Source: Pseudomonas hamedanensis
Lineage (GTDB): Bacteria; Pseudomonadota; Gammaproteobacteria; Pseudomonadales; Pseudomonadaceae
Assembly (NCBI RefSeq): GCF_014268595.2
Contig: NZ_CP077091.1
Coordinates: forward strand, 1,882,501-1,946,500
DNA length: 64,000 bases
Direction of reading: 5' to 3'
The position numbers and the translations under genes are program-made. Shown here piece by piece: positions 1 to 64,000 of this stretch (the first letter of the stretch is position 1; each line of letters begins with the position of its first letter). The notes under the pieces were generated by a model. It was given only the letters and a program-made list of their open reading frames with translations. It was not told where the DNA came from and searched no databases.

Positions 1-38
1 TCCCGGGATGCATTCCCACGCGGAGCATGGGAACGATC
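1..38. repeat. Partial copy of a dispersed hairpin repeat
   Basis: The first 38 bases match, with a few changes, the right arm of the complete inverted-repeat element at 15894-16003 (GCATTCCCACGCAGAGC followed by GTGGGAACGATC). The left arm would lie before the window. It is a second intergenic repeat family, distinct from the GTGGGAGCGGGC REPs. Confidence 0.7.
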
Positions 39-44
39 ATTGCG

Positions 45-76
45 CAAAAAAAACCCGCACCTCTCACAAGGCACGG
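45..76 (-). terminator. Rho-independent terminator of asd
   Basis: On the minus strand, 22 bases past the asd stop, the arms CCCGTGCCT and AGGTGCGGG pair (with G-U wobbles) around a 5-base loop and are followed by a run of eight or more T. This ends the leuCD-leuB-asd block. Confidence 0.8.
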
Positions 77-98
77 GCTCTTTCATTGCTTCAAGCGA

Positions 99-1211
99 TC
101 AACGCTCCAGCAGGATCCGCAGCATGCGGCGCAGCGGTTCGGCCGCGCCCCACAGCAGCTGGTCGCCAACGGTGAAGGCACCGACGAATTGCGAACCCAT
201 GTTCAGCTTGCGCAAACGACCGACCGGTACATTCAGGGTGCCGGTGACCTTGGTCGGGCTCAGCTCCTGCATGCTGATGTCGCGGTTGTTCGGCACCAGT
301 TTGACCCACGGGTTGTGCTGGCTGATCAGCCCTTCGATATCGGCGATCGGTACGTCTTTGTTCAGCTTGATGGTCAGCGCCTGGCTGTGGCAACGCATGG
401 CGCCGATGCGCACGCAGATGCCGTCGACCGGGATCGGGCTCTTGAAGCGACCGAGGATCTTGTTGGTCTCGGCCTGGGCCTTCCACTCTTCGCGGCTCTG
501 GCCGTTCGGCAGTTCCTTGTCGATCCACGGGATCAGGCTGCCGGCCAGCGGCACACCGAAGTTCTCGGTCGGGTACGCGTCGCTGCGCATGGCCTCGGCT
601 ACACGACGGTCGATGTCGAGGATCGCGCTGGCCGGGTCGGCCAGTTGATCGGCGACAGCGGCGTGGGTCGCGCCCATCTGCTTGATCAGTTCACGCATGT
701 TCTGCGCGCCGGCACCGGAGGCCGCCTGATAAGTCATGGCGCTCATCCACTCGACCAGACCGGCTTCGAACAGACCGCCCAGGCCCATCAGCATCAGGCT
801 GACGGTGCAGTTGCCGCCGATGTAGTTCCTGGTGCCTGCATCGAGTTGCTGATCGATGACCTTGCGGTTGACCGGATCGAGAATGATCACCGCGTCATCG
901 TTCATGCGCAGGCTCGACGCCGCGTCGATCCAGTAACCTTGCCAGCCGGCTTCGCGCAGTTTCGGGAACACTTCGCTGGTGTAGTCGCCGCCCTGGCAGG
1001 TCAGGATCACGTCGAGGGTCTTCAGCTCGTCAATGCTGTAAGCGTCCTTGAGCGGAGCAATGTCCTTGCCCACGGACGGGCCTTGGCCACCGACATTGGA
1101 CGTGGTGAAAAACACCGGCTCGATAAGATCGAAATCCTGCTCTTCCAGCATCCGCTGCATGAGCACGGAACCGACCATCCCGCGCCAACCGATCAGACCT
1201 ACACGTTTCAT
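99..1211 (-). CDS. asd: Aspartate-semialdehyde dehydrogenase
   Basis: Makes L-aspartate-4-semialdehyde from aspartyl phosphate with NADPH, in the cytoplasm, feeding lysine/diaminopimelate, threonine and methionine synthesis. The 370-residue protein opens with the nucleotide-binding sequence [20 protein letters not shown]. The active-site cysteine lies in [10 protein letters not shown] near residue 135, and length and sequence fit the gammaproteobacterial Asd family. The ATG at 1211 is the only good start. It sits 66 bases after leuB on the same strand, last in the leucine/aspartate block, with a terminator directly behind it. It is complete, and nothing in it is unusual. Confidence 0.97.
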
Positions 1212-1277
1212 CGCAACTACACCTTCTTGAAAAGTGGGCCGCTGCTTTGTATTGAATTTCGCAGCGGGCCCGAGAGA

Positions 1278-2360
<1,083 letters not shown>

Positions 2361-2414
2361 GCTTTCCTCATGTCTTCAGTCGGTGCGCCCATCACGACGC
2401 GCCCGGAAAAATGC

Positions 2415-3182
2415 TTATCGTTCGGCCATCAGTACCAGCACATCGGTGCTGAACGAACCATCGGCCGCAATCTCGAAATATTCGCGTACTTCATTGCCCA
2501 TCGATTGCTGCAACTGGCGGATCGCCGCGCGCATCACCTCTGGGGTGCGCATGCGCTCGACCCAACTGCTGTATTCCAGATGCAGGCGTTGGCGCGAAGT
2601 GCTGCGCACATGCAGGCCCGCTTCGCTGACCTGGCGCAGCCATTCGGCGCCGGAGTAATTGCGCACATGACTGGTGTCACGCAGCACTTCGACGCTTTGC
2701 AGGTAAGTGTCGAGCAATGGACTGCCCGGTGACAACACGTCGACGAACGCCGCCACGCCGCCCGGTTTCAATACACGGCGCACTTCGCGCAGGGCCAGGC
2801 CGAGATCGCTCCAGTGATGCGCCGAATAACGGCTGAACACAAAATCGAACTCGCCGTCGGCGAACGGCAAGCGCTCCGCGGCGCCGTGGACCGTGACGAT
2901 GTTATCCAGGCCGCGATCAACCGCAGCAGCGGCGACCACGTCGAGCATCTGCTGCGACAGGTCATACGCCACCACTTCCCTGACCAGCGACGCCACATGA
3001 AAACTCACATGACCGGCGCCGCAACCCAGGTCCAGTACCCGCGCCTCGCCCTGCCCGGCCAGCTCAGCCTGTAGCAGTGCGAGTTCGCGGCCTTGGGCGT
3101 GAACGGCGCTGCTCAGGTAAGCGGCGGCCTGTTCGCCGAATTGCTTCTGGACGACCTGGGTGTGCTGGGCGGTGCTGGTCAT
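2415..3182 (-). CDS. Class I SAM-dependent methyltransferase
   Basis: A 255-residue UbiE-like methyltransferase fold. The SAM-binding glycine motif is VLDLGCGAGHVSFHVA (residues ~47-62), followed by the acidic YDLSQQM strand and the post-I motif LPFADGEFDFVFSRYSAHHW. No substrate can be read from the sequence. It sits between leuD and leuB. The same arrangement is known in other Pseudomonas, so the location is conserved, but no role in leucine synthesis has been shown to my knowledge. A REP doublet fills the 130 bases between leuD and this gene. The ATG at 3182 is the chosen start. Confidence 0.85.
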   Translation of the reverse strand: MTSTAQHTQVVQKQFGEQAAAYLSSAVHAQGRELALLQAELAGQGEARVLDLGCGAGHVSFHVASLVREVVAYDLSQQMLDVVAAAAVDRGLDNIVTVHGAAERLPFADGEFDFVFSRYSAHHWSDLGLALREVRRVLKPGGVAAFVDVLSPGSPLLDTYLQSVEVLRDTSHVRNYSGAEWLRQVSEAGLHVRSTSRQRLHLEYSSWVERMRTPEVMRAAIRQLQQSMGNEVREYFEIAADGSFSTDVLVLMAER

Positions 3183-3222
3183 GGGTCACATCCTTTTCAA
3201 TTTTTTGTTGCGTTGGAGGGCC

Positions 3223-3293
3223 TCATCGCGAGCAGGCTCACTCCTACAGGGGGAACGCATTTCAAATGTAGGCCTTCGCCTGCTCGCGATGGC
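3223..3293. repeat. REP doublet between leuD and the methyltransferase gene
   Basis: Inverted pair: CATCGCGAGCAGGCTCACTC at 3223, and the opposed CCTGCTCGCGATGG ending near 3293. It can fold into a hairpin inside the putative leu transcript, in the only long gap of the block. Confidence 0.75.
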
Positions 3294-3312
3294 GTCATTC
3301 GCCATAAGCAAA

Positions 3313-3957
3313 TCAAGCGTCGCGAAACAACCACGGCTGACTAACCCGATGTTTGGCCTCGAACGTCGCAATCGCATCGCCGTCCTGCAAGGTCAGGCCG
3401 ATATCGTCCAGACCGTTGAGCAGGCAATGCTTGCGAAACGCATCGATCTCGAAGCTGTACACCTTGCCATCCGGGCGGATCACGGTCTGCGCTTGCAGGT
3501 CGATCTGCAATTGATAACCCGGCTCGGCCTCAACCTGTTTAAACAGTTCATCAACTTCTGCGTCGCTGAGGATGATCGGCAGCAAGCCGTTCTTGAAACT
3601 GTTGTTGAAGAAGATGTCGGCATAGCTCGGCGCGATGATGCTGCGGAAACCGTACTCTTCCAGCGCCCACGGCGCGTGTTCACGGCTGGAGCCGCAGCCG
3701 AAGTTCTCGCGGGCCAGCAACACGCTGGCGCCTTGATAACGCTCGGCGTTGAGGACGAAATCCTTGTTCAGCGGACGTTTGGAGTTGTCCTGATACGGCT
3801 GGCCGACATCCAGGTATCGCCATTCATCGAACAGGTTCGGACCGAAACCGGTGCGCTTGATCGACTTCAAAAACTGCTTTGGAATGATCTGGTCGGTGTC
3901 GACGTTGGCACGATCCAGAGGCGCGACGAGACCAGTGTGCTGGGTAAAAGCTTTCAT
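3313..3957 (-). CDS. leuD: 3-isopropylmalate dehydratase, small subunit
   Basis: Partner of LeuC in isomerising 2-isopropylmalate to 3-isopropylmalate. The 214-residue protein has the aconitase swivel-domain motifs: [13 protein letters not shown] (residues ~19-31) and [15 protein letters not shown] (residues ~82-96). Length is typical. The gene starts 11 bases after the leuC stop, so the two are translated from one message. The stop lies just beyond a REP doublet that separates it from the methyltransferase gene. Confidence 0.97.
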
Positions 3958-3968
3958 GCTGCGCTCCT

Positions 3969-5387
3969 TCAGATCAATTCACGAACGTCGATGAAACGAC
4001 CGTTCACTGCGGCCGCCGCGGCCATGGCCGGGCTGACGAGGTGGGTACGGCCACCGGCACCCTGACGGCCTTCGAAGTTACGGTTGGACGTCGAGGCGCA
4101 ATGCTCGCCGGACTCCAGGCGGTCCGGGTTCATCGCCAGACACATCGAGCACCCTGGCTCACGCCATTCGAAACCGGCTTCGAGGAAAATCTTGTCCAGA
4201 CCTTCGGCTTCAGCCTGGGCCTTCACCAGGCCCGAGCCCGGCACGACGATGGCCTGCTTGATGGTCGCGGCAACCTTGCGGCCCTTGGCGATCACCGCAG
4301 CGGCGCGCAGATCTTCGATCCGCGAGTTGGTGCAAGAGCCGATAAACACGCGATCGAGCTGGATGTCGGTGATCGCCTGATTGGCGGTCAACCCCATGTA
4401 TTTCAGGGCGCGGACGATCGAGTCGCGCTTGACCAGATCCATCTCCTTGGCCGGATCCGGCACGTTCTGATCAACGGCCAAGACCATCTCCGGGGAAGTG
4501 CCCCAACTGACTTGTGGCTTGATTTGCGCCGCGTCCAGCTCAACCACCGTGTCGAATTTGGCATCGGCGTCGGAGACCAGATCTTTCCAGGCTTCGACGG
4601 CCATGTCCCACTGCTCGCCTTTTGGCGCGAACGGGCGGCCCTTGACGTAGTCGATGGTCTTTTGGTCCGCCGCCACCAGGCCTACGCGGGCGCCGGCCTC
4701 AATGGACATGTTGCAGATGGTCATGCGGCCTTCGACGGACAAATCGCGAATCGCGCTGCCGGCAAATTCGATGGCGTGGCCGTTACCACCGGCGGTGCCG
4801 ATCTTGCCGATCACCGCGAGGACGATGTCCTTGGCGGTCACGCCGAACGGCAATTGGCCTTCGACGCGCACCAGCATGTTTTTCATTTTCTTGGCGACCA
4901 GGCACTGGGTGGCGAGGACGTGTTCGACCTCGGAAGTGCCGATACCGTGGGCCAGCGCACCGAATGCGCCGTGGGTCGAGGTGTGCGAGTCGCCGCAGAC
5001 CACGGTCATGCCTGGCAAGGTCGCGCCCTGCTCCGGGCTGATGACGTGGACGATGCCCTGGCGCACGTCGTTCATCTTGAACTCGACGATGCCGTACTCA
5101 TCGCAGTTGTCATCGAGGGTCTGCACCTGCAAACGCGAAACCTGATCGGCAATGGCCTCGATGCCGCCCTTGCGCTCCGGCGTGGTCGGTACGTTGTGGT
5201 CCGGGGTCGCGATGTTGGCATCGATGCGCCAAGGCTTGCGCCCGGCCAGACGCAGGCCTTCGAAGGCCTGCGGCGAGGTCACTTCGTGGATGATGTGACG
5301 ATCGATGTAGATCAGCGCAGAGCCATCGTCGCGCTGCTTGACCAAATGCGAATCCCAGAGCTTGTCGTAGAGCGTTTTGCCGGCCAT
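3969..5387 (-). CDS. leuC: 3-isopropylmalate dehydratase, large subunit
   Basis: Fe-S isomerase of leucine synthesis, working with LeuD. The start chosen is the ATG at 5387 ([15 protein letters not shown]), giving 472 residues as in other LeuC proteins. The open frame extends 15 codons further upstream but that extension has no LeuC similarity. The cluster cysteines are visible in [14 protein letters not shown] and in [11 protein letters not shown], with another in the [12 protein letters not shown] neighbourhood. It is first of the minus-strand block and diverges from the LysR gene, which probably regulates it. Confidence 0.97.
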
Positions 5388-5526
5388 CAGACGGTTCCTC
5401 ATCAGCTTGTTTCTATGCCCTGGGCTTATCAATAACCCTTTGGCTTGTGAGGCCGATCCTATGGGGTTAGATTAAATAACTCAAATTCATATTTTTCATG
5501 CTTTGGATAACCAACTGGAATGCGAC
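5388..5526. promoter_or_regulatory. Divergent leuC / LysR-gene control region
   Basis: This 139-base AT-rich gap separates leuC (minus) from the LysR gene (plus). LysR regulators usually bind between themselves and a divergent target, so the leuC operator is expected here. I see several AT-rich stretches (for example ATTAAATAACTCAAATTC at about 5471) but no single unambiguous T-N11-A site. Confidence 0.45.
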
Positions 5527-6417
5527 ATGGACTTGGCTAACCTCAACGCTTTCATCGCCATCGCCGAGACCGGTAGCTTCTCCGGTGCCGGCGAACGCCT
5601 GCACCTGACGCAACCGGCGATCAGCAAACGCATCGCCGGTCTCGAGCAGCAATTGAAGGTGCGCCTGTTCGACCGGCTGGGCCGGGAAGTCGGCCTGACC
5701 GAGGCCGGTCGCGCCCTGCTACCGCGGGCTTATCAGATTCTGAATGTGCTGGACGACACGCGTCGTGCCCTGACCAATCTGACCGGCGAAGTCGGCGGCC
5801 GCCTGACGCTCGCCACCAGTCACCACATAGGCCTGCACCGCCTGCCCCCTCTATTAAGGGAATTCACCCGGCGTTATCCGAAAGTGGCGCTGGATATTCA
5901 GTTCCTCGATTCGGAAGTGGCCTACGAGGAAATTCTTCACGGCCGCGCCGAACTGGCGGTCATCACCCTCGCGCCCGAGCCACACGCGCTGGTGCATGCG
6001 ATGCCGGTGTGGGACGACCCGCTGGATTTCGTGGTCGCCCCGGAACATTCCCTGATCAATAACGGCGCCGTCAGCCTGGCCGATATTGCCGGGCATCCGG
6101 CGGTGTTCCCCGGCGGCAACACCTTTACCCACCATATTGTGCAGCGTCTGTTCGAAGCCCAGGGCCTGACGCCGAACATCGCCATGAGCACCAACTACCT
6201 GGAAACCATCAAGATGATGGTCTCTATCGGCCTGGCCTGGAGCGTGCTGCCGCGCACCATGCTCGACGATCAGGTCGCAAGTATCGCTTTGCCGGGCATA
6301 CAGCTCACTCGCCAGCTAGGCTATATCCTGCACACCGAACGGACGCTGTCGAATGCGGCAAAAGCCTTCATGGCCTTGCTGGATGCGCAAATCGATCGGC
6401 CAGGGACTCCGGGCTGA
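5527..6417 (+). CDS. LysR-family transcriptional regulator, probable leu operon regulator
   Basis: A 296-residue LysR protein. The N-terminal winged helix-turn-helix is MDLANLNAFIAIAETGSFSG through LTQPAISKRIAGLEQQL. A two-lobed effector domain follows from about residue 90. The ATG at 5527 is preferred over a TTG 24 bases upstream because MDLANLNAF is the usual LysR beginning. It is transcribed away from leuC, and the same divergent pair is known from other Pseudomonas. The effector is not evident; 2-isopropylmalate is a reasonable guess by analogy with LeuO-type control, but this is inference. Confidence 0.9.
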   Translation: MDLANLNAFIAIAETGSFSGAGERLHLTQPAISKRIAGLEQQLKVRLFDRLGREVGLTEAGRALLPRAYQILNVLDDTRRALTNLTGEVGGRLTLATSHHIGLHRLPPLLREFTRRYPKVALDIQFLDSEVAYEEILHGRAELAVITLAPEPHALVHAMPVWDDPLDFVVAPEHSLINNGAVSLADIAGHPAVFPGGNTFTHHIVQRLFEAQGLTPNIAMSTNYLETIKMMVSIGLAWSVLPRTMLDDQVASIALPGIQLTRQLGYILHTERTLSNAAKAFMALLDAQIDRPGTPG

Positions 6418-6485
6418 CTTGTGCCACGCCGGGAAACCACCGTTTTTGTGCCTAACGCCCCACATCAGCTCAAGGCCCGTGATCA

Positions 6486-9400
6486 ATGCCGAAATCTGTT
6501 GACCGAATTCCGCCGATGCCGCGCATCCAGGCCATCGACCCGCGTCATTCCGAGCAGAGCTGGGAGAGCGCGCCGCAATTGCTCGCCGCGCTCAATGGCG
6601 CCCGGCTCGGCGCCTGGTATTGGGACATCGAGCGCGGGCAGATCAGCTGGTCGCGCGGCACGCAGGCATTGTTCGGCTTCGATCCGCGGCAACCGTTGCC
6701 GCAGGATCTGGAATACCTCGACCTGCTGCCGCCGGAAGACCGTGCGAAGACCGTTCGCGCCTTTCACGCGGTGATTGCCGGCGCGCCGCTGGAACAAGCG
6801 ATGCATCATCGCATTCGCTGGCCCGACGGCAGTCTGCACTGGCTGGAGGTCAGCGGCAGCCTGCTGCCGGACAAACACGGGCGCCCGCGGATGATCGGGG
6901 TGATTCGCGAGATCACCCAACAGCGTCAACGCGAGCAAGCCCTGAGCAGTTCGGAGAAACGTTTCGCGACACTTTTTCACCTGTGCCCGAATATGGTGCT
7001 GCTGACCCGTCAGGAAGACGGCCTGATCAGCGAGGCCAATCAGTATTTCGAAAGCCTGTTCGGCTGGCCAGTGCAAAGCGCGATTGGCCGCACCACGCTG
7101 GAACTGGGCCTGTGGGTGCACCCCGAGCAACGCGGTGAACTGGTGAAAAAAACCAAGGCCAAGGGCGATCTGGTCAGCATGGAAGTGCAGTTTCGTGCCA
7201 GCAACGGCCAGGTTCACGACGGCATCCTCAGCGCTCAGAAAGTCGAACTTGAAGGCCAGCCGTACCTGCTGAGCACGTTCCTCGACACTACCGAGCGCAA
7301 AGCCGCCGAACTCGCGCTCAAAGACAGCCAGGAACGCCTCGATCTGGCGCTGGACTCGGCACAACTCGGCACTTGGGACTGGCACATCCCCAGCGGCATG
7401 CTCTATGGCTCGGCGCGGGCGGCGCAATTGCACGGGCTGGAGCCGATTCCGTTTCACGAATCCTTCGAAGCGTTCTTCGAGGGCGTACCGGGCGAGGAAC
7501 GCGACAGCATGCGCGATGCCTACCGCAGCCTGCGAGAAGGCCCGGCAGGCAATTACCAGCTGACGTATCGCGTGCAACTGCCGGACGGCAGCTCGCGTTA
7601 TCTGGAAAGCCGCGCCCGCCTCTATCGCGATGACAAGGGCGCGCCGTTGCGCATGGCCGGCACGCTGCTGGACATCACCGATCAGGTCGAGCGCGAACAG
7701 CGCCTGGTGGCCTCGGAAGAAAAATTCGCCACGCTGTTTCAGGTCAGCCCCGATCCGATCTGCGTCACGCGCCAGGAAACCGGCGAGTTCATCGAGATCA
7801 ATTCCAGTTTTACCCAGACCTTCGGCTGGAGCGCCGCCGACGTCATCGGCCATACCGCCGAGGAAATCGGCCTGTGGGACGCTTCTGCAAAAAGTCTGCA
7901 ACGCATCGAGCGGGTGATCCGCGAGCAAGGCCTGAGCAATGTCGCGATCATCGTCCAGCACAAGGACGGACAGTCGCTGACCTGCGTCATTTCCAGCCGA
8001 CAGATCAGCGTCGGGGATCTGCCCTGCATCGTTACCACCCTGCGCGACATCACCCAGCAGCAACGCTCGGAAGCCGCGCTCAAGGCCAGCGAAGAGAAAT
8101 TCGCCAAGGCCTTTCACTCCAGCCCCGACGCAATCACCATCACCGAACGCGACACTGGCCGCTACCTGGAGGTCAACGACGGGTTCTGCCGCCTCACCGG
8201 TTATCGCGCCGATGAAGTGCTGGGCAAAACCGTCTATCAGGTCGGCATCTGGGCCGAAGAAAAACAGCGCTCGGCCTTGCTCGCCGAATTGCAGATCAAG
8301 GGCCGCGTGCACCATCAGGAAATGCTCGGACGCAACAAGCGTGGCGAACGGCTGACGGTGGAGGTCTCGGTCGAGCCGATCACGCTCAATGAAACCGCGT
8401 GCCTGTTGCTGACGGCACGGGACGTCAGCCTGCTGAAAAACGCCGAAGCGCAGATTCGCCACCTCGCCTATCACGACCCGTTGACCAACCTGCCCAACCG
8501 CGCGCTGCTGATGGATCGCCTGAGCCAGCAGATTGCCTTGCTCAAGCGCCACAATTTGCGCGGGGCCTTGCTGTTCCTCGACCTCGACCATTTCAAGCAC
8601 ATCAACGACTCGCTCGGCCACCCGGTGGGCGACACGGTGCTGAAGATCATCACCGCGCGACTCGAAGCCAGCGTGCGCATGGAAGACACCGTGGCGCGCC
8701 TGGGCGGTGACGAATTCGTCGTTTTGCTCAGTGGCCTGGAGGGCTCGCGCCATGAAGTCAGCACGCAGGTCCGTGCGCTGGCCGACACCCTGCGCGAGCT
8801 GCTCTCAGAGCCGATGTTCCTCGACGGCCAGCGCCTGCAAGTGACGCCAAGCATCGGCGTGGCGCTGATCCCCGACCACGGCTCAACCCCGACTGACTTG
8901 CTCAAGCGCGCCGACATTGCCCTGTACCGGGCCAAGGATTCCGGGCGCAACACCACGCAGATGTATCACAACACCATGCAGAAAGCGGCCAGCGAAAGGC
9001 TGCGCATGGAGACCGATCTGCGCCTGGCGTTGTCGCGCGGTGAATTCAATGTGCACTTCCAGCCGCAGGTCGACGCTCGGGATAACCGCATCATCGGCGC
9101 CGAAGCACTGGTGCGCTGGAACCACCCGGAACTCGGCGCACAGTCGCCCACGGAATTCATCAAGGTGCTGGAGGACAGCGGCCTGATTCTGGAGGTCGGC
9201 ACGTGGATTCTCGATGAAGCCTGCGAGGCGTTCAAACAGCTGATCACGCTGCAATTGGTCGATCCATTGAATTTCAGTCTGTGCGTGAATATCAGCCCGC
9301 GGCAGTTCCGCCAGAACGATTTCGTCGAGCGTATCGAACACAGCATGAGCAGCCACGGCCTGCCCTGCTCGCTGCTGAAACTGGAGATCACCGAAGGCAT

Positions 9401-9764
9401 CGTCATTCAGAATCTGGACGACACCATCGGCAAAATGCGCCGCTTGAAGAAACTCGGCGTCAGCTTCGCCATGGATGATTTCGGCACCGGCTATTCGTCG
9501 TTGACTTATCTGAAGCGCTTACCGGTGGACACGTTGAAAATCGACCAGTCGTTTATTCGCGACGCGACCACCGACTCCAATGTTGCGGAGATCATTCGCG
9601 CAATCGTCGCGATGGCCCGCAGCCTTGAGCTAGAGGTGATTGCCGAGGGCGTGGAAACCCCGGAGCAGTTGGCGTTCTTGCAGGGGCTGGACTGCCATTT
9701 GTATCAGGGCTATTTGCATAGCCGGCCGGTGGCGCTGGAGGACTTAAAGACGTTGCTCAAATAA
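6486..9764 (+). CDS. Multi-PAS diguanylate cyclase/phosphodiesterase (GGDEF-EAL)
   Basis: A 1092-residue cyclic-di-GMP enzyme with no transmembrane segment, so probably cytoplasmic. About five PAS/PAC units come first (roughly residues 30-150, 155-270, 275-395, 400-520, 525-650). A GGDEF domain follows with the intact motif RLGGDEFVVLL near residue 739 and an RxxD inhibitory site (RMED) five residues before it. An EAL domain closes the protein, with EALVRWNHP (~871), DDFGTGYSS and the EGVET loop. Both catalytic motifs look intact, so it may make or break c-di-GMP depending on PAS input. It stands alone between the LysR gene and a bidirectional terminator. A start at codon 13 is also possible. 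Confidence 0.93.
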   Translation: MPKSVDRIPPMPRIQAIDPRHSEQSWESAPQLLAALNGARLGAWYWDIERGQISWSRGTQALFGFDPRQPLPQDLEYLDLLPPEDRAKTVRAFHAVIAGAPLEQAMHHRIRWPDGSLHWLEVSGSLLPDKHGRPRMIGVIREITQQRQREQALSSSEKRFATLFHLCPNMVLLTRQEDGLISEANQYFESLFGWPVQSAIGRTTLELGLWVHPEQRGELVKKTKAKGDLVSMEVQFRASNGQVHDGILSAQKVELEGQPYLLSTFLDTTERKAAELALKDSQERLDLALDSAQLGTWDWHIPSGMLYGSARAAQLHGLEPIPFHESFEAFFEGVPGEERDSMRDAYRSLREGPAGNYQLTYRVQLPDGSSRYLESRARLYRDDKGAPLRMAGTLLDITDQVEREQRLVASEEKFATLFQVSPDPICVTRQETGEFIEINSSFTQTFGWSAADVIGHTAEEIGLWDASAKSLQRIERVIREQGLSNVAIIVQHKDGQSLTCVISSRQISVGDLPCIVTTLRDITQQQRSEAALKASEEKFAKAFHSSPDAITITERDTGRYLEVNDGFCRLTGYRADEVLGKTVYQVGIWAEEKQRSALLAELQIKGRVHHQEMLGRNKRGERLTVEVSVEPITLNETACLLLTARDVSLLKNAEAQIRHLAYHDPLTNLPNRALLMDRLSQQIALLKRHNLRGALLFLDLDHFKHINDSLGHPVGDTVLKIITARLEASVRMEDTVARLGGDEFVVLLSGLEGSRHEVSTQVRALADTLRELLSEPMFLDGQRLQVTPSIGVALIPDHGSTPTDLLKRADIALYRAKDSGRNTTQMYHNTMQKAASERLRMETDLRLALSRGEFNVHFQPQVDARDNRIIGAEALVRWNHPELGAQSPTEFIKVLEDSGLILEVGTWILDEACEAFKQLITLQLVDPLNFSLCVNISPRQFRQNDFVERIEHSMSSHGLPCSLLKLEITEGIVIQNLDDTIGKMRRLKKLGVSFAMDDFGTGYSSLTYLKRLPVDTLKIDQSFIRDATTDSNVAEIIRAIVAMARSLELEVIAEGVETPEQLAFLQGLDCHLYQGYLHSRPVALEDLKTLLK

Positions 9765-9771
9765 CGACCAC

Positions 9772-9804
9772 AAAAAAGGGCGCCATTACTGGCGCCCTTC
9801 TTCT
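9772..9804. terminator. Bidirectional terminator between the GGDEF-EAL gene and hsp20
   Basis: AAGGGCGCC and GGCGCCCTT pair around ATTACT. The hairpin is flanked by six A on the left and TTCTTCTT on the right, so it can serve both convergent genes. Confidence 0.85.
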
Positions 9805-9813
9805 TGCCCGGCG

Positions 9814-10257
9814 TTATTGCAGAACCGCCTGCTGCGCTCCATTGATCGGGATGCGCTTGGCTTTCGCTTCTTCCGGAACCACTCGCAACAGGTCGATGCT
9901 CAGCAGACCGTTGCGCAGGTCGGCGGCCTTGATCTCGATGTGATCGGCCAGACGGAAAGACAGCTTGAAGGCTCGCTGCGCGATGCCCTGATGCAGGAAC
10001 GTGACGTTCTCGTCAGTGTCACGCTTGCCACCACTGATGGTCAGCACACCTTTCTCGACTTGCAGGTCCAGGTCATCTTCCTGGAAGCCGGCGGCCGCGA
10101 CGACGATACGGTATTGGTCATCACCGTGTTTCTCGACGTTGTAAGGAGGATAGCTGCTGCCTGGCTCGTTGCGCAGGGCGGTTTCGAACAGGTCGTTGAA
10201 ACGGTCGAAACCTACCGAGGAACGGAACAGTGGCGCGAGAGAAAATGCAGTACTCAT
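9814..10257 (-). CDS. ibpA: Small heat-shock protein, Hsp20/IbpA family
   Basis: A 147-residue alpha-crystallin-type holdase that binds unfolding proteins during heat stress. The start MSTAFSLAPLFRSSVGFDRF and the central alpha-crystallin domain (YNVEKHGDDQYRIVVAAAGF to HIEIKAADLRNGLLSIDL) match the IbpA family, and length is normal. Expression is likely heat-controlled twice: a sigma-32-like promoter at 10330-10358, and a ROSE-type leader whose UUGCU segment can pair with the AGGAG ribosome site. Confidence 0.95.
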   Translation of the reverse strand: MSTAFSLAPLFRSSVGFDRFNDLFETALRNEPGSSYPPYNVEKHGDDQYRIVVAAAGFQEDDLDLQVEKGVLTISGGKRDTDENVTFLHQGIAQRAFKLSFRLADHIEIKAADLRNGLLSIDLLRVVPEEAKAKRIPINGAQQAVLQ

Positions 10258-10326
10258 GATTCAAATCTCCTGAAAACAATCAGCAAGGTTTTGTGTCTCC
10301 GCGACCCGAATTCGGCATCGCGTAAC
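10258..10326 (-). promoter_or_regulatory. ROSE-type RNA thermometer in the hsp20 leader
   Basis: Reading the minus strand toward the ATG, a first hairpin (GCGATGCCGAA / TTCGGGTCGC) is followed by CCTTGCTGATTGTTTTCAGG and then AGATTTG just before the ATG. The TTGCT can pair with the ribosome site AGGAG by U-G, U-A, G-G, C-G and U-A, the hallmark of ROSE elements. Such elements are known upstream of ibpA in Pseudomonas and melt on heating. Confidence 0.75.
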
Positions 10327-10329
10327 CCT

Positions 10330-10358
10330 TAGATAGGGACCGCTGTTTTGATTTCAAG
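10330..10358 (-). promoter_or_regulatory. Sigma-32 (RpoH) promoter of hsp20
   Basis: On the minus strand CTTGAAA is followed after 13 bases by CCCTATCTA, close to the heat-shock consensus CTTGAAA-N(13-15)-CCCCATnT. It lies directly before the ROSE leader. Confidence 0.75.
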
Positions 10359-10376
10359 AGATTTTTTTCAGATTTC

Positions 10377-11336
10377 TCAGGCGGCGTCGACGAGCGGCAA
10401 TCCAAGTAAACGCGAGACGTGATCAGGCTCGGTTTCGCGGCGCAGAACACTGAAAAGCTCGGTGGCTTCGGGATAATTGCGCGTCAGCATGGCCAGCCAT
10501 TGCTTGAGGCGACCGGGCGATTGACGCGCGGTCATCTGCGCTTTGGCCTGCAACCAGAAATCCTGAATCAAAGGCATCAGTTCGGCCCAGGTCATCTCGA
10601 CGACCTCTTCTCCGGCGCGAGCAGCAGCGATCTGGCGGGCCAGATCGGGGCGCGAGACCAGGCCACGACCGAGCATGATGTCTTCCACGCCGCTGATCTC
10701 GCGGCAACGACGCCAGTCCTCGACACTCCAGATATCGCCGTTGGCGAACACCGGCACCTTGACCACGTCCTGCACACGCGGGATCCACTCCCAATGAGCG
10801 GGTGGTTTGTAGCCGTCCACTTTGGTCCGCGCATGGACCACGATGTGCTCGGCGCCACCTTCGGCCAGGGCCGTGGCGCAGACCAGCGAGCCGTCCGGAC
10901 TGTCGAAACCCAAGCGCATTTTCGCGGTGACAGGTATGTGCGCAGGCACGGCGCGACGGACGTGCTCGACGATCTGGTTGAGCAGCTCCGGCTCTTTGAG
11001 CAGCACCGCACCGCCGCGGGACTTGTTGACGGTCTTGGCCGGGCAGCCGAAATTCAGGTCGATGACTTCCGAGCCCAGTTCGCAGGCCAGCGCAGCGTTT
11101 TCCGCCAGACACACCGGATCGGACCCCAGCAATTGCACGCGCAATGGCACACCGGACGCGGTGCGGGCGCCATTGAGCAGCTCCGGGCCGAACTTGTGGA
11201 AATACGCCGGTGTGAGTAACTGATCGTTGACCCGAATAAATTCGGTCACGCACCAGTCAATGCCGCCAACGCGGGTCAGCACGTCGCGAAGGATGTCGTC
11301 GACCAACCCTTCCATGGGCGCCAGAGCAATTTGCAT
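10377..11336 (-). CDS. dusC: tRNA-dihydrouridine(16) synthase
   Basis: FMN enzyme that reduces uridine 16 in the tRNA D-loop. The 319 residues start [20 protein letters not shown], with the Dus signature [20 protein letters not shown] (active cysteine near residue 98) and the phosphate-binding stretch [12 protein letters not shown] plus [14 protein letters not shown]. The sequence resembles DusC more than DusA or DusB. It is a single gene between hsp20 and a REP doublet. Confidence 0.93.
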
Positions 11337-11403
11337 GGGAAAACACTACTTGAAGAAAAACGTGCGGCAGTTTACTGGATATCGCAGTAACCCGCAGATC
11401 CCT

Positions 11404-11492
11404 TGTAGGAGTGAGCCTGCTCGCGATCGCGGTGTATCTGCCACATATGCAACGACTGACACACCGCGATCGCGAGCAGGCTCACTCCTACC
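11404..11492. repeat. REP doublet with perfect 30-base arms
   Basis: TAGGAGTGAGCCTGCTCGCG, continuing through GATCGCGGTGT (11406-11435), is repeated exactly in reverse complement at 11461-11490, with 25 bases between. It fills most of the 158-base gap between the starts and ends of dusC and the thioesterase gene. Confidence 0.9.
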
Positions 11493-11494
11493 AT

Positions 11495-11944
11495 TTAAAT
11501 TTGAGCTGTATCCGGGAGCTGTATCGCCGGACCATAGCCTTCGATGAACTCCGCCGGCATACGCTTGGGCTTGCCGGTCGAGAGTTCGATGCAGACGAAA
11601 GTGGTCTGGGCACGCAGCAGCGTGGCGTTGTCGCTCGGACGCTTGAGCTGGAAATGCCGGGTCATTTTCAGGCGCTGATCCCAGTCGACGATCCAGGTCG
11701 CCAATTGCAGCTCGTCGCCTTCGTAGGCCGCGGCCAGATAATCGATTTCATGACGCACCACGGCCATCGCCCGATCCAGTCGCCGATACTCGACCAGATC
11801 CAGCCCCAAACGCTGCGAATGGCGCCACGCGCAGCGTTCAAGCCAGGTCACGTAGACCGCGTTGTTCGCATGGCCCAGCCCGTCGATATCCTCGGCGCCC
11901 ACTTGCAGATCAATGGTAAACGGCGTTGCCCGATCCCAGCCCAT
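11495..11944 (-). CDS. Acyl-CoA thioesterase, 4HBT (hot-dog) family
   Basis: A 149-residue YbgC/4-hydroxybenzoyl-CoA thioesterase-like protein. The family signature is VGAEDIDGLGHANNAVYVTW (residues ~14-33), where the aspartate and the HANN stretch belong to the active site. The ATG at 11944 (MGWDRATPFTIDLQV) is preferred. The open frame continues upstream into the hydrolase gene, but that part has no family similarity and would overlap. The stop lies 3 bases from the REP doublet. The acyl substrate is unknown. Confidence 0.87.
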   Translation of the reverse strand: MGWDRATPFTIDLQVGAEDIDGLGHANNAVYVTWLERCAWRHSQRLGLDLVEYRRLDRAMAVVRHEIDYLAAAYEGDELQLATWIVDWDQRLKMTRHFQLKRPSDNATLLRAQTTFVCIELSTGKPKRMPAEFIEGYGPAIQLPDTAQI

Positions 11945-11990
11945 GCCCCACTCCCGGTCATTTGATTCAACCGGGGCAGTGTAACGGAGC

Positions 11991-12824
11991 TCACGCCGAT
12001 TGGCGCGCCTGAAGGCTGCGACCGGCCAGCAGTGATAACACGCCATCAATCACTCGCGGGTCGGCAAGTACGCGCTGATGACCGCCGCCCTCGAGGCGCA
12101 GCAAGCGGCTGTCGAACCAGGCTTCATGAATCAATTGCGACTCCTTGACCGAGACGAAATTGTCGTCCTCGGCATGGACAATCAGGCCGGGCATGTCGAG
12201 CTGATAATGCGCGACATCCAATGTGGCCGCGCGCATTCCGACATCCTGCTCGACCTGTCGAATGAAGGCGGAACGGGCTCTGGGCGGCATGCCGACGTGA
12301 CGGGCGAAACCGCGCAGCACGCCAAGGATTCGCGACGGCGCGGCGATACTGACGAGGGTTTCGGTGCGCAGGCCCAACTGCACGGCGAGCATCGCGCTGG
12401 CACCGCCCATGGAGTGGCCGATGACGGCTTGCAGGGGTGGCAATTCGGCAGCCGCTTCGAGCATGGCGCGGGCGAACAGCACCACATTGGCTTCTCGCCC
12501 GGGCGAACGACCGTGAGCCGGGCCATCGAGCGCGACGACGGTATAGCCGGCGTCGACCAGAGCGTTGATCAGCGAAGCGAATTGCGTCGGCCGCCCTTCC
12601 CAGCCGTGCATCAGCAACACCGTGGGGCCTTGACCCCAGCGCAGCGCCGACAGGCCAAAACGCAAAGTGATGCGCTCGGAACTGGCCAGCAATGGCAGCT
12701 CCCAGTCACGCAGCGGCAGCGCACGCGGCGTCATGAACGCCAGACGCATTTTGCTTGCTACCAGTTTCGGTGCAAACCAGCCCAAGGTGCCGTTAACGCC
12801 ACGAATCCACTTCAACGTGTTCAT
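11991..12824 (-). CDS. Alpha/beta hydrolase
   Basis: A 277-residue alpha/beta-hydrolase fold protein. The oxyanion region is VLLMHGWEGRPTQF (~residue 70). The nucleophile elbow is GHSMGGASA (serine near 138), the acid is in LIVHAEDDNFV, and the catalytic histidine is in LEGGGHQRVL near the C-terminus. The substrate cannot be read. It lies 30 bases after the TetR gene on the same strand and is probably controlled by that regulator. Confidence 0.88.
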   Translation of the reverse strand: MNTLKWIRGVNGTLGWFAPKLVASKMRLAFMTPRALPLRDWELPLLASSERITLRFGLSALRWGQGPTVLLMHGWEGRPTQFASLINALVDAGYTVVALDGPAHGRSPGREANVVLFARAMLEAAAELPPLQAVIGHSMGGASAMLAVQLGLRTETLVSIAAPSRILGVLRGFARHVGMPPRARSAFIRQVEQDVGMRAATLDVAHYQLDMPGLIVHAEDDNFVSVKESQLIHEAWFDSRLLRLEGGGHQRVLADPRVIDGVLSLLAGRSLQARQSA

Positions 12825-12854
12825 CGCTCTCTCCTCAGGCGTGCTGCCTTCAGG

Positions 12855-13394
12855 TCAACGCACCGCCGACTTGGCGGCGCGCAGCAATCGATCGGATAAC
12901 TCGCCCGGGCCCAACGCTCTTGCCAGCGCCAGACCACCTACCATCAGCGCGACATCGGCCAGCGCCTTGTCGGTGTCTTCAGGACTGGCCGCCAGTTGCG
13001 CCACCATCAACTCCATATGCTCGTTCAGCGCCAGACGGAACGACTCCGGCAAACGCCCCAGCTCACCGATCGAAGCCGGAATCGGGCAAGCCGCCTCGCT
13101 GGAGTCTCGGTGTTTGCGCGACAGGTAGAAGGCAGCGACCAGGGCGCGACGCTCTTCACCGGTCAGATCGGCATCCATGTCGGCAATCAGGTCGCGGCGC
13201 CGGCCCAGCAGTTGTTTGAACGCTTCGAGCATCATCGCGTCCTTGCTTTCGAAGTGCGCATAAAAGCCTCCCACCGTGAGGCCGGCTGCGCCCATCACTT
13301 CGCCCACGCTCGGGTCTGCCGGGCCACGCTGGATCAGGGCGGCGCTGGCAGCCTTGAGGATGCGTTCGCGGGTTTGAGCTTTTTTATCGTTCAT
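12855..13394 (-). CDS. TetR-family transcriptional regulator
   Basis: A 179-residue TetR repressor. The DNA-binding helix-turn-helix is in residues ~10-55 (TRERILKAASAALIQRG to AAGLTVGGFYAHFESKDAM). The C-terminal ligand domain is unassigned. It is first of a two-gene minus-strand unit with the alpha/beta hydrolase. A perfect 10-base inverted repeat at 13419-13443, 25 bases upstream of the start codon, is the probable autoregulatory operator. The ligand is unknown. Confidence 0.92.
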   Translation of the reverse strand: MNDKKAQTRERILKAASAALIQRGPADPSVGEVMGAAGLTVGGFYAHFESKDAMMLEAFKQLLGRRRDLIADMDADLTGEERRALVAAFYLSRKHRDSSEAACPIPASIGELGRLPESFRLALNEHMELMVAQLAASPEDTDKALADVALMVGGLALARALGPGELSDRLLRAAKSAVR

Positions 13395-13418
13395 CGTTGC
13401 CTCCGAATATTACGACTA

Positions 13419-13443
13419 GAATATTATTCGCATAATAATATTC
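13419..13443. promoter_or_regulatory. Probable TetR operator
   Basis: GAATATTATT - CGCAT - AATAATATTC is a perfect inverted repeat 25 bases upstream of the TetR start codon. Its size and position suit a TetR dimer site overlapping the promoter. Confidence 0.75.
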
Positions 13444-13514
13444 CGCAAGTCAAGAATATGACCGCTGGTCTGAAGCACAGTGTAAGGAGAAAGGAGAATT
13501 GGCCAAACGCCAGA

Positions 13515-13550
13515 CAAACAAAAGGGCCATTCAATAATTGAATGACCCTT
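13515..13550 (-). terminator. Terminator after the tRNA cluster
   Basis: On the minus strand AAGGGTCATTCAAT pairs with ATTGAATGGCCCTT (one mismatch) and is followed by TTGTTTGTC. It lies 26 bases beyond the 3' end of the last tRNA-Glu. Confidence 0.8.
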
Positions 13551-13575
13551 ATAAATCCCGCAGAGCGGGTAATCG

Positions 13576-13651
13576 TGGCGTCCCCTAGGGGACTCGAACC
13601 CCTGTTACCGCCGTGAAAGGGCGGTGTCCTAGGCCACTAGACGAAGGGGAC
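13576..13651 (-). tRNA. tRNA-Glu (TTC)
   Basis: A 76-base cloverleaf including encoded CCA. On the minus strand it starts GTCCCCTTCGTCTAGTGG, has anticodon TTC in CCCTTTCACGG, T-loop GTTCGAGTC, and ends GGGGACGCCA. It is the last gene of a duplicated Ala-Glu pair. Confidence 0.97.
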
Positions 13652-13731
13652 ACAAACCCTTCTATACAACTGATCAGTGCTGAGAGCTGATCGATTCAAG
13701 GCCGGTGTGGCCAGACCTTGAACTGTAAAAT

Positions 13732-13807
13732 TGGTGGAGCTAAGCGGGATCGAACCGCTGACCTCCTGCATGCCATGCAGGCGCTCTCCCAGCTGAGCTA
13801 TAGCCCC
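13732..13807 (-). tRNA. tRNA-Ala (GGC)
   Basis: 76 bases with encoded CCA. It starts GGGGCTATAGCTCAGCTGGG, has anticodon GGC in CTGCATGGCATGCAG and T-loop GTTCGATCC. It belongs to the first Ala-Glu pair seen from the left. Confidence 0.97.
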
Positions 13808-13860
13808 GGATTTTTCGCCTCGCGGCGGAGTGAAGTCTTGCAACATCACTTCTGTAAAAC

Positions 13861-13936
13861 TGGCGTCCCCTAGGGGACTCGAACCCCTGTTACCGCCGTG
13901 AAAGGGCGGTGTCCTAGGCCACTAGACGAAGGGGAC
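13861..13936 (-). tRNA. tRNA-Glu (TTC), second copy
   Basis: Identical in its visible sequence to the copy at 13576-13651, with anticodon TTC and encoded CCA. The spacers next to the two copies are also very similar, showing that a whole Ala-Glu unit of about 285 bases was duplicated. Confidence 0.97.
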
Positions 13937-14015
13937 GCAAACCCTTCTATACAACTGATCAACGCTGAGTGTTGATCGCTTCAAGGCCGGTGTGGCCAGG
14001 CCTTGAAGTGTAAAT

Positions 14016-14091
<76 letters not shown>

Positions 14092-14292
14092 TCATCGTTG
14101 ATGTCATCGCTGAGGACGGGGCGAATCTTAAGGGCGTATCGAAAGCCTGTCAAACTTATTTTTGAAAAATTTCAAAGTTTTTTGTCGGGATTACAATCAC
14201 TTACCGCCCTCCCCCGTAAATTCGGGAGAAACGCCGAACGCAGGATCAAAAGATCGCAGCCTTCGGCAGCCCCTACAGAGACACAAAAGCCA

Positions 14293-15774
14293 TCAGGCGA
14301 TAGCGCCCAAGAGTTTTTCCCATTCCTTGTTTTCTTTCTTCGACACGCCGCCCAGCAGGTCAATCGCCTGACGCAAGCGGAAACGGGTGAGATCCGGGCC
14401 GAGGATTTCCATCGCGTCGAGCACCGACACCGAGCTTGCCTGGCCGGTGATCGCGGCGAACATCAGCGGCATCGCATCGCGCAGTTTCAGCTCCAGGGAT
14501 TCGACCACCGCCTGAATCGTCGCGGTGATGCTGTCCTTTTCCCACTGACGCAGGCTTTCCAGCTTCCACAGGATCAACTGCATCAACTGACGAACCTGAT
14601 CGCCCGAGAGCTTTTTCGATTCAAACAGCTTGGCGTCCGGGTTGACGCCACCGGCAAAGAAGAACCCGGCCAACGGCGCGATCTGGCTGAACGTCTCGAC
14701 GCGGCCCTGTACGTGCGGGGCGATTTTCATCATGTAGTCGGCATTGAATGCCCATTTCTGCACGCGTGCGGCAAACTCTTCGACCGGCAGATCGCGCAGC
14801 CACTGGCCGTTGAGCCACGACAGCTTCTCGATGTCGAAAATCGGCCCGCCGAGGGAGACACGCTTGAGGTCGAAGTTGTCGACCATTTCCTGCAGCGAGA
14901 ACTTCTCACGCTCGTCCGGCATCGACCAGCCCATGCGCCCCAGGTAGTTGAGCATCGCTTCGGGCATGAAACCCATACGCTCGTAAAACGTCACCGAGGT
15001 CGGGTTCTTGCGCTTGGACAGCTTGCTCTTGTCCGGGTTACGCAGCAGAGGCATGTAGCACAGCTCCGGCTGTTCCCAGCCGAAGTATTCGTACAAAAGA
15101 ATCAGTTTCGGCGCCGATGGCAGCCATTCTTCGCCGCGCAGGACATGGGTGATGCCCATCAGGTGGTCGTCGACCACGTTGGCGAGGAAGTACGTCGGCA
15201 GGCCGTCGGTCTTCATCAGCACTTGCATGTCCATGCGATCCCACGGGATCTCGACATCGCCACGCAGCATGTCCGGCACCACGCAAACGCCCTCGCTTGG
15301 CACTTTCATGCGGATCACGTGGGGTTCGCCGGCAGCCAGACGGGCAGCGACTTCTTCCTTCGACAGCAGCAGCGCGCGGCCGTCGTAGCGCGGGGTTTCG
15401 CCGCGAGCCATTTGCTCGGCGCGCATCTGATCGAGTTCTTCAGCAGTGCAGAAGCAGGGGAACGCGTGGCCCATGTCGACCAGTTGCTGGCAGTATTTCT
15501 GGTAGATGTCGCCGCGTTCGCTCTGCCGGTACGGGCCGTGCGGGCCGCCGACGTCCGGGCCTTCGCTCCAGTCGATGCCAAGCCAGCGCAAGGCGTCGAA
15601 GATCTGCTGTTCGGACTCGCGGGTCGAACGCAACTGGTCGGTGTCTTCGATGCGCAGGATGAACTCACCGCCATGCTGCTTGGCAAAGCAGTAGTTGAAC
15701 AATGCGATGTAAGCGGTACCTACGTGGGGGTCCCCGGTAGGCGATGGCGCGATGCGAGTGCGGACGGTGGTCAT
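14293..15774 (-). CDS. gltX: Glutamyl-tRNA synthetase
   Basis: Charges tRNA-Glu with glutamate. The ATG at 15774 ([20 protein letters not shown]) gives 493 residues, standard for GltX. The frame is open 70 codons further upstream, through repeat DNA, and that part is discarded. The class I motifs are [11 protein letters not shown] (HIGH-type) and KLSKRK (KMSKS-type, residue ~243). The gene lies directly downstream of the tRNA-Ala/Glu cluster in map order but is transcribed toward it. uvrB is upstream on the same strand, separated by a 110-base hairpin repeat. Confidence 0.98.
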
Positions 15775-15893
15775 GGCATGTCTCGAAAAAATGAAGAGCA
15801 GAACAATCAAGCGGCGAATGGTAACAGGCGAGACCTGCCCGGCTCCAGCGGGCAGGGTATTTAGCTTAAGCCCTGGAATGTTGTTCAGCCCAT

Positions 15894-16003
15894 GATCGTT
15901 CCCATGCTCTGCGTGGGAATGCATCCTGTGACGCTCTGCGTCACGCATGCGATGGGACGCGGAGCGTCCCGGGCGCATTCCCACGCAGAGCGTGGGAACG
16001 ATC
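15894..16003. repeat. 110-base dispersed inverted-repeat element
   Basis: Outer arms GATCGTTCCCATGCTCTGCG (left, continuing TGGGAATGC) and its near-perfect reverse complement on the right enclose smaller inverted repeats (GTGACGCTCTGCGTCAC; GGGACGCGGAGCGTCCC). It starts 120 bases before the gltX start codon and ends four bases from the uvrB stop, where it could act as a terminator. A partial copy opens the window. Confidence 0.85.
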
Positions 16004-16007
16004 CTTT

Positions 16008-18023
16008 TTACACCGTGAGCAATCGTTCGCGCAGTTTGGCAATCTCATCACGCATTTGCGCCGCTGCCTCAAATTCCAGATCGCGCGCCAGCTGATACAT
16101 TTTTTCTTCCAGAGCACGAATACGTTTGGCGATTTCGCTCGGCGAACGCAGCTCGGCTTCGTACTTGGCGTTTTCTTCGGCAGCCTTGGCCATGCCTTTA
16201 CGCTTCTTGCTGCGCGACCCCGGCACGGTGGCGCCTTCCATGATATCGGCGACGTCCTTGAACACGCCTTTCGGGGTGATGCCGTGTTCGAGGTTAAAGG
16301 CGATTTGCTTCTCGCGACGGCGCTCGGTCTCGCCAATCGCGCGCTCCATCGAGCCGGTCATGCGATCGGCATACAGAATCGCCCGACCATTGAGGTTACG
16401 CGCGGCACGGCCGATGGTCTGAATCAATGAACGCTCGGAACGCAGAAACCCTTCTTTATCGGCATCGAGAATCGCCACCAGCGACACTTCCGGCATGTCC
16501 AGGCCTTCACGCAGCAAGTTGATCCCCACCAGTACGTCGAACGTGCCGAGGCGCAGATCGCGGATGATCTCGACGCGCTCGACCGTGTCGATGTCCGAGT
16601 GCAGATAACGTACGCGCACGCCGTGGTCGGCGAGATAATCGGTGAGGTCTTCGGCCATGCGCTTGGTCAGCGTGGTCACCAGCACGCGCTCTTCGATCGC
16701 CACCCGCTTGGTGATTTCCGAGAGCAAATCGTCGACCTGAGTCAGCGCTGGCCGCACCTCGATCTGCGGGTCGACCAGCCCGGTCGGCCGCACCACTTGC
16801 TCGACCACGCGCCCGGCGTGTTCAGCTTCATAGTTGCCCGGCGTCGCCGAGACGAAAATGGTCTGTGGGCTGACCCCTTCCCACTCGTCGAAACGCATGG
16901 GCCGGTTGTCCAGCGCCGACGGCAAGCGGAAGCCGTATTCGACCAGCGTCTCCTTGCGCGACCGGTCGCCCTTATACATGGCGCCAACCTGCGGCACGCT
17001 GACGTGGGATTCGTCGATGACCAGCAAGGCGTCCGCCGGCAGGTAATCGTAAAGGGTTGGCGGCGCAGCGCCGGACGGGCGCCCGGACAGATAACGCGAG
17101 TAGTTTTCGATGCCATTGCAGTAGCCCAGTTCGAGGATCATCTCCAGATCGAAACGGGTGCGTTGCTCCAGGCGCTGGGCCTCCACTAGTTTATTGTTGC
17201 TGCGCAGGTATTCGAGACGCTCCTGCAACTCGACCTTGATCCCTTCGATGGCGTCGAGCAGGGTTTCCCGCGGCGTCACATAGTGGCTCTTCGGATAGAA
17301 GGTGAAGCGCGGCATTTTGCGGATGACTTCGCCGGTCAGCGGGTCAAACGCGGAAATGCTCTCTACCTCGTCATCGAACAACTCGATGCGGATCGCTTCG
17401 AGGTCGGATTCCGCCGGGTAGATGTCGATCACATCGCCACGTACGCGGAAGGTCGCACGGGCAAAGTCCATGTCGTTACGGGTGTATTGCAGGTCAGCCA
17501 GCCGGCGCAACAGCGCACGCTGATCGAGCTTGTCGCCGCGATCGACGTGCAACACCATCTTCAAATAGGTTTCCGGACTGCCCAGACCGTAGATGCACGA
17601 CACCGTGGTGACGATGATCGCGTCTTTACGCTCCAGCAACGCCTTGGTCGCGGACAGACGCATCTGCTCGATGTGGTCGTTGATCGACGCATCCTTCTCG
17701 ATGAAGGTGTCGGATGACGGCACATAAGCTTCGGGCTGGTAATAGTCGTAATAGGAAACGAAGTATTCGACGGCGTTGTTGGGGAAGAATGCCTTGAACT
17801 CGCCGTACAACTGCGCGGCGAGAGTCTTGTTCGGCGCCAACACCAGCGTCGGACGCTGTACCTGCGAGATGACGTTGGCGATGCTGAAGGTCTTGCCCGA
17901 ACCGGTCACACCAAGCAGCGTCTGGTGCGCCAGCCCGGCTTCAATGCCTTCGACCAACTGGCGAATGGCTTCCGGCTGATCGCCGGCGGGATCGAAGCGG
18001 GTGACTAGCTGGAATTCCGACAT
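16008..18023 (-). CDS. uvrB: Excinuclease ABC subunit B
   Basis: Damage-verifying helicase of nucleotide excision repair, loaded by UvrA and recruiting UvrC. From the ATG at 18023 ([20 protein letters not shown]) the protein has 671 residues. Visible are Walker [11 protein letters not shown] (~residue 38), the beta-hairpin region [20 protein letters not shown], helicase motifs [20 protein letters not shown] and QTIGRAARN, and a C-terminal UVR motif after residue ~630. Fifteen upstream codons in the open frame are rejected because MSEF is the usual start. I saw no clear LexA box upstream. Confidence 0.98.
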
Positions 18024-18360
18024 ACACACCTCTGGAATCGCGGCGTTCCGCCTCAGACGGAGCACCACGAGGACGACCGCAAACGACCGATGTCGCGCAA
18101 GAAAAAACCTGGATTGTGCTTAATGTGGTGGCGATTGCCCGGCCTTTCAAGGCAAACGTCCTACATCCGGTAAAGACTCTGACAAAGACAATCGACTAAC
18201 GGTCAAGAAATAATCGGAAAAACTTACCGTAAAAGCCGATTCGCCTGTCGCCATTGCGCCGTGATGGCCTCTATACTAGCTCCCCGTTTGTGCACCGCTC
18301 TAGTGCATTCGGCTGGAGCGCGACACGTCCCTCCACTCTCCATTCAGAGCCGCCGTAATA
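18024..18360. promoter_or_regulatory. Divergent uvrB / aminotransferase promoter region
   Basis: A 337-base gap between divergent genes. A TATACT at about 18272 could be the -10 of the aminotransferase gene. No good -35, operator or RNA structure stands out, and no coding frame in the gap looks real. Confidence 0.4.
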
Positions 18361-19557
18361 ATGAGCCTGTTCTCCGCTGTCGAAATGGCACCCCGCGATC
18401 CAATCCTGGGCCTCAACGAAGCATTCAACGCCGATACCCGGACCACCAAGGTCAATCTGGGCGTGGGTGTTTACTGCAACGAAGAGGGGCGAATTCCACT
18501 GCTGCGCGCGGTGATCGAAGCTGAGGCGATTCGCGTCGCTCAACACGCTTCGCGCGGCTACCTGCCGATCGACGGCATCGCCGCCTACGATCAGGCCGTG
18601 CAAAAGCTGCTGTTTGGCAACGACTCGCCGCTGATCAGCGCCGGTCGGGTCATCACCACTCAGGCAGTCGGCGGGACCGGCGCACTGAAAATCGGTGCCG
18701 ACTTCCTCAAGCAGCTGCTGCCCGACGCCGTGGTCGCGATCAGTGACCCGAGCTGGGAAAACCATCGCGCACTGTTCGAAACCGCTGGTTTCCCGGTGCA
18801 GAACTACCGCTACTACGACGCGGCCACCCACGACGTCAACCGTGCCGGCATGCTCGACGACCTCAACGCCCTGCCGAACGGCTCGGTCGTTGTTCTGCAC
18901 GCTTGCTGCCACAACCCGACTGGCGTCGACCTGACCCCGGCGGACTGGAACAAGGTGCTGGAAGTGGTCAAGACCAAAGGTCACGTGCCGTTCCTCGACA
19001 TGGCTTATCAGGGCTTTGGCGACGGCATCGACGAAGACGCTGCGGCCGTGCGCCTGTTCGCGGAATCCGGCCTGACTTTCTTCGTCTCGAGTTCGTTCTC
19101 CAAATCGTTCTCGCTGTACGGCGAGCGTGTGGGCGCGCTGTCGATCATCAGCGAGTCGAAAGAAGAAAGCGCACGCGTGCTGTCGCAGGTCAAACGCGTG
19201 ATCCGCACCAACTACTCCAACCCGCCGACCCACGGCGCCAGCATCGTTGCCGCCGTGCTGAACAGCCCGGAACTGCGCGCACAGTGGGAAGCGGAACTGG
19301 CCGAGATGCGCCTGCGCATTCGTGGCATGCGCACGCAGATGGTCGATCTGCTGGCGGAGAAAGCGCCGGGCCGCGACTTCAGCTTCGTCGGTCGCCAGCG
19401 TGGCATGTTCTCCTACTCCGGCCTGACCACTGAACAGGTGCATCGCCTGCGCAACGAGTTCGGCATCTATGCCCTGGACACCGGCCGCATCTGCGTGGCG
19501 GCGCTGAACCAGAGCAACATCAAGGCCGTGACGGATGCGATTGTTCAGGTCATCTGA
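18361..19557 (+). CDS. Aromatic amino acid aminotransferase
   Basis: PLP-dependent class I aminotransferase of the AspC/TyrB family (398 residues). It transfers amino groups between tyrosine, phenylalanine or aspartate and 2-oxoglutarate. Family features are the start MSLFSAVEMAPRDPILGLNE, HACCHNPTGVDLTP, and the PLP lysine in SSSFSKSFSLYGERVG (~residue 247). RTNYSNPPTHGA and a C-terminal arginine in GRICVAAL complete the site. TyrB/PhhC is the likely identity, since this gene sits divergent from uvrB in other Pseudomonas. The sequence does not separate tyrosine from aspartate preference. Confidence 0.92.
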   Translation: MSLFSAVEMAPRDPILGLNEAFNADTRTTKVNLGVGVYCNEEGRIPLLRAVIEAEAIRVAQHASRGYLPIDGIAAYDQAVQKLLFGNDSPLISAGRVITTQAVGGTGALKIGADFLKQLLPDAVVAISDPSWENHRALFETAGFPVQNYRYYDAATHDVNRAGMLDDLNALPNGSVVVLHACCHNPTGVDLTPADWNKVLEVVKTKGHVPFLDMAYQGFGDGIDEDAAAVRLFAESGLTFFVSSSFSKSFSLYGERVGALSIISESKEESARVLSQVKRVIRTNYSNPPTHGASIVAAVLNSPELRAQWEAELAEMRLRIRGMRTQMVDLLAEKAPGRDFSFVGRQRGMFSYSGLTTEQVHRLRNEFGIYALDTGRICVAALNQSNIKAVTDAIVQVI

Positions 19558-19572
19558 TTTCGCGGCGTGATG

Positions 19573-19607
19573 AAAAACGGGAAGCCCGCAAGGCTTCCCG
19601 TTTTTAT
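19573..19607 (+). terminator. Terminator of the aminotransferase gene
   Basis: AACGGGAAGCC pairs with GGCTTCCCGTT around CGCAA, followed by TTTTTATTTG, starting 16 bases past the stop. Confidence 0.88.
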
Positions 19608-19654
19608 TTGCCAGAAAACATATTGCACTCCTCTAAACTGCACACAGATTTCAT

Positions 19655-19743
19655 TGTGGGAGCGGGCTTGCTCGCGAATGCGGTCTGTCAGCCAACCCAT
19701 TTTTGGCTGACAGACCGCTTTCGCGAGCAAGCCCGCTCCCACA
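19655..19743. repeat. REP doublet with long arms
   Basis: TGTGGGAGCGGGCTTGCTCG and its continuation through CAGCCAA pair with the opposite arm ending CGCTCCCACA; I count one mismatch in about 40 bases. It lies just upstream of a small membrane-protein gene. Confidence 0.9.
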
Positions 19744-19784
19744 ATTGGTTTTGTGTACGCCCGAGATTCTTGAAGAGAACCCAC

Positions 19785-19985
19785 ATGAAAAACGACAACC
19801 TGCGTGCCGACCGTGACGAACTGGATGATTTCATTCCCCGTGTGTCGGCCAAACGGGAAAAAAGCCTGGTCCTGCAAATCGCCACCGGGGTTTTCCTCGG
19901 CGGCCTGGCCCTGTGGCTGGTGCAACTGGTGGCCACGGCCGCTTACGCCAGGCTGATGCTCGGCACGATTACCTTTGGCGGTTAA
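19785..19985 (+). CDS. Small single-span membrane protein, unknown function
   Basis: I do not recognise this 66-residue protein. It begins MKNDNLRADRDELDDFIPRV, a charged 27-residue N-terminus, followed by one hydrophobic span (LQIATGVFLGGLALWLVQLV, residues ~30-50) and a short tail. The ATG at 19785 has GAAGAGAA upstream as a ribosome site. The frame is open further left only through the REP doublet, so the longer version is unlikely. Its TAA stop overlaps the stop of the convergent small gene in a shared TTAA. Confidence 0.7.
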   Translation: MKNDNLRADRDELDDFIPRVSAKREKSLVLQIATGVFLGGLALWLVQLVATAAYARLMLGTITFGG

Positions 19986-20212
19986 GCCAACTCGGTCGCG
20001 CGCTGACTCGCGGCATCGTCATAGGCGACATACAGCGATTCGGCAATCTGGCTCTTGATGGCTTTGGTGCTCTCAAGACCGAGCACGAAACCTTCGGCCT
20101 TGCCGCCGGCGCGGTTCAATTCTTCGGCGGTGCTTGCCTGAGTGATCGCGTCGAAGAGTTTTTCGGCGTGTGGGCCGACGCCTTTTGGCAGGCTGATCTG
20201 CGTGATGCTCAT
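19982..20212 (-). CDS. Small conserved-type protein, unknown function
   Basis: An unrecognised 76-residue soluble protein, starting MSITQISLPKGVGPHAEKLF and rich in alanine and glutamate, probably helical, with no signal peptide or known motif. Base composition and codon use look like those of neighbouring real genes. It is convergent with the small membrane-protein gene and shares the four bases TTAA of its stop with it. A weak AGGTAT stretch precedes the ATG. Confidence 0.65.
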   Translation of the reverse strand: MSITQISLPKGVGPHAEKLFDAITQASTAEELNRAGGKAEGFVLGLESTKAIKSQIAESLYVAYDDAASQRATELA

Positions 20213-20431
20213 ACGGATACCTCGGTGTTACAAATGAACTGACTCATGGCGCGTACCTTTTCGGCGAATGGCCGGCAGCGCGTGTGACCACTTCCGGGTG
20301 GCCATGGTAGACCTCCGGTGCCGCTCTGGTAAGCGCCAATCGCTGACAAAACGCCGTCCGTCCCGACGAATCGCAAAAGGTGTTATTCGGAGCTTGACTT
20401 CTCTTTTTGAATCAGTAACATACGCACCAAT

Positions 20432-20507
20432 TCCGCAATAGCTCAGTTGGTAGAGCAAATGACTGTTAATCATTGGGTCCCTGGTTCGAGTCCAGGTTGT
20501 GGAGCCA
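20432..20507 (+). tRNA. tRNA-Asn (GTT)
   Basis: 76 bases: TCCGCAATAGCTCAGTTGG at the 5' end, anticodon GTT in GACTGTTAATC, T-loop GTTCGAGTC, encoded CCA at 20505-20507. It is followed at once by a terminator. Confidence 0.97.
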
Positions 20508-20514
20508 AATAGCA

Positions 20515-20549
20515 AAGCCCCTGAATTGAAAGATTCAGGGGCTTTTTTG
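20515..20549 (+). terminator. Terminator of tRNA-Asn
   Basis: AAGCCCCTGAATT / GATTCAGGGGCTT hairpin followed by TTTTTTG, eight bases past the tRNA 3' end. Confidence 0.9.
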
Positions 20550-20581
20550 TGGGCGCTCCAAAAGATCAAAACATCGACAAT

Positions 20582-20621
20582 AAAAAGGGCCGATCAGTAC
20601 TTAACAGATCGGCCCTTTTTT
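20582..20621 (-). terminator. Terminator of the purine permease gene
   Basis: AAAAAGGGCCGATC at 20582 pairs with GATCGGCCCTTTTTT ending near 20621. The A and T runs make it able to act on both strands. It lies 13 bases past the permease stop. Confidence 0.88.
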
Positions 20622-20633
20622 CAGACGCCGCGG

Positions 20634-22160
20634 TCAGACATGTTCGCTGCTTTTCGCCTGCGCTTTCGGTGCGCCATGCCCATGATCGTGCTCCGAATCC
20701 ACCTCGATCACCGGCACTTCCTTGCCGTCGCAGTCATGCAGCTTGCCGTCGCTGAAGTAGTCGCCTTCACGCAGCGCAGCCAGATCGCGATAACGCAGGG
20801 TTCGCTCTTCCGCCGCGGCAAACACAGACTGCTGATCCGAGTTGCCAGCGGTAAAGTGGTTGAACGCCAGGTTGAGCAGGATCGCCATGATCGCCGACGA
20901 GCTGATGCCGGAGTGGAAAATCGTCGCGAACCAGCTCGGGAACTGGTCGTAGAAGTTCGGCGCAGCAATCGGAATCATGCCGAAACCGATCGACGTGGCG
21001 ACGATGATCAGGTTGACGTTATTGCGGTAGTCAACCTTCGACAGCGTACGAATGCCGCTTGCTGCTACGGTACCGAACAACACGATACCGGCGCCGCCGA
21101 GAACCGACGTCGGCACAGCAGCAATCACCCTTCCCATGAATGGCAACAGGCCAAGGACCACCAGAAACAGACCGCCGGTGGCGACCACGAAACGGCTCTT
21201 GATCCCGGTCACCGCCACCAGCCCGACGTTCTGGGCGAAAGCGCTCTGGGTGAAGGAACCGAAGATCGGCGCAAACATGCTCGACAACATGTCGGCGCGC
21301 AGGCCATTGCCCAGACGTTTTGAATCAACCTTGGTTTCGATGATTTCGCCGACCGCCAGAATGTCCGCCGAGGTTTCCACCAGCGTCACCATGACCACAA
21401 TGCACATCGACAGAATCGCGGCGAAGTGGAAGGTGGGCATGCCGAAGTGGAACGGCGTCGGGAAGCCGAACATGGGACCTGTGGTGACGCTGGAGAAATC
21501 CGCCATGCCGAGGAACACCGCCAGCACCGTGCCGATCACCATCGCCAACAGGATCGACAAGCGCGAAATGGTTGCACTGCCGACCTTGCTCAGCAGCAAC
21601 ACCAGCACCAGCGTGACCGCCGCCAGACCGATGTTCTGCATGCTGCCAAAATCCGGCGCATGGCTGTTACCGCCCATGGCCCAGCGGGCGGCCACCGGCA
21701 TCAACGTCAGGCCGATGGTGGTGATGACAATGCCAGTGACCAACGGCGGAAAGAACTTGGTGATGCGTGAGAATACCGGCGTGATCAGCAAGCCGATCAA
21801 CGAAGCGGCAATCACCGCGCCCAGCACCGACTGGAAGCCGCCCTCCCCGCCACTGCTGACGATCGCGACCATGGTCGCCACGCCGGAGAACGACACGCCC
21901 TGTACCAGCGGCAACTGACAACCAAAAAACGGCAGGCCCAGGGTTTGCAGCAGCGTCGCCAGCCCCCCCGCAAACAATGAAGCAGCTATCAACAAGCCGA
22001 TGTCCGCCGGCGACAAACCGGCCGCCTGGCCAATGATCAGTGGCACCGCAACGATACCGCCGTACATCGTCAGAACATGTTGCAGGCCGTAAGCCATATT
22101 CGCGCCGACCCCGAGATTTTCATCCTCGGGCCGTTGGTGTGAAACATGGGGCGTTTTCAT
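20634..22160 (-). CDS. Nucleobase:cation symporter-2, xanthine/uric acid-type permease
   Basis: Inner-membrane purine transporter of the NCS2 (UapA/XanQ/UraA) family, 508 residues from the ATG at 22160 (MKTPHVSHQRPEDENLGVGA). About 12-14 hydrophobic segments are visible. Family motifs are PLVQGVSFSGVATMVAI, the QNVGLVAVTGIKSR stretch (NAT-type signature region), and an ETSADILAVGEIIE segment. A histidine-rich tail (EHDHGHGAPKAQ) ends it. The palindrome AGTTGTATACAACT 67 bases upstream suggests GntR-type control, as in purine catabolism genes. No catabolic genes adjoin it, so the exact substrate is inferred. Confidence 0.9.
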   Translation of the reverse strand: MKTPHVSHQRPEDENLGVGANMAYGLQHVLTMYGGIVAVPLIIGQAAGLSPADIGLLIAASLFAGGLATLLQTLGLPFFGCQLPLVQGVSFSGVATMVAIVSSGGEGGFQSVLGAVIAASLIGLLITPVFSRITKFFPPLVTGIVITTIGLTLMPVAARWAMGGNSHAPDFGSMQNIGLAAVTLVLVLLLSKVGSATISRLSILLAMVIGTVLAVFLGMADFSSVTTGPMFGFPTPFHFGMPTFHFAAILSMCIVVMVTLVETSADILAVGEIIETKVDSKRLGNGLRADMLSSMFAPIFGSFTQSAFAQNVGLVAVTGIKSRFVVATGGLFLVVLGLLPFMGRVIAAVPTSVLGGAGIVLFGTVAASGIRTLSKVDYRNNVNLIIVATSIGFGMIPIAAPNFYDQFPSWFATIFHSGISSSAIMAILLNLAFNHFTAGNSDQQSVFAAAEERTLRYRDLAALREGDYFSDGKLHDCDGKEVPVIEVDSEHDHGHGAPKAQAKSSEHV

Positions 22161-22226
22161 GGTGGGGGGTTCCCTGGTTTTTGTTATGCGCACACTGTAT
22201 TCAATACTCGGGACAAATGTCCATAG

Positions 22227-22240
22227 AGTTGTATACAACT
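22227..22240. promoter_or_regulatory. Palindromic operator before the purine permease
   Basis: AGTTGTATACAACT is a perfect 14-base palindrome. TTGTATACAA-type sites are typical of GntR/FadR-family repressors, including regulators of purine use. No such regulator is encoded nearby, so it would act from elsewhere. Confidence 0.6.
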
Positions 22241-22392
22241 TATCGGTCACATAATGGTTAGCTAGCCACCCAACTTTCCAGGCTGCGGTTTGCGCCCGCA
22301 CAAATCCGGCAACACATCCCCGACTGCGCCAGCGCACCCGCCCACTAGGCTGAAGTGTTCACGGCGACCGACGGCGCGGTCTCGCCCTTCTC

Positions 22393-22413
22393 TATACATA
22401 TAAAGTATGCATA
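22393..22413 (+). promoter_or_regulatory. Candidate BrnA operator/promoter
   Basis: TATACATA - TAAAG - TATGCATA is an inverted repeat with one mismatch, ending directly before the brnT ATG at 22414. It includes a -10-like TATACAT. Autorepression by the antitoxin is known for BrnTA. There is no recognisable ribosome-binding site between this repeat and the ATG. Confidence 0.6.
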
Positions 22414-22698
22414 ATGAAGTCATTCGAAATTCAGTACGACAAAAGCAAGAACGCAGCCAACAAACTCAAGCACAAAGGCATCAGCCTCGCCGAAGCCGAA
22501 CCGGTCTTCTACGACGAACGCGCGATCACCCTTGAGGACAGCGACCATGACGAACAACGCTGGATCACCGTTGGCCTCGATGGCAAAGGACGCTTGCTGG
22601 TCGTTGCATACAGCTATCGCGCAGCCAATGTGGTTCGAATCATTTCTGCACGTGCCGCCAGTCCGAGCGAACGGCGCGCGTATTTTCCGGAGGCTTGA
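22414..22698 (+). CDS. brnT: BrnT-family ribonuclease toxin
   Basis: A type II toxin with a RelE-like fold. BrnT proteins cut RNA and block translation until bound by BrnA. The 94-residue protein shows the family pattern: FEIQYDKSKNAANKLKHKGIS near the start, then AEPVFYDERAITLEDSDHDEQRWITVGL, and the C-terminal RVISARAASPSERRAYF. It is followed three bases later by the antitoxin gene. The pair sits alone between the permease and N-acetyltransferase genes, suggesting an accessory insertion. Confidence 0.9.
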   Translation: MKSFEIQYDKSKNAANKLKHKGISLAEAEPVFYDERAITLEDSDHDEQRWITVGLDGKGRLLVVAYSYRAANVVRIISARAASPSERRAYFPEA

Positions 22699-22701
22699 CC
22701 G

Positions 22702-23037
22702 ATGAACGATGAATATGACTTTTCCCAGGGCAAACGCGGTGCCGTGGCGTCCAGCAAAGGTAAAACGCGCATTACCATCATGCTTGACGATGCGGTGATC
22801 GAGGCGGCGCGCGCAGTCGCCGAAAACGAAGGTTTTGGCTATCAGACAGTGATCAACAACACGCTGCGCCATGCCCTGCTGGAGAACCCTCGCCAGCAGA
22901 CCAACGCGGAGAATGGCGAGGTGTCCGGGCAGTTTAAAAAAGGCATAACGGCCGCTGACCTCAAGAGCCTCGAGAGAAAACTGTCGGCGGCCATCGGCGA
23001 AATCCGCCGCGTGCTGGAACCAGACGTGAAGCCCTAG
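22702..23037 (+). CDS. brnA: BrnA-family antitoxin
   Basis: Antitoxin partner of BrnT, 111 residues. A ribbon-helix-helix-like DNA-binding segment is seen in GKTRITIMLDDAVIEAARAV, with the following helix AENEGFGYQTVINNTLRHAL. A charged C-terminal part probably wraps the toxin. GGAGGC before the ATG is a strong ribosome site, in contrast to the toxin gene, which fits higher antitoxin output. Its TAG stop overlaps the stop of the convergent N-acetyltransferase gene in a shared CTAG. Confidence 0.87.
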   Translation: MNDEYDFSQGKRGAVASSKGKTRITIMLDDAVIEAARAVAENEGFGYQTVINNTLRHALLENPRQQTNAENGEVSGQFKKGITAADLKSLERKLSAAIGEIRRVLEPDVKP

Positions 23038-23867
23038 GCAGACACTGGCGCGATCACCTGCGCCAGCGATTGCCGCATTGACGGCGAATCAACCACCTGC
23101 AGGCCAAACTCGCGCGCCAGCAATTCAATCAACTCATCGACCTGCGTCACGTCGCGCCGCTCACTCTCATCACCGATGCGATGAAGGGCGAAGCTGCCGT
23201 TGTTCAGCGTCTTGCGCCAGCCCTCCCCGGTGCGCGCGACCATCAATCGCTGGGCAAACGGTGAGTCAGGGTGCGTCGAGACGTACCAGTTGCCGACGGT
23301 GTAATCGATGTCTTCCTGGCGTTGCAGGTCGAACAGATACATCGGCCGCCACTCGCCCGCGACGTTGGCATGCAACATATAGCCGTCGGCCTGTTTTTCG
23401 ATGCGATAAGGTTCGTGAGGGGTGGGTTGCACGGCTTCGGTGTCGAGCATCAGCGGTGCGGTCGGCACCATGCCGCCGAAGCCGACGTCAGTGATATAGC
23501 GAACACCGTCGAGGGTGACCAGGCTCAAGCGGTGAGTCCGCGCCGTCCAGCTGCCTTCAGGCTGATTCATCACCACGCGCCCGCTGATCGCGCGAACGTC
23601 GAAGCCCAGTTCAAGCAACAGGGTGAAAAACAGCTTGTTGAGCTCGTAGCAGTAACCGCCGCGACCACCCAGCAGGATTTTTTCTTCAATTGACGGCAAA
23701 TCGATCAACACCGGCGCGCCAGTGACCGTGGCCAGGTTTTCGAAAACAAACACAGCGGTGTGGCGCAACTGTAACTGGCGCAGGGTAGCCAGCGTCGGCG
23801 GTGGAGGCGCATCAAAACCCAGGCGTTGCAGGTACAGCTTCAGATGGGTCAGGCGTGGCTCGCTCAT
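23034..23867 (-). CDS. Arylamine N-acetyltransferase
   Basis: Transfers acetyl from acetyl-CoA to arylamines, hydrazines or related acceptors. The ATG at 23867 (MSEPRLTHLKLYLQRLGF) gives 277 residues, as usual; 22 upstream codons are rejected. The catalytic cysteine is in GGRGGYCYELN (residue ~70), the histidine in ARTHRLSLV (~107), and the aspartate in YITDVGFGG (~122). The FENL motif is also present. It is a single gene convergent with brnTA, and the physiological substrate is unknown. Confidence 0.93.
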   Translation of the reverse strand: MSEPRLTHLKLYLQRLGFDAPPPPTLATLRQLQLRHTAVFVFENLATVTGAPVLIDLPSIEEKILLGGRGGYCYELNKLFFTLLLELGFDVRAISGRVVMNQPEGSWTARTHRLSLVTLDGVRYITDVGFGGMVPTAPLMLDTEAVQPTPHEPYRIEKQADGYMLHANVAGEWRPMYLFDLQRQEDIDYTVGNWYVSTHPDSPFAQRLMVARTGEGWRKTLNNGSFALHRIGDESERRDVTQVDELIELLAREFGLQVVDSPSMRQSLAQVIAPVSA

Positions 23868-23954
23868 TGCTCGGTCCTTATGCAGGGGCGTTGATAGACA
23901 CCCTGTATACGGATCAAGCGGGGTTTTCGACAATTGATTTCGCCAATCAACCGC

Positions 23955-24749
23955 TCAGCGTTTTTTACGCGAGCCGATACGAATCCACGTCGGCGCATGA
24001 TCACTGGCGTGCGGTTCGTTGCGCACCCAGGCATCGACTCCCGCCTCGTGCAAATACGGACTCAGCGCCGGGTTCAGCAAAAGATGGTCGATGCGCAGGC
24101 CGGAGTTGGTTTGCCAGTGCTGGCGGAAATAATCCCAGAAGGTGTAGAGGCGTTCCTCGGGATACAAATGCCGCAGGGAATCGGTCCAGCCTTGATCCAG
24201 CAGACGTTGGTAGCACTCGCGGCTTTGCGGTTGCAGCAAGGCGTCCTTGAGCCAGGAACGGGTATTGTAAATGTCCATGTCAGTGGGCACGACGTTGTAG
24301 TCACCGGCCAGCACCACCGGGTGATCGCTGCTTTGCAGGTCTTTCGCGTAGCTGATCAAACGATCGAACCAGGCCAGTTTGTACTCGAATTTCGGCCCCG
24401 GCTGCGGATTGCCATTGGGCAGGTACAGGCAACCGACCAGCACCCCGTGCACCGCCGCTTCGATATAGCGGCTCTGGGCGTCGTCTGGATCGCCGGGCAG
24501 CCCGCGCCGGCTCTCCAGCGGTTGTGCATCCCGCGCCAGAATCGCCACACCGTTCCACGACGCCTGGCCTTGCCAGATCGCGCCGTAACCGGCCGCTTCC
24601 AGCTCGGCTGCAGGAAACGCGCTGTCCACCGATTTCAGTTCTTGCAGGCAGGCGATGTCCGGTTGCTCACGCTCCAGCCACGCCAGCAGATTCGGCAGCC
24701 GCGCGCGCAGGCCGTTGACGTTGAACGTGGCAATGCGCAGGTTTTTCAT
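23955..24749 (-). CDS. Exodeoxyribonuclease III family AP endonuclease
   Basis: A 264-residue Mg-dependent nuclease that cuts at abasic sites and trims 3' ends in base-excision repair. Motifs of the exonuclease III/APE1 family are all present: RIATFNVNGLRARL, CLQELKS (metal glutamate), GDYNVVPTDMDIYN, TFWDYF, RIDHLLLN and the final ASDHAPTWI. Length suits ExoA/XthA-type enzymes. It is a single gene, 87 bases from the start of the N-acetyltransferase gene. Pseudomonas carry more than one such enzyme, so I leave the symbol open. Confidence 0.92.
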   Translation of the reverse strand: MKNLRIATFNVNGLRARLPNLLAWLEREQPDIACLQELKSVDSAFPAAELEAAGYGAIWQGQASWNGVAILARDAQPLESRRGLPGDPDDAQSRYIEAAVHGVLVGCLYLPNGNPQPGPKFEYKLAWFDRLISYAKDLQSSDHPVVLAGDYNVVPTDMDIYNTRSWLKDALLQPQSRECYQRLLDQGWTDSLRHLYPEERLYTFWDYFRQHWQTNSGLRIDHLLLNPALSPYLHEAGVDAWVRNEPHASDHAPTWIRIGSRKKR

Positions 24750-24831
24750 CGTTCGCCGCTCCTGTCAGGGGGATTGCACTTGTGACCCCCGAACCGTTGC
24801 GCAGGTTGCATTCAATCAGCACGCTCAGCCC

Positions 24832-26274
24832 TCAGGCGCGATTGCGCAGCCACTGCAAAAAACCTCTTTTCGGCGCAACGGCTGGCGCTTCTTCGGTGAG
24901 CGATTGCGCCTTGTGCAGACGAAAATCGAGCAACGCCTGCATGGCATCGTGGATGTCATGGCGGGCATCCAGGCACGGCTTCATGTATGACTTTTCGATG
25001 CGATACAAGGTGCAAAACGTCTTCGCCGTAAAGTCGGCAGGCAGCGCCGTGTCGCTGAGAATCCCCGCCTCCCCGATCACTTCGCCCGGCCCCATGCGCC
25101 CGGACTCCAGCGCTGTGCCGTGCCGCTTCAACGTCACCGAGACCACGCCGGACTCGATAATGAACAAATGATCGCTGACCTCCCCGCCCGCCAGAAGGGT
25201 CTCGCCGGCGCGGAACGTCTGCAAAGTCATGTTCTGGCTGAAGGTGTCTTTTTCTTCCTCACGCAGCGTGGAAAAAATAGGCGAACTGTCGAGCAATGCC
25301 CGTGGCCGCGAGAGCGTGGACGCAGTGCTGGTTTCATTGCTCGACAGCAGATTGACCCCGGACGCCTGCAAGTGGCGGTAAGCCAGATCGAACAACTGAT
25401 TGCGCACTGCGCGCTTCTCGCCCATCGAGGCGACGAAACCACTGATCTCGTATTCCGCGCCGCTGCTGCCAGAGCTTTTCAGCGCGACACTCGGCGCCGG
25501 ACTGTCGAGCAACTGGCGGCAGCCCTGCATCGCCCGCTCCAGCGCCTCGATCACCGAGCTGGGCCGCGCATGCGGGCTGACTTGCACGCCGACCGCGACG
25601 CCAAACATGTTGCTCGGCCGACTGAAGTTGATGATCTTGGCCTTGGCCGCCAGCGAATTGGGAATCACCGCCATGCTGCCCTGACTGGTTTGCAGACGTG
25701 TGGCGCGCCAATCGATATCGGTGACCCGGCCTTCGGTGCCGTCGATGGAAATCCAGTCATCGAGCTGATAGGGCTTGGTGGTGTTGAGAACGATGCCGGA
25801 AAACACATCGCTCAAGGTGCTCTGCAAGGCCAGGCCGACAATGATCGCCAGCGCGCCCGACGTCGCCAGCACGCCTTTGACCGGCAGGTCCAGCACATAG
25901 GCCAGCGCGGCGATGATCGCGATGAGGAAAATCACGGCGCCAAGCAAATCCTGCAACAGCCGTCCGGTGTGGCCGACCCGCTGCATCATCACCGCGCCGA
26001 TCAACACCGTCAGGGTCCGCGCGCCGAACAGCCACCAGCCGATCTGCAACGCCGTCGCCGCCAGGTGCAGCGGCACGTTGTTGGCCCACGGTGCCGGCTC
26101 CATCGGATTCAGGCCTTCGTTGAACAGGACAATGCTGAACAGGGTAAAAATCAGCACCCGCACCAACAGCTTCCACTCGCTGCCTCGGGAACTGATCAGA
26201 CGCCAGAATCCAAGGTCGAGGAGGATCAGGACAAATGCGCAAAACAGCGGATGTTCGGTCAGCAAAGACAACAT
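24832..26274 (-). CDS. MscS-family mechanosensitive channel with cyclic-nucleotide-binding domain
   Basis: A 480-residue inner-membrane channel from the ATG at 26274 (MLSLLTEHPLFCAFVLILLD). Four to five membrane spans lie in residues ~5-175. The MscS pore/beta signature is SGALAIIVGLALQSTLSDVFSG, then a beta domain (GTEGRVTDIDWRATRLQTSQG). A C-terminal cNMP-binding domain (~residues 325-450) carries FRAGETLLAGGEVSDHLFIIESG and GPGEVIGEAGILSD. It may couple osmotic gating to a nucleotide, though the phosphate-binding loop is not the canonical RTA type. Confidence 0.88.
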   Translation of the reverse strand: MLSLLTEHPLFCAFVLILLDLGFWRLISSRGSEWKLLVRVLIFTLFSIVLFNEGLNPMEPAPWANNVPLHLAATALQIGWWLFGARTLTVLIGAVMMQRVGHTGRLLQDLLGAVIFLIAIIAALAYVLDLPVKGVLATSGALAIIVGLALQSTLSDVFSGIVLNTTKPYQLDDWISIDGTEGRVTDIDWRATRLQTSQGSMAVIPNSLAAKAKIINFSRPSNMFGVAVGVQVSPHARPSSVIEALERAMQGCRQLLDSPAPSVALKSSGSSGAEYEISGFVASMGEKRAVRNQLFDLAYRHLQASGVNLLSSNETSTASTLSRPRALLDSSPIFSTLREEEKDTFSQNMTLQTFRAGETLLAGGEVSDHLFIIESGVVSVTLKRHGTALESGRMGPGEVIGEAGILSDTALPADFTAKTFCTLYRIEKSYMKPCLDARHDIHDAMQALLDFRLHKAQSLTEEAPAVAPKRGFLQWLRNRA

Positions 26275-26383
26275 CAAACCACTCCGACGAAGGCCAATCG
26301 CGAGAAGATCGCACAGATTGAGCCAGTGTAGGAGCAATTGATTTCAGCGGATGAACACCCGCACAAAAACACTGCAAAACAAC

Positions 26384-26472
26384 TGTGGGAGCGGGCTTGC
26401 TCGCGAAGGCGTCGTGTCAGTCGATGTGTCTGTGACTGTCCCACCGCATTCGCGAGCAAGCTAGCTCCCACA
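26384..26472. repeat. REP doublet upstream of the MscS gene
   Basis: TGTGGGAGCGGGCTTGCTCG and the opposed arm CGCGAGCAAGCTAGCTCCCA face each other over about 45 bases. The outer 24 bases match closely; the centre is diverged. Confidence 0.85.
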
Positions 26473-26515
26473 TTGGGTTTTGGGGTGTGTCAGGTGACTG
26501 CCCCTGGCTGTGGCG

Positions 26516-27382
26516 TCAGGCCTGCATCCGGCCGAAGCGGCCCGACTGGAAGTCGGCGAAGGCCTGGTGGATTTCCTGCTCGGTGTTCATCACGAACGGG
26601 CCATGGCCGACGATCGGTTCGTCGATCGGCTCGCCGCTGAGCAACAGCACCACCGCTTGCTGGCTGGCCTGGAGGGTCAACCGATCGCCATCACGCTCGA
26701 AGAGCACCAACTGCCCTTCCCCCACCGATTCCGCACCGTTGACCTGCACCGAACCTTTCAAAACCACCAGCGCGGTGTTGCGCCCATCGTGCAGATCCAG
26801 CGTCAGCAACTTGCCGGCGTTCAGGCGCAAGTCCCAGACGTCGATGGGCGTAAACGTGCGCGACGGACCTTTATGGCCTTCGAACTCACCGGCGATCAGA
26901 CGCAGGCTGCCAGCGTTGTCCTTGAGCGCAATGCGCGGGATATCGCTGTCCAGAATGGTCTGGTAGCCCGGCGCGACCATTTTGTCTTTGGCCGGCAGGT
27001 TGACCCACAGTTGCACCATTTCCATACGGCCGCCGGTTTTGGCGAAATCGTCGGAGTGGAACTCCTCGTGGAGAATTCCTGACGCGGCTGTCATCCATTG
27101 CACGTCGCCCGGGCCGATAGTGCCGCCGCTGCCGGTGGAGTCGCGGTGCTGCACTTCGCCGTCGTACACGATCGTCACGGTTTCAAAGCCACGGTGCGGG
27201 TGCTGACCCACGCCGCGCCGCTCGGTGGTCGGGGTGAATTCGGCCGGACCGGCGTGATCGAGCAGCAGGAACGGGCTGATGTGTTTGCCCAGGTTGTCGT
27301 AGGAAAACAGCGTACGAACCGGAAAACCATCGCCGACCCAATGGCCGCGCGGGCTGGTGTAGATACCGAGAATGTTTTTCAT
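26516..27382 (-). CDS. Pirin-family bicupin protein
   Basis: A 288-residue two-cupin protein. The metal-site histidines are in VGQHPHRGFETVTIVYDGEV (residues ~56-75) and the following QHRDSTGSGG, with the later TAASGILHEEFH. This matches pirin/YhhW quercetin-2,3-dioxygenase-like proteins. In vivo roles differ between bacteria, so substrate and function are open. It is a single gene flanked on both sides by REP doublets. Confidence 0.9.
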   Translation of the reverse strand: MKNILGIYTSPRGHWVGDGFPVRTLFSYDNLGKHISPFLLLDHAGPAEFTPTTERRGVGQHPHRGFETVTIVYDGEVQHRDSTGSGGTIGPGDVQWMTAASGILHEEFHSDDFAKTGGRMEMVQLWVNLPAKDKMVAPGYQTILDSDIPRIALKDNAGSLRLIAGEFEGHKGPSRTFTPIDVWDLRLNAGKLLTLDLHDGRNTALVVLKGSVQVNGAESVGEGQLVLFERDGDRLTLQASQQAVVLLLSGEPIDEPIVGHGPFVMNTEQEIHQAFADFQSGRFGRMQA

Positions 27383-27499
27383 GGGCTCTCCAATGGGTAA
27401 ATGCCTTGGATTAAGCCTAAAGGGAGATCGAGTTTCGCACTAGTTCGCTAAAATCGGCTTGAGTGTTCTATATGCAGAACGATGGATTGGCGGTGCGCC

Positions 27500-27593
27500 C
27501 TTCGCGAGCAGGCTCGCTCCCACAGGATTCTGGGTGGACCCATGATTTGTGCATAACCACAACTTCTGTGAGAGCGAGCTTGCTCGCGAAGGG
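27500..27593. repeat. REP doublet, outward-facing
   Basis: CTTCGCGAGCAGGCTCGCTC at 27500 and AGCGAGCTTGCTCGCGAAGG ending near 27593 are arranged tail-to-tail, the opposite of the doublet at 26384-26472. The 346 bases between the pirin and reductase genes hold nothing else I can support. Confidence 0.85.
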
Positions 27594-27728
27594 GGCAGGC
27601 CGGACAACCCGGATCTCGAAAATGATTCATGACTTCTGCTCAACATTGCTTTGTCCCACCAGCGGTTTTTCTCATTGATCCGGACGCGGATACTGCGGCC
27701 ATTCCCACTGCATTCCAGGAGTCATTCC

Positions 27729-28532
27729 ATGTCTGTTCCCGCTTTCGGTCTTGGTACGTTTCGCCTGCAAGGCCAGGTGGTCATTGATTCAGTGAGCACG
27801 GCCCTTGAACTCGGCTACCGCGCCATCGACACCGCGCAGATTTACGAAAACGAAACCGAGGTGGGTCAGGCGATCGCTGCCAGTGGAATCGCGCGCGACG
27901 CGCTGTTCATTACCAGCAAGATCTGGGTGGCCAACTTCGCCGCAGATCGCCTGATCGCCAGTCTCAAGGAAAGCCTGCACAAATTGCAGACCGACTACCT
28001 CGACCTGACGCTGATCCATTGGCCCTCGCCCAACCACGAGGTCCCTGTCGAGGAGTTCATGGGCGCGCTGCTGGAGGCAAAACGCCTGGGCCTGACGCGA
28101 CAGATCGGCGTGTCCAACTTCACCATCGACCTGATGAAACAGGCCATCGCCGCCGTCGGTGCCGAGCACATTGCGACCAATCAGATCGAACTGCACCCGT
28201 ACCTGCAAAACCGTAAAGTCGTCGAGTTCGCCCACAGCCAAGGCATTCACATCACCTCGTACATGACCCTCGCCTACGGCGAAGTGTTGCAGGATCCGCT
28301 GATCCAGAAGATTGCCGAGCGCCTGCACGCCACCCCGGCGCAGGTCACGCTGGCCTGGGCAATGCAGTCGGGTTTTGCGGTGATTCCGTCCTCGACCCGA
28401 CGCGCCAACCTGCACAGCAACCTCGGTGCGACCGCGCTGACACTGAGCGATGCCGACATGGCGCTGATCGCCAGCCTGGACCGCGGCCATCGCCTGACCA
28501 GCCCGAAAGGCCTCGCCCCTGCCTGGGACTGA
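27729..28532 (+). CDS. dkgB: 2,5-didehydrogluconate reductase-like aldo/keto reductase
   Basis: A 267-residue NADPH aldo/keto reductase. The tetrad is visible: D and Y in [13 protein letters not shown] (residues ~41-53), K in LFITSKIW, and H in [13 protein letters not shown]-site segments are GVSNFTI and [11 protein letters not shown]. Start [13 protein letters not shown] at 27729, with AGGAG eight bases before; the longer upstream frame is not needed. The closest family is DkgB, but true substrates (2,5-diketo-gluconate, methylglyoxal and others) are not set by sequence. Its stop abuts the stop of the convergent sensor-kinase gene within TGATCA. Confidence 0.9.
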
Positions 28533-31500
28533 TCAGGCCTGAAGACGTTGCGCGAGGTTATGCATGGCTTCGCGCAGCGTCTTGATTGCCGGCAGAACCG
28601 CCACCGCATCGGCCTGCTGGCAAGCCTGTTCGAGTTCGACACACGCGGCCACCAGGCGCGCCGCGCCGACCATTTGCGCACCGCCCTTGATGTGATGGGC
28701 CAGTTCGCGCAAGCCACTGTGGTCATCCCCGCCCTGCAAACTCGCCAGACGCTGCAGGTCCTGGTCCAGGCTGCGCGAGACTTCGGCGCGCAGGCGTTCG
28801 ATCAACGAGTGGTCATTGCCGGCCATTTGCTCCAGCGCGCTGAGGTCGATTTCCGTCAATGCAGGGGCTGAGACTGGCTCCATCTCTCGCCGGCAATGAG
28901 CGATACCCTTCAAGGCCTGCGCCAGGTCGCTCAAGCGGATCGGTTTGAACAGGCAATCGTCCATACCCGCCTCGAAACAGCGCACCCGCTCCTGGACTTG
29001 GGCGTTGGCGGTAAATCCAATGATCCGGCACGGTGTGCGTGCGCTGTGCGTTTCCTCATCGCGGATTGCCCGTGCCAGCTCATAGCCGTTGCGGTGCGGC
29101 ATGTTGCAGTCCGTGATAACGACATCGAACACCTGAGCGCGCCAGCGTTCCAGGCCCTGCTCGCCATTCTCGGTGTCGACGGTGCGATGCCCGAGGTCGC
29201 TGAGTTGCCAACACAGCAGCAATCGATTGACCGGATGGTCGTCGACCACCAGCACGTCGAGTGATCGCAGCGCGCGCGGCGCCTCTTGCGTACTTGGCGG
29301 AACCGCTGCGAGTGCAGTCAGGCGCGGCAGTTCAAAGCGCAGCTCGACCCGCGTGCCGAGCCCCGGTTCGCTGTCGAGCTGCAAGGTGCCGCCCATCAGC
29401 TCGCAGAGGCTGCGGCTGATCACCAGCCCCGGTCCGGAACCACTGCGTACTGCACCCGGATGGTTGCCGACCTGGACAAACGGGCTGAACAACCGCTGCC
29501 GATCAACGGCACTGATACCCAGCCCGCTGTCCTCGATGATCACGGTCAGTGCCAGTTTTTCTGCCGATTTCAGTTTAAGTTCGAGCGACAGACTGACTTC
29601 CCCCTGCTCAGTGAACTTGATGGCGTTGCTCAGCAGGTTCGACAGCACTTGCTTGAAACGTGTCGGATCGATCAGCACATCGACGTCACTGTGTTCGTCC
29701 AGGTCGATGCGCCACAACAGCCGTTTTTGCCGCGCCAGCCCTTCGAAGACACGGCTCACCGACGTCACCAGATCGCGCAGGTTGGCGCGTTCCGGTGCCA
29801 CTGAAAGGTGCCCGGACTCGATCCTGGCAATGTCGAGAATGTCGCCGATCAACGCCAGCAGTTGCTGCCCGGCGTTGGCCGCAACCTGAATTGCCAGCCG
29901 ATCGGTTTCGCCCTCGTCCGCCCGCTTCAGCGCCAGCTCGAGCATGCCGATCAAGGCGTTCATCGGCGTACGGATTTCATGGCTCATGGTCGCCAGAAAC
30001 GTGGTTTTCGCCCGGTTGGCGTCGTCGGCCGTCTGCTTGGCTTGCTGCAGTTGTTGCAACCACTGCTGACGCTGGCGAAGCTGCCGGCGCTGAAAACCGA
30101 TCCACAGCAGCGCCAGCACCAGCAGCACGGCCGCAGCGGCGAAGCCCAGCAAAATCGACTGGCGGTGACGCAACCAGTAGCTGGCGTCCACGACGACGTC
30201 ATGGCTCCAGCGCTCGACCAATTCATCCATATGCTGCGGCGAAATACTCAGCAGCGCCTTGTTCAGAATCGAGTGCAGCGCGGTCGCCTGCGGTGCGGTG
30301 GCCAAGGCAATCCGCGCCGGCTGGTCGCCGACCGTACCGATGATACGCAAGCGATCGCGGTAATGACGGGTCAGCAAAAAACGCGCAACCAGCAACGAAC
30401 TGACCGTGGCGTCCACCTGTCCCTTGGCGATCAGCTCCATGCCCTCGGCGGGGCTTTGGACTTCGACCAGACGTACGCCGGGAATGCGTCCCGACAGGTA
30501 GTCGCGCAGCGGGTGGCCGCGATAGATGGCCACCCGCTTGCCGGTCAGGTCATCGAGGCGACGCGGGCTCTGCGCGGCTGTCGAAGCGACCAGGACAAAC
30601 GGATTGTTCAGGTAGGCGCGGGTGAAGGCCAGTTCGGCTTCGCGTTCATTGCTCGGCGTTACCACCGGCAGCAGATCGAGTTCGCCAGTCTTGAGCTGCT
30701 CGATCTGACGGTCGAGGGAAACCCCGCGCACCCGTTCGAACTGCAAACCGCTGCGCTGACTGATCAAAGTCAGCAACTGCGCGCCTAGCCCGCTGAAACG
30801 GCCGTCGGCGTCGAAAAAAGTCAGCGGGGCGAAATCATCAATGACACCGACCCGCACCACCGGATGTCGATTCAGCCAATCCTGCTCCATCACACTGAGT
30901 TGCACCTGTGACTGTTCCGCCATCTCCGCATGACCGACACTCCAACGCTGCTCGATGAGCTGGCGGCGCTCCATGGGCACGGCCTCAAGCGCCTTGTCGA
31001 CGAGGCGCTTGAGGCGCACGTCGGTGCGCAACAGGGCAAAGCCGAACGGGTTGGCGTCCAGCCCGGACGGCCCGGCCAGTTGCAGATCGTTGCGGTAATT
31101 GGTGTTGATCAGGTAGTTGGAGCTGATGAAGTCTCCCAGGTAGACATCATCCGCACCGAAAGCCACCGCACCGAGGGCATCCATGGCCGACGGGTAGCGT
31201 TGCACCTGAGCGTCGGGATAGAACGCTTGTACGCTTGCCAGCGGCAGATAGTCCTCGACCATGGCGATACGCTTGCCGGCAAGATCGGCCGACAGGGTGT
31301 CGTCGTGGCGGATCACCAGCATCGGCTGGTCTTCGGCGTACGCGCGCGACAGCACAAAATCGGGGTCGGCGATTTCAAAGCGGTTGGAGGTGCCCAGCAA
31401 GTCCAGTTCGCCACGCTTGAGCGCCGCCATCAAGGCCGGCCGGTCAGCGAAGCGCCGAACATCGATCCGGACGCCGAGCAGTTGCCCCAGCAGATCAGCG

Positions 31501-31751
31501 TAATCGGCGGTGAGCCCTTCCAGTTCATGTTGATGTCGGGTGATTTCGAACGGCGGGTAATCCGGCCCGGAAATGCCCATGCGCAATACCGGGTGCTCGC
31601 GCAACCACTGGCGATCCTGCGCGTCGAGGCGAACCTCGGCATGCGCCGCCCCGGCACGCGTCACCAGTTCCAGCCGCTGCGATGTTTCATCCGCCCAAGC
31701 GCTGGTCAGGCAGCTCAGCCACAGCCCGAAAAGCCGATATCCCAGTGCCAT
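28533..31751 (-). CDS. BvgS/RocS-type hybrid sensor histidine kinase
   Basis: A 1072-residue membrane sensor. After a signal-like N-terminus come two periplasmic solute-binding domains (SBP_bac_3; residues ~50-270 and ~290-510), a membrane span ([20 protein letters not shown], ~530-550) and a coiled segment rich in Q. Cytoplasmic parts are HisKA ([16 protein letters not shown], His ~589), HATPase ([18 protein letters not shown]), a receiver ([14 protein letters not shown], Asp ~879) and a C-terminal HPt domain ([11 protein letters not shown], His ~1020). No PAS domain is obvious. Downstream-acting partners lie just upstream in the same orientation, matching the RocS1-RocA1-RocR system of P. 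aeruginosa. The two stops, this one and that of dkgB, touch. Confidence 0.92.
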
Positions 31752-31761
31752 GTCCGTGCGT

Positions 31762-32385
31762 TCAGATCAAATGATTGCGTATGGCGAATTCGCGCGAATG
31801 CACGACCGAATTCAGCCCGAGCTTTTGCATCAGCCGTTTCTTATACGTGCTCACTGTTTTATGGCTGAGGTGCATGCCCTCGGCAATTGCCTTGTTGGTC
31901 TTGCCTTGGCTCAGTTGCAGGAAAATGCTCAGTTCGCGATCGGAAAGCCGGTCGATCAGGTCTTCTTCCGAGCGCTGCACAATGCTCGACGCGTGGCCGT
32001 CCGGCAAAGAAGAGAAAAATGTATAGCCCGACATCACCGCGCGAATGGCTTCGTGCAGTTGTTGCAGCTGATTGGTTTTGGTCACGTAGGCCATGGCCCC
32101 GGCGCGCTGGCAGCGCTCCTGGTAAAACAACGGATCATAGGAACTGAACACCACGATGCGACAGTCAAGCCCGCTGGCTTTGATCCGCGCCATGACATCC
32201 AGTCCGTCGAATACCGGCAGATGCAAGTCAAGGATCACCAGTTGCGGCGCGTGCTCGCGGATCAGCGACACCACCTCGTTGCCATTGCTGGCCTCGTAGA
32301 TCACCTTGAAGCCTTCAGCTTGCAGCACAATCCGGACGGCAGCGCACACCACTGGATGGTCGTCGACGATCAGCGCTGACTTCAT
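31762..32385 (-). CDS. BvgA/RocA-type LuxR-family response regulator
   Basis: A 207-residue response regulator from the ATG at 32385 ([20 protein letters not shown]). The receiver has the acidic DD pair and the acceptor aspartate in [13 protein letters not shown] (~residue 54). The C-terminal LuxR/NarL helix-turn-helix is [20 protein letters not shown] to [15 protein letters not shown]. It ends 10 bases before the sensor gene, which makes it the obvious phosphorylation partner of that kinase. In P. aeruginosa the RocA1 equivalent controls fimbrial and biofilm genes; here the regulon is unknown. Confidence 0.93.
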
Positions 32386-32523
32386 GGACACTCCCGAGAC
32401 AAAACTGGCAATGCAGTCGACCACTGGACTGTTCCAGACACGGTGGCTGCACAGCGACTGTTACACGGGATGAAAATCGAAACACCTGTCAAGTCTGACA
32501 GGTGCGCAAACCAATAGAATGTG

Positions 32524-32961
32524 TTAGGCCCGACGTTGCAGCGCTGCTTGCGGTGCCCAGCCTGACGCGTCCGGTTGCTGCTCTGGCGCATCGACGAACG
32601 CCATCAATTGCCGGATCAACGCCGATGAGGGCAATGCGACAGGGCTGATCTGGACATTTTCCTGGGCAAAACCGGCCGCCATCTGCAGGGGTGCGCTGGG
32701 TTCGTTGTAGATCAGGGCATGGCGCACCTGTGCATTGCCCAGGAAAAACCCCAGCAAATCGAGCTTGCCAGCGGCCAGCTCGGCGTTGATGACCACCACA
32801 TCGAAGGGTTCACAGCCGTAGTCGACCAGGGTCAACAACTCGGCGAGGTCCTGCACCGGGGCAACGCGGTAGTAATCGAGGTGGTTGAACAGGCGCTCGA
32901 TCTTCATCCGGTGAAAATGCTGCGGGTCGGCGATCAGGATTCGCAGGGCTTTGTTGATCAT
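32524..32961 (-). CDS. Receiver-like protein lacking the phospho-acceptor aspartate
   Basis: A 145-residue stand-alone protein starting MINKALRILIADPQHFHRMK. Its spacing follows a receiver domain, but key residues are altered. The acidic pair is reduced to ADP, the acceptor position reads VVVINAELAAGKLD (Asn in place of Asp), the switch Ser/Thr is not evident (HALIYNEPS), and the conserved KP is replaced (SPVALPSSA). It lies between the response-regulator gene (138 bases) and the REC-EAL gene (91 bases), all on the minus strand. A protein-binding role not needing phosphorylation is my inference. Confidence 0.72.
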   Translation of the reverse strand: MINKALRILIADPQHFHRMKIERLFNHLDYYRVAPVQDLAELLTLVDYGCEPFDVVVINAELAAGKLDLLGFFLGNAQVRHALIYNEPSAPLQMAAGFAQENVQISPVALPSSALIRQLMAFVDAPEQQPDASGWAPQAALQRRA

Positions 32962-33052
32962 GGTCAATCTCCCGAGGGTGAAATTTTCTTGGGACAAGGC
33001 TACGCAGGACACCTGGAAGACTCTGTAAGACTTTTCCTAAAAAACCGGTTAT

Positions 33053-34255
33053 TCATCCGAGGTCCGCCGAGCTGCGCTGCCGCAACCAGACGAGAAGATC
33101 CGCTCCGGCCATGGGCTTCGCGTACCAGTAGCCCTGACCTTGCGTGCAGCCCAGCGCAAGAAGTTCGCGGCGTTGGGCATCGGTCTCGATGCCCTCGATC
33201 ACCACGCTCATGCCCAATGTTTCACCCAGCGCCAGCGTGCTGCTGATCGCCGCCCGGCAGCGCGGCTCATCGGCGAGGTTGCGAACGAAGTCGGCGTCGA
33301 GCTTGATCTCGTTGAACGGCAACTGACACAAACGCTGCAAGGAGGAGAACCCGGCACCGAAGTCATCGATCGACAAGCGGCAGCCCATCATCCGCAGACG
33401 CACCAGGGTTTCCAGACTGGTGGCCGGCGCTTCCAGCAAGCCGCTTTCCGTCAGTTCGAAAGTCAGGCTGGCGCCGCACGCGCCGTGGCGCCTGAGCAAA
33501 GCCTTGAGACTGGCGGCCAGCTCAGCGTTGGCCAGTTGCACCGTTTGCAGATTGAACGCCATGTTTAAGACGAAACCGTTGGCCCGGGCGCTGCGTTGCA
33601 CCGTCAGGGCCTGTTCCATCTGAGAAAACAACAACGCGTCGAGCAATCCGCACTGTTCCAGCACGGGCATGAACATTGCCGGGGCAATGGCGCCCTGAAG
33701 CGGATGCAACCAGCGGCACAACACTTCGACGCCACAGACTTCACCGGTATGCAGGTTGAACTTGGGCTGGTACCAGGCGCGCAACTGCTGTTCAGCCAAG
33801 GCCTGGCGCACCGCCGCTGCGCTGGCCAGCTTCACGGTGGCTGCCGGCAGGCAGGTCACGCGCGGCCTGTCGACGGCTTTTTTCAACAGGTCTGCCAGCC
33901 CCTGTACGTGCAGCGGCTTGCCAACATCGCCGAGCAGTTCCAGACCGAGTAACGTCACCATCTGATGCACAGCCCGGCGTAAATCCACCGACAGCGAACT
34001 GCTGATGATCACCGACTTGACCTGGCCTGACTCGCCGACCCGTTGCAGGAATTCCAATCCATCCATGCCTTCCATCTGCAAGTCGCACAGGGCCACGTCG
34101 ACCACGCCTGCCCGGTCCAGCAAAGCCAGCGCCTGGGCACCGTCACTCGCCTCAAGCACCTCGCGACAGCCCAGGGTGCGCAAGATATTCACCGCAACCG
34201 AACGTTGAAAAGGATGGTCCTCCAGTACTAAAACCCGTAGCGGCAGATCGGACAT
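33053..34255 (-). CDS. RocR-type REC-EAL cyclic-di-GMP phosphodiesterase
   Basis: A 400-residue response regulator with an N-terminal receiver (VLVLEDHPFQRSV; acceptor Asp in ALCDLQMEGMDG, ~residue 59) and a C-terminal EAL domain. The EAL signature reads EVLCRWLHP (~residue 172), and the catalytic set IDDFGAGFSS, IKLDADFV and VIEGIET is intact. It should therefore hydrolyse c-di-GMP when activated. Length and layout equal RocR (PA3947), which tetramerises and antagonises RocA1. Here a receiver-like gene is inserted between it and the LuxR-type regulator. The 2.1 kb REP array begins about 160 bases upstream. Confidence 0.93.
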   Translation of the reverse strand: MSDLPLRVLVLEDHPFQRSVAVNILRTLGCREVLEASDGAQALALLDRAGVVDVALCDLQMEGMDGLEFLQRVGESGQVKSVIISSSLSVDLRRAVHQMVTLLGLELLGDVGKPLHVQGLADLLKKAVDRPRVTCLPAATVKLASAAAVRQALAEQQLRAWYQPKFNLHTGEVCGVEVLCRWLHPLQGAIAPAMFMPVLEQCGLLDALLFSQMEQALTVQRSARANGFVLNMAFNLQTVQLANAELAASLKALLRRHGACGASLTFELTESGLLEAPATSLETLVRLRMMGCRLSIDDFGAGFSSLQRLCQLPFNEIKLDADFVRNLADEPRCRAAISSTLALGETLGMSVVIEGIETDAQRRELLALGCTQGQGYWYAKPMAGADLLVWLRQRSSADLG

Positions 34256-34411
34256 GGGGGCGGACTCACGGTTGAATGGCGTGAGTCAGTCTGGGTCATT
34301 CAAGGAGGCGAATCTTCAGGAAACGTCTCAAAATTCGTGAGAAATTTCCTAAACATCGAATGCTGCAACAATGGCTCCAGGGCCAGGATCAGCCGACGTG
34401 GTTTGCGCGCA

Positions 34412-36487
34412 CTGGGCCTGCGAAGGCGTTTCGTCAGTCAACGCATCTGCGGCTGACACTGCGCTTTCGCGAGCAAGCCCGCTCCCACATCGTTTTTTAG
34501 TGTTGCCGTTATCGCGAACACACCGCCGAAACCTGTGGGAGCGGGCTTGCTCGCGAAGGGGTCAGGCCAGTCAACGCACCTGCAACTGACACTGAGCTTT
34601 CGCGAGCAAGCCCGCTCCCGCATCGTTTTTTAGTGCTGCCACTATCGCGAACACACCGCCGAAAACTGTGGGAGCGGGCCTGCCCGCGAAGGCGTCAGGC
34701 CGGTCAACGCATCTGCGACTGACACTGCGCTTTCGCGAGCAAGCCCGCTCCCACATCGTTTTTTAGTGTTGCCACTATCGCGAACACACCGCCGAAACCT
34801 GTGGGAGCGGGCTTGCCCGCGAAGGCGTTTCGTCAGTCAACGCACCTGCAATTGACACTGCGCTTTCGCGAGCAAGCCCGCTCCCGCATCGTTTTTTAGT
34901 GCTGCCACTATCGCGAACACACCGCCGAAACCTGTGGGAGCGGGCTTGCCCGCGAAGGCGTTTCGTCAGTAAACGCACCTGCAACTGACACTGAGCTTTC
35001 GCGAGCAAGCCCGCTCCCGCATCGTTTTTTAGTGCTGCCACTATCGCGAACACACCGCCGAAACCTGTGGGAGCGGGCCTGCCCGCGAAGGCGTTTCGTC
35101 AGTAAACGCACCTGCAACTGACACTGCGCTTTCGCGAGCAAGCTCACTCCCACATCGTTTTTTAGTGTTGCCACTATCGCGAACACACCGCCGAAACCTG
35201 TGGGAGCGGGCTTGCCCGCGAAGGGGTCAGGCCAGTCAACGCACCTGCAACTGACACTGCGCTTTCGCGAGCAAGCTCAGTCCCACACTGGCTTTCCAGT
35301 GTTGCCGCTATCGCGAACACACCGCCGAAACCTGTGGGAGCGGGCTTGCCCGCGAAGGCGTTTCGTCAGTAAACGCACCTGCAACTGACACTGCGCTTTC
35401 GCGAGCAAGCTCACTCCCACATCGTTTTTTAGTGTTGCCGCTATCGCGAACACACCGCCGAAACCTGTGGGAGCGGGCCTGCCCGCGAAGGCGTTTCGTC
35501 AGTCAACGCATCTGCGACTGACACTGCGCTTTCGCGAGCAAGCCCGCTCCCACATCGTTTTTTAGTGTTGCCACTATCGCGAACACACCGCCGAAACCTG
35601 TGGGAGCGGGCTTGCCCGCGAAGGCGTTTCGTCAGTCAACGCACCTGCAATTGACACTGCGCTTTCGCGAGCAAGCCCGCTCCCATATCGTTTTTTAGTG
35701 TTGCCACTATCGCGAACACACCGCCGAAACCTGTGGGAGCGGGCCTGCCCGCGAAGGCGTTTCGTCAGTCAACGCATCTGCGACTGACACTGCGCTTTCG
35801 CGAGCAAGCTCGCTCCCACACTGGCTTTCCAGTGTTGCCGTTATCGCGAACACACCGCCGAAACCTGTGGGAGCGGGCTTGCCCGCGAAGGCGTTTCGTC
35901 AGTAAACGCACCTGCAACTGACACTGCGCTTTCGCGAGCAAGCTCACTCCCACACTGGCTTTCCAGTGTTGCCGCTATCGCGAACACACCGCCGAAACCT
36001 GTGGGAGCGGGCCTGCCCGCGAAGGCGTTTCGTCAGTCAACGCATCTGCGGCTGACACAGCGCTTTCGCGAGCAGGCTCGCTCCCACACTGGCTTTCCAG
36101 TGTTGCCACTATCGCGAACACACCGCCGAAACCTGTGGGAGCGGGCTTGCCCGCGAAGACGTCAGGCCGGTCAACGCATCTGCGACTGACACTGCGCTTT
36201 CGCGAGCAAGCTCACTCCCACATCGTTTTTTGGTGTTGCCACTATCGCGAACACACCGCCGAAACCTGTGGGAGCGGGCCTGCTCGCGAAGGGGTCAGGC
36301 CAGTCAACGCACCTGCAACTGACACTGAGCTTTCGCGAGCAAGCCCGCTCCCGCATCGTTTTTTAGTGCTGCCACTATCGCGAACACACCGCCGAAACCT
36401 GTGGGAGCGGGCTTGCCCGCGAAGACGTCAGGCCGGTCAACGCATCTACGGCTGACACTGCGCTTTCACGAGCAGGCTCGCTCCCAC
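34412..36487. repeat. Giant tandem REP-doublet (BIME) array, 133/134-base units
   Basis: Fifteen copies of CTGTGGGAGCGGGC begin at 34533, 34666, 34799, 34932, 35065, 35198, 35332, 35465, 35598, 35731, 35865, 35999, 36133, 36266 and 36399; a decayed partial unit precedes them. Each unit holds a forward REP (GTGGGAGCGGGC[T/C]TGC[T/C]CGCG), a spacer (GTCAGTCAACGCA...CTGACACTG), an inverted REP (TTTCGCGAGCAAGCCCGCTC) and a second spacer ending TATCGCGAACACACCGCCG. Units are 133 bases with CATCGTTTTTTAGTG in the second spacer and 134 with CACTGGCTTTCCAGTG. The short reading frames across it are repeat translations, not genes. It lies between the mgtA 3' end and the rocR-type promoter. Confidence 0.95.
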
Positions 36488-36514
36488 CAGGGAGTAAACA
36501 GTGAGGCCGTGGTG

Positions 36515-39214
36515 TTATTGCCAGCCAAACCGGCGAATGTAGAACCCTTTCACCGCCTGGGTCAGCGCCATGTACGCCAGCAGAATCACCGGCAGGAACA
36601 CGAAGTACAGCGACGGCAGCGCCTGCAGTTTGAAGTAGTGCGCCAGCGGTCCCATCGGCAGAAAGATACCGACCGCCATGATGATCCCGGTCATCACCAG
36701 CAACGGCATTGCGGCACGGCTCTGCAGGAACGGAATCTTAGGCGTGCGGATCATGTGCACGATCAGCGTCTGGGTCAGCAACCCGACCACGAACCAGCCA
36801 GACTGAAACAGGGTCTGCTGCTCCGGCGTGTTGGCGGCGAACACGTACCACATCAAGGCAAAGGTGGTGATGTCGAAAATCGAACTGATCGGGCCGAAGA
36901 ACAGCATGAAGCGTCCGACGTCGCCCGGCTGCCAGCGCTGTGGTTTTTTCAGCATGTCCTCGTCGACGTTATCGAACGGAATGGCGATCTGCGAAATGTC
37001 ATAGAGCAGGTTCTGCACCAGCAGGTGCATCGGCAACATCGGCAGAAACGGAATGAACGCACTGGCGACCAGCACCGAGAACACGTTGCCGAAGTTGGAA
37101 CTGGCGGTCATTTTGATGTACTTGAGCATGTTGGCGAAGGTACGCCGCCCTTCGAGCACGCCCTCCTCCAGCACCATCAAGCTCTTTTCCAAGAGGATGA
37201 TGTCGGCCGCTTCCTTGGCAATGTCTACCGCGCTGTCCACGGAAATACCGATGTCGGCGGTGCGCAATGCCGGCGCATCGTTGATGCCGTCACCCATGAA
37301 CCCGACCACATGGCCATTGCCCTTTAGCAGACGCACGATGCGCTCTTTGTGCGATGGCGTCAGGCGGGCGAAAACGTTGGTGGTTTCCACGGCCACGGCC
37401 AGTTCGGCATCGCTCATGCGCTCGACGTCATTGCCCAGCAGCAATCCCTGTTGCGCGAGGCCCACTTCGCGGCAGATCTTGGCGGTGACCAACTCGTTGT
37501 CGCCGGTCAGCACCTTCACCGCCACGCCATGTTCGGCCAAGGCCTTGAGCGCCGGCGCGGTGCTTTCCTTGGGTGGGTCGAGGAACGCCACGTAGCCGAT
37601 CAGCGTCAGTTGCTGCTCATCGGCCAGGCTGTAAGTGTCGCGCCCTTGGGGCATCGAGCGCGCGGCCACTGCAACGACGCGCAAGCCTTCGGCATTGAAG
37701 GTTGCGGTGACCTGACGAATCCGCGTCAGCAATTCTTCACTGAGGGCTTCATCGGCCTCGCCGTGACGCACTCGGCTGCACACCGCCAGCACTTCTTCCA
37801 CCGCGCCTTTGCAGATCAATTGATGCGGCTGGCCGCGCCCTTCAACCACCACCGACATGCGCCGCCGATTGAAGTCGAACGGGATCTCGTCGACTTTGCG
37901 AAACGCCGTGCCGACTTTCAATTCGCGGTGGACTTCCACGTGTTCCAGCACGGCGACATCCAGCAGGTTTTTCAGGCCGGTCTGGTAGTAGCTGTTCAAG
38001 TAGGCCATTTCCAGCACGTCGTCGCAGTCCCCACCCCAGACGTCGACGTGGCGCGCCAGAAAAATCTTGTCCTGAGTCAGCGTGCCGGTCTTGTCGGTGC
38101 ACAGCACGTCCATCGCGCCGAAGTTCTGGATCGCGTCGAGGCGCTTGACGATGACTTTCTTGCGCGACAGGAATACCGCACCCTTGGCCAGGGTTGAGGT
38201 GACGATCATCGGCAGCATTTCCGGGGTCAGGCCGACGGCAATCGACAGGGCGAACAGCAGCGCTTCGGTCCAGTCGCCCTTGGTGAACCCGTTGATGAAC
38301 AGCACCAGCGGCGCCATCACGAACATGAACCGGATCAATAGCCAACTGACTTTGTTCACGCCCATCTGGAAGGACGTCACCGCTCGGTCGGTCGCTCCGA
38401 CGCGCTGCGCCAGCGCACCGAAATAGGTGCGGTTGCCGGTGGTCAGGACCACCGCCACCGCGGTGCCGGAGACCACGTTGGTGCCCATGAACACAATGTT
38501 GTCCAGCTCCAGTGGATTGCGCGTGTCGCGTTGCGCCTGATGGGCGAATTTCTCCACCGGCATCGATTCCCCCGTCATCGCGGCCTGACTGACAAACAGA
38601 TCCTTGGCACTGAGCACCCGGCAATCGGCGGGAATCATGTCGCCGGCCGAGAGTGCAATGAGATCGCCCGGCACCAGTTGCTTGATCGGCAATTCGCGGC
38701 GCGGCGCATCACGGCGCAGCACCGTAGCGGTATTGCTGACCATGGCATTGAGCGCATCGGCGGCCTGGTTGGATTTGCTTTCCTGCCAGAAGCGCAGCAG
38801 CGTCGACAGCACCACCATGGAAAAAATCACCACGGCGGCCTTGAGGTCTTCAGTCAGCCACGAGATCACCGCGAGCAAAGTCAGCAGCAGGTTGAACGGG
38901 TTTTTGTAGCAGTGCCACAGGTGCACCCACCACGGCAGCGGCTGCTCGTGTTCGACTTCATTGAGTCCGTATTGCACACGCAGCGCGGCAGCCTCGACAT
39001 CATTGAGGCCATCGCCGTGCGTACCCAGTGCGGACAACACGGCGGCGCTGTCGCCTTGGGCGGCATCGACCAGGGTATTGGCCAGGGTTGGCGGCACTTC
39101 ACGGCTGACCGTGCTGTCGTTGATCGATTCCAGCAGCGCCAGGCGACGGAAGTGCCGGGCGATGTGGCGAGTACGCAGGAAACCTGCGAAAAACTCCTTG
39201 AGCGTCAGTTTCAT
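36515..39214 (-). CDS. mgtA: Magnesium-translocating P-type ATPase
   Basis: Inner-membrane Mg2+ importer of the P3B ATPase family, 899 residues from the ATG at 39214 (MKLTLKEFFAGFLRTRHIAR). Visible are the actuator TGESMPVEKF, the phosphorylation site CTDKTGTLTQDKIF (Asp ~residue 376), nucleotide-domain KGAVEEVLAVC, the hinge VGFMGDGINDAPAL, and about ten membrane spans. Length equals MgtA/MgtB. The frame is open 27 codons upstream, but the usual family start is MKxxL. A 190-base leader with two tiny ORFs and a hairpin lies upstream, suggesting Mg2+-linked control. The giant REP array follows the stop. Confidence 0.96.
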   Translation of the reverse strand: MKLTLKEFFAGFLRTRHIARHFRRLALLESINDSTVSREVPPTLANTLVDAAQGDSAAVLSALGTHGDGLNDVEAAALRVQYGLNEVEHEQPLPWWVHLWHCYKNPFNLLLTLLAVISWLTEDLKAAVVIFSMVVLSTLLRFWQESKSNQAADALNAMVSNTATVLRRDAPRRELPIKQLVPGDLIALSAGDMIPADCRVLSAKDLFVSQAAMTGESMPVEKFAHQAQRDTRNPLELDNIVFMGTNVVSGTAVAVVLTTGNRTYFGALAQRVGATDRAVTSFQMGVNKVSWLLIRFMFVMAPLVLFINGFTKGDWTEALLFALSIAVGLTPEMLPMIVTSTLAKGAVFLSRKKVIVKRLDAIQNFGAMDVLCTDKTGTLTQDKIFLARHVDVWGGDCDDVLEMAYLNSYYQTGLKNLLDVAVLEHVEVHRELKVGTAFRKVDEIPFDFNRRRMSVVVEGRGQPHQLICKGAVEEVLAVCSRVRHGEADEALSEELLTRIRQVTATFNAEGLRVVAVAARSMPQGRDTYSLADEQQLTLIGYVAFLDPPKESTAPALKALAEHGVAVKVLTGDNELVTAKICREVGLAQQGLLLGNDVERMSDAELAVAVETTNVFARLTPSHKERIVRLLKGNGHVVGFMGDGINDAPALRTADIGISVDSAVDIAKEAADIILLEKSLMVLEEGVLEGRRTFANMLKYIKMTASSNFGNVFSVLVASAFIPFLPMLPMHLLVQNLLYDISQIAIPFDNVDEDMLKKPQRWQPGDVGRFMLFFGPISSIFDITTFALMWYVFAANTPEQQTLFQSGWFVVGLLTQTLIVHMIRTPKIPFLQSRAAMPLLVMTGIIMAVGIFLPMGPLAHYFKLQALPSLYFVFLPVILLAYMALTQAVKGFYIRRFGWQ

Positions 39215-39401
39215 GGCTGTGGCCCCTATGGTCAGCCGGGAAACCGTCAAGCAGGTACGGCCGCGCCGCTGCCACCCGGAAAGCCGGCACGGCAAGGCGT
39301 GGCGCGCCGGTCAAAGAGACCGGCGTGTCGATAGCGTGCGATCACGACAGCAAGTCGCAATCACGCATCGTTCAGCGTCGATGAGAAGGACGTCGAGACA
39401 T
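39215..39401 (-). promoter_or_regulatory. Candidate regulatory leader of mgtA with two tiny ORFs
   Basis: On the mgtA strand, an ATG at 39401 opens MSRRPSHRR and stops at 39372. A second at 39368 opens MRDCDLLS and stops at 39342. A perfect 8-base stem with 5-base loop (CGCCGGTC-TCTTT-GACCGGCG) follows at 39305-39325. Mg2+ transporter leaders in enterobacteria use short leader peptides, so this design is plausible, but the function is inference. The upstream 39402-39676 holds no gene I can support. Confidence 0.4.
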
Positions 39402-39676
39402 GCCCCGGGACGGGCCATGCACGGGATGCCGCTGCTCGCTTTTTTCGGCGAGACAACGGCAGGGAAAGGCTGCGCGTTATCTTGCCGAGAATCTGCCGGT
39501 TACCGAGACCGGCCGACAACTGTCACTCGAACAAGTACCCACTGTGGGTCTCCGCTTTGGTTGAAAACGCGCGAAGCTTACGCCCCGATGTCTGGGGAGT
39601 AAACCGGCACGAGGGGGGAATATGGAGGGCGTTCAGGAGGGGTTCAGATTCAGCATTTTCGCTGCGTTCAACGGCC

Positions 39677-39754
39677 CCTTCGCGAGCAGGCTCGCTCCCA
39701 CACTTTGTCCTGCGTACACAGAATCATTGTGGGAGCGAGCCTGCTCGCGAAGGC
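39677..39754. repeat. REP doublet downstream of pvdA
   Basis: CCTTCGCGAGCAGGCTCGCT, a spacer with TTTGTCCTGCGTACACAGAA, and the opposed GTGGGAGCGAGCCTGCTCGC. It is almost identical, spacer included, to the doublet at 46622-46699. Confidence 0.9.
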
Positions 39755-39776
39755 GGTGTGTCGGGCGATGCAGAAC

Positions 39777-41114
39777 TCAGCTGGCGGTGGCCAGCAACAG
39801 GTCTGCCACCGAACGGCTGTGCCCGCGATGCTTGCCATGCTCGTACAACGAGCCGGCAATTTCATCGGCACGGATCGGCAGCACCGACAGCAGTGTATCG
39901 CTCAGACCATGACTGGCCTGACAGAAACCCTGCATGTAGATACCGGCCTTGCAGCGCTCGTCAGTGATCAGTTTGTAGTTGCGATCGACCTCGAAGTCGC
40001 CCAGGTATTCTTCCAGCGGCGCCAGCAACTGGCGGTGCATCTGGCGTTCGTAACCGGTGGCCAGGACCACGGCATCGTAATGACGCACCGTGACCTCACC
40101 CGTGGCGTTGTTGCGCACGGCCAGTTCGACACCGTTTTCGGTCGCCGTGGCTTTCTCGACGGTGGTCAAAGTGCGGAAGGCGTGACGGGCGACACCGGAG
40201 ACCTTCTGGCGATAGAAGATGCCGTAGATGCGCTCGATCAGGTCGATGTCGACCACCGAATAGTTGGTGTTGTGGTACTCGTTGACCAGGCGCTCGCGCT
40301 CGGCGCTGTTCTGCTGGAATACCAGGTCGGTGAACTCCGGCGAGAACACTTCGTTGACGAACGGGCTGTCGTCCGCCGGTTTCAGCGCCGAGCCGCGCAA
40401 AATCATGTCGACCTGCACCGACGGGAACGAATCGTTCAGGTCAATGAACGCTTCTGCCGCGCTCTGCCCGCCGCCGATGATCGCGATGCTCATCGGCTGA
40501 TTGTTTACACACGGCTGTTTGGCCATTTGTGACAGGTATTGCGAATGGTGGAACACCCGGCGATCGCCTTTCAGCGCCTTGAACGCCTCGGGAATACGCG
40601 GCGTGCCGCCGGCGCTGACCACCACTGAACGCGTGGTGCGCACGAACTGCTGGCCGTCGCTGCCACGGGAAATCACCCGCAACGCCTCAACCTGATGGTT
40701 GTGCAGTACCGGCTCGATGGTCAGCACTTCTTCGCCATACCGGCTCTGCGCGGTGAACTGCCCGGCCACCCAGCGCAGGTAGTCGTTGTATTCCATGCGG
40801 CACGGATAAAAGGTGCCGAGGTTGATGAAATCGACCAGACGCCCGTGGTGCTTGAGGTAGTTGACGAACGAATACGGGCTGGTCGGATTGCGCAAGGTCA
40901 CCAGATCCTTGAGGAAGGAAATCTGCAACTCGCTTTGCGTCGACAGGGTGTTGCCGTGCCAGCTGTAGTCGGCCTGCTTGTCGAGGAACAGCACATCCAG
41001 CTCGCCGTGGCTCGGACCGCGCTCTTGCAGAGCGATGGCCAGCGCCAGGTTCGAAGGGCCGAAACCGACGCCGATCAGGTCGTGAACGATGGGCGATGCA
41101 ATTGCCTGAGTCAT
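39777..41114 (-). CDS. pvdA: L-ornithine N5-monooxygenase
   Basis: Flavin monooxygenase that hydroxylates ornithine as the first step to the formyl-hydroxyornithine iron ligand of pyoverdine. From the ATG at 41114 (MTQAIASPIVHDLIGVGFGP) it has 445 residues, as PvdA does. FAD site GVGFGPSNLALAIAL, NADPH site IAIIGGGQSAAEAF and the C-terminal ATGYE motif are present. The 13 upstream codons are rejected. A PvdS box (TAAAT-N16-CGT) sits 100 bases before the start, so it has its own iron-starvation promoter downstream of the sigma-factor gene. Confidence 0.96.
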   Translation of the reverse strand: MTQAIASPIVHDLIGVGFGPSNLALAIALQERGPSHGELDVLFLDKQADYSWHGNTLSTQSELQISFLKDLVTLRNPTSPYSFVNYLKHHGRLVDFINLGTFYPCRMEYNDYLRWVAGQFTAQSRYGEEVLTIEPVLHNHQVEALRVISRGSDGQQFVRTTRSVVVSAGGTPRIPEAFKALKGDRRVFHHSQYLSQMAKQPCVNNQPMSIAIIGGGQSAAEAFIDLNDSFPSVQVDMILRGSALKPADDSPFVNEVFSPEFTDLVFQQNSAERERLVNEYHNTNYSVVDIDLIERIYGIFYRQKVSGVARHAFRTLTTVEKATATENGVELAVRNNATGEVTVRHYDAVVLATGYERQMHRQLLAPLEEYLGDFEVDRNYKLITDERCKAGIYMQGFCQASHGLSDTLLSVLPIRADEIAGSLYEHGKHRGHSRSVADLLLATAS

Positions 41115-41213
41115 TTCCAGTGTCCTCTGGATGAACCCCTCAACAAGGGGCAAGGAGAGCCTAAGTAACCCGTCTGGCCTTGTGCAGGACAGCAGGTCGT
41201 CTGTTGAGTAGGA

Positions 41214-41237
41214 ACGAGGACAGTGAAATAAAATTTA
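41214..41237 (-). promoter_or_regulatory. Iron-starvation (PvdS) box of pvdA
   Basis: On the minus strand TAAAT, exactly 16 bases, then CGT, the consensus recognised by the sigma factor PvdS. It points at pvdA. Confidence 0.88.
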
Positions 41238-41248
41238 ACGCCGACAGC

Positions 41249-41845
41249 TCAATGGGCATCCCATTGTTTGATGCGCAGGCGGCAATGTTTCATGGCGTTG
41301 ACGATGTGCTTCTCGACCAGCGCTTTGGAAATGCCAAGCTGTTCGGCAATTTCAGCGTGCGACAGGCCCTCGATCTTGCGCAGCAGAAAACTCTCGCGGC
41401 ACGCTGGCGACAGTTCTGCCAATGCACGCTGAAGCATGTCCAGGCGTTGACCATGGTCCAGAGGACACTGCGGAGATTGAGCGAAATAGCGCTCTTCGTT
41501 ATCGAGTACTTCCAGCGGCTCGACCTGACGCAGCGCATTGCGCCGATGGTCATCGATGACCAGATTCAGCGCCGTGCGATAAAGAAACGCCCGGGGTTGC
41601 TCGATCGGCGTGTCGCTGGAACGCTCCAGCACACGCAGATAAGCGTCATGCACCACATCTTCGGCGACCTGACGGTTGCCGAGCTTGGCGTTCAGGAAAC
41701 ACACCAGCTCTCGATAGTAGTTTTCCAACAAGACTCCCGGCCGCAAACCTGCGGGTTCTGTGCTAGGCACACTGATCCACGAGCGCGTCAGACGCAGTAG
41801 CAAGATAGTGGCAGCTTGAGCCGCGTAATTTATAGTAATTCTCAT
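41249..41845 (-). CDS. FecI/FpvI-like ECF sigma factor
   Basis: An extracytoplasmic-function sigma-70 factor, up to 198 residues. Region 2 is ENYYRELVCFLNAKLGNRQV to VVHDAYLRVLE and RAFLYRTALNLVIDDHRR. Region 4 is LAELSPACRESFLLRKIEGL to EIAEQLGISKALVEKHI. The sequence is of the FecI iron-starvation class, not PvdS. By location FpvI, which drives fpvA in other pseudomonads, is likely. The ATG at 41845 lies inside a Fur-box-like site and the first 25 residues are not sigma-like, so a later start (for example GTG at 41770) is probable. No FecR/FpvR anti-sigma gene is next to it. Confidence 0.85.
   Translation of the reverse strand: MRITINYAAQAATILLLRLTRSWISVPSTEPAGLRPGVLLENYYRELVCFLNAKLGNRQVAEDVVHDAYLRVLERSSDTPIEQPRAFLYRTALNLVIDDHRRNALRQVEPLEVLDNEERYFAQSPQCPLDHGQRLDMLQRALAELSPACRESFLLRKIEGLSHAEIAEQLGISKALVEKHIVNAMKHCRLRIKQWDAH
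41832..41845. promoter_or_regulatory. Fur-box-like site before the ECF sigma gene
   Basis: On the minus strand ATGAGAATTACTAT matches the central Fur consensus ATGATAATCATTAT at 11 of 14 positions. It overlaps the first possible ATG of the sigma gene, which argues for a downstream start. Confidence 0.55.
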
Positions 41846-41920
41846 ATAGATTTAAAGTGGTGTTTGTCATTGCCTGATAAAAAATCCTCGTCTATAGCTG
41901 TTACTTCGTGTGTCTGCGCT

Positions 41921-41944
41921 TAAATTCCCTCGCCTGTCTATCGT
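41921..41944 (+). promoter_or_regulatory. Iron-starvation (PvdS) box of pvdRT-opmQ
   Basis: TAAAT at 41921-41925, 16 bases, CGT at 41942-41944, on the plus strand 109 bases before the pvdR start. Confidence 0.88.
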
Positions 41945-42052
41945 TTACAGGACAGCTCCCCGTATCTGTCGCGCCCCTGCGACAGCGTTCATGCTGCCCG
42001 AATCTGTCTGCCAGCCGAACGACGGGCCGATTTTCACTGGCCGGAACCCTGC

Positions 42053-43228
42053 ATGAAACGTCCCCGCCCTGCCCGACGCGCGCTGCTCGCAATCCTATGT
42101 CTGATCCCGGTTGTCGCTTATGCCGCGTGGCAATTCCTGCCGCCAGGCCGGGATAAATTCACCACCGTGCAAGTCACCCGGGGTGATATAGAAAGTAGCG
42201 TCACCGCGCTGGGCACCTTGCAACCGCGGCGTTACGTGGACGTCGGTGCGCAGGCCTCGGGCCAGATCCAGAAGATCCACGTGGAAGTCGGTGACGTGGT
42301 CAAGGAAGGCCAATTGTTGGTGGAAATCGATCCGTCGACACAAAAAGCCAAACTCGACGCCGGGCAGTTCTCCATCGAGAATCTCAAGGCGCAACTGCAG
42401 GAACAACGCGCCCAGCACGAACTGGCGCAACAGAAATTCCAGCGTCAGCAGAACCTCGCCGCCGGTGGCGCGACCCGTGAAGAAGACGTGCAGACCGCCC
42501 GCGCCGAATTGAAAGCCACCCAGGCGCGCATCGACATGTTCCAGGCGCAGATTCGCCAGGCCCAGGCGAGCCTGCGCAGCGATCAGGCCGAGCTGGGCTA
42601 CACGCGCATTTATGCGCCGATGTCGGGCACGGTGGTCAATATCGATGCCCGCGAAGGCCAGACCCTCAACGCACAGCAGCAGACACCCTTGATCCTGCGG
42701 ATCGCCAAGCTGTCGCCGATGACCGTGTGGGCGGAGGTTTCCGAGGCCGACATTGGCCACGTCAAACCCGGCATGAGCGCTTACTTCACCACCCTGAGCG
42801 GCGGCAACCGGCGCTGGAGCAGCACCGTGCGGCAGATCCTGCCGGTGCCGCCGAAACCGCTGGACCAGACCAGCCAGGGCAGCGGCAGCCCCAATAGCAC
42901 GAACAAAAGCGGCAGCGGTCGTGTGGTGCTCTATACGGTGTTGCTCGATGTCGAAAACGGCGACAACGCGCTGATGGCCGAGATGACCACCCAGGTGTTC
43001 TTCGTCGCCGGCGCCGCCAAAGGCGTGCTGACTGCCCCGGTCGCCGCCCTGCACAGCGACGGCCTGCAAGCCGGCAGCCAGACCGCGCGCGTCGTGGCGA
43101 AGAACGGCGACATCGAGCACCGTCAGGTCCGTACCGGACTCAGCGACCGCTTGCAGGTGCAGATCCTCGACGGCCTGCAAGAAGGCGATTACCTGTTGAT
43201 CGGCCCGGCCGAAGGCAGCGGAAGCTAA
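42053..43228 (+). CDS. pvdR: Pyoverdine efflux periplasmic adaptor (MacA type)
   Basis: A 391-residue membrane-fusion protein anchored by an N-terminal span (RRALLAILCLIPVVAYAAWQ). The lipoyl half-motif GAQASGQIQKIHVEVGDVVK is at residues ~65-84. A helical hairpin (AQLQEQRAQHELAQQKFQRQ) and a beta-barrel region (YTRIYAPMSGTVVNIDAREG) follow. It links the ABC transporter PvdT to the outer-membrane channel OpmQ. This tripartite pump moves recycled or newly made pyoverdine out of the periplasm. It is first in a tight three-gene operon behind a PvdS box, and its TAA is immediately followed by the pvdT ATG. Confidence 0.95.
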   Translation: MKRPRPARRALLAILCLIPVVAYAAWQFLPPGRDKFTTVQVTRGDIESSVTALGTLQPRRYVDVGAQASGQIQKIHVEVGDVVKEGQLLVEIDPSTQKAKLDAGQFSIENLKAQLQEQRAQHELAQQKFQRQQNLAAGGATREEDVQTARAELKATQARIDMFQAQIRQAQASLRSDQAELGYTRIYAPMSGTVVNIDAREGQTLNAQQQTPLILRIAKLSPMTVWAEVSEADIGHVKPGMSAYFTTLSGGNRRWSSTVRQILPVPPKPLDQTSQGSGSPNSTNKSGSGRVVLYTVLLDVENGDNALMAEMTTQVFFVAGAAKGVLTAPVAALHSDGLQAGSQTARVVAKNGDIEHRQVRTGLSDRLQVQILDGLQEGDYLLIGPAEGSGS

Positions 43229-45199
43229 ATGCCAACGCCGCTGATCGACCTCAAAGACATCCGCAAATCCTACGGCGGTCAGGACACGCCGCAAGTCGAC
43301 GTGCTGCGCGGAATCGACCTGTCGATTCATGCCGGCGAGTTCGTGGCGATCGTCGGCGCTTCCGGCTCCGGCAAGTCGACGCTGATGAATATCCTTGGCT
43401 GCCTCGACCGGCCGACCTCGGGCGAGTATCTGTTCGCCGGGGAAAACGTCGCCCATCTGAGCAGCGATGAACTGGCCTGGTTGCGCCGCGAAGCCTTTGG
43501 CTTTGTGTTTCAGGGCTATCACCTGATTCCGTCGAGCTCCGCGCAGGAAAACGTCGAGATGCCGGCCATTTATGCCGGCACGCCTGCCGCCGAGCGCCAC
43601 GCCCGGGCGGCGGCCCTGCTGCAGCGCCTGGGTCTGGCTGAACGCACAGGCAACCGCCCGCATCAATTATCCGGCGGTCAGCAGCAGCGGGTTTCGATTG
43701 CCCGGGCCTTGATGAACGGTGGCCATATCATCCTTGCCGACGAACCGACCGGTGCGCTCGACAGCCACAGCGGCAAAGAGGTCATGGCGCTGCTCGACGA
43801 GCTGGCGAGCCAGGGCCACGTGGTGATTCTGATCACGCACGATCGCGAAGTCGCCGCCCGCGCCAAGCGCATCATCGAGATTCGCGACGGGCTGATCATC
43901 AGTGACAGCGCCGAGGAAACGCCTCACGCACAAACCTCGGCCAATCCCGGCGCCTTGCAGGCCGTGGACTTGCGCAAACGCCTCAGCGAAGGCGCCGAAG
44001 CCACGGGCGCCTGGAAAGGCGAACTGGTCGATGCCGTGCAAGCGGCGTGGCGAGTCATGTGGATCAACCGCTTTCGCACCGCGCTGACCCTGCTCGGCAT
44101 CGTCATTGGCGTCGCCTCGGTGGTGGTCATGCTTGCGGTCGGCGAAGGCAGCAAGCGCCAGGTCATGGCGCAAATGGGCGCATTCGGTTCGAACCTTTTG
44201 TACCTGGGTGGCGCCTCGCCCAATCCGCGCACGCCGCAGGGCATCATCACCCTGGATGACGTGGCGGCGCTGAAAACCCTGCCACAAGTCAAACGCATCA
44301 TGCCGGTGGCCGGCGCCGAAGTGGTGGTGCGTTTCGGCAACCTCGACCAGAGCGCTTATGTCGGCGGCAACGACACCAACTTCCCGAGCATTTTCAACTG
44401 GCCGGTGATCCAGGGCAGCTACTTCACCGACGCCGACGAACGCAACGCAGCGCCGGTGGCGGTGATCGGCACGAAGATTCGCGACAAACTGCTCAAAGGC
44501 GTCGCCGACCCGATCGGCCAGTACATCCTCATCGAAAACGTGCCGTTCCAGGTGGTCGGCGTGCTTGCCGAAAAGGGTGCAAGCTCCGGCGACCAGGACA
44601 GCGACAACCGGATCGCGGTGCCCTACTCCGCCGCGGCCATTCGCCTGCTCGGCGGGCACACGCCGGAATATGTAGTGATTGCCGCCAGTGATGCACGCAA
44701 GGTCAAAGAAGCCGAGCTGGCCATCGACGACCTGATGCGACGCCTGCACGGCAAACACGATTACGAACTGACCAACAACGCGGCGATGATTCAGGCCGAG
44801 GCCCGCACGCAAAACACCCTGTCGCTGATGCTCGGCTCGATTGCCGCGATCTCGCTGCTGGTGGGCGGCATCGGCGTGATGAACATCATGCTCATGACCG
44901 TGCGCGAGCGCACCCGCGAGATCGGTATCCGCATGGCGACCGGCGCGCGCCAACGCGACATTCTGCGGCAGTTCCTCACCGAGGCGGTGATGCTTTCGGT
45001 GGTCGGCGGACTGGCCGGCATCGTCCTCGCGCTGCTGGTCGGCGGGGTCCTGCTGATCAGCGAAGTCGCCGTCGCCTTTTCCTTGCTGGCGGTACTCGGC
45101 GCGTTTGGCTGCGCCCTGGTCACCGGCGTCGTCTTCGGCTTCATGCCCGCTCGCAAAGCTGCCCGGCTCGACCCGGTCACGGCCCTTACCAGTGAATGA
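43229..45199 (+). CDS. pvdT: Pyoverdine efflux ABC transporter (MacB type)
   Basis: A 656-residue inner-membrane fusion of ATPase and permease. The ATPase has Walker [15 protein letters not shown] (residues ~47-60), signature [15 protein letters not shown], Walker [15 protein letters not shown] and a switch histidine in LITHDR. The permease has one span near residue 285 ([20 protein letters not shown]), a large MacB periplasmic domain, and three C-terminal spans with [20 protein letters not shown]. It starts directly at the pvdR stop and is followed by opmQ. Confidence 0.96.
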
Positions 45200-45206
45200 T
45201 CGATCT

Positions 45207-46601
45207 ATGAAACCGTGTCTCAGTCTCTTGACCGTGTGCCTGTTGCTCAGCGCTTGCGGCAGCCCCGCCCAGCGTCCGCAGAGCGGCATCCAGCCGCCCG
45301 CCGCGTGGCAGATGGCGCACAACGACCGCCTCGTGCGCAACGACGCACAATGGTGGACGCAGTTCGGCAGCCGCGAACTTGACGGCTTGATCAGCCAGGC
45401 CCGGGCCGGCAGTTTCGACCTGGCCGCTGCTGTCGCGCGCGTGCAGCAGGCCCGTGCCACCACCGTGATCGCCGGCGGCTCGTTACTGCCAGAGGTCAAG
45501 GCAGGCATGAACGCCAATCGACAAAAGCTGCTGCGCGGCAACGGCTACAGCCAACTGGACGCCGACAGCAGCAACAAGGCGGTGGATTACTTTGATGCCA
45601 ATCTCAACGCCAGCTATGAAATCGACTTCTGGGGCGGCCAACGCGCCAGCCGCGACAGCGCACAATTGAACCTGCGCGCCAGCGAATTCGATCAGGCCAC
45701 GGTTGAGCTGACCCTGCTCGGCAGCGTCGCCGACAGCTACGCGCAAACCTTGTCGTTGAACGAGCAAAGCCGTATCGCCGAGCTCAATCTGAACAACGCC
45801 CTGAGCGTACTCAAGCTGGTCCAGACGCGTTTCGACTCAGGCTCGGCCACGGCCCTTGAACTGGCTCAGCAAAAAAGTCTGGTAGCGGCGCAACAAAGGC
45901 AATTACCGCGAGTACAACAACAGGCGCAAGAAGCCAGAATCACCCTCGCCGCCCTCCTCGGCCGCCCGGTCCAGGAACTGCCGGCCAGCGAGGAAAACTT
46001 TGATCAATTGCAATGGCCGGTCATCGGTGCCGGCGTACCGAGCGAACTGCTCAATCGCCGTCCGGACATCGCCCGTGCCGAAGCGCAGTTGGCCGCCGCC
46101 CGTGCCGACGTCACGGTGGCTCGGGCGAAGATGCTGCCCAGCGTGACCCTCAGCGCCGAACTGGGTTCGGGCTCCGATCGCTTCAGCGACATGCTGCGCA
46201 GTCCTTTCTACAACCTGACCGCCGGACTGGTGGCGCCGATCTTCAACAACGGCCGTCTCAGTGCCGAACGCGACAAGGCCAGCGCCCGCCAGGAAGAGCT
46301 GTTGCAAAACTATCGCGGCGCAATCATTAACGGCTTTGCCGACGTCGAAAAAGCCCTCAACAGCATCCGCGGGCTGGACGAACAACGGCAGTGGCAAAGC
46401 GAGGAACTGAACCAGGCCCAGGTTGCCTTCAACATCGCTCAGAGCCGCTATCAGGCCGGCGCCGAAGACTTGCTGACCGTGCTGGAAACCCAGCGCACGC
46501 TGTACGCGGCGCAGGATCAGAACGTGCAATTGCGACTGTCGCGGTTGCAGGCAAGCATTGCCTTGTACAAGGCGCTGGGCGGGGGGTGGCAGGCGCAGTA
46601 A
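45207..46601 (+). CDS. opmQ: Pyoverdine efflux outer-membrane factor (TolC/OprM family)
   Basis: A 464-residue outer-membrane lipoprotein. The ATG at 45207 gives a lipoprotein signal, MKPCLSLLTVCLLLSACGSP, with cysteine 17 as the lipidation site; the longer frame overlapping pvdT has no signal and is discarded. Two outer-membrane efflux repeats follow (around ASYEIDFWGGQRASRDSAQL and LNRRPDIARAEAQLAAARAD). It completes the PvdRT-OpmQ pump. A REP doublet follows the stop. Confidence 0.95.
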   Translation: MKPCLSLLTVCLLLSACGSPAQRPQSGIQPPAAWQMAHNDRLVRNDAQWWTQFGSRELDGLISQARAGSFDLAAAVARVQQARATTVIAGGSLLPEVKAGMNANRQKLLRGNGYSQLDADSSNKAVDYFDANLNASYEIDFWGGQRASRDSAQLNLRASEFDQATVELTLLGSVADSYAQTLSLNEQSRIAELNLNNALSVLKLVQTRFDSGSATALELAQQKSLVAAQQRQLPRVQQQAQEARITLAALLGRPVQELPASEENFDQLQWPVIGAGVPSELLNRRPDIARAEAQLAAARADVTVARAKMLPSVTLSAELGSGSDRFSDMLRSPFYNLTAGLVAPIFNNGRLSAERDKASARQEELLQNYRGAIINGFADVEKALNSIRGLDEQRQWQSEELNQAQVAFNIAQSRYQAGAEDLLTVLETQRTLYAAQDQNVQLRLSRLQASIALYKALGGGWQAQ

Positions 46602-46621
46602 TCCGGCGCCGGCGAAACTGT

Positions 46622-46699
46622 CTTCGCGAGCAGGCTCGCTCCCACATTTTGTCCTGCGAATACAGAATCATTGTGGGAGCGAGCCTGCTCGCGAAGGCG
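46622..46699. repeat. REP doublet after opmQ, near-twin of 39677-39754
   Basis: CTTCGCGAGCAGGCTCGCTC, spacer TTTTGTCCTGCGAATACAGA, and opposed GTGGGAGCGAGCCTGCTCGC. It is followed by a short GGCGGT tandem repeat (about 46695-46718). It separates convergent opmQ and pvdP. Confidence 0.9.
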
Positions 46700-46756
46700 G
46701 TGGCGGTGGCGGTGGCGGGTCCAGACAAAATATCTGCTGAACCCGCATGACAGACG

Positions 46757-48385
46757 TCAAACCTCTTTTTGCTTGACCTTCAAATGGCGCGCATACCACG
46801 GCCGCTTCGGCACGCGACGGAACAAACCGGAGAGGATTTTCTCGTCTTCGCTGAAGGTAATGCGCAGCGCCAGCTTCATGGTTTCCGGGTCCATTTCCAT
46901 CGACTTGCCGACCTGCAGACCCGGCGTCGTGCTGCAGCCATGGGTGACCGGGCCTAGCCACGGATCATCGATCTCGACCCAGCGTCCCGGCGCGAACCAG
47001 TCCACGCCATTGACCTGCTGACGACGGACTTCGCCCGGATGAAAACGCTCGTGCGCCCTGAACCAGTCTTCGAGGCGATCGTCGATCCAGCCGTGAAAAT
47101 GCCAGAACACCGGATTCACATGGGAGGAAAACGGATCGCCCAGAAAGTCGTTTTCAGCGGCGTACCAGCGCGCGGAGAAATCCGCCGGATCGCGGGCGAA
47201 CGGCACTGGCTGACCGTTGGACGGATCACGCGGTACCGAGGCCCAGCGCATGTGCAGCCAGTCATGCAGACCCAGCTCCATCTCTGAACCCAACTGCCCC
47301 AGGGTGAGCTTCGACAGATAACGCGGGTCGCGGTACTGCGACTCCCAGACCTGAAAGTTGCTGTGATAGGTCTCGGCCGTTTTGATGTCGCTGACCCACT
47401 GGGTGTAGTCAGCGTCATCGCTGGCAATCCAGGTCGGGGGCAAGGCGTAGCCGTCATGGTTATCGAAATAACGGGCAAATCCCTGGCGATCGCGTTCAAG
47501 CTCCGGCTGCGGCATCGGGAAGGCCGGCCACGACGGCAAGTCCTGCATCGAGCGCGCCGTACCAAGCATGTGCCGGTGCATGAAAAAAAAGTCGATGCCC
47601 GAGCCATTGCGATCTTTGCGCGGCCCGCGCGCATCCCGTTCCTTGCCGCGCGGCCCCGGCTGCCAGCCGATACCGCGCAACGCTTCACGCTTGTCCTCGG
47701 GCAAGGTGTGCCACTTGTCACGCGATGCATGCCAGAGCTGATGGAACAGACGATGTTCGGGAGAAATCAGCCAGGCCAGCAAGGTCGGGTTGAGACCGAT
47801 GCGCTGGCGTGCCTCGGGAAACAGCAGTTTGTGCGCGACAAAACGGTTGTCCTGCTCGGGCAGACCCAGCGGTCGATCCAGGCGCACAATGCGCCCACTG
47901 ATCGTTCCACTGCCGGCATTGCCGAAATCCGCCCAGACCTCATCCAGCACCACGGCCAGTTCATAAGTCGGCGCGCCGTCCGCCGCCCGTGAATCAATCA
48001 GACGCCAGTACAACTCGGCAGGTTTGCCCTGCGCCAGATCGCCAATGATCCGGTAACGCGGCTCCTCGTCACCGCGCAGGCGTTGCGCGCTATCCAGATA
48101 GCCGCGCAAACCGCGGCCGCGCTGGGCAACATCAAGAAACAGTTCCAGTCCGTGCAGCGGCAAGTCATCGAAGCCGATCCGCGCGCCGTCGAAACGAATG
48201 CTCCAGACCCCGCGCAATGCGTTCGCCAATTGTTGACCGGCCGTGTCCGCCAGATCGACCGTAGCTTCGCCGGGCGTGATCGTCGGATCAGGCTTCGTCC
48301 ATTGGCGATGCCCGTAAAACGCGGCAGGCACGGCAGCGCCGGTCAGCGCCAGGCCTGCCATGAACCATCGTCGAGAAATCTTCAT
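46757..48385 (-). CDS. pvdP: Periplasmic tyrosinase of pyoverdine maturation
   Basis: Copper enzyme that oxidises the tyrosine-derived part of ferribactin to form the fluorescent dihydroxyquinoline chromophore. The ATG at 48385 gives 542 residues, close to known PvdP. A twin-arginine signal MKISRRWFMAGLALTGAAV is at the start. Copper-ligand histidines are seen in FFFMHRHMLGTARSMQ (residues ~280) and FWHFHGWIDDRLEDW (~440). It is transcribed alone from a PvdS box at 48431-48454, divergent from pvdMNO. Confidence 0.95.
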   Translation of the reverse strand: MKISRRWFMAGLALTGAAVPAAFYGHRQWTKPDPTITPGEATVDLADTAGQQLANALRGVWSIRFDGARIGFDDLPLHGLELFLDVAQRGRGLRGYLDSAQRLRGDEEPRYRIIGDLAQGKPAELYWRLIDSRAADGAPTYELAVVLDEVWADFGNAGSGTISGRIVRLDRPLGLPEQDNRFVAHKLLFPEARQRIGLNPTLLAWLISPEHRLFHQLWHASRDKWHTLPEDKREALRGIGWQPGPRGKERDARGPRKDRNGSGIDFFFMHRHMLGTARSMQDLPSWPAFPMPQPELERDRQGFARYFDNHDGYALPPTWIASDDADYTQWVSDIKTAETYHSNFQVWESQYRDPRYLSKLTLGQLGSEMELGLHDWLHMRWASVPRDPSNGQPVPFARDPADFSARWYAAENDFLGDPFSSHVNPVFWHFHGWIDDRLEDWFRAHERFHPGEVRRQQVNGVDWFAPGRWVEIDDPWLGPVTHGCSTTPGLQVGKSMEMDPETMKLALRITFSEDEKILSGLFRRVPKRPWYARHLKVKQKEV

Positions 48386-48430
48386 TGCCCTACCTGTGTC
48401 AGCCATGAAGCAGGCTTTATCCAAGCTAGA

Positions 48431-48454
48431 ACGTTTGCTGAGCGGGCAAATTTA
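48431..48454 (-). promoter_or_regulatory. Iron-starvation (PvdS) box of pvdP
   Basis: On the minus strand TAAAT, 16 bases, CGT, lying 46 bases before the pvdP start. Confidence 0.88.
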
Positions 48455-48483
48455 CGCGAGCGCTGCGATCTTTTCGGGCCAGC

Positions 48484-48507
48484 TAAATTTCCTGCCCAAT
48501 CGCTCGT
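48484..48507 (+). promoter_or_regulatory. Iron-starvation (PvdS) box of pvdMNO
   Basis: TAAAT at 48484-48488, 16 bases, CGT at 48505-48507, 56 bases before the pvdM start. It is back to back with the pvdP box, leaving 29 bases between them. Confidence 0.88.
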
Positions 48508-48562
48508 TCTTTCCAGATAGCAAAGGCACCTGCGCCTGCACCTCGACGGCGAACTGACTGAG

Positions 48563-49918
48563 ATGGCAATGACAAAACCACGTTCGAAAAAGGCTCTATA
48601 CATCGGCCTGCCGCTGGCTCTGGCGATCAGCGCCGGTGCAGGCTTTGCCGCCTGGGATCACTGGTTCAAGGACAACCCTGGCTACCCGGCCAAGGTGCTC
48701 AAACAGGCCGATGAACTGCAGGATCGCTTGCTCTCGTTCGACAGCCACATCACCGTGCCGCTGGATTTCGGTACTGCCGGCAATGAGGTCGACAAGGACG
48801 GCAGTGGCCAGTTCGACCTGGTCAAGGCCAGTCGCGGACGGCTGTCCGGTGCAGCACTGACGATTTTTGGCTGGCCGGAAATGTGGAACGGCCCAAACGC
48901 GCCCCACAAGCCCACCGACGGTTTTGTCGAGGAGGCGCGCAACCAGCAGGAGGTGCGCTACAAAATCATCTCCGGCATGGTTCGCGACTTTCCCAATCAG
49001 GTCGCCATCGCCTACACCCCGGATGACTTCCGCCGTCTGCACGGCGAAGGCAAGTTTGCCATCTTCATCAGCATGCTTAACGCCTATCCGCTGGGCAACG
49101 ATCTGGACCTGCTGGACACCTGGGCTGCGCGCGGCATGCGCATGTTCGGCTTCAGCTACATCGGCAACAACCAGTGGAGCGATTCGTCGCGACCGCTGCC
49201 GTTTTTCAATGATTCGCCGGACGCCCTCAACGGCCTTTCGGAGGTCGGCAAGCAAGCCGTGCACCGCCTCAACGACCTGGGCGTGATCATCGACGTTTCG
49301 CAGATGTCGACCAAGGCCCTGGAGCAAGTCGCACAACTGAGCCGCACGCCCATGGTCGCCTCGCATTCGGCGCCGCGTGCCTCGGTGGATATCCCGCGCA
49401 ACCTCAGCGACAAGGAGATGCAACTGATCAAGCAAAGCGGTGGCGTGGTGCAAGTGGTCGGTTTCTCGGCCTACCTGCGACCGCTGACCCAAGGCACCCA
49501 GGACAAACTCAACGCCCTGCGCGCACGCTTTGATCTGCCACCGCTGCCGAATCTGGCGATGGCGCTGATGCCGGGCGATCCGATCATTGCCGCGTGGCCG
49601 GAACAGAAGTTTGGCCAGTACGCCGGCCAGCTGTACGCAATCCTCGAAGAAGAGCCGAAAGCCACGCTCAAGGATCTCGGCGATGCGATCGATTACACCG
49701 TGCGCAAAATCGGCATCGACCACGTCGGCATCGCCTCGGACTTCAATGAGGGCGGCGGCGTAAAAGGCTGGGAAAACGTCGGCGAGATCCGCAACGTCAC
49801 CGCCGAACTGTTGCAGCGCGGCTATTCCGAAGCCGACATCGCCAAGCTCTGGGGCGGCAACTTCCTGCGCGTCTGGGACCAGGTGCAAAAATCCGCGAAA
49901 CCCGTGGCCAGCCGATGA
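48563..49918 (+). CDS. pvdM: Pyoverdine maturation dipeptidase-like protein
   Basis: A 451-residue periplasmic protein of the M19 membrane-dipeptidase family. It has an N-terminal signal/anchor (KKALYIGLPLALAISAGAGF). Conserved M19 stretches are FDSHITVPLDF, the aspartate/asparagine-rich GNDLDLLDTWAARGMRMFG, VASHSAPRASVDIPRNLSD and IDHVGIASDFNEGGG. PvdM is required in the periplasm for tyrosine-dependent chromophore formation; its exact reaction is unsettled. It is first gene of pvdM-pvdN-pvdO behind a PvdS box. Confidence 0.95.
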   Translation: MAMTKPRSKKALYIGLPLALAISAGAGFAAWDHWFKDNPGYPAKVLKQADELQDRLLSFDSHITVPLDFGTAGNEVDKDGSGQFDLVKASRGRLSGAALTIFGWPEMWNGPNAPHKPTDGFVEEARNQQEVRYKIISGMVRDFPNQVAIAYTPDDFRRLHGEGKFAIFISMLNAYPLGNDLDLLDTWAARGMRMFGFSYIGNNQWSDSSRPLPFFNDSPDALNGLSEVGKQAVHRLNDLGVIIDVSQMSTKALEQVAQLSRTPMVASHSAPRASVDIPRNLSDKEMQLIKQSGGVVQVVGFSAYLRPLTQGTQDKLNALRARFDLPPLPNLAMALMPGDPIIAAWPEQKFGQYAGQLYAILEEEPKATLKDLGDAIDYTVRKIGIDHVGIASDFNEGGGVKGWENVGEIRNVTAELLQRGYSEADIAKLWGGNFLRVWDQVQKSAKPVASR

Positions 49919-49951
49919 ATTCTTCTTTGCGAGCAGAAGCGAACCGTCCCC

Positions 49952-51238
49952 ATGACTGACCGTCGTACCTTTCTCAAACAGGCCGGCATCCTTGCCGCCA
50001 GCCTGCCGCTGGGCGCTGCCGTTCACGCCTCGGCGCCAGGCGCCGCAGCGATTGCGACAGCCGTGCCGAAGGACAAGTGGGCGCAACTGCGCCAACTGTT
50101 CAGTCAGGATCCCGCCTACCTGCACTTCTCCAACTTCCTCATCACTTCGCACCCGCGCCCGGTGCAGGAAGCCATCGACCGGCACCGCGCAACCCTCGAC
50201 CGCAACCCGGGCTTGATGATGGATTGGGACCTCGAGGAAACCTGGAAGCACGAGGCCGAGGTGCGCGAATGGGCCGGGCGTTATCTGCAAGCCAGACCGG
50301 CGCAGATTGCCCTGACGGGCAGTACCACCGAAGGTCTCGCCGCGATCTACGGCGGTATTCATGTGCGTGCGGATCAGGAGATTCTCACTACCGTTCACGA
50401 GCATTATTCGACCGAGTTCAGCCTCGACTTCCGGGTGAAGAAGCAAGGCACGCAGGTTCGCAAGATCAAACTGTTCGAAGACGCCCATCGGGTCTCGACA
50501 GAGGAAGTGCTGAGCGCGATTCGCCGGGCGATTCGCCCCAACACTCGGGTGTTGGGCATGACGTGGGTGCAATCGGGCAGCGGCGTGAAACTGCCCATCG
50601 GCGAGATTGGCCAACTGGTCGATGAGGTCAACCGCACGCGCGCCGACGCCGACCGGATTCTCTATGTGGTCGATGGCGTTCACGGCTTTGGTGTGGAAGA
50701 CCTCAGCTTCCCGGACATGCACTGCGATTTCTTCATTGCCGGCACCCATAAATGGATGTTCGGCCCGCGCGGCACCGGGATCATCTGTGCCCGTTCCGAG
50801 CAGCTCAAGGACGTCACGCCAAGCGTGCCGACGTTCTCTCAAGACACCGATTTCGCCACCAGCATGTCACCCGGCGGCTATCACGCCTTCGAACATCGCT
50901 GGGCGTTGAGCGAAGCGTTCAAGTTGCATCTGCAACTGGGCAAGGCCGAGGTGCAGGCACGCATCCATGAACTCAACACGTATCTCAAGCGACGCCTGCA
51001 AGAACATCCGCAGATCGAACTGGTGACGCCGCTGAGCCCGGCCCTGTCGGCCGGGTTCACCTTCTTCCGGGTCAAGGACCGCGACTGCGACAAGATCGCC
51101 GCCTACCTGATGAAAAACCGCGTGGTGGTCGATGCCGTGGAACGCGACGTCGGGCCGGTGGTGCGCACCGCGCCGGGCCTGCTCAACACCGAAGCGGAAA
51201 TTGATCGATTCATGACGCTGCTGGTCACGCAGCTATGA
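49952..51238 (+). CDS. pvdN: Periplasmic PLP enzyme modifying the pyoverdine glutamate side chain
   Basis: A 428-residue class V aminotransferase-fold protein exported by the twin-arginine path (signal MTDRRTFLKQAGILAASLPL). The PLP lysine is in FIAGTHKWMFGPRGTGI (~residue 265), the cofactor aspartate in LYVVDGVHGFG. PvdN converts the glutamate at the chromophore to succinamide in fluorescent pseudomonads. It starts 33 bases after pvdM and its stop overlaps a possible ATG of pvdO (ATGA). Confidence 0.95.
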   Translation: MTDRRTFLKQAGILAASLPLGAAVHASAPGAAAIATAVPKDKWAQLRQLFSQDPAYLHFSNFLITSHPRPVQEAIDRHRATLDRNPGLMMDWDLEETWKHEAEVREWAGRYLQARPAQIALTGSTTEGLAAIYGGIHVRADQEILTTVHEHYSTEFSLDFRVKKQGTQVRKIKLFEDAHRVSTEEVLSAIRRAIRPNTRVLGMTWVQSGSGVKLPIGEIGQLVDEVNRTRADADRILYVVDGVHGFGVEDLSFPDMHCDFFIAGTHKWMFGPRGTGIICARSEQLKDVTPSVPTFSQDTDFATSMSPGGYHAFEHRWALSEAFKLHLQLGKAEVQARIHELNTYLKRRLQEHPQIELVTPLSPALSAGFTFFRVKDRDCDKIAAYLMKNRVVVDAVERDVGPVVRTAPGLLNTEAEIDRFMTLLVTQL

Positions 51239-51276
51239 CCTTCACGACTGTTGCCTTCCCTTGCTCGAGACCCCAC

Positions 51277-52179
51277 ATGAACAGTGACATGCTTATCCCA
51301 ACGCGACACGTCCCGACCTTGAAACTGCTGGCGGGGCTGGCGCTGAGCGCATCGCTCGCCGGCCTGTTGCCGGGCACCGCCGCGGCCGCCGAACCGCTGC
51401 CGGCGGGCAAGGTGTTCAAGGACTGCAAAAATTGCCCGGAAATGGTCGTGTTGCCCGCAGGCAAATTCACCATGGGCACCCCGGAAACCGAAGTCGGCCG
51501 CGAGCCCGACGAAGGCCCGATGCATGAAGTGACGTTTGCCAAGGCATTCGCCATGAGCCGCTTCCAGATCACCGCCGGTGAATGGGACAGCTACGTCAAG
51601 GAAACCGGGGTGAAGATCGCCAACGGCGATACGCGCCCGGGTCGCGAATGCGTGGCAAGCAAGCCACGCTATAAACAGGAACCGCGACAACCCGCGGTGT
51701 GCATGGACTTTGCCGACGTGCAGGCGTATGTCGCCTGGCTGTCGAAAAAGACCGGCCAGAACTACCGCATGGTCAGCGAAGCCCAACGCGAATACGCCGC
51801 GCGCGCCGGCTCGACCGGGCCCTTCCCGTTCCCGTTCGACGCAGAGGGCGAATACAGCATCGCCAAGCATGCCAACACCTACGGCCCGACCGATGGCTAC
51901 AGCTTCAGCTCGCCGGTGGGTAGCTATCCGCCGAACGCCTTTGGCGTGTACGACATGCATGGCAATGTCTACGAATGGATCGCCGACTGCGAACATCCCA
52001 ACTATGTTGGCGCGCCAACCGATGGCAGCGCCTGGGTCGAACCCGGTTGCGAGTCGTACAACATCCGCGGCAACGACTGGGGCGAAGCGCCGGTATTCTC
52101 GCGCTCTGGCAACCGCAACAATATCTACCCCTCCACCCGGGGCGACTGGATCGGCTTTCGCGTAGTGCGCGATCTCTGA
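51277..52179 (+). CDS. pvdO: Pyoverdine maturation protein, formylglycine-generating-enzyme fold
   Basis: A periplasmic protein of about 300 residues with an FGE-sulfatase domain. The signal is TLKLLAGLALSASLAGLLPG ending in AAAAEP. The fold is marked by EMVVLPAGKFTMGTPETE, FQITAGEWDSYV, NAFGVYDMHGNVYEWIADC and the terminal WIGFRVVRDL. PvdO completes ferribactin oxidation to the chromophore. The ATG at 51277 is preferred; the ATG at 51235 that overlaps the pvdN stop by four bases is an alternative and could give translational coupling. A REP array begins 25 bases past the stop. Confidence 0.93.
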   Translation: MNSDMLIPTRHVPTLKLLAGLALSASLAGLLPGTAAAAEPLPAGKVFKDCKNCPEMVVLPAGKFTMGTPETEVGREPDEGPMHEVTFAKAFAMSRFQITAGEWDSYVKETGVKIANGDTRPGRECVASKPRYKQEPRQPAVCMDFADVQAYVAWLSKKTGQNYRMVSEAQREYAARAGSTGPFPFPFDAEGEYSIAKHANTYGPTDGYSFSSPVGSYPPNAFGVYDMHGNVYEWIADCEHPNYVGAPTDGSAWVEPGCESYNIRGNDWGEAPVFSRSGNRNNIYPSTRGDWIGFRVVRDL

Positions 52180-52203
52180 AACGCGCCGCAACGACAAGAT
52201 CCG

Positions 52204-52897
52204 GGTGGGAACGAGCTTGCTCGCGAAAGCGCACTGTCAGCTACAGATGCGTCGCCTGACCTGACGCCTTCGCGAGCAAGCCCGCTCCCACAGGTTTTTG
52301 TGCCGAACCCGGTCAGAACCATCACCATAAGCCTGTGTGGGAGCGAGCTTGCTCGCGAAAGCGGTGGGTCAGGTGGCGAAAATGTTGGCTGTGCTGGCCT
52401 CTTCGCGGGCAAGCCCGCTCCCACAGGTTCTTGTGCCGAACCCGGTCAGGGACACCATCACAAGCCAGTGTGGGAGCGGGCTTGCTCGCGAAAGCGGTGG
52501 GTCAGGCGGCAGAGATGTTGACTGTGCTGGCCTCTTCGCGGGCAAGCCCGCTCCCACAGGTTTTCGTGCCGGACCCCGGTCAGGAGCATCACCACAAGCC
52601 AGTGTGGGAGCGAGCCTGCTCGCGAAAGCGGTGGGTCAGGCGGTGGAGATGTTGACTGTGCTGGCCTCTTCGCGGGCAAGCCGCTCCCACAGGTTCTTGT
52701 GCCGAACCCCGGCCAGGGACATCACCACAAGCCTGTGTGGGAGCGAGCTTGCTCGCGAAAGCGGTGGGTCAAGCGGTGGAGATGTTGACTGTGCTGGCCT
52801 CTTCGCGGTCATTCTCGCTCCCACAGGTTGTTGTGCCGAACCCGGTCAGGAACATCACCGAAAACCACTGTGGGAACAAGCTTGCCGACTCCCACAG
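52204..52897. repeat. Second tandem REP-doublet array, ~133-base units
   Basis: The forward REP GTGGGAGCG[A/G]GC recurs at 52205, 52337, 52470, 52604, 52737 and 52870 (spacings 132, 133, 134, 133, 133). Each is followed by a spacer (AAGCGGTGGGTCAGGCGG...TGCTGGCC), an inverted REP (TTCGCGGGCAAGCCCGCTCC) and a second spacer (TTGTGCCGAACCCGGTCAGG). The last unit is decayed. It fills most of the gap between pvdO and the pvdE promoter. Spacers differ from those of the array at 34412-36487. Confidence 0.93.
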
Positions 52898-52936
52898 CCT
52901 TGACGACCTGCGGGCCACCGTCAGTCGCTGAACGTC

Positions 52937-52960
52937 TAAATTAAGCGCGTTACCAGACGT
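52937..52960 (+). promoter_or_regulatory. Iron-starvation (PvdS) box of pvdE
   Basis: TAAAT at 52937-52941, 16 bases, CGT at 52958-52960, 44 bases before the pvdE start and 40 bases after the last REP. Confidence 0.88.
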
Positions 52961-53003
52961 TCTATTGGGTATCTGTCTCCACGACCCAAGGAACTGTTCC
53001 CCC

Positions 53004-54653
53004 ATGTCCCAGCCCCCACGCGGTGCCATCCACGAATTGCTCACGCTTCTCAGGCCCTTCAGGCTCGTCGTCATTGTGTCGATCCTGCTGGGCATGGTCG
53101 GCGGCCTCAGCGTGACGGTGCTGCTGGCGACGATCAATTCGGCGCTGCATTCCGAAGCCGGCCTGACCCAGGGTGTCGTCGCCCTGTTTGCCGGGCTCTG
53201 CCTGCTGGCGCTGCTCAGTTCGATCTGCTCGGACATCGGCACCAACTTCGTCGGCCAACACATCATCGCCACCTTGCGCAAACAGCTGGGCGAGAAAGTC
53301 CTGTCGGCACCGATCGAGCAAATCGAGCGCTATCGCAGCCATCGCCTGATCCCGGTGCTGACGCACGACGTCGACACCATCAGCGACTTTGCCTTCGCCT
53401 TCGCTCCGCTGGCGATTTCCCTGACTGTGACGCTCGGTTGCATGGGTTATCTGGCGATGCTGTCGTGGCCGATGTTCCTGATCATGGTGGTCGCGATCAT
53501 CATCGGCACTGGCATTCAGTATTTCGCTCAGGGCCGAGGTATCCAGGGCTTCATGGCCGCGCGTGACGCCGAAGACGAACTGCAAAAACACTACAACGCC
53601 ATTGCCGAAGGCGCCAAGGAACTGCGCATCCACCGGCCGCGCCGTCAGCGCATGTTCGTTGCCGGCATCAAAACCACGGCCGAGTTCATCTGCCGCACGC
53701 AGATCCGCTCGATCAACACGTTCGTGATCGCCAAGACGTTCGGCTCGATGCTGTTCTTCGTGGTGATCGGCCTGGCGCTTGCCTTGCAGACCTACTGGCC
53801 GAGCGCCGACAAAACCGTCATGAGCGGTTTCGTCCTGGTGTTGCTGTACATGAAAGGCCCGCTGGAACATCTGGTCGGGACCCTGCCGATCGTCAGTCGC
53901 GCGCAAATCGCGTTCCGCCGTATCGCCGAGTTGTCGGAACAGTTTTCCTCGCCCGAACCGCACCTGTTGCTCGACGACCACGGCCAGAAAGCCCCGGCCG
54001 TTACCCGCCTCGAACTCAAGGACGTCAGTTATGCCTTCCCTGCCGTGCCGGGCAGCGAGGCGTTCCGTCTGGGCCCGGTCAATCTGACGATCGAACAGGG
54101 CGAGATCATTTTCATCGTCGGTGAAAACGGCTGCGGCAAGACCACCCTGATCAAGTTGCTGCTGGGCCTGTACCCGCCGCAACACGGTGAAATCCGCCTC
54201 AACGGGCAGCCCGTAAACGCCGAGAACCGCGACGATTACCGCCAGTTGTTCACCACGATTTTTGCCGACTACTACTTGTTCGACGACGTGGTGCAAGGCG
54301 ATACGCACATCCCCGATGACGCCAACAAGTACCTGCAACGCCTGGAAATCGCCCACAAAGTCAGCGTGCAGGACGGCAGTTTCACCACCACTGACCTGTC
54401 CACCGGGCAACGCAAGCGTCTGGCGCTGGTCAATGCCTGGCTCGAAGAACGGCCGGTGCTGGTATTCGATGAATGGGCGGCGGACCAGGACCCGACCTTC
54501 CGGCGGATTTTCTACACCGAGCTGCTGCCGGACCTCAAGCGGCTGGGCAAAACCATCATCGTGATCTCCCACGATGACCGTTATTTCGACGTCGCCGACC
54601 AATTGGTGCGCATGGAAGCGGGTCGCGTGATGACGGAGCTGGCGCCGGCCTGA
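53004..54653 (+). CDS. pvdE: Pyoverdine precursor ABC exporter (cyclic-peptide export type)
   Basis: A 549-residue inner-membrane exporter that carries acylated ferribactin to the periplasm. The start MSQPPRGAIHELLTLLRPF at 53004 gives the exact length of known PvdE. Six membrane spans lie in residues ~15-300. The ATPase has Walker A GENGCGKTTLIKLL, signature LSTGQRKRLALV (a variant of LSGGQ), Walker B VLVFDEWAADQDP and ISHDDRYF. It is the first gene after a PvdS box and is followed by fpvA. Confidence 0.96.
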   Translation: MSQPPRGAIHELLTLLRPFRLVVIVSILLGMVGGLSVTVLLATINSALHSEAGLTQGVVALFAGLCLLALLSSICSDIGTNFVGQHIIATLRKQLGEKVLSAPIEQIERYRSHRLIPVLTHDVDTISDFAFAFAPLAISLTVTLGCMGYLAMLSWPMFLIMVVAIIIGTGIQYFAQGRGIQGFMAARDAEDELQKHYNAIAEGAKELRIHRPRRQRMFVAGIKTTAEFICRTQIRSINTFVIAKTFGSMLFFVVIGLALALQTYWPSADKTVMSGFVLVLLYMKGPLEHLVGTLPIVSRAQIAFRRIAELSEQFSSPEPHLLLDDHGQKAPAVTRLELKDVSYAFPAVPGSEAFRLGPVNLTIEQGEIIFIVGENGCGKTTLIKLLLGLYPPQHGEIRLNGQPVNAENRDDYRQLFTTIFADYYLFDDVVQGDTHIPDDANKYLQRLEIAHKVSVQDGSFTTTDLSTGQRKRLALVNAWLEERPVLVFDEWAADQDPTFRRIFYTELLPDLKRLGKTIIVISHDDRYFDVADQLVRMEAGRVMTELAPA

Positions 54654-54748
54654 CCGCGAAACAGTGCGTGCGGACAATCCCGTCGCTGGCGATAGACGAT
54701 TTTTTCGCAGTGTGCGGGATTTATTTTTCCGGTTTCATCGGGTTGTTG

Positions 54749-54770
54749 CGTCTAATTATCATTAACTACA
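54749..54770 (+). promoter_or_regulatory. Candidate fpvA promoter / Fur-like site
   Basis: CGTCTAATTATCATTAACTA precedes fpvA by about 35 bases. CGTC resembles the -10 of iron-responsive ECF promoters, and ATTATCATTAA resembles half a Fur box. There is no TAAAT at the PvdS distance, so fpvA may depend on a different sigma factor, such as the FecI/FpvI-like one in this window. Confidence 0.4.
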
Positions 54771-54804
54771 AAACTGCACACGCCTTTCAGGAGCATTTGA
54801 AGTA

Positions 54805-57216
54805 ATGCACAGCCCATCCTTGTCCCGCGCACCACTGGCCACGGCGATCCAGCGTCAGACTCGGCGCCAGGTGATCCTGCCCCGCGCCCTGCTGACTACC
54901 CTGCTTCTGCTGGGTGCCGGTGAGGTCCTTGCGGCGCCGACCAGCATCAACGTTGCGGCCCAACCGCTGTCCAGTGCCTTGCAGCAACTCGGGCAACAGT
55001 CCAACTTGCAGATCATCTACGACCCGCAGCTGCTGCAAGGGCTGAAAGCCAACGCGGTGTCCGGCACTCTGGAGCCGGAAGAGGCCTTGCACCGTCTGCT
55101 GCTGGGGAGCGGCCTGACGTACCAGATTACCGGTAACACGGTGTCGTTGATTCCGGTCAGCGGCGCTGCCGGCGATGCCATGCAGTTGGGCGCGATCTCG
55201 ATTTCCGGCAAGGCACCGGGCTCGCAGACCGAAGGCACCGGGCTGTACACCACCTACTCGTCGAGTAGCTCGACGCGTCTGAACCTGACGCCGCGGGAAA
55301 CGCCGCAGTCGGTCACCGTGTTGACCCGCCAGCGTCTGGATGACCAGAAGCTGACCAACCTGACCGACGTGCTCGACGCCACCGCCGGCATCACCGTGAC
55401 CCGCAATGGCATGGGCACCGAGAACGACACTTACTGGTCGCGCGGCTCGCAGATCCAGAACTTTGAAGTAGACGGCGTACCGACCTCGACGCGTCTGGAC
55501 AACTACACCCAAAGCACCGCCATGTACGACCGCGTGGAAGTCGTCCGAGGCGCGACAGGCCTGATCAGCGGCCTGGGCAACCCGTCGGCAACCATCAACC
55601 TGATCCGCAAGCGTCCGACCGCTGAAGCACAGGCCAGCGTTACGGGCGAGGCCGGCAACTGGGATCGCTACGGCACCGGTATGGACGTTTCCGGCCCGCT
55701 GACCGAATCCGGCAACGTGCGCGGGCGGCTGGTCGTCGATTACAAGACCCAGGGCTCGTGGGTTGATCGCTTCAAGCAGGATTCGCAACTGGTCTACGGC
55801 ATCACCGAGTTCGACCTCAGCGAGGCGACACTGCTGACCGTCGGCTTCAGCTACCAGAAAACCCAGGTCGACTCGCCGATGCGCGGCGGCTACCCGTCGT
55901 ATTTCACCAACGGCGAAAAATCCCACGTTCACCGCTCGCTGAATACCTCGCCGGACTGGTCTTATAACGACCACGATCAAACCAACTTCTTCACCTCCGT
56001 CGAGCATCAGTTCGATAACGGCTGGAGCGGCAAGATCGAATACGGCCACACCGAGAACAAATTCGACCAGCTCTATGCCGTGGCCACCGGCACCCTCGAC
56101 CAGGCCACCGGCTCCGGCACGGGTCTGCTGCCGGTCCGCTGGTCCGGTACGCCGCGCCAGGACAATATTGACGCCTACTTCACCGGCCCGTTCTCGCTGT
56201 TCGGTCGCGAGCATGAGTTGATCCTCGGCGTAACCGCGACCAACTACAAGGAATCCACGCCGAGCTATGGCGACTGGCTGCGTGACTACAGCTTCAACGT
56301 TCCGGACATCAGCCACTGGGACGGCAACTCGCCAAAACCGGCCACGCCTGTCGTCAGCAAGGGCCATATGGAAGAGAAGCAACTGGGTACTTATCTGACC
56401 TCACGCTTCCACGTCACCGACGACCTGACCGTCATCCTCGGCGGCCGTCTGACGGATTGGAAACGTGACACCGACACCCAGCCATACGGCGGTGAAGCGA
56501 GTACGGTGAAAGAACGTGAGACCGGTATCTTCACGCCGTACACCGGTGTGGTGTACGACCTGGATGACAACTGGTCGCTGTACGCCAGTTACACCAAGAT
56601 CTTCAACCCACAGGCGTCCTACGTTCGCGACATCAACAACAAATCGCTCGCACCGACCGAAGGCAAAGGCTACGAAGTGGGCGTCAAGGGCACGTTCTTC
56701 GACGAGAAACTCAACACCAGCCTGGCCCTGTTCAAACTGGAGCAGGACAACCTCGCGGTGTGGATGTCTGACACCCAGGCTTATCGGCTGGAGCAAAGCA
56801 CCGAGACCAAGGGCGTTGAACTGGAGCTGAACGGCGAACTGGCTGAAGGCTGGCAAGCCTCTGCGGGCTACGCCTACAGCGTCACCACCAACGCCGACGA
56901 CGCGCGCATCGTCACCAACGCGCCGCGCCACATGCTCAAGACCTTCACCTCGTATCGCCTGCCCGGCGCGCTGGACAAGGTCACCGTCGGCGGTGGCGTG
57001 AACTGGCAATCGAAGATCGGCGAAGACCTGCGCTACTACGAGCAAGGCAGCTACGCGGTCACCAACCTGATGGCGCGTTACGACATCACCAAGAACCTCA
57101 GCGCCTCGCTCAACGTCAACAACCTGTTCGATCGCGAGTACTACTCGATGGTCTACTACGACGGCATGTACGGCGCTCCGCGCAACTTCATGACCAGCTT
57201 CAAGTACAGCTTCTGA
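54805..57216 (+). CDS. fpvA: Ferripyoverdine outer-membrane receptor (TonB-dependent, with signalling domain)
   Basis: An 803-residue outer-membrane receptor. After a signal peptide (ALLTTLLLLGAGEVLAAP) comes the STN signalling domain (SINVAAQPLSSALQQLGQQS to YQITGNTVSLIPVSG, residues ~48-122). A plug follows (ETPQSVTVLTRQRLDDQKLT, EVVRGATGLISGLGNPSATI), then a 22-strand barrel ending in a terminal aromatic, FMTSFKYSF. The STN domain marks it as a cell-surface signalling receptor acting through an FpvR-type anti-sigma factor, not present here. CAGGAG precedes the start. A terminator follows the stop. Confidence 0.94.
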   Translation: MHSPSLSRAPLATAIQRQTRRQVILPRALLTTLLLLGAGEVLAAPTSINVAAQPLSSALQQLGQQSNLQIIYDPQLLQGLKANAVSGTLEPEEALHRLLLGSGLTYQITGNTVSLIPVSGAAGDAMQLGAISISGKAPGSQTEGTGLYTTYSSSSSTRLNLTPRETPQSVTVLTRQRLDDQKLTNLTDVLDATAGITVTRNGMGTENDTYWSRGSQIQNFEVDGVPTSTRLDNYTQSTAMYDRVEVVRGATGLISGLGNPSATINLIRKRPTAEAQASVTGEAGNWDRYGTGMDVSGPLTESGNVRGRLVVDYKTQGSWVDRFKQDSQLVYGITEFDLSEATLLTVGFSYQKTQVDSPMRGGYPSYFTNGEKSHVHRSLNTSPDWSYNDHDQTNFFTSVEHQFDNGWSGKIEYGHTENKFDQLYAVATGTLDQATGSGTGLLPVRWSGTPRQDNIDAYFTGPFSLFGREHELILGVTATNYKESTPSYGDWLRDYSFNVPDISHWDGNSPKPATPVVSKGHMEEKQLGTYLTSRFHVTDDLTVILGGRLTDWKRDTDTQPYGGEASTVKERETGIFTPYTGVVYDLDDNWSLYASYTKIFNPQASYVRDINNKSLAPTEGKGYEVGVKGTFFDEKLNTSLALFKLEQDNLAVWMSDTQAYRLEQSTETKGVELELNGELAEGWQASAGYAYSVTTNADDARIVTNAPRHMLKTFTSYRLPGALDKVTVGGGVNWQSKIGEDLRYYEQGSYAVTNLMARYDITKNLSASLNVNNLFDREYYSMVYYDGMYGAPRNFMTSFKYSF

Positions 57217-57238
57217 TCCCGGGCCACGGCCTGAACAA

Positions 57239-57267
57239 ACGCACCGTCTGACGGTGCGTTTTTTTAT
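57239..57267 (+). terminator. Terminator of fpvA
   Basis: ACGCACCGT-CTG-ACGGTGCGT followed by seven T, 23 bases past the fpvA stop. Confidence 0.9.
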
Positions 57268-57286
57268 GCCCGCCTTTCATCGGCAA

Positions 57287-57321
57287 CAAAAAAGGCCGGA
57301 GGGGTTGCCCCGCTCCGGCCT
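57287..57321 (-). terminator. Terminator of the hydrolase / NRPS transcript
   Basis: On the minus strand GGCCGGAG and CTCCGGCC pair around CGGGGCAACCCC, which can itself pair, and are followed by TTTTTTG. It ends the leftward transcript of the NRPS and hydrolase genes. Confidence 0.87.
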
Positions 57322-57343
57322 TGGTGTGTGTGACAGGTCAGTC

Positions 57344-58297
57344 TTATGGGTAGAGCGCCTTGCGCAACACCTCGGTCAGCTCCTGATACACGCTTTCGAT
57401 TTCACCAGTGACCATCGGCATGCGCAGGAAGTCGTGCACCAGTGCGGAGTATTCCTTGCACTGCACTGCCACACCGCTCGCCTGCAGACGTTGCGCATAC
57501 GCATGGCCTTCATCGATCAACGGATCGAAGCCGGCGAGCGCCAGGTGAACCGGTGCGACACCGCGCAGGTTCGGCGCCAGCAACGGCGAGAAACGCCAGT
57601 CGGCGCGATCTTCTGCTGTGCGCGCGTAATGATCGTAGAACCACTCCAGCGTCGGACTTTCCAGCAGATAACCTTCGCTGAACAGTTCCCGCGATTCCGT
57701 GCTGCGCGACGCGTCGGTCACTGGATAACACAGCAGTTGCAGACACGGTTGCAGCGCCTGCGCACTGGCCGCCGCCTCAATCGCCAGCACCGTCGCCAGG
57801 GTAGCGCCGACGCTGTCACCGGCCAATGCCAGCCGTGAGCTATCGAGGTTCAGCGCGCCAGCCTGCTGCGCCAGCCAGGTCAGCGCGTCGGCGGCATCGT
57901 GCAACGCCGTGGGGAACTTGAATTCCGGCGCACGACGATATTCCACCGCTACCACGGCACATGGCGTGCGGTGACAGAACTCGCGGCAAATACCGTCGTG
58001 GGAATCAAGACTGCCTACTACAAAACCACCGCCGTGGAGGAACACCGTCACTGGCAGCGCCTGCTTGCTGTCGGTGACTGGCGTATAGATCCGCACCGCC
58101 AGCGAGTCACCGTCACGGGTCGGGTAACTCAGGTCGCGCGACAGCACCTGCGGTACTTGCCAGCGCATGCGCGCCGAAGATTGTTCGAACGCTTGCCGCG
58201 CCTGTGCTGGCATCTGCTGATGAAAAGCCTGCGTAGCGTCTGTCTGGTTGGCCTCGACCAAGTCGAGAAACGCAGCGATTTCCGGATTCAAAGACAT
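57344..58297 (-). CDS. Alpha/beta hydrolase of the hormone-sensitive-lipase family
   Basis: A 317-residue esterase-type protein. The oxyanion motif is TVFLHGGGFVVGSL (~residue 80), the nucleophile in ALAGDSVGATLAT (serine ~155), the acid in ALAGFDPLIDEG, and the histidine in ALVHDFLRMPMV. The ATG at 58297 is chosen because AGGA lies seven bases before it; the frame is open back to 58357. It lies 56 bases after the NRPS stop on the same strand, so it is probably co-transcribed, and could act on pyoverdine intermediates or an acyl chain. That link is inference. Confidence 0.88.
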   Translation of the reverse strand: MSLNPEIAAFLDLVEANQTDATQAFHQQMPAQARQAFEQSSARMRWQVPQVLSRDLSYPTRDGDSLAVRIYTPVTDSKQALPVTVFLHGGGFVVGSLDSHDGICREFCHRTPCAVVAVEYRRAPEFKFPTALHDAADALTWLAQQAGALNLDSSRLALAGDSVGATLATVLAIEAAASAQALQPCLQLLCYPVTDASRSTESRELFSEGYLLESPTLEWFYDHYARTAEDRADWRFSPLLAPNLRGVAPVHLALAGFDPLIDEGHAYAQRLQASGVAVQCKEYSALVHDFLRMPMVTGEIESVYQELTEVLRKALYP

Positions 58298-58353
58298 TAA
58301 GGACATCCTGGTGCGGCCCGCAGGCCGCCCCTCTATCGAAGGTTTAAAAAGGC

Positions 58354-61300
58354 TCACGCCGACTGCGCCAGGCAGTGTTCGATCAGCGCTTGCAACTCGC
58401 GCTGGTAATCGGCCATGAGGCGCTCGACGGTGCTGGTCCGGTAACGCCGTGTGCTGTAAATGCAGCGGAACGCCAAACGGCCGTTGTACACCTGCCCCAC
58501 CAGTTCCAGCCAGTTGGCCATGCCCGCGTCCATGTCATAGCTGTCGCCGATGTTGTCATCGGCCGGCACCAGCAAGGCCTGCTCGTCAAAGCTTTGATCG
58601 AACTGCCCCAGATAGTTGAAAGTCACGCGCGCCTGCGGCAGTGCCGCCAGACGCTGCGCCAGCGGCGCGCCCGCCATGTGTCGCAACGCGCCGTAGCCGA
58701 CCCCCTTGTTGGGCAGACTCTGCAGTTGATCGCGCACCGTGATGATCGCCTCGCCGATATCGGTGTCGTGCCCGGGCGCCAGACGCACCGGGAACATGGT
58801 GGTGAACCAGCCCAGGGTGCGGCTCAGGTCGAGGTCCTCGAAAAGGTCTTCGCGACCATGCCCCTCAAGTTGCACCAGCACCGACGTCTCATCGTTCCAG
58901 CGGCACAGCACGCGACCCAGCGCGGTCAACAACAGGTCGTTGATCTGCGTCTGGTAAACCGCCGGTGCCTGTTTGAGCAGACTGGCGGTCAACGTTTCAT
59001 CGAGGTTCATCACCGCCTCGGCGCGATGGCGCACCAGATTCTTGCCACGCGGGTTGTCACAACGCAGCTCTTTGCCGGGCTGGTCGAGGGTTTGCAGCCA
59101 GTAATCCAGCTCCTCGTCAATCAGCGTGCGGGTGTGCGCGCTGAGGTGTTCGGCCCAATCGCGAAAGCTGCTGGTGCGCACCGGCAGTTCGGGTTCGGCG
59201 CCCAGGCAATAGGCGTCGTATGCGGTTTGCAGATCCTGCAACAGAACCCGCCACGACACGCCGTCGATCACCAAGTGATGGATGACCAGCAACAGCCGCG
59301 CCTCGCCGTCCGGCAGCGTCGCCAGCAAGCCACGCACCAGAGGTCCCTCGCCCAGCTTCAGGCTGCGCTGCGCCTGATTGGCGAGCACTTCCAGTTCATC
59401 CTTGTCGGCCACTTGATGCACCCACAGCAACGGCGTCTGCCGGGCCTGTTGCCGGCACGCTTCGAGGCTCTGGTAATGCTGGGTCCAGACGCCGCCCTCG
59501 CGGACGAAGCGCAGGCGCAGCGCATCGTGCTGCTCCAGCATGGCCATCAGGCTTTTCTCCAGCGCCAGCGCATCGAGCGCCTGACGCGACCGCAGGATCA
59601 GCGCCTGGTTGAAGTGGTGCGGCGCAGCCATTTCCTCGTCGAAGAACCACTGCTGGATCGGGATCAGCGGGAACGCGCCCTCGCGCACCGCCCGAGTCTC
59701 CTCGGCGCTGGCACGGTGAACCGCTTGCTGGTCGAACAGATTACCGATGGTCTGGAACCGCATCAGGTCGCGCAGTTTCAGATCGAGTTTGAGCTGCGGA
59801 TGGTTACGCGCCCGGGAGATCACTTGCAGGCTCAGAATCGAGTCGCCACCGAGTTCGAAGAAATTGTCGCTCAAGCCCACCTGCTCAACCTGCAGCACTT
59901 CTGCCCAGATTTGCGCGAGCAAGGCTTCTTCCTCGGTGCGCGGTGCCACGTACTGTTCAAGCTGCACCTGCGGCTCTGGCAAGGCTTTGCGATCGAGTTT
60001 GCCGTTGGGCGAAACCGGCAGCCGCGTCAGGCACATGATCTGCGCCGGCACCATGTAATCCGGCAAGCGTGCACGCAGTTCGCTCTTGAGCCGCTCGACA
60101 GTGCGCGCCTCATCATCGCTGTCACACACCACATAACCGAGCAGTTGCTTGCCGGACACACCGTCACGGGCAATCACCACGGCGTCGGTGACACCGTCCC
60201 GCAAGCGCAGGCAGGCTTCGATTTCGCCGAGTTCGATACGGAAACCGCGCACCTTGACCTGATGGTCGGCGCGCCCGACGTAATCCATCATGCCGTCATC
60301 CCGCAGGCGTACCAGATCGCCGCTGCGATACAGGCGACTGCCCGGCGCACCGAACGGGTCCGGCACGAAACGTTCGGCGGTGATCGAAGCTCGCCCGTGA
60401 TAACCCCGGGCGACCCCGTACCCGCCGATGTGCAGTTGCCCGGACAGACCGGCCGGCAACGGATTCAGATCATCGTCCAGAATCCACAGCGAGCGCTGAC
60501 CGACAACGCGCCCGATCGGCGCATACGCTGCGGCGCAAGGCTCGTCGTGGGCGGCTTTCCAGAGCATCGGGGTGACCACGGTTTCGGTCGGCCCGTAGCC
60601 GTTGGTGATGTATTGCGGACGCAGGACGTTGCGCACCTCTTGCAGGGTCTGCTCCGGCACCGCGTCACCCCCCAGGCAATAGATGCGGACCTTGGGCGCG
60701 CTCGAACCACTGGCCTGCACGTATTCGGCGACTTGCTTGAGATAGGCCGGCGGAAAACAGGCAATGTCGATCGACAGGGTCCGCAACGCGTGGCTGGTCT
60801 GCTCCGGCGTCCACAGTTCATTGTCGCGCAGCACCAGCGTGCCGCCGAACGCCAGCGTAGTCAGCCAACGTTCATGGGCACCGTCAAACGCGAACGACAT
60901 GAAATGCAGTTCGCGGGTGGTGTGGTCCATTTCATACAGCTCGCGGATCGCCTGGCAGTGCATGCTCAGCGGGCCGTGGGTGACCGCCACGCCCTTGGGC
61001 AAACCAGTGGAACCGGAGGTGTAGATCAAATACGCCAGGGTGTCTTCGCACACCGCCACCGGTGGCGCCGTGTCTGGGTAAACGCTGCCGTCGAAACCAT
61101 CGAGGTCAACCCGTGGCAACCCGTGCGGCAACGGCAGACGCGCCGACAATTGGCCACGACTGATCATCAGCGCCATGCCGGAATCTTCGATCATGAAGGC
61201 CAGGCGATCACGCGGATAGTCGATGTCCAGCGGCACATAGGCCGCGCCGCTCCTGAACACCGCGAGCAACGCCACGAGCATGTCCAGCGAGCGCTCCAGC

Positions 61301-64000
61301 GCCACGCCGATCAACACTTCCGGCCCCGCACCGTGGGCAATCAGGTGATGGGCGAGGCGGTTGGCCTGGCGGTCCAGTTCGGCGTAGCTCAGCACCTGCC
61401 CGGCACACTCTACGGCGTGGGCCAGCGGGCGATGGCGGGCATGCTCGGCGATCATCAGCGGCAGCCATTCGCGCTGCTCGCGTGGCGCCGGCTCACGACC
61501 CCAGGCTTGCAAGGCCTGCCATTGCTGCGGCGCCAGACGTTGCAGGTTGCCGAGGTATTCGTGCGGCGTGTCGAGCATCGCTTGCAGGGTGACTTCCAGG
61601 GTCTGGCGGATACGCTGCACCGCTTCGACACTGAAGCAGTCGCGCAAAAACAGGTACTCGATGGACAGCTCTTCGTTCAGATGCACCGCCAGGTCCATCG
61701 GGAAATTGGTCACGTCGTGGTTGGCCGAAGCGCCGAACCGCAAACCGCCCTTGGCTTCTTCCAGACGACGGTCGATCGGGTAGTTCTCGAACACAATAAT
61801 GCTGTCGAACAACATCTGCCCGCCGTGCCCCGACCAGCGCTGAATATCCGCCAGTGGCGCGTGGGCGTGGTCACGCAGATCAAGGTTGTAGGCTTGCAGT
61901 TGCGCCAGCCAGTCACTGAGGCGTTGCGCCGGTTGCAGGGTCTGGATCACCGGCAGGGTGTTGATGAACAGGCCCAGCATGCTGTCTGCATTGGCCAGCC
62001 CTTCCGGACGCCCCGCGACCGTCGCACCGAAGGCCACGCTGCTTTGCCCGGTGTAGCGTTGCAGCACCAGCAACCACGCCCCCTGAATCAGCGTGTTGGC
62101 GGTGATGCCGTGCGCCCGGCAGTGCTGCTGCAGTCGGCGGGTCTGTTGCTCATCCCATTTGGTGTACAGCGCTTCGTGGCCGACTGCGGTGTCGACGTGA
62201 CGCGGATGCATGGCCTGGCTCAGCGCCGTCGGCTCGGCCAGGGTTTGCAGATGACCGCGCCAGAACTGTTCGAGGCGTCCCTGATCCTGGCTTTGCAGCC
62301 ATTCGATGAAATCACGGTAACGACCGCTGTCCCCCACCACTTCGCCGCTGGCGTAGTGCTGCAACACCTCACCGAACAACTGCGAACTGCTCCAGCCGTC
62401 CATGAGAATGTGGTGGCTGGTCCAGATCAGTTGGTGACTGTCTTCATCCGTGCGGATCAACAGCAAACGCTGCAACGGCACCCGGTGCAACTCGAAACCA
62501 CGCGCACGTTCCTCACGGGCACGCCCGGCCAGACGCTGCTCGCCAATGTCCTGGCCGCGCCAGTCAAGCACTTGCAGATCGACCTCGGCGTGGTGCTGCA
62601 CGACCTGGATCGGCGACGTCTGTCCGCCCTGCCAGTGGAACGACGTGCGCAGAATCGCGTGGCGCCCGATCACATGCTGCCAGGCACGACGGAAGCGCTC
62701 CGGATCCATGCCTTCGACCGGCAGGTTGATCTGGTTGATGTACAGGTCATCGCCGTCGTCGGACAGCGTGTGGAACAACATGCCCTGCTGCATCGGCGAC
62801 AGCGGATAAATGTCTTCGATGTCCGCCACGGCGAGCGGCAAGGCGTCGAGTTGCGCCTGGGTCAGTGCCGCCAGCGGGAAGTCAGACGGGGTGATGCCGC
62901 GATTGCCCGGCGCGCAGCAATGCTCGATCAACGCTGCCAGCTCAAGCGCGTAGTCATCGGCCAGACGCTGGATGGTCGCTTCGTTGAACATCTCGCGACT
63001 GAAGGTCCAGCTCAACTTGAGTTCGGCGCCATACACCTGACCGCTGACTTCCAGCCAGTTGCTCAGCGGCGCCAGCGGACTTTGCTCGCGGCCGGCGCTT
63101 TCTGCCGCCGGGACAAACAGTGCAGCTTCATCGAACTGACTGTCGAACTGGCCGAGGTAGTTGAAGGTAATCCGCGCATCGGGCAGATCCGCCAGCGCGG
63201 CGCGTGCAGCCTCGTCGCCCAGGTACCGCAAGGCACCAAACCCCAGGCCTTTGTTGGGGATCGCGCGCAGTTGTTCCTTGACCTGTTTGATCGAACCGGC
63301 CAGTGGCGTCTGCGGTGTCAGGCGCACCGGGTAGAGGCTGGTGAACCAGCCCACGGTGCGGCTCAGGTCGATGCCCTCGATCAGCTCTTCGCGGCCATGA
63401 CCTTCGAGCTGAATCAAGGTCGAGGCTTCGCCGGTCCAGCGGCAGATGACCCGTGCCAACGCCGTCAGCAGCAAGTCGTTGACCTGGGTGCGATACGCCG
63501 CCGGAGCCTGTTGCAGCAGTTTGCGCGTCAGCTGTTTATCCAGCTGAGTACGCACGCTCGATGCCAAATGGTTGTGAAGCCGCCCGTCGCGGTTGTCGCG
63601 CGGCAAATCCTGCGGTGCATCGAGCAACTGCCCGCGCCAGAAAGCCAGTTCGCCGGCCAGATTAACCGTGTGCGCCTGCAAGGCTTCGGCCCAGTGCTTG
63701 AACGCGCTGGTCTTGGCGGGCAGTTTCAGCGTTTGCCCGGCCTGCACTTGGCGATAAGCGTCTTGCAGATCTTCAAGCAACACGCGCCACGACACACCGT
63801 CGACGGCCAGGTGATGGACCACCAGCAACAGGCGCTGGCTGCCATCGGCCAGGCTCAGCAACATGGCGCGCAACAGCGGACCGTTTGCCAGATCAAGGCT
63901 GCGCTGCGCTTCGTCGCAAGCCGCTTCGACTTCATCGGCATGGTTCAGCGCGGTCTGCCACAACAGCGGCTGCCGGTCATCGACGGCCCGGTGTGCGGCA
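58354..64000 (-). CDS. Pyoverdine non-ribosomal peptide synthetase, 3' part (C-terminal ~1880 residues)
   Basis: The frame is open to the window edge, so the gene is cut off at its 5' side. Going from the edge: an epimerisation domain (VHHLAVDGVSWRVLLEDL; ITFNYLGQFDSQF), a condensation domain (YPLSPMQQGMLFH; TSHHILMDGWSS), an adenylation domain (LAYLIYTSGSTGLPKG; NGYGPTETVV; YRSGDLVRLRDDG), a carrier domain (FFELGGDSILSLQV) and a final epimerisation domain (IHHLVIDGVSWRVLLQDL; VTFNYLGQFDQSF). It ends in E with no thioesterase, so another synthetase must continue the chain. A pvdI- or pvdJ-like gene is likely; the exact name is not decidable. Confidence 0.92.
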   Translation of the reverse strand, partial: AAHRAVDDRQPLLWQTALNHADEVEAACDEAQRSLDLANGPLLRAMLLSLADGSQRLLLVVHHLAVDGVSWRVLLEDLQDAYRQVQAGQTLKLPAKTSAFKHWAEALQAHTVNLAGELAFWRGQLLDAPQDLPRDNRDGRLHNHLASSVRTQLDKQLTRKLLQQAPAAYRTQVNDLLLTALARVICRWTGEASTLIQLEGHGREELIEGIDLSRTVGWFTSLYPVRLTPQTPLAGSIKQVKEQLRAIPNKGLGFGALRYLGDEAARAALADLPDARITFNYLGQFDSQFDEAALFVPAAESAGREQSPLAPLSNWLEVSGQVYGAELKLSWTFSREMFNEATIQRLADDYALELAALIEHCCAPGNRGITPSDFPLAALTQAQLDALPLAVADIEDIYPLSPMQQGMLFHTLSDDGDDLYINQINLPVEGMDPERFRRAWQHVIGRHAILRTSFHWQGGQTSPIQVVQHHAEVDLQVLDWRGQDIGEQRLAGRAREERARGFELHRVPLQRLLLIRTDEDSHQLIWTSHHILMDGWSSSQLFGEVLQHYASGEVVGDSGRYRDFIEWLQSQDQGRLEQFWRGHLQTLAEPTALSQAMHPRHVDTAVGHEALYTKWDEQQTRRLQQHCRAHGITANTLIQGAWLLVLQRYTGQSSVAFGATVAGRPEGLANADSMLGLFINTLPVIQTLQPAQRLSDWLAQLQAYNLDLRDHAHAPLADIQRWSGHGGQMLFDSIIVFENYPIDRRLEEAKGGLRFGASANHDVTNFPMDLAVHLNEELSIEYLFLRDCFSVEAVQRIRQTLEVTLQAMLDTPHEYLGNLQRLAPQQWQALQAWGREPAPREQREWLPLMIAEHARHRPLAHAVECAGQVLSYAELDRQANRLAHHLIAHGAGPEVLIGVALERSLDMLVALLAVFRSGAAYVPLDIDYPRDRLAFMIEDSGMALMISRGQLSARLPLPHGLPRVDLDGFDGSVYPDTAPPVAVCEDTLAYLIYTSGSTGLPKGVAVTHGPLSMHCQAIRELYEMDHTTRELHFMSFAFDGAHERWLTTLAFGGTLVLRDNELWTPEQTSHALRTLSIDIACFPPAYLKQVAEYVQASGSSAPKVRIYCLGGDAVPEQTLQEVRNVLRPQYITNGYGPTETVVTPMLWKAAHDEPCAAAYAPIGRVVGQRSLWILDDDLNPLPAGLSGQLHIGGYGVARGYHGRASITAERFVPDPFGAPGSRLYRSGDLVRLRDDGMMDYVGRADHQVKVRGFRIELGEIEACLRLRDGVTDAVVIARDGVSGKQLLGYVVCDSDDEARTVERLKSELRARLPDYMVPAQIMCLTRLPVSPNGKLDRKALPEPQVQLEQYVAPRTEEEALLAQIWAEVLQVEQVGLSDNFFELGGDSILSLQVISRARNHPQLKLDLKLRDLMRFQTIGNLFDQQAVHRASAEETRAVREGAFPLIPIQQWFFDEEMAAPHHFNQALILRSRQALDALALEKSLMAMLEQHDALRLRFVREGGVWTQHYQSLEACRQQARQTPLLWVHQVADKDELEVLANQAQRSLKLGEGPLVRGLLATLPDGEARLLLVIHHLVIDGVSWRVLLQDLQTAYDAYCLGAEPELPVRTSSFRDWAEHLSAHTRTLIDEELDYWLQTLDQPGKELRCDNPRGKNLVRHRAEAVMNLDETLTASLLKQAPAVYQTQINDLLLTALGRVLCRWNDETSVLVQLEGHGREDLFEDLDLSRTLGWFTTMFPVRLAPGHDTDIGEAIITVRDQLQSLPNKGVGYGALRHMAGAPLAQRLAALPQARVTFNYLGQFDQSFDEQALLVPADDNIGDSYDMDAGMANWLELVGQVYNGRLAFRCIYSTRRYRTSTVERLMADYQRELQALIEHCLAQSA

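Follow-up and report, generated by a model that had tools for sequence, protein, structure and literature searches.

The window, the whole 64,000-nucleotide stretch of DNA analysed here, contains a tandem array of REPINs immediately downstream of an mgtA-type gene. It is nearly certain that this array is a tandem REPIN cluster of BIME-like structure. As to its origin, we consider it probable that a REP-bounded module was placed after mgtA, amplified, and homogenised by recombination, and that the array acts passively. A dedicated host function is unnecessary to explain it.

Organization of the array

A scan for REP cores, allowing up to 5 mismatches, identified 31 cores whose orientation alternates strictly along the whole array (Table 1): 16 minus and 15 plus REPs, without exception. 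Tandem Repeats Finder (TRF) reported the repeat at 34416-36487, with a period of 133, 15.5 copies, and 91% matches. The two methods agree, and they substantiate the preliminary description of 15 near-identical REP doublets and a partial one repeating every 133 or 134 bases. Specifically, the array consists of 15 intact REPINs (a REP, 41 bp, and an inverted REP) and one with a damaged arm, separated by 15 linkers. The spacing after a plus REP is 41 bp in 15 of 15 cases. The linkers, which run from a minus REP to a plus REP, are 46 bp in 11 of 15 cases and 47 bp in 4 of 15, and the period is 133 or 134 bp. Mean identity among the 15 units is 91.0% over whole units, with units 3 and 9 identical. 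The spacers are repeated as well, as had been claimed, not the REPs alone.

The assignment of REPIN and linker was based on the scanned part of the genome, in which the commonest doublet of opposed orientation is a plus REP separated from a minus REP by 41 or 42 bp (129/237). That doublet was therefore taken to be the REPIN, and the 46-bp stretch to be the linker. The elements of the array have the properties of REPINs: two inverted REPs at a defined inner distance (41 bp in 15/15 REPINs), able to form a hairpin. REPINs are also scattered in numerous copies, mostly outside genes, with just 20 of 236 opposed doublets with context overlapping a called gene. As in the ordered tandem clusters of strain SBW25, near-identical REPINs are repeated together with their flanking sequence and, as in BIME-2 of E. 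coli, alternating REPs and inter-REP segments recur in tandem.

The two ends of the array differ. At the end nearer the EAL gene, a damaged plus REP was recognised by eye; the core scan, which allowed up to 5 mismatches, did not pick it up. The inner spacer that follows it, from 34425 on, resembles the other inner spacers of the array (z = 18.2). At the mgtA end, the sequence beyond the last REPIN is unlike an array linker (z = 0.7).

A three-unit (400-bp) repeat was rejected as the underlying period. It scored 3296 in TRF, versus 3268 for 133 bp, but permuting the unit order lent it no support (p = 0.14-0.77 at lags 2 to 7). For neighbouring units p was 0.051, and these may resemble each other weakly.

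Table 1. Positions of the array, its parts, and related features (window coordinates unless another sequence is named)
Feature	Position	Strand	Basis
Whole array: damaged REP, then A(BA)15 of REP cores	34410..36487	.	core scan
Damaged plus REP on the EAL-gene side; what is left of the first REPIN's left arm	34410..34424	+	by eye
Remainder of that REPIN: inner spacer (41 bp), then minus REP at 34466-34488	34425..34488	.	
Type B linker 1 of 15 (46 bp, minus-to-plus); linkers 2-15 recur every 133 or 134 bp	34489..34534	.	
Intact REPIN 1 of 15 (87 bp in all: plus REP, 41-bp spacer, minus REP)	34535..34621	.	
Plus REP starts, intact REPINs 1-8	34535, 34668, 34801, 34934, 35067, 35200, 35334, 35467		
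Plus REP starts, intact REPINs 9-15	35600, 35733, 35867, 36001, 36135, 36268, 36401		
Last intact REPIN, mgtA side	36401..36487	.	core scan
Gene taken to encode an mgtA-type Mg2+ P-type ATPase	36515..39295	-	ORF
Gene taken to encode a response regulator with an EAL-type domain, 400 aa	33053..34255	-	ORF
Second array in the window, same geometry, 9 REPs	52205..52824	.	TRF + core scan
RAYT-type gene with its stop codon in a REP, and the 148-bp units behind it	L108 1885-2522 (C1 of this genome, about 1608902-1609539)		

Comparison with described REP clusters

PF9, PF10, and PF13 are REP classes of fluorescent pseudomonads belonging to orthogroup IV, according to the text available of Nunvar 2013 (PMC3686654). 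The exact PF9 sequence, GTGGGAGCGGGCTTGCTCGCGAA, occurs in 3 of the 16 minus REPs and 1 of the 15 plus REPs of the array, the rest being close variants. Thirteen of the 15 plus REPs are GTGGGAGCGGGCYTGCCCGCGAA. If Y is T, a single base separates this sequence from PF9, and likewise from PF13 (ending in GAT).

In the accessible portion of Bertels and Rainey 2011 (PMC3116915), the largest ordered cluster of SBW25 comprises 4 REPINs plus a REP and spans over 700 bp. The mgtA array, with its 15 intact REPINs and a damaged one, spans 2.08 kb and is made of another REP class. That portion of PMC3116915 describes no fixed linker length for the SBW25 clusters, and we found no such description in the consulted parts of the cited REP and BIME literature. 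The array also resembles the BIME-2 and modular BIMEs of enterobacteria and Stenotrophomonas as presented in the available text of Nunvar 2010 (PMC2817692): REPs alternate, inter-REP segments are of two kinds, modules are arranged head to tail, and RAYT genes are associated. According to the same text, the inter-REP segments of Stenotrophomonas vary substantially in length and have no mutual homology. In contrast, both kinds of segment are nearly fixed in length here, across arrays and species.

REP clusters in the genome

The genome is one contig of 6,045,338 bases. A strict REP pattern matched it 353 + 323 times and, read backwards, 0 + 0 times, which excludes chance. A more permissive scan (up to 4 mismatches) covered 2.064 Mb, a third of the genome, and yielded 781 cores. 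It comprised five 400-kb stretches, two of them picked since arrays had already been seen in them, and the window. The cores fall into 307 clusters: 27 single REPs, 242 doublets, 16 clusters of three or four, and 22 of at least five, the largest having 31 (the mgtA array), 18, 12, 11, and 11 REPs. REP doublets had been said to occur normally singly or in short runs. With 22 clusters of at least five REPs, among them the 9-REP array of the window, long runs are a standing class in this genome. The mgtA array is the longest in the scanned third, in keeping with the exceptional size claimed for it, although an array of equal size exists in another genome (see below). A search with seven published REP classes at up to 5 mismatches gave nine other REP places in the window, eight of them with a pair or more, which agrees with the eight that had been reported.

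The second array in the window has inner spacers of 41 or 42 bp and linkers of 45 or 46 bp, with one gap of 110 bp. Among the BLAST matches listed (150 of 229 places), none was a second array built of the main-array unit. Arrays of other types were also observed. At C1:474460, nine REPs run in the same direction with a 72-bp period and a spacing of 49, and the array at C1:199996 includes six consecutive minus REPs 110-111 bp apart.

Arrays in other Pseudomonas genomes

REPIN-linker-REP junctions with a linker of 35-58 bp are present at least once in 36 of 149 genomes, one per species and this one included. The junction pattern is strict, so these counts are lower bounds. Draft genomes are able to hide long arrays. 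The array of equal size, in genome G034, has 32 REPs and spans 2123 bp (C1:4416991-4419113; L256 2992-5114). It lies on a 5.94-Mb contig between two convergent open frames, at a locus other than mgtA. Further arrays have 21, 18, and 16 REPs. Thus, the mgtA array is extreme, not unique.

The mgtA locus and its relatives

Based on their sequences, we take the flanking open frames to be an mgtA-type gene and a gene for an EAL-domain response regulator. They run in the same direction, with the array downstream of mgtA, starting 27 bp after its stop codon, and upstream of the EAL gene. The closest named mgtA proteins (93-94%) are from P. anatoliensis, Pseudomonas sp. RIT288, P. parakoreensis, and P. 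iridis, which belong to the P. koreensis subgroup within the P. fluorescens group. In the mgtA loci of 22 relatives, an array follows the stop codon in 0/22, a single REPIN in 4/22, and a lone REP in 1/22. Six single-contig genomes (G005, G017, G019, G020, G029, and G034) are behind these loci, and drafts could have collapsed arrays. The spacers of the array unit are absent from the other 56 genomes searched at E 1e-25. Judging from these sequence comparisons, the proposal of a hypervariable locus is plausible, and we expect array copy number to vary between strains.

The distance from mgtA to the EAL gene is 2259 bp in the window versus about 150 bp in Pseudomonas sp. ok272 (L059), in which there is no array but a REP-like remnant was seen by eye. 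At other loci this interval contains genes: mgtC and a regulator of about 130 aa in L045, L084, and L102, and a regulator of about 130 aa alone in L044. By eye, mgtC starts within 270 bases past the mgtA stop in 13/22 relatives and does not do so in the other 9. Nor does it lie between mgtA and the EAL gene of the window (34256-36514). The sole MgtC-domain gene found in this genome is elsewhere, and its product shares 43% identity with the L102 one over 133 aa. Since the presence of mgtC beside mgtA varies within the genus, its absence from the window is not evidently a loss, and we dropped the idea that the array replaced it.

Mosaic structure of the units

Allele blocks are shuffled between the units of the array, and linkage reaches background within about 50 bp. 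At 27 informative biallelic sites, all four allele combinations were present in 189 of 351 site pairs. Within the linker r2 was 0.51, and within the inner spacer 0.23. The minus REP gave 0.21 with the linker, and the plus REP 0.12 with the inner spacer. When either the minus REP or the linker was paired with the inner spacer of its own unit, the value was 0.03-0.05, as compared with 0.071 in permuted data. Among the many comparisons across consecutive units, single site pairs had r2 values as high as 0.68-1.00, so some blocks extend over the boundary between units.

Eleven arrays were run for linkage. Four had too few units, and seven had at least five usable ones; in all seven, r2 beyond 45 bp lay close to or at background. 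In the six besides the main array (L256 to L260 and L137), r2 beyond 45 bp was 0.09-0.20, the small-sample expectation being 0.07-0.17, and the likeness of neighbouring units was unclear (p = 0.09-0.98).

The simplest reading of these sequence mosaics is that units exchanged short stretches again and again. Recurrent mutation is a less probable cause because some alleles form blocks: the linker start, for example, occurs in two forms that differ at seven columns within about ten. Growth and shuffling of the array by recombination are thus likely. On the placement reading that we favour, the placed piece was amplified in register, as the direct repeats show, and its units were then shuffled and homogenised by many short exchanges, recombination being the presumed cause of the observed mosaic alleles.

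The mosaics also bear on the possibility that assembly falsely multiplied a single REPIN or a small number of them, a reading to which we give almost no credence. Alleles differ between units and are shuffled among them, so the units do not stem from the copying of one read. Moreover, the genome is a single contig, and an array of similar size was assembled within the 5.94-Mb contig of G034. Loci of this type may collapse in short-read assemblies, a warning for users of such genomes.

Linker length

In the scanned 2.06 Mb, the spacer between plus-to-minus neighbours is 41 or 42 bp in 229 of 253 cases. Minus-to-plus neighbours are 43-49 bp apart in 96 of 187 cases, and a second peak lies at 18-21 bp (57 cases). 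These 57 pairs represent a second kind of doublet, in which 18-21 bp separate a minus REP from the plus REP after it, and which is apparently another REPIN type that rarely joins arrays.

The linker class was further evaluated in nine junction-rich genomes: this one and eight with at least 12 forward matches. Forward counts were 348 at 35-58 bp, 5 at 59-88 bp, and 17 at 5-34 bp in this set, which was chosen for 35-58 junctions and thus favours that class. In this genome alone, the corresponding counts were 22, 0, and 0, with one reverse match at 5-34 bp. These data suggest that the tandem REPIN class keeps a nearly fixed spacing across relatives, as judged from sequence. Exceptions were an array in G132 with 79-bp linkers, one in G034 with linkers of 38-41 bp, and an array of this genome with 39/40. 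A strictly constant period imposed by helical phase was rejected, since linker lengths within one array differ by as much as 5 bp.

Another reading is a docking array for gyrase, with each 130-136 bp unit wrapping one enzyme and the whole serving as a sink for positive supercoils. The available text of PMC6379681 gives a gyrase motif in E. coli of about -63 to +66, with BIME-2 enriched for cleavage, and the period of the array fits this span of about 130 bp. However, an E. coli cluster loses about 565 bp per five REPINs in the accessible text of PMC8049555, or by division ~113 bp each, so that BIMEs in that species need not share the period; the arrays in G034 and G132 with linkers of 38-41 and 79 bp, respectively, also count against this reading. 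We consider this explanation very unlikely.

Linker length is also pertinent to local duplication, in which one REPIN after mgtA was duplicated with its flank by slippage or unequal crossing-over and the amplification was free of transposase. The portions available of the literature contain precedents: tandem REPIN clusters whose units include flanking sequence (Bertels and Rainey, PMC3116915), and a laboratory line of E. coli that lost five of six tandem REPINs (PMC8049555). Nevertheless, random flanks would yield any linker length, yet 43-49 bp dominates in this genome and 35-58 bp in the nine junction-rich ones. The mgtA-side outer flank, being unlike the linker, also argues against it. By comparison, 7 of 30 linker-type outer flanks, taken from arrays of at least five REPs, resemble their own linkers at z above 9, with two more at z 4.7 and 5.0. 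These flanks fit local duplication, or decayed array ends at those places, and count against block seeding. Overall, we regard local duplication as an unlikely origin of the mgtA array.

Kinship of linkers and apparent spread of blocks

Linkers of 27 arrays of this genome, including four short pieces fetched from outside the 2.064-Mb scan, had a mean similarity score of 3.5 versus -7.8 when shuffled (sd 3.5). Pairs scoring at least 20 numbered 8/351, as compared with 0/351 in shuffles. With 14 trimmed, the linker middles were only weakly alike (-2.1 versus -3.7, sd 2.4), and common descent was accordingly rejected as the sole cause of linker constancy. The flanks of 129 single REPINs have conserved bases over about 15 bp, so the ends of linkers are partly the REPIN's own extended ends. 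Such shared ends do not fully explain the linker length.

Two groups of arrays share linkers: 637357/700572/1361247/1368605/5256766 and 561518/1744114. Indeed, several arrays that are far apart in this genome have spacers and linkers in common over hundreds of bases, at 73-85% identity with the REPs included, and multi-REPIN blocks therefore seem to spread between loci. The linker and inner spacer of the main array have no close sister among the 27 arrays, with best scores of 10 and 21, respectively, a point against the placement reading.

The dissimilarity between the linker and the mgtA-side flank, together with the spacers and linkers common to distant arrays, favours a seeding block in which a linker was already present. 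On the placement reading, such a REP-bounded piece, consisting of at least REPIN-linker-REPIN, would have been placed 27 bp downstream of mgtA.

RAYT candidates

A RAYT-type transposase probably made this placement and perhaps the first amplification, and the genome has candidate genes. The preliminary description had suggested searching for a RAYT matching the REP class of the array. Four Y1_Tnp matches were found. One, a RAYT-type gene at C1:1608518, is an open frame of about 160 aa flanked by REPs of the GTGGGAG type, with its stop codon inside a minus one. Behind it are 148-bp units, of which the first three are 99-100% identical and the fourth is 95% identical over 123 bases. Their linker, counted by eye, is 46 bp. 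From this identity, the units beside the gene are perhaps a recent amplification. A RAYT-type gene is thus present, but its REPs resemble those of the main array without matching them exactly, so the connection to the mgtA array is a presumed one. Seeding of the array as a block by a RAYT is possible in light of these sequences. The accessible text of Nunvar 2010 (PMC2817692) describes RAYT-adjacent BIMEs, some including the 3' end of the RAYT gene, and puts forward a rolling-circle model.

A more far-reaching reading, which we consider somewhat unlikely, is that the amplified and dispersed unit in Pseudomonas is, rather than just the REPIN, a module of about 130-137 bp, REP-41-REP-46, with the linker part of the element. 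A RAYT-linked process, e.g., rolling-circle copying of a module-sized circle, would set the linker length, make the RAYT-adjacent arrays, and send multi-REPIN trains to gene 3' ends, after which recombination would shuffle them. This reading requires that linker length be set by an enzyme, not by selection.

The portions of the literature available still debate whether a transposase or recombination drives the growth of REP and BIME clusters. Linker length, end structure, and unit order are features able to separate these growth models. The near-fixed linker, the RAYT-type gene with its near-identical units, and the long mosaic array provide testable material for doing so.

Genomic position, folding, and function

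Of the 22 scanned arrays with at least five REPs, 17 have a gene 3' end no more than 50 bp away, a count without control distances. The position of the array is thus nothing special to mgtA. Among the 726 gaps with a length of 120 bp or more, 174 separate convergent genes and 211 divergent ones. Ten of 20 arrays lie in convergent gaps (p = 0.014) and 2 of 20 in divergent gaps (p = 0.08). Genes were called using a simple ORF and GC3 method, and two of the 22 arrays, which overlap a gene, were omitted from the orientation count. The second largest scanned array (18 REPs, C1:766450) lies between divergent genes, unlike most. Minus-plus doublets are convergent-biased as well (46/91), and the bias therefore belongs to REPs generally.

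The REPIN hairpins of the array average -59.3 kcal/mol, and those around the linker -58.2 kcal/mol, so that each REP is able to pair either way. A two-unit fold reached -157.9 kcal/mol versus -100.6 in shuffles (sd 5.1). This strong fold and the 31 alternating cores corroborate the hairpin-forming doublets, with about 30 opposed REP arms, that had been described. Linkers alone had a mean z of -0.8 (27 linkers) and inner spacers alone -1.2, and we make no claim of a stable linker fold. Within the array region, there were 0 terminator-like sites, versus 3.8 in shuffles, which speaks against the favoured reading, and 0 promoter-like sites. AT periodicity was computed at a few harmonics, without a control. 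Variable columns amounted to 2/23 in the plus REP, 6/23 in the minus REP, and 26/88 in the spacers (plus REP versus spacers, p = 0.057).

REPs affect mRNA stability and transcription in E. coli. The array could be a host-selected device at the gene boundary, kept for the stability of mgtA mRNA or to insulate the EAL gene from read-through. Its closeness to the mgtA stop codon, the number of arrays near gene 3' ends, the excess in convergent gaps with the deficit in divergent ones, and the strong fold of the units are all in line with such a device. However, none of the 22 relatives has the array at mgtA, the convergent bias is common to minus-plus doublets, and the REPs are not clearly more conserved than the spacers. 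A position bias is equally expected if selection removes insertions elsewhere. We therefore consider a selected device decidedly unlikely. Under the placement reading, the mgtA transcript, if it runs on, would end in a row of very stable hairpins, which would hinder 3' exonucleases and limit read-through toward the gene that follows. The array thus probably has a passive 3'-end effect, that of a hairpin-rich mgtA 3' end, and its location 27 bp past the stop fits this role.

Other features of the window

A plasmid search returned one record, covering 8% of the query. Rfam gave 6 matches within the window and 0 inside the array. A ROSE-type RNA thermometer (Rfam RF02523, 65.7 bits) was identified at 10252-10324 on the minus strand. 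Finally, a TTTAGGAAA...TTTCC-like motif lies upstream of the EAL gene at 34317-34353 and was seen by eye in L034, L036, L045, and L102 as well. Judging from its sequence and placement, it is perhaps a promoter or a regulator site.
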